From assembly GCA_017397955.1 (NCBI GenBank), contig JAFQHL010000020.1:1-43835 (forward strand): 43,835 bases of DNA, given 5' to 3'. The stretch's first letter is position 1; every line of letters begins with the position of its first letter. Positions 1-43,835 of the stretch are shown piece by piece. A program made the position numbers and the translations under genes. A model generated the notes under the pieces. It worked only from the letters and a program-made list of their open reading frames with translations, made no database searches and was not told where the DNA came from. Origin of the DNA: Clostridia bacterium. GTDB lineage: Bacteria > Bacillota > Clostridia > Oscillospirales > CAG-382.

Positions 1-966
1 AGCAGAACCGTACAGGTAAGATGTAACGGTATCTATTCTTATGTTATAAGCAACCCCTTGCTTTTCTACACCAAGGTTTGCGGTAATGTAGAATATGAGT
101 ATACAAGGGATATGATAGATGAAACTCTTAAGACAGAGTTCATATCTGCCCTTCAGCCTGCACTTGGTGCACTTTCCGAGCTGGAGCTTAAGCCTTCTCA
201 GTTGCCCGCAAAGGTTAACGAGCTTAAGGCGGCAATGAACGAAGCACTTAAGTTAGAGTGGGTAGACAGCCGCGGCATCACGGTAGAAAAGATAGCGCTT
301 AATCCTATAACCCTCACCGACGAGGATATGAAGAAGATCAACCAAATGGAAGATGCGGCAACAATGGGCAGCAATCCTTTCATGATGGCGGGCAGAATGA
401 CCGATGCTACAGCAAACGCTATGGAAACAGCGGCAGGCAACAGCGCAGGCGCAATGACCGGCTTTATGGGTATGGGTATGGCAGGCGGCGCAATGGGCGG
501 CGGCTTCAATGCGGCGCAAAACTTATACAATATGGGTCAGCAACAGCAGGTACAGCAGGGCGTTATCAACCCTCAGGTAGCGAGAGATATGGAAGACCCG
601 AAAAACGCCATGGGCTGGAAATGTGCTTGCGGTGCAACCGCAACAGGCAAGTTCTGCCCCGAATGCGGTGCGAAGAAGCCCGAACCTAAGGTAGAAGGCG
701 GCTGGAAATGTGCTTGCGGCGCAACACCTACGGGTAAATTCTGCCCCGAGTGCGGCGCAGCAAAGCCTGCAGAAGCAGAAGGCTGGACTTGTAGCTGCGG
801 CGCAGTAAACAAGGGCAAATTCTGCTCTAACTGCGGCGGCAAGAAGCCTGCAGGCGTTCCTCAGTACAAGTGCGACAAGTGCGGCTGGGAACCCGAAAAG
901 GGCACAACACCTCCCAAGTTCTGCCCCGAATGCGGCGACCCCTTTGATAACGGTGATGTAATTTAG
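1..966 (+). CDS. SPFH-domain protein with four C-terminal zinc ribbons (YdjI-like), 5' partial
   Basis: The reading frame is open from base 1, so the start lies outside the window; the TTG at 58 is only an internal leucine codon. The visible part begins with the end of an SPFH/band-7-like region, followed by an alpha-helical stretch and a Met/Gly/Ala-rich linker (about bases 400-530). After a Gln-rich patch come four zinc ribbons. Three have the pattern CxC-N9-CxxC (bases about 610-850) and the last has CxxC...CxxC. B. subtilis YdjI is an SPFH protein encoded with YdjG and YdjH and linked to PspA membrane-stress responses. The two genes immediately downstream are the expected partners, which supports the call. 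The protein is probably membrane-associated with cytoplasmic zinc ribbons; its biochemical function is not known. Confidence 0.8.
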   Translation, partial: SRTVQVRCNGIYSYVISNPLLFYTKVCGNVEYEYTRDMIDETLKTEFISALQPALGALSELELKPSQLPAKVNELKAAMNEALKLEWVDSRGITVEKIALNPITLTDEDMKKINQMEDAATMGSNPFMMAGRMTDATANAMETAAGNSAGAMTGFMGMGMAGGAMGGGFNAAQNLYNMGQQQQVQQGVINPQVARDMEDPKNAMGWKCACGATATGKFCPECGAKKPEPKVEGGWKCACGATPTGKFCPECGAAKPAEAEGWTCSCGAVNKGKFCSNCGGKKPAGVPQYKCDKCGWEPEKGTTPPKFCPECGDPFDNGDVI

Positions 967-1005
967 TTTTTTATTATTATGATTCAGGTAAAGGAGTGAA
1001 TTTCT

Positions 1006-2091
1006 TTGGCTGCATTACAAGAATATAAATGTCCATGCTGTAACGCTTCTATTGAGTTTGACAGCAGTATACAAAAAATGAAGTGTCCCTATTGCGATAC
1101 GGAATATGAGATGGATGCCGTATTGGAATATGATAAGGATTTAAAAGCACAAACCGAGGATAATATGCAATGGGACAGCTCCGCAGGGAGTGAATGGTTT
1201 GAAGGTGAAACTGAAGGACTTCGGGTTTATGTTTGCGAATCCTGCGGCGGTGAGATTGTTGCAGACGATACTACGGCGGCATCTGCCTGTCCTTTCTGTG
1301 ATAACCCCGTTGTAATGAAAGGTCAGTTTATGGGTGACCTTAAACCCGATTACGTTATACCTTTTAAGTTTGATAAAGAAGCGGCAAAAGCGGCACTTAA
1401 AAAGCATTACGAGGGTAAACGGCTTCTTCCAAAGGTGTTTAAGTCACAAAACCACATCGAAGAAATTAAGGGTGTCTATGTTCCTTTTTGGCTTTTCGAT
1501 GCTGATGCCGATGCAAACATAAGATATAAAGCAACCCGTGTAAACGGTTGGAGTGATGCCAACTACAATTATACAAAAACCAGCTTTTATTCCGTAAGAC
1601 GTGCAGGCAGTCTGGGCTTTGAGAGAGTGCCTGTTGACGGTTCCTCTAAAATGGCGGATGACCTTATGGAATCTATTGAGCCATTCAATTTTGACGGTGC
1701 TGTAGACTTCCAAACCGCATATCTTTCCGGCTACCTTGCGGATAAGTATGACGTAAGCTCCGAGCAAAGCATAGAACGTGCAAATGAGCGTATTAAGCGC
1801 AGTACGGAAGAAGCGTTTAAGTCTACGGTAGAGGGTTACACTACCGTTGTGCCTGAGCATACGGGCATACAGCTTCAAAACGGCAAGGCAAAATATGCCC
1901 TTTATCCCGTTTGGTTGCTTAATACGGATTGGAACGGCAAAAAGTATACCTTTGCAATGAACGGTCAAACAGGCAAGTTTGTGGGTGACCTTCCTCTGGA
2001 TAAAGCCGCCTACAAAAAGTGGCTCTTTGGGCTTACAGGCGCAATAGGCGCGGCGGCTTATGCGCTTATGTACCTGTTTTGGTTGCTTTAA
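1006..2091 (+). CDS. Zinc-ribbon membrane protein, YdjG-like
   Basis: This 361-residue protein starts at TTG, with AAGGAG nine bases upstream. Two zinc ribbons sit at the N terminus: the first is CPCC...CPYC (residues about 9-30), the second CESCGG...CPFC (about 78-98). A long soluble domain follows, and a hydrophobic segment near residues 340-361 ends the protein. The layout matches B. subtilis YdjG (TFIIB-type zinc ribbon plus membrane anchor). It lies 39 bp after the SPFH gene and 15 bp before the TPM gene, so the three are almost certainly co-transcribed. In B. subtilis the YdjGHI proteins form a membrane complex that interacts with PspA; a similar envelope role is inferred here. Confidence 0.8.
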   Translation: MAALQEYKCPCCNASIEFDSSIQKMKCPYCDTEYEMDAVLEYDKDLKAQTEDNMQWDSSAGSEWFEGETEGLRVYVCESCGGEIVADDTTAASACPFCDNPVVMKGQFMGDLKPDYVIPFKFDKEAAKAALKKHYEGKRLLPKVFKSQNHIEEIKGVYVPFWLFDADADANIRYKATRVNGWSDANYNYTKTSFYSVRRAGSLGFERVPVDGSSKMADDLMESIEPFNFDGAVDFQTAYLSGYLADKYDVSSEQSIERANERIKRSTEEAFKSTVEGYTTVVPEHTGIQLQNGKAKYALYPVWLLNTDWNGKKYTFAMNGQTGKFVGDLPLDKAAYKKWLFGLTGAIGAAAYALMYLFWLL

Positions 2092-2106
2092 GGAGGTGCA
2101 GTAGTA

Positions 2107-2862
2107 ATGAAGAAAGTATTATGCATTCTGTTTGCACTTCTTATGTGTACTGCTCTTGCCGTAAACGTTTCCGCGGCATCCCATAGACTTGTGGACGATG
2201 CCGACCTGCTTAGTACAGCAGAAGAAGCGGAGCTGGGCGCAATGCTTGACGAGGTTAGCAAAAAGCACGATGTTGATATTGTGGTGCTTACCGTTGACTC
2301 TATTGATATTGACCCCTTGGATTATGCGGGCAATTACTTTAATAGCAACGGATATGGCTTAGGCAAGGAAAAAAGCGGCGTTTTGTTACTTCGCGCATTA
2401 AACGATGCCGAAGGGGACAAGGTTTGCACCATATACACCTGTGCCGTTGGCTTTGATGCTATAACGGATAGTGACGTACAGGGTATATTTGACCTTATGG
2501 AAAGCGATATAAATGACGAAGAGTATTTTGATGCTTTTGAGACCTTTGTTGAAGAATGTGACGAGCGTATAGGTGACTACATATACGATACGACCCATTT
2601 TAAATTTGGCAAAAAGGCTGTTATTGCATTGATAATAGGCTTGGTTGTTGCATTTATTGCAACAAGTATAATGAAAGGCAAGCTTAAATCCGTGCATTTT
2701 CAGTCCGCGGCGGCAAACTACGTTAAGGCCGGCAGTCTTAAGCTAACCGAATCGAGGGATACCTTCCTTTACAGTACGGTAAGCCGTACCGCTAAACCCA
2801 AGAATACTTCTTCCGGCGGTGGTGGTTCTTCACGCTCCGGCGGCGGAAGCAGAAAAATGTAA
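2107..2862 (+). CDS. TPM-domain secreted/membrane protein, YdjH-like
   Basis: The protein has 251 residues. It has a signal peptide (about 1-24, ending VSAA), a TPM domain (about 25-155, including the typical VDDADLLS opening), one transmembrane helix (about 168-188) and a Gly/Ser-rich tail. TPM proteins (TPM_phosphatase family, YgcG/Psb32/YdjH) are exported domains anchored by a C-terminal helix. The start is supported by AGGAGG nine bases upstream. It is the last gene of the operon and is followed by a strong intrinsic terminator. The low-complexity C terminus is common in this family. Phosphatase activity has been suggested for plant relatives and should not be assumed here. Confidence 0.85.
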   Translation: MKKVLCILFALLMCTALAVNVSAASHRLVDDADLLSTAEEAELGAMLDEVSKKHDVDIVVLTVDSIDIDPLDYAGNYFNSNGYGLGKEKSGVLLLRALNDAEGDKVCTIYTCAVGFDAITDSDVQGIFDLMESDINDEEYFDAFETFVEECDERIGDYIYDTTHFKFGKKAVIALIIGLVVAFIATSIMKGKLKSVHFQSAAANYVKAGSLKLTESRDTFLYSTVSRTAKPKNTSSGGGGSSRSGGGSRKM

Positions 2863-2873
2863 TTGATATTAGA

Positions 2874-2908
2874 ATTGGCTGTAAGCAACGAGGCTTACAG
2901 CCAATTTT
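2874..2908 (+). terminator. Intrinsic terminator of the ydjI/G/H-like operon
   Basis: A perfect 13-bp stem (arms 2874-2886 and 2893-2905) with a 6-base loop runs into TTTT. It begins 11 bases after the stop of the TPM gene. Confidence 0.9.
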
Positions 2909-2940
2909 GAATTTATAGGCAGTTTTTTACAAACGTCTTG

Positions 2941-2970
2941 TTGACACAGGGCTGCTTGCCGTGTTAAACT
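2941..2970 (+). promoter_or_regulatory. Probable sigma-A promoter of the alcohol dehydrogenase gene
   Basis: TTGACA at 2941-2946 and TAAACT at 2965-2970 are separated by 18 bases. The -35 is perfect and the -10 matches 4 of 6. It lies between the upstream terminator and the ribosome binding site of the next gene. Confidence 0.55.
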
Positions 2971-3023
2971 TAGGTATAAAAGGTATACTAAAAATATACT
3001 AATATATCTTAGGAGGAAATTTT

Positions 3024-4166
3024 ATGGCAAACAGATTTGTATCCAACCCCATATCCTATCACGGCAAAGGCGCAATAGCAGAGATCCCCGCTATTATCGC
3101 CGCAAAGGGCTTTAAAAAGGCTTTTGTTGCTACCGACCCTGACCTTGTAAAGTTCGGTGTTACCAAAAAGGTTACCGATATACTTGACGGCGCAGGCTTG
3201 GCTTATGAGATATATTCGGACATAAAGCCTAACCCCACAATAGAAAACGTCCAGAACGGCGTTGCCGCATATAAGGCTTCCGGTGCAGATTATATGATAG
3301 CTGTGGGTGGCGGTTCTTCCATGGATACCGCAAAGGCTATAGGCATAATAATAAACAACCCCGAATTTGCCGATGTGCGTAGCCTTGAAGGCGTAGCACC
3401 CACCAAAAACCGCACAGTTTATACAATCGCTGTGCCCACCACCGCAGGCACTGCCGCGGAAGCAACCATCAACTACGTTATTACCGACGTGGAACGCAAG
3501 CGCAAGTTTGTATGCGTTGATGTTAACGATATCCCCGATATCGCCGTTGTTGACCCTGATATGATGGAAACTATGCCTAAAGGCCTTACCGCCGCTACGG
3601 GTATGGATGCGCTTACTCACGCAATAGAAGGCTACACCACCAAGGCGGCTTGGGCACTTCCCGATTGTCTTAATTTAGAAGCTATACGTCTTATCTCCTC
3701 CAGCCTTCGCGGCGCCGTTGAAAACGACCCTAAGGGTAGGGAAGGTATGGCTCTCGGTCAGTTTGTAACGGGTATGGCGTTCTCCAATGTAGGCCTTGGT
3801 ATAGCACACTCCGTTGCACACACTCTCGGTGCAGTATACGATACCGCCCACGGTGTTGCCTGCGCTATGATGTTGCCTATAGTTATGGAATACAATGCGG
3901 ATTGCACAGGCGAAAAATACAAGGCAATAGCGGAGGCTATGGGCGTTAACACCGCTGGTATGTCTGTAGAGGAATACCGTAAAGCGGCAGTGGATGCAGT
4001 ACGTCAGCTCAGCATTGATGTGGGCATCCCCACAAAGCTTGCCGCACTTAAGGAAGAAGATTTGGATTTCCTTGCAGAATCTGCTTATGCGGATGCTTGT
4101 GCTCCCGGTAACCCTAAAGCGGCATCTGTTGAGGATATTAAGGGTCTTATTAAAAAATTGATGTAA
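3024..4166 (+). CDS. Iron-containing alcohol dehydrogenase (lactaldehyde reductase type)
   Basis: This group III metal-dependent alcohol dehydrogenase has 380 residues; FucO has about 382. The NAD-binding motif GGGSSMDTAKAIG is at residues 95-107. The metal ligands are in place at D195, H199, H262 and H276, one residue off the FucO numbering (D196, H200, H263, H277). Over its length it resembles FucO-like 1,2-propanediol oxidoreductases and clostridial alcohol dehydrogenases that reduce aldehydes at the expense of NADH. The start is fixed by AGGAGG upstream. The gene stands alone between two terminators, so the exact substrate cannot be read from context. No Rex-type operator was recognised upstream. 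Confidence 0.88.
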   Translation: MANRFVSNPISYHGKGAIAEIPAIIAAKGFKKAFVATDPDLVKFGVTKKVTDILDGAGLAYEIYSDIKPNPTIENVQNGVAAYKASGADYMIAVGGGSSMDTAKAIGIIINNPEFADVRSLEGVAPTKNRTVYTIAVPTTAGTAAEATINYVITDVERKRKFVCVDVNDIPDIAVVDPDMMETMPKGLTAATGMDALTHAIEGYTTKAAWALPDCLNLEAIRLISSSLRGAVENDPKGREGMALGQFVTGMAFSNVGLGIAHSVAHTLGAVYDTAHGVACAMMLPIVMEYNADCTGEKYKAIAEAMGVNTAGMSVEEYRKAAVDAVRQLSIDVGIPTKLAALKEEDLDFLAESAYADACAPGNPKAASVEDIKGLIKKLM

Positions 4167-4189
4167 TTTTAATGTAACAATAAATCATA

Positions 4190-4242
4190 GTGGAGTCGTC
4201 TCAGATGCGCTTTTACACATCTGAGACGACTCCACATTTTTT
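4190..4242 (+). terminator. Strong intrinsic terminator after the alcohol dehydrogenase gene
   Basis: An 18-bp perfect stem (4190-4207 with 4218-4235) and a 10-base loop are followed by six Ts. Confidence 0.93.
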
Positions 4243-4291
4243 ACTTAGGATTACATTGTTGTTTGATATATGGTGAACTGTAAAAAAGTTC

Positions 4292-4320
4292 TTGTAATAA
4301 GCAAATTGATGTGATAAAAT
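4292..4320 (+). promoter_or_regulatory. Probable promoter of the GH43 dockerin gene
   Basis: TTGTAA at 4292-4297 and TAAAAT at 4315-4320 are spaced by 17 bases. They lie about 50 bases ahead of the start codon and its AAAGGAG site. Confidence 0.5.
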
Positions 4321-4371
4321 ACACCTATGGGTAATTATGAGCATATTTGATGATTTAAAAGGAGAAACGCT

Positions 4372-6936
4372 ATGAAAAGAATTCTTGTTTTTTTAATGAC
4401 AGTGATTATGCTTGTTCCTTGCGTTGTGTCTGGTGTTGTATACACTGCATCAAGTGCTAATGTTTCTGCAACGGAAAAAAATGCGTTGTCAAACCTATCT
4501 TACTCTTTCCCGCGGGAAGGTGTGGCAAGTATCACCAACGGTACGATGGTGGCACCCGACCCTTGGGTTGTAAAAAAGGATAATTATTATTACTTTTGCT
4601 ATTCTGGTGGTGACGGTGTGTGCGTTGCATCTACCGACTCTCTTGATAAAGTAATACCCAACGGCAACAAGGTGTATACGGCTCCTGCAGGTACAATGTA
4701 TTCTGCTGAGTATTGGGCACCTGAGCTTCATTACATAAACGGAGAATGGTATATATATGTTGCCGCCGATGACGGTAACAATAACAACCACCGTATGTAT
4801 GTGCTTAAGGGAACAAGTCAGGACCCTACGCAACCCTTCGTTATGGTCGGCAAAATTGCGGATAGCACCGACAAATGGGCAATAGATGCAACTATCCTGC
4901 AAACCGATGACGGCAGGCTGTTCTTTGTGTGGTCCGGCTGGCCGGGCGACACCAACTATGTTCAAAACATATATATAGCTCAAATGAGTAGCCCTACTCA
5001 GATAAGCAGTAACAGAGTGCTTTTGTCCTCACCCTACTATTCTTGGGAAACCGTAGATTCTCCCGATGTTAACGAGGGGCCTGCTGTTATAACCCATAGC
5101 GGCAAATGGGGCAAGGTTAACTATAACGGTACGGTTGGTTGGATCAATCTGGATTATACCGACGCGGTAAGCGGAGTTACCGATAGAAACAACTATAAAG
5201 CCAACACTCAGTACCGCGTTACGCCGGACGGCCTTAATCTTAGGGCATCTCATGATGCAAGCAGTACGCTGTTAGCTACCTTGCCCAAGGATACCGTTGT
5301 TACTACTATCGAAATAAGCAAGACCTATCACATAGTATATTCCGCAAGCGGTAGCTGGACGGATGACTATTGTATGGGTGTGCTTACCTTGAGAGACGGC
5401 AACTTCCTAAACGCCTCCTCCTGGACAAAATCCTCTACACCTTTGGTTAGCAAATCAAGCGCGGCGTACGGTCCCGGTCATTGCAGCTTTACAAAGAGCT
5501 ACGATGATACCGAGGATTGGATAGTGTACCATGCAACGGCTGTATCGGGCTCCGGCTGGGACAACAGAACCGTGCGTTTCCAAAAGGTTGGCTGGAACGG
5601 TGATTTCCCCGTGGTTTCTACCCCTCCGTCTGCAGGCAGTACTGTTCAGTTGCGCTATGACGGCTTGCGCCGCGTTGATGTAGGCACGGATTTTTATGCT
5701 AACATAGTACATAAAAGCGGACTGTGCGTTACTGCGGTAGGCTCTAACATTCAGGGCGAAACAGCAACCGGTGATAATAATCAGCTTTGGAGATTTACAA
5801 GAAATGCCGACGGCACATATCTTATAACATCCGCTGTTGACAGCCGCGCAATTGACGTATCCGGCGGCGGCGGTCACTACAACAACGGCAACAATATAGG
5901 GCTTTGGACTGCAACTGGCGACCATCCGCAAAAGTGGAGTCTTATGATAGACGACCAAGGCTATTTCCGTTTTAAATCCCATGGCGGTAAAACCGTATTT
6001 GACCTTTATAACAACGATTCTACCCCGGGTACAAACATACATCTTTGGGAGGAACACGATGGCGACGCACAGAGATTCGTGTTAAAGTTCAGCTCCCTTA
6101 ATCTTGGCGAAGAGTTTGACGCAACCCTAAAAATGGAGACAGTTGACTTCTATGTTCAATCTAAAAATTCCGTTGTTAGCATAGGTACTCCCACGGGCGG
6201 CGCAGAACAGTCCTGGCATTTTACCCGCAACGGCGATGGTACATATAATATACGCAACAATGCCGACGGCAAAATGCTGGATGTTGTAAACGGTGCGGGA
6301 ACGGTAAACGGCACGGCGATTATTACGGGCAACCAAGCCAACAGCCGAAACCAGCGTTGGACCATCCATTCCTCCACTAACGGCTCCTATACAATACAAA
6401 CGATTTGCGGCGGCAGAGTGTTGGATGTTCCACAGGCAAACTTTACGGATGGTACAGCCTTGCAGATATACGACCGTAATAATACTGATGCACAGCGTAT
6501 AGTCATTACTTTAGTCAGCAATTTTGCGCTGAAAGATGATGTAAAAGATGTGCTTACCGAAAAGTATGTGAAAATATATAGCGAAGGCATTACCGCCAAA
6601 AACACATCGGATAAGTTTAAGTGCGAAGTTACCGTACTTGACTTTAACGGTAATGCGGTAGCAGACGGTATTCATATTGGCACGGGCTATACTGTTGTTC
6701 GGTACGGGTATCAGGGCGAGGTGCTTAATTCCGTTAAAGTTATCATCCCCGGCGATGTTACCTGTGACGGTAGCGTGAGCACCACGGATATGGTAGCAGT
6801 GCGGAAAATGCTTTACGAAACCGTACCCTACGAGTTGTTGTCCCTAGCGGCGGATGTTTCCGGTGACGGAGTTGTCAGCACCACCGACTTGTTAACTCTA
6901 AGAAAACACTGCGACGGCTCTAATTTGCTTTATTAA
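4372..6936 (+). CDS. Secreted GH43 glycosidase with two ricin-type lectin domains and a C-terminal dockerin
   Basis: The protein has 854 residues. Order: signal peptide (1 to about 30); GH43 five-bladed propeller (about 58-420); two beta-trefoil ricin-type lectin domains (about 440-575 and 588-715, with QxW-like QLWRF, QKWSL and QRWTI motifs); a beta-rich linker domain; type I dockerin (about 790-850) with two calcium-loop repeats (DVTCDGSVSTTD and DVSGDGVVSTTD). The GH43 triad is visible: base D63 (APDPW), pKa modulator D172 (AIDATI) and acid E235 (NEGP). The later GPGH motif at 367-370 is also typical. GH43 enzymes act on arabinan, arabinoxylan or xylan side chains; the substrate is not resolved here. 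The catalytic domain is split by a 72-residue insert right after the acid residue. The dockerin implies attachment to a cohesin scaffold. Confidence 0.88.
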   Translation: MKRILVFLMTVIMLVPCVVSGVVYTASSANVSATEKNALSNLSYSFPREGVASITNGTMVAPDPWVVKKDNYYYFCYSGGDGVCVASTDSLDKVIPNGNKVYTAPAGTMYSAEYWAPELHYINGEWYIYVAADDGNNNNHRMYVLKGTSQDPTQPFVMVGKIADSTDKWAIDATILQTDDGRLFFVWSGWPGDTNYVQNIYIAQMSSPTQISSNRVLLSSPYYSWETVDSPDVNEGPAVITHSGKWGKVNYNGTVGWINLDYTDAVSGVTDRNNYKANTQYRVTPDGLNLRASHDASSTLLATLPKDTVVTTIEISKTYHIVYSASGSWTDDYCMGVLTLRDGNFLNASSWTKSSTPLVSKSSAAYGPGHCSFTKSYDDTEDWIVYHATAVSGSGWDNRTVRFQKVGWNGDFPVVSTPPSAGSTVQLRYDGLRRVDVGTDFYANIVHKSGLCVTAVGSNIQGETATGDNNQLWRFTRNADGTYLITSAVDSRAIDVSGGGGHYNNGNNIGLWTATGDHPQKWSLMIDDQGYFRFKSHGGKTVFDLYNNDSTPGTNIHLWEEHDGDAQRFVLKFSSLNLGEEFDATLKMETVDFYVQSKNSVVSIGTPTGGAEQSWHFTRNGDGTYNIRNNADGKMLDVVNGAGTVNGTAIITGNQANSRNQRWTIHSSTNGSYTIQTICGGRVLDVPQANFTDGTALQIYDRNNTDAQRIVITLVSNFALKDDVKDVLTEKYVKIYSEGITAKNTSDKFKCEVTVLDFNGNAVADGIHIGTGYTVVRYGYQGEVLNSVKVIIPGDVTCDGSVSTTDMVAVRKMLYETVPYELLSLAADVSGDGVVSTTDLLTLRKHCDGSNLLY
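5107..5322 (+). other. SH3b-like insert inside the GH43 domain, apparently circularly permuted
   Basis: Residues 246-317 interrupt GH43 sequence that otherwise reads straight from HSGK (242-245) to TYHIVYSASG (318-327). The insert first carries the C-terminal half of a bacterial SH3 domain (WGKVNYNGTVGWINLDYT, 246-263). A linker follows, then the N-terminal half of one (YRVTPDGLNLRAS...LATLPKDTVVTTIEIS, 281-316). Joining its end to its start would give one complete ordinary SH3b domain. Confidence 0.7.
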
Positions 6937-6976
6937 ACTATCTAACCCGCTATGTTTACGGAGAAAAAGGAAGACA

Positions 6977-7004
6977 GAAAAAAAGGAGCTTAATGCTCCT
7001 TTTT
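6977..7004. terminator. Bidirectional terminator between two convergent dockerin genes
   Basis: The stem AAAAGGAGC / GCTCCTTTT (6981-6989 with 6995-7003) has an A-run on the left and a T-run on the right. It can therefore end transcription from both sides. It lies between stops at 6936 (+) and 7022 (-). Confidence 0.85.
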
Positions 7005-7021
7005 TGTCAATTGTTTCGCAT

Positions 7022-9568
7022 TTATGCGCCTAATTCTTTTCTTAAAATCACAAGGTCGGTGGTATTAACTGCCAAGTCAAGACTTGGGTCAGCGGCTTTT
7101 CTCATCAGCTTCGAAAGCTCGTTACCGTCGGCGATGTGCTTTCTCAATATCGCATAGTCGGTGGTGGAAATAGCGGCATCTCCGTTTATATCGCAGTAAA
7201 GCACGGTGGTACGGCTTTCACCGTTGCAGTTGATAACCCAGCCCGTGCCTATAACAGCGGTGTCAGCTACAGCAGCTCCCTCCGCGTTGGTAATGCTTAT
7301 ATCGTATTTGAACAACAGCTTTAGGTCCGCCGCCGTATTTCCAACGCTAAAGCCCGTAAAATATTCATCGCCCAAGATATAGCCTTCGGAAACAGCGCTG
7401 TCTTTCAGCTCAAGCTTAGCGGGGGATATTACATTGAAGGTGGTATTAAGTATGGTGTGGGCCTTTGGGGAAGAACCGTTAACCGTTTGTATCTGTACCT
7501 TAAGGGTGTAAGTGCCTGTCGCAAGCGCTTCAAACTTTATGTCTTTTGCAGCCGACAGGGCGTAGCTGGTGGTGTAAGGATTAGCAGTATGGGTGGCAAC
7601 CGCATTACCTTCAGAATTGTTAACCGTTGCGGTAACGCCGTACATCCCGGCATGGGAAACAACATTCCCCAGTGTAAAGGGCGTACCCTCAATCAGCTCC
7701 GTGGGCAACGCTCCATTCACTTTCGCCCAAGCAGCATAGAAGGTTACAATATCTCTGTCTACAGAGGTGGAAGCGGAAATAGAGCAACCGTCTGTATATG
7801 TCTTTAAAAAGTATCCCGTGGTGTCATTACCGGAAGCTATCCATTTGTCGCCTAGGGTGCTGTTATCTTTGTAGCACCAAGAGTTGTCAGAACGTCTGAA
7901 AGCTATCCAACCCACAAAGGTATAGCCCTCACGGGTGAAGGTGTTGGTGCTGATTTTAGTGGAGGTGCCGTATACTATTTTGGTGTCTGCCATAGTACCC
8001 GTACCGCCGTTGGCATCGTACTGTATGTAATAGGATTTTGTGCCTGTGCTGTTTGGGGTCCACTGAGCATAACAGGTAACCACATCGCCGTCGACAGTGG
8101 TGAGTGAGGAAACAGTACGCATATCTTCGTACAAAGCAAGTTTTGCTCCTGCGGGCTGGCTACCCTTGATGTACCAGTTGGTACTGCCGTCTGCGTTGAA
8201 GTACAGCCACTTGCTGTCGGATTGCCTTGTAAGATACCATCCTGCAAAGCTGTAGCCGCTTCTTGTAAAGTAATTGGGGCGTAGCTTGTTGGAAACACCC
8301 CTTATGTGTATGGTCTGGCTCATCTTGTAGTTGCCGGAACTGGAGTTAGTACCGCTGTCCGTACCGCCGTTGGCGTTGTATTTTACCGTATAAACTACAG
8401 AGTTTTCGTCAACTATGGGGGTGAAATCACCGCTGCCGCTGGTGTAGCTGAGGGAGTAAACACCCTCGTAACTTGCAACGGGAGAGGCGTTGGCGTTGAT
8501 GTACATCTTCAAATCGCCCGTGGTCCCTTGACCTGTGCGGAAGCCTACGGACTCTATCTCCAAATCGTTACAGCCTGTATCGGCTGCGGTAAGATAAAAA
8601 TTAGTTTTTGTGGGGTGCACAAGGGTGGTTTTGTTGGTGGAGAAGTCCATGCGAGCATCGGTGAGCACGTCGCCCACATAAAATGTTATAATAACATTGG
8701 TATTGATGGGGGAATTGGGCTTGAACATGGGCACATATATGGTCTTTTCGTTGGAATTGTAGAAAAAGCCTTGGTTTACCCAAGTTTCCATATTTGCGTA
8801 AGTGCCTGCGGAAGAACTGCTTTTTGCGAATATGGCGTTACGCTTATCAATGGTAAAGATTTTATAACAGGTAATCTTAGTAGGGCTTGCGGAGGAGCCG
8901 CCTGTCGCGGTATCCGCAATCTTGCAGTAATAAAAAGTCTCGCCGTTTTTGATAAGCAAATAGAAGTAACCGCCGGAGTGCTTGTATTGGCGCACGCTGG
9001 AAGCAGACATTGATGTGCCGTTTGTGTTTACCAAATCAAAGTAACCTGTAAAATAAAGGTTAGTGCCCGATATTTTAAGCCTTGTCAACGCCTTGCCGGA
9101 TTTGCCCGTTGCCACAAACATATAATTAACGCTGTCTGCGGTTACAACCAAAAGGTCATTAGCGTGGCCGCAACTGTTGCAGGCGCTGGTGGAAGTGGCG
9201 GAGGTGCTTGAGTAATAGTTCATATAAGATACCGCACCTGTGTTTGCGTTGGTGCGGGCAATGGAAACATAGGTATCATCGCTGTTGCGCTTGGCGGTGT
9301 AGATATAGGTAGTGCCTACATTCATGCCTTGCATGGATGTACAGTTTGTACCGCCCACGGTCTGGTTGGCGTGTAAGGAAACAAGCTTTGCTTCCTTCAT
9401 AGTCCATGTTGTATACCCGTTATAGGAGTATTTAGAGCTTGTTAAAGGGAGTTCAATTTTAGCCTTTGATTCTGTATTCACAGATATATTTGCCGCCGTA
9501 ACCGCAAGGGCAGGGCAAAGCAAGCATAGGCATAGCAACACAGAGACGATACTCACAAACTTTTTCAT
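7022..9568 (-). CDS. Secreted dockerin protein with InlB-type B-repeats; N-terminal domain unknown
   Basis: The protein has 848 residues. A signal peptide (1 to about 26) precedes a Thr/Ser/Asn-rich, beta-rich domain of about 350 residues, possibly propeller-like (MQGMNVGTTYIYTAK, GHANDLLVV), that I do not recognise firmly. Two InlB B-type (Listeria-Bacteroides) repeats follow, about 395-505 and 512-620; each runs from YNANGG or YDANGG through GYxFxGW to AxW. A beta-sandwich region and a dockerin end the protein (about 788-848, repeats DINGDAAISTTD and DPSLDLAVNTTD). The second calcium loop is less canonical. AAGGAGG supports the ATG start, and a consensus promoter lies upstream. It probably binds carbohydrate or a surface ligand on a cellulosome-like complex; no catalytic motif was recognised. 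Confidence 0.8.
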   Translation of the reverse strand: MKKFVSIVSVLLCLCLLCPALAVTAANISVNTESKAKIELPLTSSKYSYNGYTTWTMKEAKLVSLHANQTVGGTNCTSMQGMNVGTTYIYTAKRNSDDTYVSIARTNANTGAVSYMNYYSSTSATSTSACNSCGHANDLLVVTADSVNYMFVATGKSGKALTRLKISGTNLYFTGYFDLVNTNGTSMSASSVRQYKHSGGYFYLLIKNGETFYYCKIADTATGGSSASPTKITCYKIFTIDKRNAIFAKSSSSAGTYANMETWVNQGFFYNSNEKTIYVPMFKPNSPINTNVIITFYVGDVLTDARMDFSTNKTTLVHPTKTNFYLTAADTGCNDLEIESVGFRTGQGTTGDLKMYINANASPVASYEGVYSLSYTSGSGDFTPIVDENSVVYTVKYNANGGTDSGTNSSSGNYKMSQTIHIRGVSNKLRPNYFTRSGYSFAGWYLTRQSDSKWLYFNADGSTNWYIKGSQPAGAKLALYEDMRTVSSLTTVDGDVVTCYAQWTPNSTGTKSYYIQYDANGGTGTMADTKIVYGTSTKISTNTFTREGYTFVGWIAFRRSDNSWCYKDNSTLGDKWIASGNDTTGYFLKTYTDGCSISASTSVDRDIVTFYAAWAKVNGALPTELIEGTPFTLGNVVSHAGMYGVTATVNNSEGNAVATHTANPYTTSYALSAAKDIKFEALATGTYTLKVQIQTVNGSSPKAHTILNTTFNVISPAKLELKDSAVSEGYILGDEYFTGFSVGNTAADLKLLFKYDISITNAEGAAVADTAVIGTGWVINCNGESRTTVLYCDINGDAAISTTDYAILRKHIADGNELSKLMRKAADPSLDLAVNTTDLVILRKELGA

Positions 9569-9613
9569 TATAATGTCCTCCTTGTTTGATATCTGTATAA
9601 GCCACTGACTATA

Positions 9614-9642
9614 AGTGTAACACAGAATTTAAACAATGTCAA
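9614..9642 (-). promoter_or_regulatory. Promoter of the B-repeat dockerin gene
   Basis: Read on the minus strand, TTGACA (9642-9637) and TACACT (9619-9614) are exactly 17 bases apart. They lie about 45 bases upstream of the start codon. Confidence 0.75.
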
Positions 9643-9860
9643 ATATTTACTATAATGTTATAAATGAGCATAGCAAAAAACGTCAAATTGCACAAAAACA
9701 CGTTGCCGTAATGGAGGGCAAAGGCGGATAATATGGATATGGCGGTATATACAAACAGCTGGGCTTTTTTTAAGAAGGTTTACACAAAAACAGCTTTTTG
9801 GCGTTTGAAATTTGAAAAGGAAGAAAAAACTATAATTTTAAAAAAGTTAGGTGTATTCTA

Positions 9861-9889
9861 TTGATTTGCCGCATAAATCGTGATATAAT
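9861..9889 (+). promoter_or_regulatory. Promoter of the polysaccharide locus
   Basis: TTGATT (9861-9866) and TATAAT (9884-9889) are spaced by 17 bases, a near-consensus sigma-A promoter. It is the only strong promoter seen ahead of the long run of forward polysaccharide genes. The region 9643-9860 upstream of it is AT-rich and holds nothing I can name. Confidence 0.7.
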
Positions 9890-9894
9890 ATATA

Positions 9895-10031
9895 ATGATA
9901 GGGTGTGATTGCCTTTGGGGCTTTGGCACCGCTTTATAAAGCGTTTTACAGCGCAAATTATCAGCACGCCTTTAGGCTTTGGTACAAACCAAAAGGACGA
10001 TGCTGTATAAAGAGTAAGAGGGCGATAGTTC
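9895..10031 (+). promoter_or_regulatory. Structured 5' leader of the polysaccharide locus
   Basis: About 140 nt separate the predicted transcription start from the first gene. The stretch holds a 14-nt palindrome (CGCTTTATAAAGCG, 9930-9943) and two near-identical 11-mers (GGCTTTGGCAC at 9919-9929 and GGCTTTGGTAC at 9975-9985). The second 11-mer can pair with an ACCAAAAG just after it. There is no T-run terminator. A role in processive antitermination is possible but unproven. Confidence 0.35.
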
Positions 10032-11222
10032 ATGAATTTTGAAACGTTTGAAAATAAAATATGGCTCGCCACGCCGACTAAGCATGACGACGAAATGAAA
10101 TACATTAAGGAAGCCTTTGACACTAATTGGATTACCACCGAAGGCTCTAACCTTGTAGAAATAGAACGCAAGGTATGCGAAAAGGTAGGCTGCAAATATG
10201 CCGTTTCCCTTACTACCGGAACAGCCGCACTTCACCTTGCATCAAGGGCTGCAGGTGTAAAAGAAGGTGACACCGTATTTTGCACGGATATGACCTTTGG
10301 TGCCACGGCAAATGCTATTGTATATGCGGGCGGTGTTCCTGTTTTTATCGACACGGAATACGATACGTGGAATATGGACCCCGTAGCCTTGGAGAAAGCA
10401 TTTGAGCTTTATCCCAACACCAAAGTGGTTATGGTTGTAGACCTTTACGGAACACCTGCAAAGTATGACGAGATTTGTGCAATTGCCAAAAAGCACGGTG
10501 CCGTAATTATAGAAGATGCTGCGGAATCTTTTGGCGCTACATATAAGGGCAAACAGGCGGGTAGCTTTGGTGCCTATAACATCATTTCATTTAACGGCAA
10601 TAAGATTATTACAGGTTCTTCCGGCGGTATGTTTTTAACCGACGATGCGGAAGCGGCCAACAAGGTACGTAAATGGTCAACCCAAAGCAAGGAGAACGCA
10701 CCTTGGTATCAGCATACAGAGCTTGGCTATAATTACCGTATGAGCAATGTCGTAGCAGGTGTGGTGCGCGGCCAATTGCCGTATTTGGAGGAGCATATTG
10801 CACGCAAAAAAGAAATATATGCAAGGTATAAGGAAGGGTTTAAGGGACTGCCCTTAAGGATGAATCCTTATGACTCGACTGTAACAGAACCTAATTTTTG
10901 GCTTTCTTGCATTCTTATTGACGAGGATGCTATGTGTAAACAGTTAAGAGGGGATACAGACGGCAGCTACTGTAGCGAAGCAGGCAAAACCTGTCCGGAT
11001 GAGATATTTGAAGTGCTTGAAAAGTACAATGTGCAATCCAGACCAATCTGGAAACCAATGCATATGCAGCCTGTGTATAAAAACAACGGTTTTGTAACCG
11101 CAAACGGTATAGACGTTGGGTCGGATATCTTCAGAAGAGGGTTGTGTTTGCCCAGCGATATAAAAATGACCGCCGAGGAGCAGGATATAATCATTGGCAT
11201 TATCAAAAGCTGTTTTGAGTAA
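10032..11222 (+). CDS. DegT/DnrJ/EryC1-type sugar aminotransferase (PglE/LegC-like)
   Basis: This 396-residue PLP-dependent aminotransferase is of the sugar-nucleotide type. The PLP lysine is K191 in SFNGNKIIT, the pyridine-nitrogen aspartate is D162 in EDAAES, and TTGTAALHLA near residue 61 contributes phosphate binding. Such enzymes transfer an amino group from glutamate to a UDP-4-keto-6-deoxy sugar, for example towards bacillosamine. The next gene is a PglC-like initiating transferase that often uses such sugars as the first residue. No PglF or PglD partner is adjacent, so the exact sugar is open. It is the first gene of the locus and is separated from the next by 20 bp. Confidence 0.85.
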   Translation: MNFETFENKIWLATPTKHDDEMKYIKEAFDTNWITTEGSNLVEIERKVCEKVGCKYAVSLTTGTAALHLASRAAGVKEGDTVFCTDMTFGATANAIVYAGGVPVFIDTEYDTWNMDPVALEKAFELYPNTKVVMVVDLYGTPAKYDEICAIAKKHGAVIIEDAAESFGATYKGKQAGSFGAYNIISFNGNKIITGSSGGMFLTDDAEAANKVRKWSTQSKENAPWYQHTELGYNYRMSNVVAGVVRGQLPYLEEHIARKKEIYARYKEGFKGLPLRMNPYDSTVTEPNFWLSCILIDEDAMCKQLRGDTDGSYCSEAGKTCPDEIFEVLEKYNVQSRPIWKPMHMQPVYKNNGFVTANGIDVGSDIFRRGLCLPSDIKMTAEEQDIIIGIIKSCFE

Positions 11223-11242
11223 TCATCCGAGGTGTTTACATA

Positions 11243-11938
11243 ATGTACGCAAAGCTTTTTAAGAGGTTGATTGATTTTGTTTTGTCTGTTGCGGCACTGA
11301 TTTTGCTTTCTCCTCTGTTTTTTATTTTAACTGTTGTTGGGGCAATTTTAATGAGAGGAAATCCTTTCTTTGTGCAACCCAGACCCGGAAAAAAAGGCAA
11401 GAACGGCGAGGAAAAAATATTTAAGCTGATAAAGTTCCGAACTATGAGTAATTTGCGTGACGATAAAGGGGTGTTGCTTCCTGATTCGGCGCGACTGAAC
11501 AGATATGGAAAGTTCCTTCGCAATACTTCGCTTGATGAATTGCCCGAACTTATAAATATAGCGGCAGGTCATTTGGCTATTTGCGGCCCCAGACCGTTTT
11601 TGGTAAGAGATTGTGTGTTTATGACGGACGAACAGCGCAGACGTCATAATGTTCGCCCCGGTTTGACAGGGCTTGCACAGGTGAACGGGCGTAATAATAT
11701 TACGTGGGAGCAAAAGATAGAATACGATTTGCAGTATATTGACAGAGGTATTACTTTTGTCGGAGATGTGAAGATAGCATTACAAACAATCGCCAAAGTT
11801 TTTAAGCAAAGCGACATTGTTCGTGAAGGTACTGCATCTGATATAGACTTTGGAGATTGGCTTATGTTGGAAGGCGTAATTGATAAGGAAACTTATGATG
11901 CAAAGCAAGCAGAAGCCAAGGAAATGCTGAGGGTTTAA
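11243..11938 (+). CDS. Initiating phosphoglycosyl transferase, PglC-like (undecaprenyl-phosphate sugar phosphotransferase)
   Basis: This 231-residue monotopic phosphoglycosyl transferase has a hydrophobic reentrant segment at about 10-36. KFRTM (64-68) and the catalytic Asp-Glu pair D98-E99 in TSLDELPEL are present, as is the CGPRPF motif followed by RPGLTGLAQVNGR. It transfers a sugar-1-phosphate from a UDP-sugar to undecaprenyl phosphate at the inner face of the membrane, starting each repeat unit. It is slightly longer than Campylobacter PglC (about 200) because of an acidic C-terminal tail. It stops two bases before the next start, so translation is probably coupled. Confidence 0.9.
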   Translation: MYAKLFKRLIDFVLSVAALILLSPLFFILTVVGAILMRGNPFFVQPRPGKKGKNGEEKIFKLIKFRTMSNLRDDKGVLLPDSARLNRYGKFLRNTSLDELPELINIAAGHLAICGPRPFLVRDCVFMTDEQRRRHNVRPGLTGLAQVNGRNNITWEQKIEYDLQYIDRGITFVGDVKIALQTIAKVFKQSDIVREGTASDIDFGDWLMLEGVIDKETYDAKQAEAKEMLRV

Positions 11939-11940
11939 TA

Positions 11941-12783
11941 ATGCAAATTGACGGATGGAAATATTACAATCACGCGGTTATACCCACAACAGCCCCTCAT
12001 ATCACTCCTGCCGTACTTCCAAGCAAAAACAGTGATATTTGGAAAATCGGCGGTGCGACCCCGTTGTTGGCACGGTGGACTACGGATTTTGATTGTGGGC
12101 ATAAAACAAATTGGTGGTACGTGATAAAAGACACCCCGTTTGACATTGCAGAAGTTAAGGCTAAACGTCGCTATGAAATAAACAAGGGCATAAAGAATTT
12201 TTATGTTGTTGAAATAGATCCCTTGGATTACAAAGAAGAACTGTATAAGGTTCAAATAGATGCTTTTTCCGCGTACCCTGAAAAATACAGGCCCACCGTA
12301 GAACGACGGTCTTTTTACAAAAGCATTGACAAGTGGGGAGAATATTCTGTTATCGCTGCGTTTCATAGAGATACAGATGAATTGTGCGGATATGCTTTGT
12401 TATCTAAGGCGAACGAAGGATATATTGATTTTACTGTTCTTAAAACTAAGCCGCAGTATGAGAAATTTTCGGTAAACGCTGCTTTGGTAGAAGGGATTAT
12501 GAGGCAATTTAATGACTTCTTGGAAAAAGGCGGCTATATATGCGACGGCGCAAGGAATATAAATCACGAAACAGGTTTTCAAGACTATTTGGAGAAATAT
12601 TTCGGCTTCAGGAAAGCGTATTGTAAATTGCATATTGAATACAGACCTAAACTGAAGGGTGTAATTAAATTGTTATATCCTTTTCGCAAGATTTTTTTAA
12701 CCCTTGATGGTGTAGGCAAAATTCATCAATTGAATTCGGTTTTAAAGATGGAAGAAATTTGTCGTAGCGGAGATGTGGAATGA
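11941..12783 (+). CDS. FemAB/GNAT-like acyltransferase of the polysaccharide locus
   Basis: The protein has 280 residues. The central part resembles the GNAT fold of FemAB-like aminoacyl or acyl transferases, with a KAKRRYEINKG segment (about residues 73-83) like the RxxIRKG signature, and a late ARNINHETGFQDYLEKYFG segment (about 204-222). FemAB enzymes transfer amino acids from aminoacyl-tRNA to peptidoglycan precursors; relatives in polysaccharide loci are thought to acylate sugars. It ends in a 4-base ATGA overlap with another GNAT gene, which suggests paired action. No signal peptide was seen, so a cytoplasmic role on lipid-linked or nucleotide sugars is likely. The substrate is unknown. 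Confidence 0.6.
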   Translation: MQIDGWKYYNHAVIPTTAPHITPAVLPSKNSDIWKIGGATPLLARWTTDFDCGHKTNWWYVIKDTPFDIAEVKAKRRYEINKGIKNFYVVEIDPLDYKEELYKVQIDAFSAYPEKYRPTVERRSFYKSIDKWGEYSVIAAFHRDTDELCGYALLSKANEGYIDFTVLKTKPQYEKFSVNAALVEGIMRQFNDFLEKGGYICDGARNINHETGFQDYLEKYFGFRKAYCKLHIEYRPKLKGVIKLLYPFRKIFLTLDGVGKIHQLNSVLKMEEICRSGDVE

Positions 12784-13283
12784 AATATTTATATAAAAAA
12801 TTCAAATCCGACATCCCAAGCAACAGTTTTGATGATATAAATATTCAAATCTTCACCCCCAAAATTTTTCGCGGTCTTACCCTTAAAGGAGAAAATAAAA
12901 GCCTTAAGCTTATTGGTGTACGGTTGTTGTTTTGGGCCATTACTTGCGGTCGGGCAAGAATTTATTACGCGACAAAAAATGAAGAGCTGGTTCATACCTC
13001 GTACGTTATTCCCAAGTGCCTAAAGTTTCCGTTTTTAAACAAACAGGATTATGAAATAGGCCCGTGTTTTACATATCCTAAATTTAGAGGCAAGGGGATA
13101 TATCCCGCAATGCTTCAATATATATGCAGTTTCGAAGGTGATAACAGCACTGTTTTCTATATGATTGTGGATGAAGGCAATACTTCGTCGATTAGAGGAA
13201 TAGAAAAATCAGGCTTTGAACGATGCGGAAACGTTAAAGTTAGTAGGATTTTGAAAAGGTATAAGATAGAGCAAGCCTTGTGA
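12780..13283 (+). CDS. GNAT-family N-acetyltransferase
   Basis: The protein has 167 residues. The C-terminal half shows the acetyl-CoA pyrophosphate loop RGKGIYPAML and the usual GNAT ending, an asparagine-containing DEGNTSSIRGIEKSGF element. The N-terminal part is basic and less typical. It overlaps both neighbours by 4 bases (ATGA upstream, GTGA downstream) and so belongs to a translationally coupled set. It probably acetylates or otherwise acylates an amino group on a sugar made by the locus. The amino sugar from the aminotransferase at 10032 is one candidate substrate, but this is inference. Confidence 0.65.
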   Translation: MKYLYKKFKSDIPSNSFDDINIQIFTPKIFRGLTLKGENKSLKLIGVRLLFWAITCGRARIYYATKNEELVHTSYVIPKCLKFPFLNKQDYEIGPCFTYPKFRGKGIYPAMLQYICSFEGDNSTVFYMIVDEGNTSSIRGIEKSGFERCGNVKVSRILKRYKIEQAL

Positions 13284-14065
13284 TTGCACATAAAGTATTG
13301 ATGATGAGAGAATTGGTATCAATAATAATGCCCTCGTATAACACCGGGCGATTTATAGCCGAAACAATAGAATCTGTATTGGCGCAGTCATATCCCTGTT
13401 GGGAGCTTATTGTTGTAGATGATTGCTCGACAGATGATACTGATGAGGTTGTTGCAAAATATCTTGCAGATAAAAGAATTCGATATATAAAAAATGACAC
13501 CAACAGCGGGGCTGCGGTAACACGGAACCGAGCCCTGCGTGAGGCAAAAGGCAGATGGGTGGCGTTTCTTGACAGCGATGATTTGTGGGAACCGAAAAAA
13601 TTGGAAAAGCAGCTTGCGTTTATGCAGGAGAACGGCTATTCCTTTTCATACACAAATTACATTGAAGTTGATGAGCAGGGCGTTTCAAACGGCAAAAGTG
13701 TAAGCGGTCCAAAGAGGATAAGTAAACGTGGAATGTATAACTATTGTTGGATGGGGTGTCTGACGGTAATGTATGACGCTGCTGTGGTGGGACTGATTCA
13801 AATTGCTGACATAAAAAAGAACAACGATTATGCCTTATGGTTGAAGGTGTGCAAAGCCGCAGATTGTTATTTGCTTGATGAGGTTCTTGCAAAGTACAGA
13901 AGGCGTGGCGGCTCCATAAGCAATCATGGCTATATTAAATTGATAAAATGGCATTATAGGTTGTTTAGGGTGGCTGAAGCAAAAAATCCCGTTTCTTCAG
14001 TTTGTTTGACAGTAAGGAACTTATTTTTTGGGCTGATTAAAAAGATAAAGTATGTTAAAGGGTGA
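13280..14065 (+). CDS. Family 2 glycosyltransferase
   Basis: This 261-residue GT-A fold glycosyltransferase begins with VSIIMPSYN, has VVDDCSTDDT for nucleotide binding and carries the DxD-type metal site DSDD (about residues 97-100). It lacks long transmembrane helices, so it acts at the inner membrane face on lipid-linked intermediates. The GTG start used here overlaps the preceding stop as GTGA. An in-frame ATG at 13301 would give a protein seven residues shorter that begins nearer the conserved strand. Neither has a convincing ribosome binding site, so coupling to the upstream gene is likely. Donor and acceptor cannot be told. Confidence 0.82.
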   Translation: MIAHKVLMMRELVSIIMPSYNTGRFIAETIESVLAQSYPCWELIVVDDCSTDDTDEVVAKYLADKRIRYIKNDTNSGAAVTRNRALREAKGRWVAFLDSDDLWEPKKLEKQLAFMQENGYSFSYTNYIEVDEQGVSNGKSVSGPKRISKRGMYNYCWMGCLTVMYDAAVVGLIQIADIKKNNDYALWLKVCKAADCYLLDEVLAKYRRRGGSISNHGYIKLIKWHYRLFRVAEAKNPVSSVCLTVRNLFFGLIKKIKYVKG

Positions 14066-14070
14066 AGCTT

Positions 14071-15123
14071 ATGCGGGCAAAGGCAAGTGTGTTGGGTCAT
14101 TTTGGAGAAGGCACACAGCTTCTTAACGGTCAAACTGTTAAAACAAAGATTATAACAGAAGAGTTGCAAAGCAGTATGGGTCAAGCTCAGGTGCTTAAGT
14201 TTGATACCCACGGTGGCAAAATAATGATTTTAAAAGCACCGTTTCAAGTGTTCAAAGCGTTAAAAAACAGTACTAATGTACTTATCTTTCCTGCCCAAAA
14301 CGGACTTAGGGTATATGCCCCTTTAATATCATTTGCAAAGCTGTTTTATAAAAAAAGAAAAACGCACTATGTGGTAATCGGCGGTTGGCTTCCTCAATTT
14401 ATATCAAAACGACAAGTCCTTACCAAAGCGTTAAAAAAATTCGATGGGATATACGTTGAAACAAACACAATGAAGTCCGCTTTGGAACAGCAAGGCTTTA
14501 GTAACGTTTTCGTTATGCCTAATTGTAAAAAATTAAGGGTTCTTTCTGCAGCGGAGCTTGTATACCCCTCAAAGACACCCTATAAGCTGTGTACTTTTTC
14601 CCGCGTTATGCAAGAAAAAGGTATAGAAACAGCTGTAAATGCAGTCAAACAGGTAAACGATAAGCTTGGTTATATGGCATATACCTTGGATATATACGGC
14701 CAAGTAGATTCATCACAAACAGAGTGGTTTGAAAGCTTAAAGAATCAATTTCCCGATTATATTTGTTATTGCGGCTGCGTTGATGCAGATAAAAGTGTGC
14801 AAATATTACAAAGGTATTTTGCGTTGCTTTTCCCCACCCATTTTTATACAGAGGGTATACCGGGTACGATTATTGATGCGTATGCTGCGGGAATTCCGGT
14901 GATTTCTGCAAAATGGGCAAGTTATACAGATGTGGTGGACGACGGGGTTACCGGCATAGGATATGATTTCGACAATACCCAACAATTTGTAAATATCTTG
15001 CTTGATTTAATCAAAAGCCCTGCGGCCTTTCTTGATATGAAAACAAATTGTATTCGCAAGGCAAAGGATTATACACCGGAAACGGCCATAAAAATTTTAA
15101 CCGAAAAATTTGACGGGGAATAA
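14071..15123 (+). CDS. Family 4 glycosyltransferase
   Basis: This 350-residue GT-B fold enzyme has an HFGEGTQLLNGQTVKT opening typical of locus-encoded GT4 proteins. The donor-binding region is TEGIPGTIIDAYAAGIPV, where the usual E-x7-E pair reads E-x7-D. The ATG at 14071 is preferred because AAAGGG lies at proper distance; a GTG at 14062 overlapping the previous stop is less likely. It is followed by a 65-bp gap before the next glycosyltransferase, the longest gap in this part of the locus. Its sugar specificity is unknown. Confidence 0.8.
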   Translation: MRAKASVLGHFGEGTQLLNGQTVKTKIITEELQSSMGQAQVLKFDTHGGKIMILKAPFQVFKALKNSTNVLIFPAQNGLRVYAPLISFAKLFYKKRKTHYVVIGGWLPQFISKRQVLTKALKKFDGIYVETNTMKSALEQQGFSNVFVMPNCKKLRVLSAAELVYPSKTPYKLCTFSRVMQEKGIETAVNAVKQVNDKLGYMAYTLDIYGQVDSSQTEWFESLKNQFPDYICYCGCVDADKSVQILQRYFALLFPTHFYTEGIPGTIIDAYAAGIPVISAKWASYTDVVDDGVTGIGYDFDNTQQFVNILLDLIKSPAAFLDMKTNCIRKAKDYTPETAIKILTEKFDGE

Positions 15124-15188
15124 TTGAGTTCAAGCCGATAAAATAACCGAGGTTTTTAAGTAAAGAGTAAACAAAAAGGGGATAGCGT

Positions 15189-16319
15189 ATGGAACGAGCA
15201 CTATGTATTTTAAGCAGTATGAACGCAGGTGGCGCTGAAACCTTTTTGATGAAAGTGTATCGTAACCTCGATAAAAGCAAGTATCAACTTGATTTTTGCA
15301 TTAACGTTAAAGAAAAATGCTATTATGAAGATGAGATTTTGGGAATGGGCGGTAAGATTTACAGGATTCCTCCAAAGTCGGAAGATTTAAAGGCGTTTAA
15401 AAAACAGTTAACAAAAACAATACAGGAAAACAAATACGATAAAGTTCTTAGGATAACCTCAAGCGCTATGGGGTTTATGGACCTTAAAATCGCAAAGAAG
15501 GCCGGTGCAAGCAGATGTTGCGTGCGTTCAAGCAATGCAAGCGACGGCAACAGCCTTAAGGCAAAAATTTGCCATAGATTGGGCAGAGTGCTGTATAGCA
15601 AGTATGCAGATATAAAAATCGCTCCCAGCGACTTGGCTGCAAAGTACACTTTCGGTCAAAAAGCGTATAACAGCGGAGAGGTTAACATCCTTCATAATGG
15701 GGTGGATTTGGATGTTTACAAGTATTATCCCCGTCATAGAGAAGTGTTGAGAAAAGAGTTCTCTGTTTCGCCTGAAACCAAACTTGTAGGTCATGTGGGT
15801 AGATTTGACGAACAAAAAAACCACATGTTTTTGTTGGAGGTTTTTCAAAAAATACATAAGCGAGATACAAACACTAAGCTGTTGTTGGTTGGAGAAGGTA
15901 AGCTTAAAGATGCTGCTTTAGACAAAGCATGCGCCCTTGGTATAAGCAAGGACGTAATATTCGCCGGTCTGCGTGCGGATGTTCCGCATTTGCTTTCCGC
16001 TATGGACGTTTTTGTTATGCCGTCATTTTATGAAGGAATGCCTAACACGGTAATCGAAGCGCAAGCTACAGGACTTCCTTGTGTAATTGCAGATACAATA
16101 ACCAGAGAAGCCGATATAACCGGCCTTGTTGATTATATGCCGCTGGGTAATGCAGATAAGTGGGCAGAAACTGTTTTGAAGAAGGCTGAAAACGAAAGGG
16201 CAGATACTCATTCATCTTTTTTAAGGCAGGGGTATTCCATTCAAACAGTAGTTCAGGATTTTGTTAGAATTGTTTTTAATAAGGCTGGGTCTTTTGGAGA
16301 GGGACACCGTGAAAATTAG
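15189..16319 (+). CDS. Family 4 glycosyltransferase (EpsF-like)
   Basis: This 376-residue GT-B retaining glycosyltransferase begins with the motif SSMNAGGAETFLMKVYR, common in EpsF-like enzymes of capsule loci. The acceptor-side HNGVDLDVYKY and the donor-side GHVGRFDEQKN are present. The complete E-x7-E signature EGMPNTVIE occurs about 280 residues in. AAAGGGG ahead of the ATG supports the start. Its 3' end overlaps the polymerase gene by 11 bp. It probably adds one of the inner sugars of the repeat unit. Confidence 0.85.
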   Translation: MERALCILSSMNAGGAETFLMKVYRNLDKSKYQLDFCINVKEKCYYEDEILGMGGKIYRIPPKSEDLKAFKKQLTKTIQENKYDKVLRITSSAMGFMDLKIAKKAGASRCCVRSSNASDGNSLKAKICHRLGRVLYSKYADIKIAPSDLAAKYTFGQKAYNSGEVNILHNGVDLDVYKYYPRHREVLRKEFSVSPETKLVGHVGRFDEQKNHMFLLEVFQKIHKRDTNTKLLLVGEGKLKDAALDKACALGISKDVIFAGLRADVPHLLSAMDVFVMPSFYEGMPNTVIEAQATGLPCVIADTITREADITGLVDYMPLGNADKWAETVLKKAENERADTHSSFLRQGYSIQTVVQDFVRIVFNKAGSFGEGHREN

Positions 16320-17535
16320 ACTGTATTTTAATATGGATAAAATCATCAATGTTTTGATGGTTATATTGATTTGTTCGTTTACTATTCTAACCTCATATTC
16401 GTGGGGCAGATATGTTATGTTGGGATGCACAGGGTTGATTCTTTGTGTACAGGTTTTTAGAAATAACGGAAAATACAAGCTTTTTTCGGGCGTATTCCCC
16501 TTTGTTTTAGCTCTTTTTACTTTTTATTCTTTAATTAGCTCGCTGTGGGCAGAGCGTTCTACCGATAGTATTACAGTCGGCAAAACCTTGTTTGAAATAA
16601 CGGTAATGGTGTACATACTGTATACTTGTTATTTTGAAAATCCTAAAAATACAAACGACCTGCTTAGGTGCATCAAATGGTCCGGTTATATTATTTCTCT
16701 ATATTCCATTTTTTTCTATGGTTTGGATTTCTTGATTATAGCGGCGGCAAATGAAACAAGGCTTGAAAATACTTACGCCAATGTAAATACGATAGGGATG
16801 TTGTCATCCATTTGTATCGTTATCCAAGTGGATGAGTTTATTTGTGAAAAAAGATGGAAGTGGGAAGCTTTGCTGTGTCTGCCATCCATATTTATAGTTG
16901 CATTAACACACAGTCGCAAAGCATTGCTTCTTTTAATACTTGGTACGTTTCTTTGCTTTTTGCTTCACAATTTGGATTCAAAGAACATTTTGAAAACAAT
17001 TGGGAAAATATCGGCTATTGTACTGGGTGCATTGGTTTTACTTAATGTTGTGGCGTTGATGCCGATTTTTGCAGGTACATTTGATAGAATGAATGCATTG
17101 TTTGGTAGCATCTTTGGCGACGGGGGTGGAGCTGACAGTTCTGTTTTAATCCGCGACAGAATGATAGAAGTAGGCTGGGAGCAGTTTTTAAAAACGCCGT
17201 TGTTAGGGATGGGGATGGCAAATCCTCATATCTTAAGTAATATGTATTTAGGTAAAGATGCATATTTGCACAATAATTTTATAGAGTTACTTGCCGGCGG
17301 CGGCATTGTCGGTCTTTCCATATATTATTCAATGTACGCATATCTTCTAACAATGTTTTGGAAATTGAGAAGATATAAAAATGAAGAGTATGTTATTTGT
17401 CTTGTTATGACAGTAGTGTTGCTTATATTGGATTATGGTATGGTGTCCTATTATCAAAAGATTCGTTATGTTTATTTGCTGGTGATGTTTTTGGAGATTG
17501 AAGCGTTGAAGAAAAAGCAGAACAAGGATAATTAA
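16309..17535 (+). CDS. O-antigen ligase/Wzy-type polysaccharide polymerase
   Basis: This integral membrane protein of 408 residues has about ten to twelve hydrophobic helices and a large loop in the second half, with RDRMIEVGWEQF followed by PLLGMGMANPH and HNNFIELLAGGG. That arrangement (R...HN.FIE...GG) is the hallmark of Wzy/WaaL-type enzymes. Wzy polymerises undecaprenyl-linked repeat units outside the membrane. The GTG at 16309 is chosen because GGAGAGGG stands just upstream; earlier in-frame TTG codons lie inside the preceding gene without a site. It is the only polymerase candidate in the locus. Confidence 0.82.
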   Translation: MKIRLYFNMDKIINVLMVILICSFTILTSYSWGRYVMLGCTGLILCVQVFRNNGKYKLFSGVFPFVLALFTFYSLISSLWAERSTDSITVGKTLFEITVMVYILYTCYFENPKNTNDLLRCIKWSGYIISLYSIFFYGLDFLIIAAANETRLENTYANVNTIGMLSSICIVIQVDEFICEKRWKWEALLCLPSIFIVALTHSRKALLLLILGTFLCFLLHNLDSKNILKTIGKISAIVLGALVLLNVVALMPIFAGTFDRMNALFGSIFGDGGGADSSVLIRDRMIEVGWEQFLKTPLLGMGMANPHILSNMYLGKDAYLHNNFIELLAGGGIVGLSIYYSMYAYLLTMFWKLRRYKNEEYVICLVMTVVLLILDYGMVSYYQKIRYVYLLVMFLEIEALKKKQNKDN

Positions 17536-17553
17536 GGTTGGTGCAATGCAACG

Positions 17554-18480
17554 GTGATTATAACGAAAAAAATAAAAAAAGCGGCCAAGTACTTGTTTGA
17601 TGCTGATTATAGGTTTTTGGTAGATGCGCGTTTATTGCATAAGTATGACGGTATGTCGGATGCAGATTATTTGCGCCGAATGGTTGAGTGTACTTTGGGC
17701 TATACCCCAAATTTTGATTCTCCCGTTCTGTTTAACGAAAAACTTCAGTGGTTAAAGCTGTATGACCGTAACCCATTGTATACTGTTATGGTGGACAAGT
17801 ATCGCGTGCGTGAATATATTGCAAATATGATAGGAGAGCAGTATCTTATACCATTGCTCGGTGTTTGGGATTCACCTGAACATATTGATTTTTCAACGTT
17901 GCCCAACCAATTTGCAATAAAATGCAATCACAACTCCGGCTTGGGTATGTGTATATGTACCGATAAAACACAGCTTGATGTTGAAAAGGTAAAGTCGGAT
18001 TTGGCACGTGGGCTAAAGCAGGATTATTATCTAACAGGGCGTGAATGGCCGTATAAGGATGTTCCCCGCAAAATTATTGCAGAGAAATTTTTGAAAAGCG
18101 ACGCGGGTGGGTTGACTGACTACAAACTTCATTGCTTTAACGGTGTTCCGCGTTTTGTTTTGGTTTGCCGTGACCGCTTTGCCAAAAGCGGACTTACAGA
18201 GGATTTTTATACGCCAGAATGGAAACGTATGGAGCTTAAACGCCCCAAGATTCCTAATGCAGCAACTCCTACACAAAGACCTGAAAAATTAGATGAGATG
18301 CTTGCGTTAGCTGAAAAGCTATCCAAAGACATACCGTTTATTCGGATAGATTTCTACGTGGTAGAGGACAGAATATATTTTTCTGAGTTAACTTTGTTCC
18401 CCGCATCGGGGTTCGAAGGGTATGAGCCTTCCGAATGGGACAGAACCTTTGGTGAGTGGTTAAAGCTTCCGATAAAATAA
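17554..18480 (+). CDS. TupA-like ATP-grasp protein
   Basis: The protein has 308 residues. It matches the TupA-type ATP-grasp family: an N-terminal FNEKLQWLKLYDRN segment (about 60-73), then KYRVREY, FAIKCNHNSGLGMCI (nucleotide-binding loop region) and C-terminal FIRIDFYVVEDRIYFSELTLFPASGFEGY with the acidic metal-binding residues. TupA was named for teichuronopeptide synthesis in alkaliphilic Bacillus, and relatives are common in capsule loci. ATP-grasp enzymes couple a carboxylate to an amine, so amidation of a uronic acid or attachment of an amino acid is plausible beside Ugd. The start is a GTG; an ATG nine bases earlier stops at once. Confidence 0.8.
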   Translation: MIITKKIKKAAKYLFDADYRFLVDARLLHKYDGMSDADYLRRMVECTLGYTPNFDSPVLFNEKLQWLKLYDRNPLYTVMVDKYRVREYIANMIGEQYLIPLLGVWDSPEHIDFSTLPNQFAIKCNHNSGLGMCICTDKTQLDVEKVKSDLARGLKQDYYLTGREWPYKDVPRKIIAEKFLKSDAGGLTDYKLHCFNGVPRFVLVCRDRFAKSGLTEDFYTPEWKRMELKRPKIPNAATPTQRPEKLDEMLALAEKLSKDIPFIRIDFYVVEDRIYFSELTLFPASGFEGYEPSEWDRTFGEWLKLPIK

Positions 18481-18497
18481 AATACTTGTGACTATTT

Positions 18498-18516
18498 ACA
18501 GCTTTAAGCTGTTTTG
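18498..18516 (+). terminator. Weak terminator-like hairpin
   Basis: A 6-bp stem (ACAGCT / AGCTGT) is followed by only TTTT and then GG. It sits between the TupA-like gene and the phosphodiester glycosidase gene and would be leaky at best. Confidence 0.25.
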
Positions 18517-18549
18517 GTAAAAAATTTATTTTGAAAAGGAGACGAAAAA

Positions 18550-21500
18550 ATGAAACGCAAATTTTCCTCAAAAGTGATTTCAATGCTTTGGGTTGCAGTT
18601 CTTGTTGTGGGTCTTATGTCCGCGGCAGTTTCTGCATCCGGAATTGAAGTTGCAACGGTTCAAGAAACTGAACAAATTACAACATATCAGTCTTTTGAAT
18701 CTACTCTTGCTCCCGGTATTACCCAAACTATCAACAGCGGATACGCTGCAGATGGCAGGCTTATCAATTACTACATCGCCATTGCTGATATAAATCGTGG
18801 CGATGTAGGCGTGCAGGCTTCCTATAAGGATGCACAGTGCCAAACATTAGGTATGTCCAAAATGACCGAGCAGGCTGCTTCTATGAACGCTAAGCACACC
18901 AATGCTAACGACGCAGCTAACTACATTCAGTACTATGCCGTTGTAGCCGGCGTTAACGGCGACGGTTATAACACAGGTAACGCAATGCCTTCCGGCGCCC
19001 ACGTTATGAACGGCGTAAGCGGTTTTGGTATTGTAAAAGCCGGTAATTCTTCTTGGTTTGCAATTTTTGAGGATGGCACGGCTCTCTGTGGTGCCAACAA
19101 TGCTGACTGGGACGAGGCTGTTGCTGCCCATGGTCCCGCAAAAGAAGCAATCGGTGGCTTCCAGCTGGTTAGAAAAAACGGCGTAAATATGTCATATTCT
19201 GACAGCAGCTATCTTAACGATGGCCGTTATCCTCGTTCCTTTGTTGGTGTTACCGCTGATAATAAGGTTGTATTTATGGCAGTTGACGGTAACGGCTCCG
19301 GTGGCTCTGCAGGTTCTAACTGGAAAGAATCTGTTGAACTGATGGACGAAGTAGGCTGTACATATATTCTTTGTCTTGACGGCGGCGGCTCTGCAACCTA
19401 TATTTCTCGCCCTGCAGGTAGTAACGATATTCAGGTTACCAGTAAGCCCTCTGACGGTTCTGAACGCGCAGTTTCTAACGGTCTTGTTATGTATACCTGC
19501 ACTCCTCCCTCCGACACTTTTGAAAAGGCTAACATTACTGCAGAAAACTACTATGTAACCCCCGGCTCTTCTGTTAAGGTTTCTGCTATAGGCATCAGCC
19601 CTGCAGGTACCGCTGCAGATATTCCCGAAAACGCTGTATGGACAGCAACAAACGGTACTGTTGAAAACGGCGTATTTGTTTCCGATGGAACCGTCGGCGC
19701 AGCAAACATCGCATTAACAGTTGACGGCGTTGTTGTTGGCTCTACTGAAATTAACGTTGTTCTTCCCGATTATATAGCGTTCTCTCGCGATTTGATTACT
19801 GTTCCTTTCGGTGCCACAACAGAGCTTGAAGTTGTTGCAAAGTACGGTCTTTATAACGTAGCAATCAAGAATGATGACATAACATTCACAGTTGCGGATC
19901 AAAGCGTTGGTACTGTTTCCGGCAACAAATTCACCGCTGCTCAATCCGGTACAAGTACAATTGTTACCGTATCTGTAAACGGCACAAGTCCTGTTGTTTC
20001 CGACACAATTCAGATAAACCTTGGTAAAGGTTCTGAAGCGTTGTTCGACTTTGAAGAAGGCGATATCGGTGCTGATCTCAGCAATTGGAGAACAAGCCAC
20101 CACGGCGGATTTGATGTTTCTGACCTTTCTATCGTAACAAAAGAAACCGGTAAGGTTCATAGCGGTAATCAGGCGCTTGCTTTCCATTATCCTATGGATC
20201 AAGCTTTGCACGGCACAGAATTCTGGGCAGGCAACTCTCTTGTGTGGACCGGTGACTCTGTTGAGATAAAGAACGCTACCAGCATTGGTTTCTGGGTTTA
20301 TATGCCTGAAGATGCAGTACAGTTTTCTATTTATATGAGCGTTTCTTTGCACGATGAAAAAGGAGAGTTTGCAGGTAAAACCGGCTCCAGCATGGAAATA
20401 TATAACGAAGAATACATCAATAACAGAGAGTATTCCGGTTGGACCTACTTTAAAATGCCTATAAAGAACAGCGAAGTATATCTTGAAGATAACGCTGACA
20501 AGATAGGCAACTATTACAACGGTTCTCAGTTCAAACTTAAAGCAAATTGCTTTATTGAGTTTTATGCCGTAAACATTGATTCTTGGAAGTATAATGAAAC
20601 CAATTATGCAGGTGATTTCACCTTCTACATTGATGATATTACCATAGACTATTCCGATGCAGTTGATGACCGTGAATGCCCTATATTCTCCGGTATGACT
20701 TATGCAGTTGAAGGCATGAGCGATGCTGCGAATTTGAACGGTCAGACCGTAAAAGAAAACGTTGTTAGCTTTGCAGGCTTTGTTGCTGAAGACATTACAA
20801 ATCCCAATAACGCCAGCGGTATTGATGCATCTACCGCAGTTGCATATATCGACGGTGTTCAGGTTGATTGCGAATTTGCCGATGGAATGATTACCGTTAA
20901 CGATGCAGTTTTGACCAACGGTGTTCATACCATACGTATGGGTATCTGCGATAAGGTTGGAAACTATTCCGAAACCAAGCGTCAGATTAAAGTTGAAACC
21001 TCTGAAAGCGAAGCTTCTGTTCGTGTACAGCCTCAGGACAGTACTCTTAACTATATACTTAACGGTGCGGTTTATTGGATTGACGTAGAGGTTGATGCAA
21101 TAGAAACTGTTAAGACAGTAGAGATGAGACTTGACCTTGACAGCATGAACGATTGGGAACTTGAGCAAATTGAAACTCTTTACGGTTTTGACTGTGAGTA
21201 TAAATTTGCAACCGCTGCTGACAAGGCAGAGAATATTTTGACAATCAAGTTTACCCGCAATGATGACTACCTTTCCGAAACCGGTACAGTAGTTATAGCA
21301 AGCCTTCCCATTCGTGTATGGGATTATGTAAAGAGCGATGACCACGCTCACGCAAATGCAGTTGAAGCATGGAAGTGCAACTACGTTTGCGCTCCTGCGC
21401 TTTCTATAGACGTTGATACTGAGATGGGCGTTGTTACCTATCTTGATAACACAAGCCATACTTTCTCCAGTGCGGATATACACACACTTTGCGTGTCTTA

Positions 21501-23028
21501 CACTTACGGTTTGAGAATTCGTGACTACGATAAGAGCTTCTACAATTCTCACAGCTACCACATACATAACGCAGTTGCGGTTGAAGACCTTGATGCAACT
21601 TGTACGGAAAACGGTTATACAGGCAGAACTTGGTGTGAAATTTGTGATTCTCCCGTTGTTTGGGGCACCACCGTTTCCGCAACAGGACACAATTTTGAAC
21701 TTATCGATGGAGTGCTTAAGTGCTCTTGTGAATTGACTTATACCGGTGTATGGACCGATGGCAGAAACTATGTAGACGGCGTTGTATCCGAAGGCTGGGT
21801 TGATGACAGCTATTGGCAGGACGGCGAGAAGCTTACAGGCGTTCAGCTTGTTGACGGATACTATTATGACTTTGGCGAAGAAGGTGTTTGCGAAGGTCAA
21901 GTTAAGTACACAGGCTTGTTCTATGATGAATCTGTATCTGCTTGGCGTTACTCCTTGGTTGGTGAGCTTGCAGGTGGCTGGCAACAGCTTGCCGGTAACT
22001 GGCACTTCTTTAAGAACTACTCTAAGGTTGCTGTAAGCGGTGAATACACTGTAAACGGCATAACCTATCAGTTTGATGAACAGGGTATGACCAAGGGTGC
22101 TTGGCACACCACAGAAGAAGGTACCCGTTACTATTACAGCAACGCTTATCATCGTGCGGCAAATCCCGACTATGAAACTCTTGTAGAAATTGACGGTAAG
22201 ACTTACAATTTCGACCATGACGGTTATATTACAATCGGTACTTATGCTCTCAGACCTGCTGCATTTATTATGAAGAAGAATGTATTTGAATTCGGTGCAG
22301 ACGGTGCTTTGGTTCGTCAAATTACCGAACAGGGTCTTGTAGAATGCTCCGATGGCGGCACATACTATATCAACGAAGAAGGCTACGTGCCCACTAACGC
22401 AGGGCTCGTTCAGCACGGTGAAGATTATTACTACGTTCTTTACAGCGGTAAAGTTGTTTTAAATTCCACAAGGAACATAAGCGAAGCGCAAACTAACGGT
22501 TTGCTTCCCGCAGGCACCTACAATTTTGGCGCAGACGGAAAACTGGTTGCTCCTAAGAACGGTATCGTTGAAGAGGGCGGTGTGTACTACTATTACGTAA
22601 ACAACGTAATGCAGAAGAATCTTGGCTTGATAAAGATTGGTGACGATTATTACTATGTATGCTACAGCGGTAAGCTTAAGCAGAACGGTAAGCAGACCGT
22701 TACCGCCGCACAAGTTGCAAACTATCCCGAACTCAGCGCAGGCGTTTACTTCTTCGGCGAAGATTGCAAGATGGAAATTCCTGAAGCTCCTAAGAACGGT
22801 ATCGTTGAAGAAGACGGCGTTTACCATTACTATGTAAACAACGTAATGCAGAAGAATCTTGGTTTGATAAAGATTGGTGACGATTATTACTATGTATGCT
22901 ACAGCGGTAAGCTTAAGCAGAACGGTAAGCAGACCGTTACCGCTGCACAAGTTGCAAATTATCCCGAACTCAGCGCAGGCGTTTACTTCTTCGGCGAAGA
23001 TTGCAAGATGGAAAATCCCGTTGAATAA
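18550..23028 (+). CDS. Large secreted phosphodiester glycosidase (NAGPA domain) with wall-binding repeats
   Basis: The protein has 1492 residues. A signal peptide (1 to about 29) precedes an NAGPA-type phosphodiester glycosidase domain (about 62-315), marked by NGDG (136-139), YPRSFVG (227-233), DGGGSAT (277-283) and ERAVSNGL (305-312). Ig-like domains (about 325-490) and a jelly-roll or carbohydrate-binding-like region (about 495-680) follow. Next come another Ig-like domain, a beta-sandwich with some cohesin-like look (about 810-930, tentative), a short CxxC module, and choline-binding-like wall repeats to the end. The last two repeats are near-identical 79-residue copies. NAGPA enzymes split sugar-1-phosphodiesters. 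Its place in the locus suggests it trims or remodels phosphate-linked surface sugars. AAAGGAG supports the ATG. Confidence 0.85.
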   Translation: MKRKFSSKVISMLWVAVLVVGLMSAAVSASGIEVATVQETEQITTYQSFESTLAPGITQTINSGYAADGRLINYYIAIADINRGDVGVQASYKDAQCQTLGMSKMTEQAASMNAKHTNANDAANYIQYYAVVAGVNGDGYNTGNAMPSGAHVMNGVSGFGIVKAGNSSWFAIFEDGTALCGANNADWDEAVAAHGPAKEAIGGFQLVRKNGVNMSYSDSSYLNDGRYPRSFVGVTADNKVVFMAVDGNGSGGSAGSNWKESVELMDEVGCTYILCLDGGGSATYISRPAGSNDIQVTSKPSDGSERAVSNGLVMYTCTPPSDTFEKANITAENYYVTPGSSVKVSAIGISPAGTAADIPENAVWTATNGTVENGVFVSDGTVGAANIALTVDGVVVGSTEINVVLPDYIAFSRDLITVPFGATTELEVVAKYGLYNVAIKNDDITFTVADQSVGTVSGNKFTAAQSGTSTIVTVSVNGTSPVVSDTIQINLGKGSEALFDFEEGDIGADLSNWRTSHHGGFDVSDLSIVTKETGKVHSGNQALAFHYPMDQALHGTEFWAGNSLVWTGDSVEIKNATSIGFWVYMPEDAVQFSIYMSVSLHDEKGEFAGKTGSSMEIYNEEYINNREYSGWTYFKMPIKNSEVYLEDNADKIGNYYNGSQFKLKANCFIEFYAVNIDSWKYNETNYAGDFTFYIDDITIDYSDAVDDRECPIFSGMTYAVEGMSDAANLNGQTVKENVVSFAGFVAEDITNPNNASGIDASTAVAYIDGVQVDCEFADGMITVNDAVLTNGVHTIRMGICDKVGNYSETKRQIKVETSESEASVRVQPQDSTLNYILNGAVYWIDVEVDAIETVKTVEMRLDLDSMNDWELEQIETLYGFDCEYKFATAADKAENILTIKFTRNDDYLSETGTVVIASLPIRVWDYVKSDDHAHANAVEAWKCNYVCAPALSIDVDTEMGVVTYLDNTSHTFSSADIHTLCVSYTYGLRIRDYDKSFYNSHSYHIHNAVAVEDLDATCTENGYTGRTWCEICDSPVVWGTTVSATGHNFELIDGVLKCSCELTYTGVWTDGRNYVDGVVSEGWVDDSYWQDGEKLTGVQLVDGYYYDFGEEGVCEGQVKYTGLFYDESVSAWRYSLVGELAGGWQQLAGNWHFFKNYSKVAVSGEYTVNGITYQFDEQGMTKGAWHTTEEGTRYYYSNAYHRAANPDYETLVEIDGKTYNFDHDGYITIGTYALRPAAFIMKKNVFEFGADGALVRQITEQGLVECSDGGTYYINEEGYVPTNAGLVQHGEDYYYVLYSGKVVLNSTRNISEAQTNGLLPAGTYNFGADGKLVAPKNGIVEEGGVYYYYVNNVMQKNLGLIKIGDDYYYVCYSGKLKQNGKQTVTAAQVANYPELSAGVYFFGEDCKMEIPEAPKNGIVEEDGVYHYYVNNVMQKNLGLIKIGDDYYYVCYSGKLKQNGKQTVTAAQVANYPELSAGVYFFGEDCKMENPVE
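22549..23022 (+). repeat. Tandem 237-bp duplication in the wall-binding region
   Basis: Units 22549-22785 and 22786-23022 differ at only scattered positions, several of them synonymous. Each encodes a 79-residue module beginning APKNGIVEE and ending with FFGEDCKME. Confidence 0.9.
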
Positions 23029-23040
23029 GTTATAACCTCA

Positions 23041-23092
23041 GCGGTTGTTCAATATTAAACAAAACTCCCCACCTAAGGGTGGGGAGAACCGC
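23041..23092 (+). other. Hairpin after the phosphodiester glycosidase gene, without a T-run
   Basis: A 9-bp GC-rich stem (23065-23073 with 23078-23086) is flanked by a further 6-bp pairing (GCGGTT 23041-23046 with AACCGC 23087-23092). No U-tract follows, so it may stabilise or process the mRNA rather than terminate it. The rest of the gap to 23241 holds no recognisable gene. Confidence 0.4.
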
Positions 23093-23241
23093 ACAAAATC
23101 AAAGCCTCCACGCGGCGTGCGGTGGGCAACGATGCAAGTCGGCTAATTTGGTTGAAGTTTATAAATTGTGGTGTTTTTGAGCGTAGAATGCGAATGGCTA
23201 TGGTTTCGTAAACAAGCGCGGTTGCAGGAAAGGCAAAGTAT

Positions 23242-23790
23242 ATGTTCAAAAAAATTGTCAAGCGAATAGAACTTTGGTACAGTAATAGAAATTGGGCAAG
23301 CAAAAGAAAATATCTGATAAAAAAAGGCGCGGTTATCGGGGAAGGGACCAGACTTAATTGTAAGGTACAGGCGTTTGGGACAGAACCGTATTTAATAACT
23401 TGCGGAAATGATTGCTTGTTCGCGGGTGGAGTGTCTTTCATCACTCATGATGGTGGCATTAAGGTTCTGAATACCTTGAACAAATTTAACGGAAGAAGAA
23501 TGTCAAAGTTGGCGCAAATAAAAATAGGTAACAATGTATATATCGGTCAAAACGCAATGATTATGCCCGGTGTTGAAATTGGTGACAATGTTGTTATAGG
23601 TGCGGGCGCAATTGTAACGCATAACATCCCGGATAATGTGGTTGCTGTAGGAATTCCTGCAACTGTAAAAAAAAGCATTGATGAATATTATGAGGCAACC
23701 GTTAATAAAAAACTGTTTTGTTTCGAGGGCCATTCGGCGGAAGAAAAAGAAAGAATACTTACAGAGGCCAAGAAAAAGGGTGTTATCTAA
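23242..23790 (+). CDS. Left-handed beta-helix acyltransferase (CatB/maltose O-acetyltransferase type)
   Basis: This 182-residue protein has hexapeptide repeats in two blocks: IGEGTRLNCKVQAF near residue 35, and IGNNVYIGQNAMIMPGVEIGDNVVIGAGAIV at about 95-125. The block ends in the VVAVGIPATVKK motif that closes such domains. SFITHDGG (about 69-76) supplies the conserved catalytic His region. Enzymes of this type O- or N-acetylate sugars with acetyl-CoA, often in capsule loci. AGGAAAGG lies upstream of the ATG. It probably decorates the repeat unit before export. Confidence 0.85.
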   Translation: MFKKIVKRIELWYSNRNWASKRKYLIKKGAVIGEGTRLNCKVQAFGTEPYLITCGNDCLFAGGVSFITHDGGIKVLNTLNKFNGRRMSKLAQIKIGNNVYIGQNAMIMPGVEIGDNVVIGAGAIVTHNIPDNVVAVGIPATVKKSIDEYYEATVNKKLFCFEGHSAEEKERILTEAKKKGVI

Positions 23791-23846
23791 ATAACAGACC
23801 AAATGATTGGGTTGGAAAATTGAGATTATTTAGTTAGGAAATAATA

Positions 23847-25355
23847 ATGAATCGAAAGACAAAACTGATGCTTAATTCAGCATCGTCGTTACTGTATCAG
23901 CTTATAACGATTGTATGCGGATTTATATTGCCCCGTTTCTTATTGACGTATTATGGCTCGGCGGTAAACGGTCTTGTGTCTTCAATAACTCAATTTTTGG
24001 GGTTTATTTCGCTGGCAGAATGCGGTGTGGGTGCGGTTGTTCAATCTACGCTGTATAAGCCATTGGCAGAAAACGATATAACAACTGTAAGCAAGGTGGT
24101 TATGTCGTCCGAACGTTTTTTTAAGCGTATAGCATATATTCTGTTGGCATATATCGGCGTTTTGATGGCGGTCTATCCCTTGCTTACGATGGACTCTTTT
24201 GATTATTTATTTACGCTGGTTTTGCTTTTGGTCATATCTGTCAGTACCTTTGCGCGGTATTATATAGGAATGACCTATAAGATTCTCTTGGATGCAGACC
24301 AACTGGGATTTGTTCAGTATATAATTCATACAGTCGCTTTGGTTTTTAATACCGTTTTTTGCATTTTGTTGATGCAATGGGGTGCCTCCATACATATAGT
24401 TAAGTTAACAACGTCTTTAATATTTGTGTTACAGCCGGTTTTGCTTTCCGTTATAGCAAAGAAGAAATATAAAATTGACCGCAGCATAAAGCTTACTGAG
24501 GAACCCATTAAACAAAAATGGAACGGATTGGCGCAGCACATTGCAGGTGTTGTGCTGATAAATACAGATACTGTAGTTTTAACATTGTTTTCAAGTCTTG
24601 AAAACGTTTCGGTTTATGCAGTATATAATATTGTGGTCAATGGTATCAGACAGTTGATACTTTCCTTGACAAACGGAATACGTTCAATGTTCGGCAATAT
24701 GCTTGCCAAAAATGAAACGGATGAACTTAACCGTTCTTTCAACCGTGTAGAATGGTTTATGCATACATTGGTTATCTTTGTTTTCTCTGTAACGGCATTT
24801 TTAATTGTGCCTTTTGTCAAGGTTTATACCGCCAATATTACAGATGCCGATTATATTGTTCCTGTTTTTGCTTATATGATAACGCTTGCACAAGCAATTT
24901 ACTGTTTGCGGTTGCCTTATTATGTTTTGGTGAATGCGGCCGGTCATTATAAGGAAACACAGACAAGTGCTATTATAGAGGCGGTTATAAATGTTTCGGT
25001 GTCGGTTGCTTTGGTCTTTCCTTTTGGTTTGACAGGTGTTGCAATTGGTACTTTTGCTGCAATGCTTTACAGAACGTTGTATTTGGTATGGTATTTAAAG
25101 AATAACATACTGTTCCGTAGAATCAGTTGTTTCGTAAAGCATTTAATAGCAGATATGTGTTCGGCGTTGCTTCTTTTGGCATTTATATCAGCTTTTCCTT
25201 CCTTGTATAGGCTGTCACAGCTTAGTTATTCTGCATGGGTTGTGCTTGCGTTAAAGGTCACTGCCGCTTCGGTAATAACTTTAATTATAGTAAACGGCAT
25301 TTTTTACAGCAAGGAAATGAAAAAGCTTTTGTTTAGAAAAAACGCAAATAAATAA
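23847..25355 (+). CDS. Wzx-type polysaccharide flippase
   Basis: This 502-residue membrane protein has about 12-14 hydrophobic helices and a basic N terminus (MNRKTKLMLNSASSLLYQ), typical of Wzx proteins in the MOP (MATE-like) exporter superfamily. Wzx moves the undecaprenyl-linked repeat unit across the membrane for polymerisation by Wzy. AGGAAATAA precedes the ATG. It follows the acyltransferase by 56 bp and lies ahead of the uronate sugar genes. A second, less similar flippase-type gene is at 30379. Confidence 0.85.
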   Translation: MNRKTKLMLNSASSLLYQLITIVCGFILPRFLLTYYGSAVNGLVSSITQFLGFISLAECGVGAVVQSTLYKPLAENDITTVSKVVMSSERFFKRIAYILLAYIGVLMAVYPLLTMDSFDYLFTLVLLLVISVSTFARYYIGMTYKILLDADQLGFVQYIIHTVALVFNTVFCILLMQWGASIHIVKLTTSLIFVLQPVLLSVIAKKKYKIDRSIKLTEEPIKQKWNGLAQHIAGVVLINTDTVVLTLFSSLENVSVYAVYNIVVNGIRQLILSLTNGIRSMFGNMLAKNETDELNRSFNRVEWFMHTLVIFVFSVTAFLIVPFVKVYTANITDADYIVPVFAYMITLAQAIYCLRLPYYVLVNAAGHYKETQTSAIIEAVINVSVSVALVFPFGLTGVAIGTFAAMLYRTLYLVWYLKNNILFRRISCFVKHLIADMCSALLLLAFISAFPSLYRLSQLSYSAWVVLALKVTAASVITLIIVNGIFYSKEMKKLLFRKNANK

Positions 25356-25403
25356 GATGTCTCTTTTGGTGCATCGTATATAAAGTATAAGGGTAAATTG
25401 TAT

Positions 25404-26495
25404 ATGTCGAAAAAAATGTTATCACTATCAAATAAATGCATACTTGTTACAGGTGCCGCCGGCTTTATAGGCTCTAACCTTGTTATGGAACTTCTGAAAA
25501 CAGTCCCGAAAATAAAAGTTGTAGGTCTTGATAGTGTAAATGATTACTACGATGTCGCTATCAAAGAATATCGTTTAGAGCAGATAGAAAAGCTTTCCAA
25601 AGAACATACGGATTGCTCTTGGGAATTTGTAAGGGGCAATCTGGCTGACCGTGGTCTGGTTGACGGCTTGTTTGCTAAGCATCGTTTTTCTGTCGTTGTC
25701 AATTTAGCGGCACAGGCGGGGGTAAGATACTCTATTACTAATCCTGATGTGTATATAGAGTCCAATATAATAGGCTTTTATAATATTTTAGAAGCGTGTC
25801 GTTCTATGATGGCGACCGAGCATCCTGTAGAGCATTTGGTTTACGCATCATCTTCTTCGGTTTATGGCACAAACAAGAAAATTCCGTATAGCACTGACGA
25901 CAAAGTGGATAACCCTGTTTCCCTTTACGCTGCTACCAAAAAGAGCAACGAGCTAATGGCACACGCTTATTCCAAACTTTACAACATTCCATCTACAGGT
26001 TTACGCTTTTTTACCGTGTACGGTCCGGCGGGCCGTCCTGATATGGCATATTTTGGATTTACCAATAAATTATTAAAAGGCGAAACTATCGAAATATTTA
26101 ATTACGGTAATTGTAAGCGCGACTTTACTTATGTAGACGATATTGTAGAGGGTGTAAAGCGCGTTATGCAATATGCCCCCGCAAAAAAAACAGGCGAGGA
26201 CGGACTTCCTCTGCCGCCCTATGCCGTTTATAACATAGGTAATAATAATCCGGAGAATTTGCTGGATTTTGTTACGATTTTGCAGGAAGAACTTATTCGT
26301 GCAAATGTTTTACCTGCTGACTATGATTTTGATGCACACAAAAAACTGGTGCCTATGCAGGCGGGCGATGTTCCGATTACTTATGCAGACACATCAGCGT
26401 TGGAACGTGACTTTGACTTTAAGCCGTCTACTCCGCTACGAGAAGGTTTGCGTAAGTTTGCGGAGTGGTATCACAGCTTTTATCAAAGCAGATAA
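25404..26495 (+). CDS. UDP-glucuronate 4-epimerase-like NAD-dependent epimerase
   Basis: This 363-residue extended SDR has the NAD motif GAAGFIGS near the N terminus, a YASSSSVYG strand and the catalytic YAATKK (YxxxK). VDSVNDYYD-like text at the end of the second strand (GLDSVNDYYD) and RPDMAYFGFTNKLLKG are typical of CapI/LspL-type UDP-glucuronate 4-epimerases. It would interconvert UDP-GlcA and UDP-GalA. The following gene makes UDP-GlcA, so the two form a pathway. The ATG at 25404 is preferred over a TTG two codons earlier, with AAGGG in range. UDP-glucose 4-epimerase activity cannot be fully excluded. Confidence 0.82.
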   Translation: MSKKMLSLSNKCILVTGAAGFIGSNLVMELLKTVPKIKVVGLDSVNDYYDVAIKEYRLEQIEKLSKEHTDCSWEFVRGNLADRGLVDGLFAKHRFSVVVNLAAQAGVRYSITNPDVYIESNIIGFYNILEACRSMMATEHPVEHLVYASSSSVYGTNKKIPYSTDDKVDNPVSLYAATKKSNELMAHAYSKLYNIPSTGLRFFTVYGPAGRPDMAYFGFTNKLLKGETIEIFNYGNCKRDFTYVDDIVEGVKRVMQYAPAKKTGEDGLPLPPYAVYNIGNNNPENLLDFVTILQEELIRANVLPADYDFDAHKKLVPMQAGDVPITYADTSALERDFDFKPSTPLREGLRKFAEWYHSFYQSR

Positions 26496-26558
26496 AACGT
26501 ATATCTGTGCTAAATCTGTAAACCTAAGAACATTAAGTAAAAAGGAGCGTAGGTGGAA

Positions 26559-27797
26559 ATGAAAATAGCGGTGGCGGGAACCGGCTACGTAGGTTTATCT
26601 ATATCTGTTTTGTTGGCACAGCACAATCAAGTAACTGCAGTTGACATAATTCCCGAAAAGGTGGAGCTTATCAATAAAAAAAAGTCACCAATTCAGGATG
26701 AATATATAGAAAAGTATTTTGCAGAGAAAGAACTGGATTTAACTGCTACGCTCGATTCGGAAACGGCGTATAAAGATGCGGACTTTGTAGTAATTGCCGC
26801 ACCGACAAATTATGACAGCCAAAAGAACTTTTTTGATACTTCTGCAGTAGAAACGGTCATTCGGCTTGTTATAAAATGCAATCCAAATGCAGTTATGGTG
26901 ATTAAATCCACCGTTCCCGTGGGCTTTACCGCTATGGTAAGGGAAAAATATAACTGCGATAATATCATCTTTAGTCCTGAATTCCTACGTGAATCCAAGG
27001 CGCTTTATGACAATTTGTATCCAAGCAGAATCATAGTCGGAACAGATATTGAAAACGAACGGCTTGTAAAGGCGGCAAACACTTTTGCGGCGCTTTTGCA
27101 ACAAGGTGCAATAAAAGAGAACATTGATACGTTGATTATGGGATGTACAGAAGCAGAGGCGGTTAAGCTGTTTGCCAATACATATTTGGCCCTTCGCGTA
27201 TCTTATTTTAATGAACTTGATACTTATGCGGAGATGAAAGGGCTTGATACACAGCAGATAATCAACGGGGTGTGTCTTGACCCAAGAATCGGGACACATT
27301 ACAATAACCCTTCCTTTGGGTATGGTGGCTACTGTCTTCCCAAGGATGCAAAACAGCTTCTTGCCAATTATGAGGACGTGCCTCAAAATATGATGTCCGC
27401 TATTGTTGAATCTAATAAAACACGAAAAGATTTTATTGCGGACCGCGTTCTTCGTATGGCGGGATACTATGGTTATGAGGAAGATAATACATACAGCAAG
27501 GCTAAAGAAACGCCGCCTGTGATAGGAGTATATCGACTTACCATGAAGTCAGGCTCTGATAATTTCCGACAGTCTTCAATACAGGGGGTTATGAAGCGCA
27601 TTAAAGCCAAAGGCGCAACTGTGGTTGTTTATGAACCTACGCTTACAGACGGAGAAACCTTTTTTGGCAGCGAAATTGTTAATAACCTGGATAGATTTAA
27701 GAAGATGTGCAACGCTATTATTGCAAACCGTTATGACCCCTGCCTTGATGATGTTACAGAAAAAGTTTATACAAGAGACATTTTTAGAAGGGATTAG
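26559..27797 (+). CDS. ugd: UDP-glucose 6-dehydrogenase
   Basis: This 412-residue nucleotide-sugar dehydrogenase starts with the Rossmann motif [21 protein letters not shown] and the catalytic cysteine C259 in [10 protein letters not shown] are intact. KSTVPVGFT and a C-terminal nucleotide-binding domain with [15 protein letters not shown] are present. It oxidises UDP-glucose to UDP-glucuronate with two NAD+. The short form (about 390-410 residues) is the type found in capsule loci. The ATG at 26559 is preferred to GTG 26553 because the protein then begins directly with the Rossmann strand and AAAGGAG is 11 bases away. It is the last forward gene before the inverted capFE pair. Confidence 0.9.
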
Positions 27798-27903
27798 GGC
27801 TGTCGTATTAGAGCAAAGCTTGCAAAAACAGAAGCTTTGCCAAACGGCAATAATACAAGGACGGTAATCGTAGCTATTGTTATGCCGTGTTGAAAATATA
27901 ATT

Positions 27904-27948
27904 AAACCACCCGAAAAAGCAAAGCTTTGTTCTTTTACGGGTGGTTTT
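27904..27948. terminator. Bidirectional terminator between ugd and capF
   Basis: AAACCACCCG (27904-27913) pairs with CGGGTGGTTT (27938-27947), with more pairing inside around AGCAAAGCTTTG. An A-run on one side and a T-run on the other let it serve both convergent genes. Confidence 0.85.
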
Positions 27949-27956
27949 ATTTTGCT

Positions 27957-29153
27957 TTATATCTTTTCAAAGAATGTGTCAGGCTTTGCGGGGTCGAATT
28001 GCTCGTTCGCCCACATAAGCGTAACAAGGTCTTCGGTATCACTAAGGTTGATAATGCTGTGGGTATAGCCGGGCAGTATGTGTACGGCCTCTAATTTGTT
28101 TCCGCTTACCTCAAAGTTAAGCACCTCATCCGTGCCTATCTTCCGTTGCTGTATCAGCCCTCTACCGGAAACAACTATAAACAACTCCCACTTGCTATGG
28201 TGCCAATGCTGTCCTTTTGTAATAGAGGGCTTGGAAATATTTACGGAAAACTGTCCGCATTTTGCGGTTTTGAAAAGCTCTGTAAAGCTACCCCTGTCAT
28301 CACAGTTCATCTTCAGCGGTACGCAAACCTTTTCTTTTGGCAGATAGGACAGGTAAGTGGAGTACAGCTTTTTGGCAAAGCTGTTTTCCGCTATCTCCGG
28401 CATAAGCAGTGTAGCGGGTTGTGCTTTAAAGCTGTCAAGCAGGCTTACAATCTCCCCAAGGCTTACCTTGTGGCTTACGGGCGCGGCGCAGTATTTGCCC
28501 TTTTCCGTAGGTATCGCTTTCACACCCTCGTATTCGCAACGGTGCTCTTCGCCCTTTAAAGCAAGCACCATCTCATCTATCAGGTCGTCTATATACAAAA
28601 GCTCCAGCACTGTAGAATGGTCGTTTACGGTTACGGGCAGGTCGTTTGCGTAGTTGTTGCAGAATGTTGCAACTGCGCTGTTATAGTTGGGGCGGCACCA
28701 TTTGCCAAACAGATTTGGAAAACGGTATACAAGCACCCTCGCACCTGTTTCCTCACCGTAGTTAAACACAAGTTCTTCCCCTGCTTTTTTACTTCTGCCG
28801 TAGTCGTCATCGTACCTGCCTATAAGGCTTGCCTGTATGGAAGAAGAAAACACAACAGGGCAGGGAACAGGCTTCTTTTTTAGTTTGTCAAGCAATTCCT
28901 TTGTAAAATCTCTGTTTCCCTTCATAAACATCTTTGCGTTCTCAGGGCGGTTAACACCTGCAAAATGGAACACAAAATCCGCCTCGTCACAGTGCTTTTC
29001 AAGCTGTGCTTCCGTACAGTCCGTATCATATTCAAAAACAGCATCAATATAAAGCTCGCTGCGGGTCCTGTCCTTGCCGTCCTTAATGTTCTTAAGTGCC
29101 TCTGCAAGGTTTTTGCCTACAAAGCCTTTAGCCCCTGTTATCAGTATTTTCAT
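27957..29153 (-). CDS. capF: CapF-like bifunctional reductase/epimerase (UDP-FucNAc pathway)
   Basis: This 398-residue protein has an N-terminal SDR domain (GAKGFVGKNLA at about 8-18; later YGRSKKAGE supplies YxxxK) and a C-terminal cupin domain. The cupin (about 285-398) shows the metal motif HWHHSKWELF. The two-domain layout is that of Staphylococcus aureus CapF (369 residues), which acts after CapE in making UDP-N-acetyl-L-fucosamine. Its start overlaps the end of capE as ATGA. CapG, the 2-epimerase that completes the path, is not next to it. It stands on the strand opposite to the rest of the locus. Confidence 0.85.
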   Translation of the reverse strand: MKILITGAKGFVGKNLAEALKNIKDGKDRTRSELYIDAVFEYDTDCTEAQLEKHCDEADFVFHFAGVNRPENAKMFMKGNRDFTKELLDKLKKKPVPCPVVFSSSIQASLIGRYDDDYGRSKKAGEELVFNYGEETGARVLVYRFPNLFGKWCRPNYNSAVATFCNNYANDLPVTVNDHSTVLELLYIDDLIDEMVLALKGEEHRCEYEGVKAIPTEKGKYCAAPVSHKVSLGEIVSLLDSFKAQPATLLMPEIAENSFAKKLYSTYLSYLPKEKVCVPLKMNCDDRGSFTELFKTAKCGQFSVNISKPSITKGQHWHHSKWELFIVVSGRGLIQQRKIGTDEVLNFEVSGNKLEAVHILPGYTHSIINLSDTEDLVTLMWANEQFDPAKPDTFFEKI

Positions 29154-30196
29154 ATACTTTTCAGCTCATCCTGTATATATTTCAATTGCAAAAGCTTTTT
29201 CTTTACAGCTTCTACATCAAGAAGCTGTGTGTTGGCGGAATTAAACTCCGTCAGTTGAGTGCGCTTGTTATCGCCGTCTTTAAAGAATTTGTCATAGTTA
29301 AGGTCGCGCTTGTCGCAGGGAACGCGGAAAAAGTCCCCCATATCCTCTGCACCCACACATTCTTCGCTGGTTAACAGGGTTTCGTACATCTTTTCACCGT
29401 GACGTATGCCTATAACCTTCATTTCCGTATCGGGTGCAAACAGCTCGCAAACAGCCTTAGCCAGCACATCTATGGTGCAGGCAGGAGCCTTTTGAACAAG
29501 TATATCGCCGTTTTTACCATTTTCAAAGGCGTTTATAACGAGGTTAATGGCCTCCTCAAGCGATATCATAAAACGCGTCATGGAAGGTTCGGTAACGGTA
29601 ATGGGGTTACCCGCTTTAATCTGTTCTATCCACAAAGGAATAACAGAGCCTCTGCTGCACATTATGTTGCCGTGTCTGGTACAACAAACGGTTGTCTTGC
29701 TGGTAGATATCGTGCGGGATTTGGCTACGACTACCTTTTCCATCATCGCCTTAGAGGTGCCCATGGCGTTAACGGGGTATGCCGCCTTATCGGTGGAAAG
29801 ACAAATAACCTTCTTCACCCCCGCTTCAATAGCGGCGGTAAGCACATTTTCTGTGCCCATTACATTGGTTTTTACCGCTTCAATGGGGAAAAATTCGCAG
29901 GAAGGCACTTGCTTCAACGCCGCGGCGTGGAATACATAGTCCACCCCGTGCATTGCGTTTTTAACTGATTGCAAATCCCTTACATCGCCTATATAAAACT
30001 TCAACTTGCCTGACATCTCAGGTTTCTTTGCCTGATATTCGTGGCGCATATCGTCCTGCTTTTTCTCGTCTCTGGAGAAAATGCGGATTTCACCTATATC
30101 GGTATCAATAAACCTTTCCAATACCGCACCGGCAAAAGAACCCGTCCCGCCGGTAATAAGAAGGGTTTTGTTTGTAAATGTAGAGGCTATGCTCAT
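29150..30196 (-). CDS. capE: CapE-like UDP-GlcNAc 4,6-dehydratase (5-inverting)
   Basis: This 348-residue SDR dehydratase has GGTGSFAG at about residues 16-23, and STDKAAYPVNAMGTSKAMMEK, where the usual catalytic Tyr is replaced by Met (MxxxK), the hallmark of CapE/FnlA/PseB-type inverting dehydratases. It converts UDP-GlcNAc to a 4-keto-6-deoxy-L-sugar. The CapF-like gene next to it favours the L-FucNAc path over pseudaminic acid. The ATG at 30196 is chosen because AAAGAGTGG precedes it; a longer in-frame reading to 30268 has no site and runs through the promoter. A consensus promoter lies about 55 bases upstream. Confidence 0.88.
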   Translation of the reverse strand: MSIASTFTNKTLLITGGTGSFAGAVLERFIDTDIGEIRIFSRDEKKQDDMRHEYQAKKPEMSGKLKFYIGDVRDLQSVKNAMHGVDYVFHAAALKQVPSCEFFPIEAVKTNVMGTENVLTAAIEAGVKKVICLSTDKAAYPVNAMGTSKAMMEKVVVAKSRTISTSKTTVCCTRHGNIMCSRGSVIPLWIEQIKAGNPITVTEPSMTRFMISLEEAINLVINAFENGKNGDILVQKAPACTIDVLAKAVCELFAPDTEMKVIGIRHGEKMYETLLTSEECVGAEDMGDFFRVPCDKRDLNYDKFFKDGDNKRTQLTEFNSANTQLLDVEAVKKKLLQLKYIQDELKSI

Positions 30197-30251
30197 AACA
30201 GACCACTCTTTTCTGCATTGTTTTTTGAACAAACCATTCCTTGCTCTACAC

Positions 30252-30280
30252 ATTATAACATATTGCAACCTTCAAATCAA
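30252..30280 (-). promoter_or_regulatory. Promoter of capE-capF
   Basis: On the minus strand, TTGATT (30280-30275) and TATAAT (30257-30252) are 17 bases apart. The promoter diverges from the one at 30318. Confidence 0.75.
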
Positions 30281-30317
30281 TATCCGCTTTGCGCTTTTTT
30301 AAAGAGGGGGGAAGCCC

Positions 30318-30346
30318 TTGACAAGTTGTGCCGGTAGTGCTACAAT
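30318..30346 (+). promoter_or_regulatory. Promoter of the second flippase gene
   Basis: TTGACA (30318-30323) and TACAAT (30341-30346) are 17 bases apart, giving 11 of 12 consensus matches. It gives the second flippase gene its own promoter. Confidence 0.8.
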
Positions 30347-30378
30347 TGCATTGTTAAACTACAAAAGGGGTTGCTTCA

Positions 30379-31575
30379 ATGGATAAACAAAAGACTACAA
30401 AAACAGCAAGCGACCTGATATATACCATCGGCGCAACGGTGGTAATGCAATTGGTCCTTCAAATTATAATATATCCCCTTACCAATAAGCATTGCGGTGA
30501 AGGCGTAACGGGTAACATACTGTATTTCATTGGCATTATTTACATAGTGCCTCAAGCCTTGGGTACGTCTTTGCATAATGTTCGTCTTATGATGCGTAAG
30601 GATTATGACGCATCAAATTATGACTTTGCGCCGCATGTGGCGGCGTTCTCCGCAATTTCCGCTCTCATCTGCGGAGCGGTGGGCTTTGTTGACGGTAAAG
30701 ACCCCGTTTTTGCCATAGCCTATGGTTTGTTCTCCGTAGTGTATATGCTTCGTGTCTACGCATCGGTAGAGTTCAGGCTTGATATGAAGTTTAAGGGCTA
30801 CTTCCTTTACTTTCTTACTGTATCTGCGGGTTATCTTGTGGGCTTTGGTTTGTTTTTGTTTACAGATATATGGCTTCTTATCTTTGCTGTCGGCGAGATA
30901 ATGGCAGTTGCCTATATCTTTGTAAAGGGTAAGCTTTTCAAAAATGACGGAAAAACAGGTATAAGCGCAAAGATATCCAAGACTGTAGCTATTGTTTTAG
31001 CTTCCACTATTGTAAGAGACTGTGTAAACCAGTTCGACAAGGTGGTTATTATGCAGAATATGGGTGAGGATGTTGTTACTCGTTATAACGCCGTTTCTCT
31101 TATAGCAAAAACAATACAAATGCTGGTGCAGCCTGTAAGCTCTCTTATCCTCACATACCTTACGATAAAAGATACCGCGCTCAGCAAAAAGCAGTTGCTT
31201 AAATTTACCGGTATAACATTAGGCTGCGGCGGTGCGTTTTACTGTGCAAGCATAGTTGGCACCCCCGTATTTTTGAAGCTGTTTTATCCTTCGTTTTATG
31301 ATGAAGTTATCCAGTATAATCTTATCGTAAATTTAGGCCTTATTGTTGGCTTTATTTCCACAATGTTTATGTCTATTTTGCTCAGCCAGGGCAAGACAGC
31401 AGTGCAGATGACCATACAAACGGTATGGGGTGCTTGTTATATTGTGGCGTCATCCTTCTTTGTTAACAAGTATAAGATATGGGGCTTGGCGGCGGTAACG
31501 CTTGCGGCAAATCTACTTAAGCTTGCTGCAGCGGTTGCCTTTATGTTTTTTGATAAACCTAAAAAGAAAATATAA
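30379..31575 (+). CDS. Second polysaccharide/oligosaccharide flippase-like membrane protein
   Basis: The protein has 398 residues with about 12 predicted hydrophobic helices. It is shorter than the Wzx at 23847 and only loosely alike. It has the usual MOP-superfamily features: a Ser/Thr-rich first helix after a basic start, SLILTYLTIKD in the middle, and long hydrophobic runs divided in two halves. It is expressed from its own promoter and ended by its own terminator, outside the main operon. It may export a second lipid-linked glycan, perhaps one using the CapE/F product. The ATG is supported by AAAAGGGG. Confidence 0.7.
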   Translation: MDKQKTTKTASDLIYTIGATVVMQLVLQIIIYPLTNKHCGEGVTGNILYFIGIIYIVPQALGTSLHNVRLMMRKDYDASNYDFAPHVAAFSAISALICGAVGFVDGKDPVFAIAYGLFSVVYMLRVYASVEFRLDMKFKGYFLYFLTVSAGYLVGFGLFLFTDIWLLIFAVGEIMAVAYIFVKGKLFKNDGKTGISAKISKTVAIVLASTIVRDCVNQFDKVVIMQNMGEDVVTRYNAVSLIAKTIQMLVQPVSSLILTYLTIKDTALSKKQLLKFTGITLGCGGAFYCASIVGTPVFLKLFYPSFYDEVIQYNLIVNLGLIVGFISTMFMSILLSQGKTAVQMTIQTVWGACYIVASSFFVNKYKIWGLAAVTLAANLLKLAAAVAFMFFDKPKKKI

Positions 31576-31581
31576 CCCACG

Positions 31582-31611
31582 CGGCTTTGCAAACTGTGCA
31601 AAGCCGTTTTT
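31582..31611 (+). terminator. Intrinsic terminator of the second flippase gene
   Basis: A perfect 10-bp stem (31582-31591 with 31597-31606) is followed by five Ts. Confidence 0.92.
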
Positions 31612-31689
31612 ATTGTTTTATGCATTTGCTATTGTTTTATTTTTACAATTTAAAGGTCAGAAAACTGTAAAAATTTATATATATATCAA

Positions 31690-31718
31690 TTGACAACACT
31701 TGACTTTTATGATAAAAC
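31690..31718 (+). promoter_or_regulatory. Possible promoter of pckA
   Basis: TTGACA at 31690-31695 lies 17 bases before TAAAAC (31713-31718), a weak -10. A second TTGACT at 31700 overlaps. The leader to the start codon would be about 95 nt. It contains two interleaved 6-bp pairings: TTTGGG 31735-31740 with CCCAAA 31761-31766, and CTGTAA 31745-31750 with TTACAG 31776-31781. Confidence 0.45.
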
Positions 31719-31821
31719 TATATATGCGAGGATTTTTGGGTTGCCTGTAAAATCGGTGCTCCCAAACCTACGGTATTACAGTAAAAAAGAAAAAATATAA
31801 AACAGAAAAGGGAAATGTATT

Positions 31822-33426
31822 ATGAGCAAATTGGATCTCAGCAAGTACGGTATTACGGGAGTTAAAGAGGTTATCCATAACCCCTCCTACGAAGAATTGT
31901 TTGTAGCTGAAACCGACCCCTCTTTGGAAGGCTACGAAAAAGGTCAGTTGACAGAGCTTGGCGCTGTTAACGTTATGACAGGTATCTACACCGGTCGTTC
32001 CCCTAAAGATAAGTTCATCGTTATGGACGAAAACTCTAAGGACACCGTTTGGTGGACCTCTGATGAGTTCAAGAACGACAACCATCCCTGCAGCGAAGAA
32101 AGCTGGAAGGCTCTTAAGGAACTGGCAGTAAAGCAGCTTTGCGATAAGAAGCTTTATGTTGTAGACGTGTTCTGCGGCGCAAACGCTGACTCTCGTATGG
32201 CTATCCGCTTCATTATGGAAGTGGCTTGGCAGGCACATTTCGTTACCAATATGTTTATCACTCCTACCGCTGAAGAACTTGAAAACTTCGAGCCTGACTT
32301 TGTTTGCTACAACGCATCCAAGGCAAAGGTAGAAAACTATAAGGAACTCGGTCTCAATTCCGAAACCGCAGCAGTATTCAACATCACCTCCCGTGAACAG
32401 GTTATACTCAACACTTGGTACGGCGGCGAAATGAAGAAGGGTATGTTCTCTATGATGAACTACTACCTCCCCCTCAAGGGTATGGCTTCTATGCACTGCT
32501 CCGCTAACACCGATATGAACGGCGAAAACACCGCTCTCTTCTTCGGTCTCTCCGGCACAGGTAAGACCACCCTTTCCACCGACCCTAAGCGTCTCCTCAT
32601 CGGTGACGACGAACACGGCTGGGATGACAAGGGCGTATTCAACTTCGAAGGCGGCTGCTACGCTAAGGTTATCAACCTTGATAAGGAATCTGAACCCGAT
32701 ATCTACAGAGCAATTAAGAGAAACGCTCTTCTTGAAAACGTAACTGTTGACGCTAACGGCGTTTGCGACTTTGCAGACGGTTCCGTTACCGAAAACACCC
32801 GCGTTTCTTACCCCATCGACCACATTGAAAAGATAGTTCGCCCCGTTTCTGCAGCTCCCGATGCAAAGAACGTTATCTTCCTTTCTGCAGATGCTTTCGG
32901 CGTACTTCCTCCCGTTTCCGTACTTACCCCCGAACAGGCTAAGTACTACTTCCTCTCCGGTTTCACCTCCAAGCTCGCAGGTACTGAACGCGGCATTACC
33001 GAACCCACACCTACCTTCTCCGCATGCTTTGGTCAGGCGTTCCTCGAACTCCATCCCACCAAGTACGCAGAAGAGCTTGTTAAGAAGATGGAAAAGAGCG
33101 GTGCAAAGGCTTACCTCGTAAACACCGGCTGGAACGGCACCGGCAAGCGTATCTCCATTAAGGATACCCGCGGTATCATCGACGCAATCCTTGACGGTTC
33201 TATACTCAAGGCAGAAACCAAGAACATTCCTTACTTCAATCTTGCAGTTCCCACAGAACTTCCCGGCGTAGACACAGGCATTCTCGATCCTCGTGACACC
33301 TATGCAAACGCTGAAGAATGGGAAACCAAGGCAAAAGACCTTGCAGGCAGATTTATAAAGAACTTTGTTAAGTACACCGGCAACGAAGCAGGTAAGGCAC
33401 TTGTTGAAGCAGGTCCCAAGCTTTAA
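31822..33426 (+). CDS. pckA: Phosphoenolpyruvate carboxykinase (ATP)
   Basis: This 534-residue protein has the normal length for the ATP-type enzyme (about 530-540). TGRSPKDKF binds oxaloacetate/PEP, the P-loop GLSGTGKT is at residues 242-249, and IGDDEHGW supplies the kinase-2 aspartates. The adenine-binding region NTGWNGTG is near residue 434. It interconverts oxaloacetate plus ATP with PEP, CO2 and ADP; in fermentative clostridia it often runs towards oxaloacetate for succinate or anaplerosis. Codon use is strongly biased to C-ending codons, unlike the polysaccharide genes, which suggests high expression. It is monocistronic between terminators, with AAAGGGAAA ahead of the ATG. Confidence 0.97.
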
Positions 33427-33455
33427 TCGGCAGATAATTACATAAGTTACATCAG

Positions 33456-33483
33456 AAGCCCCGCCAATAAGGCGGGGCTTTTT
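33456..33483 (+). terminator. Intrinsic terminator of pckA
   Basis: A 10-bp GC-rich stem (33456-33465 with 33471-33480) has an AATAA loop and runs into TTTTT. Confidence 0.95.
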
Positions 33484-33804
33484 GTATACGAACCCTGCCA
33501 TAGTAGCTGGATTCAAAAAGGTTAACCGATAAGGAAAAGTAACAGTGATTTTTTAGAGCTATGTCCAAGGATGAAGAATCGCTATGAGAGCGGATTTTTA
33601 TTATGAAAGATTTATTTTTTTAACAGTTTTTTAAACTAGATTTAAATATTATCTATTAACAATTGTATTTATCTAACAGGTGAATCTTTGTGGTATTAAC
33701 TATTTTTCGTTGTTAAAGATGACGAAAAAATGGCTTGTAATCACTTTTGTGCCTATATACTTTTTGTGATTTTATACAAAAAACAAATCACAATCGTTTT
33801 TTTG
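33484..33804 (+). other. AT-rich intergenic stretch without a supported gene
   Basis: No supported coding region is present. A short terminator-like hairpin ending in TTTTT sits at about 33576-33600. An 8-bp inverted repeat, TGTGATTT (33765-33772) with AAATCACA (33785-33792), lies just upstream of the next promoter and could be an operator. Confidence 0.4.
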
Positions 33805-33833
33805 TTGATATCCCCGCTGTGCTATGATATATT
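33805..33833 (+). promoter_or_regulatory. Promoter of the third dockerin gene
   Basis: TTGATA (33805-33810) and TATATT (33828-33833) are 17 bases apart. They are about 130 bases ahead of the start codon, leaving a long leader. Confidence 0.55.
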
Positions 33834-33843
33834 AAAGTTGTAC

Positions 33844-33876
33844 AAAGCGTATGTATTTATTTGTATGCGCTTTTTT
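33844..33876 (+). terminator. Terminator-like hairpin in the leader of the third dockerin gene
   Basis: A 12-bp stem with three G-U pairs (33844-33855 with 33862-33873) is followed by six Ts. It begins within about five bases of the predicted transcription start. A second hairpin (TGTATCTT 33889-33896 with AAGATACA 33904-33911) follows it. Confidence 0.5.
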
Positions 33877-33961
33877 GAAAAAATGTTTTGTATCTTTTTG
33901 GTGAAGATACATTTCTGCAATAGATACACATATAAATAAAATGCTAACAGGAGGAAAAGAT

Positions 33962-35497
33962 ATGAAGAACTTACTTGCTTTATTAACGGTTGTAATGATT
34001 ATTGTCACATCCGTGTTGCCTGTAAGCGCCGAGGGTGTTGCGGCAGAGGATGAAAAAGCTTGGGAGAATAAAATTTGCGACACTTGGAGTTGGGAGGCGA
34101 TGAAGGCTGAAAACCCCAACGGAACCACAAAAGCTACCGTTCTTTTTGCTACCAGAGCGGAGCAAAAGGACGTTACTGCCCTTTATCATAAGAAAATGGA
34201 AGCACAAGGCTTTGTTTATGACGAGAAAAGCCAAAGCTTTGACCCCTGCTATTATTCCTTAATAGCTAAAGAATTGGGACTGTCTGTGGATACGCTGGAT
34301 AAAGCTTCCATAGACGTAAGCCAAAGAATGATAAGCTATTACAATCAGGCGAATATCCTGCGCGCAAATTCTTTGTTTGAGCTTAATGAGCAGCTTGTGT
34401 TGCAGTATTTGGCAGATTACCCCGAAATAAACAGTATTGGCAAAATATTACATCACAATAAAGGTCTTTGCGGTTTGTATATGGAGCTTAGTGTAGCGGA
34501 TATAGAGGCGCTAGCAAAGCTTGATTGCGTATACAGCATAGGCATAGAATACGGCGAGACTCTTGAAACTGCCAACTATGTAGACACTTCTTCGGAGGCA
34601 GAGGAACATCTTAGTCTTGCGGGGCGCGGTTTTTCCTACAGCGGGTATATTCCGCAGGATGATATATGGACTACAGGTGTTAACAGCAATGAGGGGCAGA
34701 GGGCGGTACCTGTAATTCATAGATTTGACAGCGTGGCAGAGCTTGAAGCCTTTGTTCAAAAGTACGGTCCCTTTAATTCCGATTATGATGAAGTTATCTC
34801 TGCCGCAGAAAAGCTTGCGGAATATGACAACGGATTCTTTTCAAGCTATGCGCTTTTGTTGGTTTATTTTACCTCCAGCGGTAGTTGCCGTTGGCAGATA
34901 AATGGTGTTACTTGGTACGAAAACAGCAAAACCTTGGATATTTCTTACCGTGCCACGCTTTATCCCGAATGGCAAAGCGATAATATTTCCGGTTGGTTTT
35001 TGACGGTGCCTGTGCTTAAATCTAAAATTGAGGGATGCCTTGAGTATACGGTTGATTTTTGGGAGTGGAACGGTGAGGAGATACTTCCCGAAGAACCCAC
35101 CGAGGACCTTCCTTTAGAAGATTCATCCGAAGAACCTTCATCCGAAGAACCCTCGGAAGATGCTTCATCTGAAGAAGTATCTGAGGAATTAAGCTCCGAA
35201 GACCTTAGTTCGGAAGACTTTGTATCCGATGAGGGTTCGTTTGAGGATAGTTTAGACGATGAAAGCTCCGATGGTGCTGAAGCAGTGGCATACGGTGACG
35301 TGAACGGTGACGGAGATATTAACAGTCTTGATGCGGCGCAGACCCTTAAGCATGATGCACGGCTTACAACACTTGAAGGCGATGCTCTTGTTTTGGCTGA
35401 TGTGAACAGAGACGGCTCGGTTGACAGCCTTGATGCCGCGCAGATACTAAAATATGATGCACAGCTTATAAGCAGTTTTATTGCAGAAGCGGCATAA
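33962..35497 (+). CDS. Secreted dockerin protein of unknown function
   Basis: The protein has 511 residues. A signal peptide (1 to about 23, VLPVSA) precedes a soluble region of about 340 residues that I do not recognise. A strongly acidic Ser/Glu linker (about 378-440, repeats of SSEE) follows, then a type I dockerin at about 446-511 with repeats DVNGDGDINSLDAAQ and DVNRDGSVDSLDAAQ. The recognition positions read S-L, unlike the S-T of the other two dockerins in the window. ATG 33962 is chosen since AGGAGG is seven bases upstream; an ATG at 33941 lies before that site. It is probably a non-catalytic or novel component of a cohesin-based complex. It has its own promoter and structured leader. 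Confidence 0.8.
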   Translation: MKNLLALLTVVMIIVTSVLPVSAEGVAAEDEKAWENKICDTWSWEAMKAENPNGTTKATVLFATRAEQKDVTALYHKKMEAQGFVYDEKSQSFDPCYYSLIAKELGLSVDTLDKASIDVSQRMISYYNQANILRANSLFELNEQLVLQYLADYPEINSIGKILHHNKGLCGLYMELSVADIEALAKLDCVYSIGIEYGETLETANYVDTSSEAEEHLSLAGRGFSYSGYIPQDDIWTTGVNSNEGQRAVPVIHRFDSVAELEAFVQKYGPFNSDYDEVISAAEKLAEYDNGFFSSYALLLVYFTSSGSCRWQINGVTWYENSKTLDISYRATLYPEWQSDNISGWFLTVPVLKSKIEGCLEYTVDFWEWNGEEILPEEPTEDLPLEDSSEEPSSEEPSEDASSEEVSEELSSEDLSSEDFVSDEGSFEDSLDDESSDGAEAVAYGDVNGDGDINSLDAAQTLKHDARLTTLEGDALVLADVNRDGSVDSLDAAQILKYDAQLISSFIAEAA

Positions 35498-35589
35498 AAA
35501 AGAAAAACAAACCACCCCAATAATTTATCAGAGACCCCGCCAATCATCCAATAAAGCCTATCGGCTTTTATATGTACTCCGACAATAAA

Positions 35590-35632
35590 CGGCAGAAAAG
35601 CTTTACTTTGCTTTTCTGCCGTGCGTTTTTTC
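35590..35632. terminator. Terminator between the third dockerin gene and the DUF4097 gene
   Basis: A 12-bp perfect stem (35590-35601 with 35610-35621) is followed a few bases on by a run of seven Ts. On the minus strand the stem is followed by TTTATT, so it may serve both convergent genes. Confidence 0.8.
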
Positions 35633-35671
35633 TAGCCCAAGGTCCTGTGTTTGCAACAGTTTGAGGGAATG

Positions 35672-36571
35672 TTATTTTCTTATTGTTATCTCCACATCGC
35701 CCGTATCAGTTGTTATCTCGCATCTTCCGCCGCTTATGGATTTCGGCACGTCAATATCGCCTGTATCGCTTACCACGATAAATACCTTTTCGCTGAGCAA
35801 GGTCCCCGTAACATCGCCCGTATCTGTCTCTACAAATATAGTGCCTGCATCAAATCCGTCAAAAACTATGTCACCGGTGTCTGTTTCTGCATCAAATGTG
35901 CCTGCAACGGTACAGTTATTCAAAATTGTTCTGCCTGTGTCGCTGTCAACATTAAGCCGTTGGCAGTTAACCGCGCTTATGTTTATATCTCCCGTGTTGG
36001 TTTCAATGCTGACATTACCTGTGCTGTTACCGAGCCTTACATCGCCGGTATCACTGCTTATATCAACATTGCCCGACAAAGCGGTACAGTTAATATCTCC
36101 CGTATCGCTGTCAAGCCTTACTGTATCAAAGCTTAGCTCCTTTGGCAGGCTTATATCGCCCGTACTGGTAGTTGCGGCAACAGCAGTATATTTGTTTTGG
36201 GGCAAATACAGCTTTATTTTGTAACGGTTAAAGTTAAAAAAGTTTATTCTTTTATACCACTTCGCGGGTATTACCTTGATTTTAAGGACTCCGCTTTCAA
36301 CCCACACCTTATGCTTTACTGTTTCCGATTCTTCGCAAACTATCTTGTGCTGCCCGTCAGTGGCTGGTAAAAACTCTATATCTGTGGTATCAACATTTAT
36401 CTGTATTCTGTCAAAAGCTTCCTCAGGCGTGTAGGTGTTACATAAAGATTTATCGGTACTTAGCTTTCTAAAATCAAATTCCAGCATTGCCAAGGCACTT
36501 GTAAATATAACAGAACCGACAATAATTAAAGCTATTGCGGCAATAATCCATATTTTAAGGGTTTTTGTCAT
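35672..36571 (-). CDS. DUF4097 beta-repeat membrane protein
   Basis: The protein has 299 residues. One N-terminal transmembrane helix (about 7-29) anchors an extracellular domain built of repeats around the motif TDTGDI or SDTGD. At least eight copies lie between residues 135 and 295, giving a beta-solenoid of the DUF4097 (putative adhesin) family. The repeats are regularly spaced about 20 residues apart. It overlaps the DUF1700 gene by 4 bp (ATGA), and that gene overlaps the PadR gene. PadR-DUF1700-DUF4097 sets recur in Bacillota and are thought to sense or respond to envelope stress. No enzyme motif is visible. Confidence 0.85.
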   Translation of the reverse strand: MTKTLKIWIIAAIALIIVGSVIFTSALAMLEFDFRKLSTDKSLCNTYTPEEAFDRIQINVDTTDIEFLPATDGQHKIVCEESETVKHKVWVESGVLKIKVIPAKWYKRINFFNFNRYKIKLYLPQNKYTAVAATTSTGDISLPKELSFDTVRLDSDTGDINCTALSGNVDISSDTGDVRLGNSTGNVSIETNTGDINISAVNCQRLNVDSDTGRTILNNCTVAGTFDAETDTGDIVFDGFDAGTIFVETDTGDVTGTLLSEKVFIVVSDTGDIDVPKSISGGRCEITTDTGDVEITIRK

Positions 36572-37173
36572 AATTTCGCCCTCCTTTTTGCAAACTTTTC
36601 TCTAACGGAAACGGCGCATTTTTTGGTCAGTTGAATAATACTGTCTGTTACGTACTTATTTAAAATACACAGCAGTATGGACACCCCCGCGCATATCAAG
36701 GCACAGCCGAATATACACAGCCCTTGTATGCCGTTGCCTTTAACGGCAAAATGCACCGCGGATACAAGCCCGCCCAAAAAAGATGCCGCCGCGGCAAAAG
36801 CTGCCGCCCACAGCGAAACAACCACAGACCATATAACTGCGTAAAGCGCAAATGCTACGGAAACAACTGCCGCCGCCAGCGATACCCAAATAGGTGCGCC
36901 GAGCACCAAAAGCACAATTTCCCATGTGGCAAATTTACGCTTGGTTTTTTCGTCGGGGGCGGATTCTTCTTCAGGCACAAAGTGTTCCGCAATAATCTGT
37001 GCCGCAATATCTGCAGGGTTTCCTATTTCTCCAACCGCCTCTTCTTCGGTTAAACCTTCTTCCATGCGGTCGTCTATCATTTCACGGTAAAAGTTAACCC
37101 GCTCTTCCGTTTCAAGATAGGGTAGCCCCGTAAGCTCTGCACAAAGCTTTTCTATAAATTCACGCTTATCCAT
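36568..37173 (-). CDS. DUF1700 (HAAS-type) membrane protein
   Basis: The protein has 201 residues. The N-terminal helical HAAS part (about 1-65) contains the typical YREMIDDRMEEGLTEEEAVGEIGNP sense-and-fold text, of which EEAVGEIGNP is the usual signature. At least three hydrophobic helices follow (about 85-170). HAAS/DUF1700 proteins accompany PadR regulators and are believed to be membrane partners of the regulated system. It overlaps the PadR gene by 8 bp at its start and the DUF4097 gene at its end, so the three are one transcript. Its molecular role is unknown. Confidence 0.85.
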   Translation of the reverse strand: MDKREFIEKLCAELTGLPYLETEERVNFYREMIDDRMEEGLTEEEAVGEIGNPADIAAQIIAEHFVPEEESAPDEKTKRKFATWEIVLLVLGAPIWVSLAAAVVSVAFALYAVIWSVVVSLWAAAFAAAASFLGGLVSAVHFAVKGNGIQGLCIFGCALICAGVSILLCILNKYVTDSIIQLTKKCAVSVREKFAKRRAKL

Positions 37174-37486
37174 TTTGCGCCTCCTCTCTTGTTACAAAAC
37201 TGTGTATCGCCATAATTTCTTTCCACTCCTCTTTAAACGCTTCAATGCGGTCAAGTCCGTTTTTTGTAATGTAGTAATATTTTCTCAGCCTACCGCCGTG
37301 CTCAGCGGTACGGACATCAAGCATCTGTGCCGCCTCCAAGCGTTTTAAAACGGTATACAGTGTGGATTCCGATAGCTCTATATAGGGCTTCATATCTTTA
37401 ATTATCCGGTATCCGTAAGATGCTTCGCTTTTTATCGCCGCCAATACGCATACATCCAAAAGCCCGCGCTTCATTTGTATATCCAT
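37166..37486 (-). CDS. PadR-family transcriptional regulator
   Basis: This 106-residue winged-helix repressor has the PadR core: KRGLLDVCVLAAI, SYGYRIIKDM, ESTLYTVLKRLEA and the wing with GGRLRKYYYIT. It is of the short PadR-s2 type without a long C-terminal dimerisation domain. ATG 37486 is chosen because GGGAGG is upstream; the longer reading to 37582 would cross the promoter. Repeated GTATTG/CAATAC sites overlap its own promoter, so it probably represses its own three-gene operon. The ligand is unknown. Confidence 0.9.
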   Translation of the reverse strand: MDIQMKRGLLDVCVLAAIKSEASYGYRIIKDMKPYIELSESTLYTVLKRLEAAQMLDVRTAEHGGRLRKYYYITKNGLDRIEAFKEEWKEIMAIHSFVTREEAQNG

Positions 37487-37504
37487 GCAATACCTCCCTT
37501 TGTA

Positions 37505-37542
37505 CAATACATCATAACACGAAGTATTGTGCTTGTCAATAC
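37505..37542 (-). promoter_or_regulatory. Promoter of the padR operon with overlapping operator-like repeats
   Basis: On the minus strand, TTGACA (37539-37534) and TATGAT (37516-37511) are 17 bases apart. GTATTG (37524-37529) and CAATAC (37537-37542) form an inverted repeat over the -35 and spacer. A third CAATAC (37505-37510) abuts the -10. PadR proteins commonly bind such ATAC/GTAT palindromes. Confidence 0.65.
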
Positions 37543-37564
37543 ATCTGTGAAAATAAATATAAAA

Positions 37565-37833
37565 GGCGTTGCGGTTTCGCAACGCCCCAAGCTGATGACA
37601 AACCTTGTCATCAGCTTGGCAGACTGCTGAGAAAGAGTGCAGACAAGACGAACCGAGGCGAGAACTGTACTTAGTACTGTGAGCCGAGGTTCGTTTTGAA
37701 CGAAAAATATAAAAATATACAAAAAATTTCGGAGAACTTTTCCCCGAAATTTTTACATTATAGTAACCGTATTTTCTTTTTTCGTGTTCTGTGCCTTTGT
37801 CAGCTGTCTGAGGCGTTGCGAAACCGCAACGCC
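37565..37833. repeat. Hairpin-rich intergenic element bounded by inverted copies of a 22-bp palindrome
   Basis: The ends at 37565-37586 and 37812-37833 are exact reverse complements of each other and each is itself a near-palindrome (GGCGTTGCG...CGCAACGCC). Between them lie three more structures. One is a perfect 15-bp stem (37587-37601 with 37605-37619). Another pairs ACGAACC (37648-37654) with GGTTCGT (37688-37694) around a GTAC/GTAC core. The third is a stem 37722-37732 with 37744-37754. On the minus strand the 37565-37586 hairpin is followed by TTTT and a T-rich tract, so it can end transcription coming from the anti-sigma-like gene. No open reading frame of note was found. Confidence 0.7.
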
Positions 37834-37839
37834 CCGTAA

Positions 37840-39024
37840 TTATTCAAATACAAGGGTCTCTCCGTTAACTGTGATGGTTGCCTTTGAGATGCTCACAGGA
37901 CAGGATACAACCGAACTTTCTCTGTCAATCTTTCCCCGATACTCAAGTTTAACAATGTCTCCTTTTTCTATTATTCCTCCATTTATATAGCGGGATATGA
38001 CTATGCTGTCAAGAGGGACTTTGTATGTCCTTCCGTTTTTAGGTTCGTTGTATAAAACCGAATCGTCCACCAAAATATATTCTTCGGTTATTTCAACAAT
38101 CGCCCCTACAACGCTGTTCATAAAAGGCTCGTATGCCACCTTAACGGAGTTTTCCTTGGCATACTTTATTATTTTGCTCGCCGCATCTTTGCCTATATTG
38201 AATATATAGCCCCAATCAAAAGCGTTTGTCCACAAATAACCGTCGGCGGTAATATACATGGCGCGCTTGTAAATGCCTATGGCGTCACTGCTCAGGGAAA
38301 AACCAAGGTAATCACGCCCCACAGCGGACCATTCCTCGTCCTCTACAAAAACTGCGGAACCACAGTCTTTCAGCACCTGCCATATATATCCGTCGTCATT
38401 CAGCGCAAAATGTGCATTGTCCGGTCCGTCACCGTTTTCGGAAAAACGCTTGAGCTCAATATGCTTTTCCATCGGTATCGCCTCAAAAAGCTCGCCCAAG
38501 CTACGGGGCGGTGTGTACTTTCCGTTCTTGAACACGCAAAAGCTGCCGTCCAGCTTTACTGCTACAAGCTGACTTTTGTCTATGTCCTTCAGGCTGTATA
38601 CCTCAAAGTCGGCGGTATGGCTTGTTTCGGTAAGCTCGTCAAAGCCTGTGGCGGTGTAAGTGCCCAGATATTTGTCGGTAAGACTTTCAGCTGCCACGCT
38701 TCCTCTGCTTTCATATTTTATGCCATCAACTTCTATTTGGCTGTATTTTTCGTATATGCTTAGGTCTTCCCACGGCCACAATATGGCAAGCTCTTCCGTT
38801 CTAACGGTAAAATCTTTGTATAGCCCGTCCTCGGTCTCAGCCTTGTTTTTTATCAGCAAGGGAACAGTTATGCTCCCTGCAACCAAAAGCAACGCCATAC
38901 ACGCCGCTATAGCCACCCACTTGAATTTAGGCTTGCCTGCGGTTTTTGTGTGAGTTTTTGTTGCCGCCGCAACAGTATCTTCGTCGATATGCTCTAAAGC
39001 CCGTGCTATTTTTGGGATTTTCAT
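37840..39024 (-). CDS. Membrane protein paired with an ECF sigma factor (anti-sigma-like)
   Basis: The protein has 394 residues. A cytoplasmic N terminus of about 35 residues precedes one transmembrane helix (about 36-60). An extracellular domain of about 330 residues follows, which I do not recognise beyond beta-rich content. Its start overlaps the stop of the ECF sigma gene as ATGA. The topology and pairing fit clostridial sigma-linked membrane proteins that act as anti-sigma factors. The cytoplasmic part is short and lacks a clear zinc-binding HxxxCxxC motif, so the anti-sigma role is inferred from position only. Confidence 0.6.
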   Translation of the reverse strand: MKIPKIARALEHIDEDTVAAATKTHTKTAGKPKFKWVAIAACMALLLVAGSITVPLLIKNKAETEDGLYKDFTVRTEELAILWPWEDLSIYEKYSQIEVDGIKYESRGSVAAESLTDKYLGTYTATGFDELTETSHTADFEVYSLKDIDKSQLVAVKLDGSFCVFKNGKYTPPRSLGELFEAIPMEKHIELKRFSENGDGPDNAHFALNDDGYIWQVLKDCGSAVFVEDEEWSAVGRDYLGFSLSSDAIGIYKRAMYITADGYLWTNAFDWGYIFNIGKDAASKIIKYAKENSVKVAYEPFMNSVVGAIVEITEEYILVDDSVLYNEPKNGRTYKVPLDSIVISRYINGGIIEKGDIVKLEYRGKIDRESSVVSCPVSISKATITVNGETLVFE

Positions 39025-39575
39025 ATTTCAACACCTTCCTTAATCAAATAGTCCTTAAGTTTTTTTCTGGTGAAAAACAATATGTTCTTTACTTTGCTTT
39101 CTGTAAAAGAATATCGTTGCGCTATTTCCGCCACAGTGTCAAAAAAGTAGTATCTGCGTACAAAAATATTTCGTACATATTCTTTCTGCTTACCAAGGAA
39201 TTTGCTAATCAGCTTACCCACGGCTTTGTCGCTTGTATCGGGCGCATATCTTTCATCCGGTAAAACCTCCGCAAGCTCTTCCAAGGACACAGTCATATTT
39301 TGGGAACGTTTATCACGGCCTAAAAACTCTAAACGCTTTAAAGCCAAATTTCTGGCAATCCTGCAAACAAAGGCTGTAAAGTTGTTAGGTTTTGCAGGCG
39401 GAATGGCATTCCACGCACCAATATAGGTGTCATTTACACATTCCTCTGCATCTTCGCGGTTGTTAAGAATGTTGTAGCTTATGCTGTAGCAAAGCCTGCC
39501 GTATTTAAGCTCGGTTTCTTTTATCGCCTGTTCGTCCCGTTTAAAGTACAGCTCAATTATCCTTGTGTCGTCCAT
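39021..39575 (-). CDS. ECF-type RNA polymerase sigma factor
   Basis: This 184-residue sigma-70 family protein has two domains. Region 2 (about 20-85) includes NNREDAEECVNDTYIGAWNAIPP, of which DAEECVNDTY is the core-binding signature. Region 4 (about 125-178) has a helix-turn-helix around TVAEIAQRYSFTESKVKNIL. A linker of about 40 residues joins them, as usual for ECF factors. The ATG at 39575 follows AGGAGGTG; longer readings upstream lack a site. It is co-transcribed with the membrane protein that follows, and a cre-like site lies just upstream of its ribosome binding site. Its regulon is unknown. Confidence 0.9.
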   Translation of the reverse strand: MDDTRIIELYFKRDEQAIKETELKYGRLCYSISYNILNNREDAEECVNDTYIGAWNAIPPAKPNNFTAFVCRIARNLALKRLEFLGRDKRSQNMTVSLEELAEVLPDERYAPDTSDKAVGKLISKFLGKQKEYVRNIFVRRYYFFDTVAEIAQRYSFTESKVKNILFFTRKKLKDYLIKEGVEI

Positions 39576-39592
39576 AGTGTTCACCTCCTGCT

Positions 39593-39606
39593 TAAAAGCG
39601 CTTTCA
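39593..39606 (-). promoter_or_regulatory. cre-like (CcpA) site ahead of the ECF sigma gene
   Basis: TGAAAGCGCTTTTA on the minus strand matches the CcpA consensus TGWAANCGNTNWCA at every position but one. It lies just upstream of the AGGAGG site, where a bound protein could block elongation. Confidence 0.45.
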
Positions 39607-39697
39607 CCTATTAAGTACGTTTTTTTCGGTGTTGGTCTTAAAAAACTAAAATATTCTACCACAAAAACATATTTTTTCTGTTTTATAATTGATTTTG

Positions 39698-39725
39698 TTG
39701 TCTTTAGGTAAAAATATGTTATAAT
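39698..39725 (+). promoter_or_regulatory. Probable promoter of the P-loop kinase gene
   Basis: TTGTCT (39698-39703) and a perfect TATAAT (39720-39725) are 16 bases apart. The -10 includes an in-frame ATG at 39724, which argues for the later start at 39766. Confidence 0.5.
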
Positions 39726-39765
39726 GGGACAGCACTATAAATTGATTATTGAAAGGAGCCGCCAA

Positions 39766-40278
39766 ATGGTCGTTTTGATTACAGGTGCATCCCATACGGG
39801 CAAAACTGCACTGGCGCAAAAACTGCTTGAAAAATATAAATATCCATATTTGTCGATAGACCATCTTAAAATGGGGCTTATTCGCAGCGGAAATACAAAG
39901 CTTACCCCTATAGATGATAATAAGCTGACAGAATATTTGTGGCCCATTGTTCGTGAAATGATAAAAACTGCTATTGAGAATGACCAGAACTTGATAGTGG
40001 AAGGCTGTTATATCCCTTTTGATTGGGAAAAGTCTTTTGATAAAGAATATCTTAAAGATATTAAATACTATTGTCTTGTGATGAGCGAGAAATATATACT
40101 TAATCACTTCACTGATATAAAAGCATACGCAAGTGTTATAGAAAACCGTCTAGATGACGAATGGTGCACTCAGGAAAGTGTGCTTGAAGACAATAGGGAA
40201 GTATTAAGCCTTGTCCAAAAGCATAAAGTGAACTATATACTTATTGATGATGACTATAAGATAGATATTGATTTATAG
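39766..40278 (+). CDS. Small P-loop kinase-like ATPase
   Basis: The protein has 170 residues. A Walker A motif GASHTGKT is at residues 7-14, SIDHLKMGLIRSG follows at about 30-42 (a kinase-type substrate region), and NLIVEGCYIPFDW near 75-87 resembles the Walker B strand. Similar small proteins are annotated as adenylate kinase, 2-phosphoglycerate kinase-like or zeta-toxin-related; no antitoxin-like partner is adjacent. AAAGGAG seven bases before the ATG decides the start. It converges on the TetR gene and stands as a single gene. The substrate is unknown. Confidence 0.7.
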   Translation: MVVLITGASHTGKTALAQKLLEKYKYPYLSIDHLKMGLIRSGNTKLTPIDDNKLTEYLWPIVREMIKTAIENDQNLIVEGCYIPFDWEKSFDKEYLKDIKYYCLVMSEKYILNHFTDIKAYASVIENRLDDEWCTQESVLEDNREVLSLVQKHKVNYILIDDDYKIDIDL

Positions 40279-40301
40279 TTTAAATAAACAATTTGCTATG
40301 G

Positions 40302-40820
40302 CTATCTTCCTCGATATTCCGATTTCAGCACTTCTGCCATTTCTTCGGGAGTTTCCGAACAACCGCCCGCAAGCCATAGTTTAATAATAGCATTTAGCCC
40401 GTTTCTAAAAAATTCGATATGATACTTAAGGTTGTTGTCCAGGTGTTCTTTTTCGGCTCTTTTTGCATCATATATTGAGATTAGGAATTTATCGTCATAA
40501 CACAGTTTGAAATAAGTTTTGTAAAAAATTTGGTTTTCTTTAATATGTTTGAACATCTTTAGCGCACCCGTGCGTTCGTTAAAATAATCGTAATCTGCAA
40601 ACAAACTGCTGAATTCGTTTTCTAACTTTTCTCTTGTTTTATCGGCAAGATCAAATATATCAACATAATTTGCATAGAACGTACTACGGTTCAAATTCGT
40701 CATTTTAATAATATCTGATACTGTAATTTCCTTGATTTCACGGGTTTGCAGCAATTCTATAAACGCCCTTTCAATTTTCTCTTGTGACTCTCTGCGCCGC
40801 TTATTGTTCTTAACATTCAT
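40302..40820 (-). CDS. TetR/AcrR-family transcriptional regulator
   Basis: This regulator is about 172 residues long. The N-terminal helix-turn-helix is typical: REIKEITVSDIIKMTNLNRSTFYANYVD (about residues 26-53), containing the TetR signature of T-x4-I and RSTFYxxY. The C-terminal ligand domain ends in a long helical segment resembling DhaS-like regulators (SExPEEMAEVL). Two adjacent ATGs (40823 and 40820) follow GGAGG; the second has the better spacing. It is divergent from a membrane-protein pair, and three repeated sites lie between them. It probably represses both sides; the inducer is unknown. Confidence 0.87.
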   Translation of the reverse strand: MNVKNNKRRRESQEKIERAFIELLQTREIKEITVSDIIKMTNLNRSTFYANYVDIFDLADKTREKLENEFSSLFADYDYFNERTGALKMFKHIKENQIFYKTYFKLCYDDKFLISIYDAKRAEKEHLDNNLKYHIEFFRNGLNAIIKLWLAGGCSETPEEMAEVLKSEYRGR

Positions 40821-40837
40821 CATAATCCTCCATTGTT

Positions 40838-40961
40838 CCGACACTTGCGACCAAACTGATGGTCGCATTTTCTTTTATTCCAACACTTGTCGCTTAATTG
40901 TTGATTGCTTTGTTTTGGCAAAAAGATTATACTATAAATGCAATAAAAACACAAGTGTTGG
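40838..40961. promoter_or_regulatory. Divergent promoter region with three operator-like copies
   Basis: The 10-mer CCRACACTTG occurs at 40838-40847 and 40880-40889, and inverted (CAAGTGTTGG) at 40952-40961. A forward promoter is likely at TTGTTT 40910-40915 / TATAAA 40933-40938 (17-base spacing). A reverse promoter reads TTGTGT / TATAAT, 17 bases apart, over the same stretch. The inverted copy overlaps the reverse -35 and lies just after the forward start point. Confidence 0.6.
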
Positions 40962-40983
40962 TTTAATGAAAGGGGATTTTTAA

Positions 40984-41352
40984 ATGAAAAAGAGTAGTTT
41001 TGTTGCATTGATATTAGGAACTGTTAGTGGGGTGCTTTTCGCACTCGGTATGTGTATGGCACTTCTGCCTGAATGGGATGCCTTCACGGAAGGTGTTGTT
41101 TTTGGTGCTGTCGGTATCGTGCTAAGTATTATCACGGCACTTATCTGGTGCAGAATGGAAAACAAAAAGCTGCCCAAGATGAATGGAAAAAATGTATTTC
41201 GTACCATATATGCCATTGTTGCCGCTTTGATACTTGGCGTAGGTATGTGTATGTGCCTTGTGTGGGAGCAAATCATTTGGGGTACACTTGTCGGTTTGCT
41301 TGGTATCATTATGTTGATAGCTATTATTCCGATGATTAAAGGTATCAAATGA
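40984..41352 (+). CDS. Small membrane protein with four predicted helices
   Basis: The protein has 122 residues. Four hydrophobic helices (about 7-28, 36-56, 72-93, 97-119) appear as two similar hairpins. GMCMALLPEW in the first and GMCMCLVWEQ in the second are alike, so it may be an internal duplication. A short basic cytoplasmic loop (about 57-71) separates the halves. It overlaps the next gene by 4 bp and is divergent from a TetR gene. An efflux or membrane-homeostasis role is possible, but no family with known function is recognised. AAAGGGG supports the start. Confidence 0.75.
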   Translation: MKKSSFVALILGTVSGVLFALGMCMALLPEWDAFTEGVVFGAVGIVLSIITALIWCRMENKKLPKMNGKNVFRTIYAIVAALILGVGMCMCLVWEQIIWGTLVGLLGIIMLIAIIPMIKGIK

Positions 41353-42179
41353 AAATACTAAACATTGTAAGAAGCCCATATACAAGCCTTGCGTTTAATG
41401 TTGCTTATGCGCTTTGCAACTGTATTATAGGTTTTCTTACACATTCGTGGTGGTTTATTACGGTGGGTGCGTATTTCGCCGTGCTTGCAATAACCAGGTT
41501 TTCCGTATTGCAGATAAGACGAAAAGCAAGGGATAAATATGATATCGAGATTTTCGCTCGGCGCATTACAGGAATCTTGTTGGTGGTGCTTTCATTTTGC
41601 ATAGTGGGTGTTAACATAATGTCCGCTGTTAAAGATAGAGGTACTGCCTTTCATGAAATCGTAATGATTACTATTGCCACATACACATTTACTAAAATCA
41701 CAATTTCAATTATCGGTATGGTGAAAGCAAAGCGTTCTGCTCCGCCGGTATTAAAGATACTCCGTAATATATCACTGGCTGATGCGTGTGTTTCTGTTTA
41801 CTCAATGCAAAGATCAATGCTGGTGTCTTTTTCGGGGATGGAAACGGCAGAAATCTTATTACTTAATATTTTGACCGGAACAGCAGTATGGATCATTGTC
41901 CTGATTCTCGGAATCAATCTAATAGGAGGAAGAAGAATAAATATGGCAAAATCAAAAATTGTTAAGACAAACGAAAAGATCGCTGAAGCAATAAGCGGCG
42001 GTTACAAGAAAATTGAAAAAGGTGTTGTTGCCGGCTATAAGAAAATTGAGGCAGGTGTTACCAAAGGCTACACAAAAATTGAGGATAAGTTCGTAGATGC
42101 TTACCTAACTAAAGACGGAGAAACTGTTGAAGAAGCAAAAGCAAGGTTAAAGAAAGAGAACCAAAAAAAACGGCGGTAG
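41349..42179 (+). CDS. Membrane protein fused to an amphipathic repeat domain
   Basis: The protein has 276 residues. The first ~195 form a membrane domain with about five hydrophobic helices. The last ~78 residues are soluble and charged. They contain three repeats of GGYKKIE, AGYKKIE and KGYTKIE (about 213-240), then KFVDAYLTKDGETVEEAKARL. An AGGAGG followed by an in-frame ATG at 41943 lies exactly at the joint. The C-terminal part looks like a protein that could stand alone. No stop separates the two, so this may be a fusion or a nested gene. It is co-transcribed with the small membrane protein upstream. Confidence 0.7.
   Translation: MKILNIVRSPYTSLAFNVAYALCNCIIGFLTHSWWFITVGAYFAVLAITRFSVLQIRRKARDKYDIEIFARRITGILLVVLSFCIVGVNIMSAVKDRGTAFHEIVMITIATYTFTKITISIIGMVKAKRSAPPVLKILRNISLADACVSVYSMQRSMLVSFSGMETAEILLLNILTGTAVWIIVLILGINLIGGRRINMAKSKIVKTNEKIAEAISGGYKKIEKGVVAGYKKIEAGVTKGYTKIEDKFVDAYLTKDGETVEEAKARLKKENQKKRR
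41943..42179 (+). other. Possible internal start giving a separate 78-residue protein
   Basis: The sequence AGGAGG at 41926-41931 and the ATG at 41943 could drive separate translation of the repeat domain MAKSKIVKTNEKIAEAIS onward, in the same frame as the full-length gene. The spacing (11 bases) is a little long. Confidence 0.35.
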
Positions 42180-42202
42180 GGAACCAAAATCCTTACCGCC
42201 GT
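42162..42202 (-). terminator. Terminator of the amidohydrolase gene, lying inside the convergent gene
   Basis: ACGGCGGTAGGG (42170-42181) pairs with CCTTACCGCCGT (42191-42202), with one G-U. On the minus strand it is followed by a run of Ts (the A-run 42162-42170). The left arm includes the stop codon of the forward gene. Confidence 0.85.
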
Positions 42203-42246
42203 GACTTATCACCTATTTATTGTATGACAACATTAAATTGCGTAAA

Positions 42247-43386
42247 TCATGCCTTGTGCTTTTTTTGCCATGCAATTTCGCCGCTCACAATTGTGTATTC
42301 TGCAGAAGAGGCAATTTCCAATGGATTACCGTCATAAATGACGATATCTGCGTCTTTCCCTTCTTTCAAACTGCCCAGCCGGTGGTCTACACGGCAAATT
42401 CGGGCGGCATCGATGGTTATCGCACGCAGTGCACCGAATTTACTCATCCCTTCCTTAACAGCCAATCCTGCACAAAGCGGCAGATACTGAATTCTGGACA
42501 CCGGATGGTCAGTAGTAAGCGCCACCAAAACATTTGCTTTCTGCAGTACACCGGGGGTTTTAAAATCCGATGCACTCACTTCGTCCTTGCTTCTGGAGGC
42601 GAGAGAAGGACCCACTATTGCCGGATATCCGCTTTCTGCAATTGCATCGGCAATCAAATGGCCTTCGGTGCAATGATCCAGTGTGAGGCCCAGCCCAAAC
42701 TCATCAGCTATGCGTATGGCTGTAAAAATATCGTCCGCACGGTGTACATGAGCTTTTAACGGGATTTTCCCCTCAAACAGTTCGCGGTAACACTCCGTTT
42801 CAAATGTTCCCCTATTGCCGTTGTTAAAATATTCCTTGGCAATAGACAGTTCTTCCCTTATCAATGATGCAATTCCCATGCGGGTGGAAGGAATGTTTCC
42901 GTTTGGACCGTAATTTGACATCGGGTTTTCACCAAAGGCAATCTTAATGGCTGCAGGCGCCATAACAATCATGTCATCAATTCTTCTGCCGTAAGTTTTT
43001 ATAAAAGCAAACTGCCCGCCGATTGGATTAGAACTACCCGGCCCAACCATCACTCCCGTTATACCCGTTGCCAAGGCGTTGTGAAACGCGCTGTCCATTG
43101 GATTTACAGCATCAATTGCACGAACACATGGTGTGATCGGATTTGTGCCCTCGTTGCTCTCATCGCCTTGGCTTGTCTTTTTTTCTTCTATAATTCCTAT
43201 GTGGCTATGTGCGTCAATAAAACCGGGAAAAACAAGTAGACCCGTAGCATCAATAATATGCATGCGTTCCGTGGGCGCTATTTCTTTTGCAATTTTAATA
43301 ATTATCCCGTTGTCAATCAGCAAATCAGCATACCTTTCATTATTTGTTTCCATTGTGAAAAGCAATCCGTTTTTAATTAAAAGCAC
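42247..43386 (-). CDS. Amidohydrolase (imidazolonepropionase-like metal-dependent hydrolase)
   Basis: This 379-residue amidohydrolase-superfamily enzyme has the first metal motif DAHSHIG at about 58-64. Later metal-ligand candidates are the lysine/histidine pair in KAHVHRADD (about 209-217), histidine in TLDHCTEGH (about 231-239) and aspartate in TTDHPVS (about 290-296). A beta-sandwich of N- and C-terminal strands includes GKDADIVIYDGNPL. Such enzymes hydrolyse C-N bonds of cyclic amides, guanidines or N-acyl amino acids; the substrate is not told by context. The start is GTG, with GGAGG seven bases upstream; the overlapping ATG two bases away is out of frame. Confidence 0.85.
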   Translation of the reverse strand: MLLIKNGLLFTMETNNERYADLLIDNGIIIKIAKEIAPTERMHIIDATGLLVFPGFIDAHSHIGIIEEKKTSQGDESNEGTNPITPCVRAIDAVNPMDSAFHNALATGITGVMVGPGSSNPIGGQFAFIKTYGRRIDDMIVMAPAAIKIAFGENPMSNYGPNGNIPSTRMGIASLIREELSIAKEYFNNGNRGTFETECYRELFEGKIPLKAHVHRADDIFTAIRIADEFGLGLTLDHCTEGHLIADAIAESGYPAIVGPSLASRSKDEVSASDFKTPGVLQKANVLVALTTDHPVSRIQYLPLCAGLAVKEGMSKFGALRAITIDAARICRVDHRLGSLKEGKDADIVIYDGNPLEIASSAEYTIVSGEIAWQKKHKA

Positions 43387-43413
43387 ATTACAACCTCCAA
43401 AATGTTTTCATGC

Positions 43414-43442
43414 ATAGTTTTTCTGAAAAAGGTCAAAACTAT
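43414..43442. promoter_or_regulatory. Inverted repeat between divergent genes
   Basis: ATAGTTTT (43414-43421) and AAAACTAT (43435-43442) form an 8-bp inverted repeat. The right arm overlaps TATACT (43440-43445), a possible -10 of the small gene that follows. It may be an operator, but the -35 is weak. Confidence 0.3.
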
Positions 43443-43471
43443 ACTTGTAATCAAAGTAAGGAGAGAGTTTT

Positions 43472-43600
43472 ATGAACAACCAGAACAACCGTAACAACCA
43501 GAACAACCGTAACAATCAGAACAACCAAAACAGCCAGAACAACCAGAACAACCAGAACAACCGGAACCGTAACAATCAAAACAACAACCAAAATCGATAA
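43472..43600 (+). CDS. 42-residue Asn/Gln-rich protein
   Basis: This small gene follows AAGGAGAGAG by six bases and runs 43 codons to TAA. Its product is built of NNQ and NNR triplets (MNNQNNRNNQNNRNNQ...), with Asn, Gln and Arg making up all but the first residue and one Ser. At base level it is a degenerate 9-bp repeat (AACAACCAG). The ribosome binding site and the following terminators support it as a true gene. Its extreme composition recalls small Asn-rich proteins in spore-forming clostridia, but no function can be assigned. Confidence 0.6.
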   Translation: MNNQNNRNNQNNRNNQNNQNSQNNQNNQNNRNRNNQNNNQNR

Positions 43601-43668
43601 AACAATCAAATTGTTTAGCATTTCTTAATATTAGAAGTGTTTATTTTTTCATTGTGTGATGTCCAAAA

Positions 43669-43696
43669 ACACCTTTCCGCTTGATGCGGAAGGTGT
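43669..43696 (+). terminator. First hairpin after the Asn/Gln-rich gene
   Basis: An 11-bp stem with one bulge (43669-43680 with 43686-43696) and a 5-base loop has no T-run. It stands in tandem with the stronger terminator at 43708. Confidence 0.5.
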
Positions 43697-43707
43697 CAGC
43701 CTGTCGA

Positions 43708-43744
43708 AAAAGCCGTGTTTGGCGTTAAGCGAAACACGGCTTTT
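43708..43744. terminator. Bidirectional terminator near the right edge
   Basis: A perfect 13-bp stem (43708-43720 with 43732-43744) has A-rich and T-rich ends on the two sides. It may also serve a reverse-strand gene beyond the window. Bases 43745-43835 hold no supported feature. Confidence 0.75.
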
Positions 43745-43835
43745 GAGTTGATATAGGTGCAATTTTGAAGAAAAGCGAGTGAAAGAAAGAAAAAACAGTG
43801 GTTTTGCGATGTGGATTTTCATCTTTGAACTTCCA

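Follow-up and report, generated by a model that had tools for sequence, protein, structure and literature searches.

How can the later half of a bacterial SH3 (SH3b) domain come to stand before its earlier half, and both lie inside the catalytic domain of a GH43 enzyme? The window, the whole 43,835-nucleotide stretch of Clostridia bacterium DNA analysed here, presents such a case in one of its dockerin-bearing proteins. Taking all the evidence together, we are largely confident that an SH3b domain, permuted at a hairpin loop, was set in just after the GH43 acid residue, where it forms a predicted barrel continuous with the propeller, and that it was likely captured once at an S-G-K turn. The features of the gene are the following.

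4372..6936 (+): 854-aa GH43-lectin-dockerin protein with the insert (ORF; Pfam); a signal-like stretch is seen by eye at its N-terminus
4549..5106 (+): GH43 catalytic domain, part 1, residues 60-245 (PF04616, whole-protein E 4.4e-41; AlphaFold2)
4558..4560 (+): D63, predicted general base, aligning with D168 of AtAbf43C (counted along the alignment; PMC12493170, available part)
4885..4887 (+): D172, predicted pKa modulator, aligning with D283 of AtAbf43C (same alignment and source)
5074..5076 (+): E235, predicted general acid, aligning with E344 of AtAbf43C (same alignment and source)
5098..5106 (+): 5' joint S-G-K (AGC GGC AAA), which could be either the host hairpin turn or the SH3b loop
5107..5160 (+): SH3b C-terminal half, residues 246-263 (Pfam; rotation scan)
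5161..5208 (+): linker between what would be the C-terminus and the N-terminus of a natural-order SH3b domain, residues 264-279
5209..5319 (+): SH3b N-terminal half, residues 280-316 (Pfam; rotation scan)
5317..5322 (+): 3' joint S-K (AGC AAG)
5323..5646 (+): GH43 catalytic domain, part 2, resuming with TYHIVYSASG at T318 (homologue alignments; AlphaFold2)
5701..6471 (+): ricin-type lectin matches, best stretches at residues 444-569 and 612-700 (Pfam)
6748..6906 (+): dockerin type I, residues 793-845 (Pfam)

Both halves of the insert match the SH3_3 profile (PF08239). A scan of the genome returned them as separate matches with the later half first, profile positions 27-52 at 5086-5157 and 1-32 at 5227-5322. 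For the whole protein, the two stretches gave 26.5 bits, slightly below the cut-off of 27, the best being profile 1-31 at residues 286-316. The insert with its flanks exceeded this cut-off in either order, scoring 31.6 bits over two stretches as present and 45.6 bits when rearranged to the natural order, in which a single match covered positions 1-52 of 54. We also took 18 natural SH3b stretches, drawn from this genome and related ones, to build an SH3b HMM, against which each rotation of the insert was scored. Rotations 22-38, cut across most of the linker, reached 79.3 bits (profile 2-58), against 31.5 bits for the ends as present, which is near the scan minimum of 31; the maximum among 200 composition shuffles, scored at every third rotation, was 9.3 bits. 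The same preference for the natural order over the present one was seen in the other carriers described below, by rotation scan for P0002 (75.1 vs 30.8 bits), P0005 (67.1 vs 29.3) and P0006 (64.1 vs 33.3), and by Pfam for P0005 (42.0 vs 28.5) and P0006 (35.4 vs 23.0). A sequence-only reading of this DNA had proposed a circularly permuted SH3b domain within the GH43 domain and called for profile searches of residues 246-317 in both orders; those searches and AlphaFold2 bear the proposal out, and its coordinates are correct (W246 at 5107-5109, K317 at 5320-5322, GH43 text again from T318). At the level of profile matching, these comparisons establish the permuted order of residues 246-317. By the same measure the insert is a permuted derivative of SH3_3 and not a canonical member, the rotation scan placing the C-terminal half ahead of the N-terminal half. 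It differs from SH3_3 in this order, in the split at the loop before WGK, and in being housed within another domain. We take the split loop to be the n-Src type in SH3 naming. The linker is partly conserved (GVTDR.NY).

The host part has the GH43 profile match, the propeller fold and an Asp/Asp/Glu triad aligned to AtAbf43C. In the latter enzyme the triad D168, D283 and E344 was confirmed by mutagenesis, according to the available part of PMC12493170. Judging from this alignment, the three catalytic residues are kept in the insert-bearing protein. The nearest solved structures include the GH43_26 exo-1,5-alpha-L-arabinofuranosidases AtAbf43C (9nxg) and SaAraf43A (3akf/3aki), in which the hairpin is without the insert (alignment to 9nxj, the AtAbf43C domain); the protein described here further differs in having lectin and dockerin domains as well. 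Among the NCBIfam profiles, the 854-aa protein matched a lectin model only, far below its cut-off. The host protein is predicted to be a plant-sugar-cutting enzyme of the GH43 family.

The empty site is readable in the homologues. We listed the best 120 of 1177 matches and recorded the hairpin by a pattern running from N-E-G-P to Y-S-A-S, which was found in 108 of the 120, the other 12 being left out. The hairpin has 12 residues in 93 of them and 14 in 11, while the same pattern spans 85 residues in six carriers; a 49-residue match in P0100 is mis-anchored. We rejected the possibility that the insert is ordinary propeller sequence because the hairpin measures 12-14 residues in the other listed homologues whose site could be read. 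A GH43 protein of 57% identity without the insert is also encoded by a genome of the same taxonomic family (L024 of G040). The sequence comparison thus establishes an insertion relative to these homologues. In a 56-row tree of 55 of the 120 listed homologues and the window (alignment A2), computed with the insert columns removed, the six carriers form one clade (support 100/99), so a single insertion suffices. A protein search with the insert found it only in P0001-P0006, among 78 candidates of about 470-1494 aa. Scanning 394 genomes of the order gave 21 rows, three of which are the insert; the 10 that were read out of the other 18 showed no further permuted form, all being natural-order SH3b domains, single or tandem.

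Of six further genomes in the genus, two have the permuted insert, with 88% identity across 427 aa; in the other four, which are 77-88% complete, nothing matched the gene at E up to 0.001. A contig scan, which may not include the window's own genome or records close to it, confirmed the two loci of these genomes, Oscillospiraceae bacterium isolate SIG636 and Clostridia bacterium isolate RGIG1907 from goat cecum. Six protein clusters, P0001-P0006, contain the insert at 71-100% identity, and all six have the permuted form with identical joints. P0006, the most diverged carrier, has 548 aa as listed, one lectin family, no dockerin and a drifting SH3b N-terminal half; it may be a partial gene. The sequence-only reading had held a chimeric assembly to be the main alternative, and within this genome the insert is indeed seen on one contig only. 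We rejected a chimera or misjoin on finding the same insert and joints in separately assembled MAGs and in the six clusters, which refutes that alternative. Moreover, the insert has diverged between the window and the MAGs (dS 0.70-0.75; 0.94 for the host part). With two same-genus genomes and six clusters carrying the insert and the carriers forming one clade, the probability of an assembly error is negligible. The dN/dS ratio between the window and the MAGs is 0.03 for the host part and about 0.07 for the insert, in which the linker is the loosest part (0.16, on 16 codons); as the two MAG copies are nearly identical, these values represent one divergent comparison. In that comparison the insert is under purifying selection, weaker than that on the host part.

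In the AlphaFold2 model of the whole domain, two propeller strands continue directly, and confidently, into two SH3b strands. For the insert alone, four of the five models were confident (83.9-87.4) and the fifth scored 41.1, with ten-residue blocks of the linker at pLDDT 75 and 86, lower than the core. Among the matches listed to solved structures, none aligned the permuted insert over its full length with an SH3b domain. The barrel fold and its strand continuity with the propeller are given here as predictions. Sequence alone would permit the two halves to pair with partner halves of another molecule instead of forming a single permuted barrel, and the lower confidence of the 16-residue linker relative to the core could be taken in favour of such a swap. 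However, the monomer is modelled confidently both in the whole domain and in those four models of the insert, and we regard a domain swap as improbable. The position of the single barrel can be approached from the strands. E235 (model residue 206) and the 5' joint (model residue 217), 11 strand residues apart, lie on one continuous predicted strand, 203-222. A strand advances by about 3.3 A per residue. At this separation the joint should lie at the opposite end of the blade. The earlier description of the insert as next to the active site is not supported: along the one long predicted strand, E235 is nearer one end and the joint nearer the other. Proximity in sequence, only 11 residues past the acid, would suit an insert that forms a substrate-binding wall for the active site, but the path along the strand amounts to some 30 A or more, and the available part of a structure paper on another GH43 enzyme (PMC4356313) places the pocket at the propeller 'top', with the -1 subsite at the base of the pocket. 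A role as an active-site wall is therefore very improbable, and from the topology of the model the barrel is probably on the face opposite the pocket.

The joints offer a clue to the origin of the insert. The earlier reading had placed the split in the loop that normally reads EIS-GK-WGK, and one natural SH3b domain, that of L041 (read in fragments), agrees with this, having TEISGKWGK at the split loop. SGKWGK is found there in L051 and L079, and SGDWGK, SGEWGK, SGIWGK or SGVWGK in other natural SH3b domains of the order; since the search pattern required S/T-G-x-W, these examples cannot measure how common the SGxW loop is. The last residues of the host hairpin are H-S-G. Another family of the order has tandem SH3b arrays (L051 of G077 and L045 of G262), and a unit cut from loop to loop out of such an array has the order of the insert, whereas the arrays' own domains are in natural order. 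The existence of a natural SH3b domain with the EISGKWGK split loop in the order makes capture of a tandem unit at a shared S-G-K turn likely. The tandem capture at an SGK identity proposed in the sequence-only reading is plausible. Arrays with the SGKWGK loop are present in the order (L051, and L041 in part), but no donor was found in this genome: a DNA search matched only the gene itself, and a protein search gave weak rows elsewhere. The natural-order SH3b rows listed, leaving the insert itself aside, are 35-58% identical. In the top rows, host strand B (TYHIVYSASGSW) aligned to the missing SH3b half; here the query had met the insert itself, and we rejected these rows as a donor. We also rejected a phage origin, as 50,697 phage records gave no tblastn match to a 92-aa query of the insert and its flanks.

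On the strength of these loop sequences, it is plausible that one unit was captured from a tandem array at the shared S-G-K turn. Excision from loop to loop would yield the permuted order in one step, and an excised one-unit circle would be an alternative source of the same order. The S-G-K turn common to the host hairpin and the SH3b loop would be the joining site, leaving the SH3b domain just after the predicted acid and its barrel continuous with two propeller strands. Permutations can in general arise by duplication and subsequent truncation, and a natural-order SH3b domain could have been inserted first and then permuted where it stood, the domain being duplicated and the outer halves lost. 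This needs no special cut in a donor, but it calls for two in-frame trimming steps that both end at hairpin turns; moreover, all six carriers are permuted with the same joints, and neither the protein search nor the 10 of 18 order-wide rows read outside the GH43 gene showed an intermediate. We think permutation in place unlikely. Capture of a tandem unit may illustrate a more general process of hairpin-to-hairpin splicing, by which a domain from a tandem array could enter a beta-propeller already permuted: the adjacent antiparallel ends of a repeat unit cut from turn to turn would extend two host strands, with S-G-K guiding the in-frame join. We put this forward tentatively, at rather less than even confidence; if true, it would be a natural route to circular permutants ready for insertion.

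Inserted circularly permuted domains and engineered SH3 permutants are already known, as far as the available parts of the sources go (PMC13114784, PMC11515920, PMC2965948). Permuted inserted domains with HABAS topologies are described for RNA polymerase (PMC11515920; remark in PMC13114784); both fold and host differ from those of the GH43 insert. Similarly, alpha-spectrin SH3 permutants were engineered by joining the ends and cutting a loop, and their folding was studied (PMC2965948). Those are laboratory forms of a eukaryotic SH3 domain, opened in either the RT loop or the distal loop and outside any enzyme. For tandem arrangements, ten SH3b domains are reported in a Clostridium perfringens autolysin (PMC8470621, available part). 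Among the papers listed in our open-access search, we found no permuted SH3b domain and no SH3b domain inside GH43. The present locus looks natural, and in it the insertion of a domain into an enzyme core appears to have gone together with circular permutation of that domain. Since homologues lacking the insert, natural-order relatives of the inserted domain and six diverged carriers are all available, it becomes testable why other folds accept permuted domains: SH3b domains of the same kind can be set side by side in the free state, in natural order and in the spliced form.

With E up to 0.01, the 1.9-Mb genome shows 90 dockerin type I matches, of which one is flagged as below the cut-off; some frames hold two. 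The five cohesin matches are all weak (E 1.9e-10 to 6.6e-5), and the same search also matches E. coli. Set beside these five, the dockerin set is dense for a small genome. The GH43 enzyme likely belongs to a dockerin-based set. With frames paired by contig and frame length, a dockerin match was also found in the frames of seven other SH3b proteins (L003, L004, L005, L011, L012, L013 and L015), which makes SH3b a common module of the dockerin proteins of this genome. The SH3b domains of these seven are in natural order, beside parts that look amidase-, phosphoesterase- or peptidase-like by eye. The most likely use of the insert is as an accessory module, for binding or as a spacer, with no effect on catalysis. 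We assign it a position away from the pocket with moderate confidence, and as the carrier is a dockerin enzyme, this could be a new position for an accessory module in GH43. SH3b domains elsewhere bind peptidoglycan, according to the available parts of the sources; a cell-wall or glycan ligand would fit such domains, a suggestion we make with low confidence.

Some neighbouring and related loci were also noted. Two proteins at 58-966 and 1006-2091 of the window have CxxC zinc-ribbon-like motifs by eye and matched none of the Pfam families at E up to 0.001. The convergent neighbour of the GH43 gene (7022-9568, minus strand) encodes 848 aa with Listeria-Bacteroides repeats and a dockerin. Finally, L026 (G040:C37) is a 1149-aa frame with three GH43 copies, judging by the matched places, and a nearby 845-aa frame has two.
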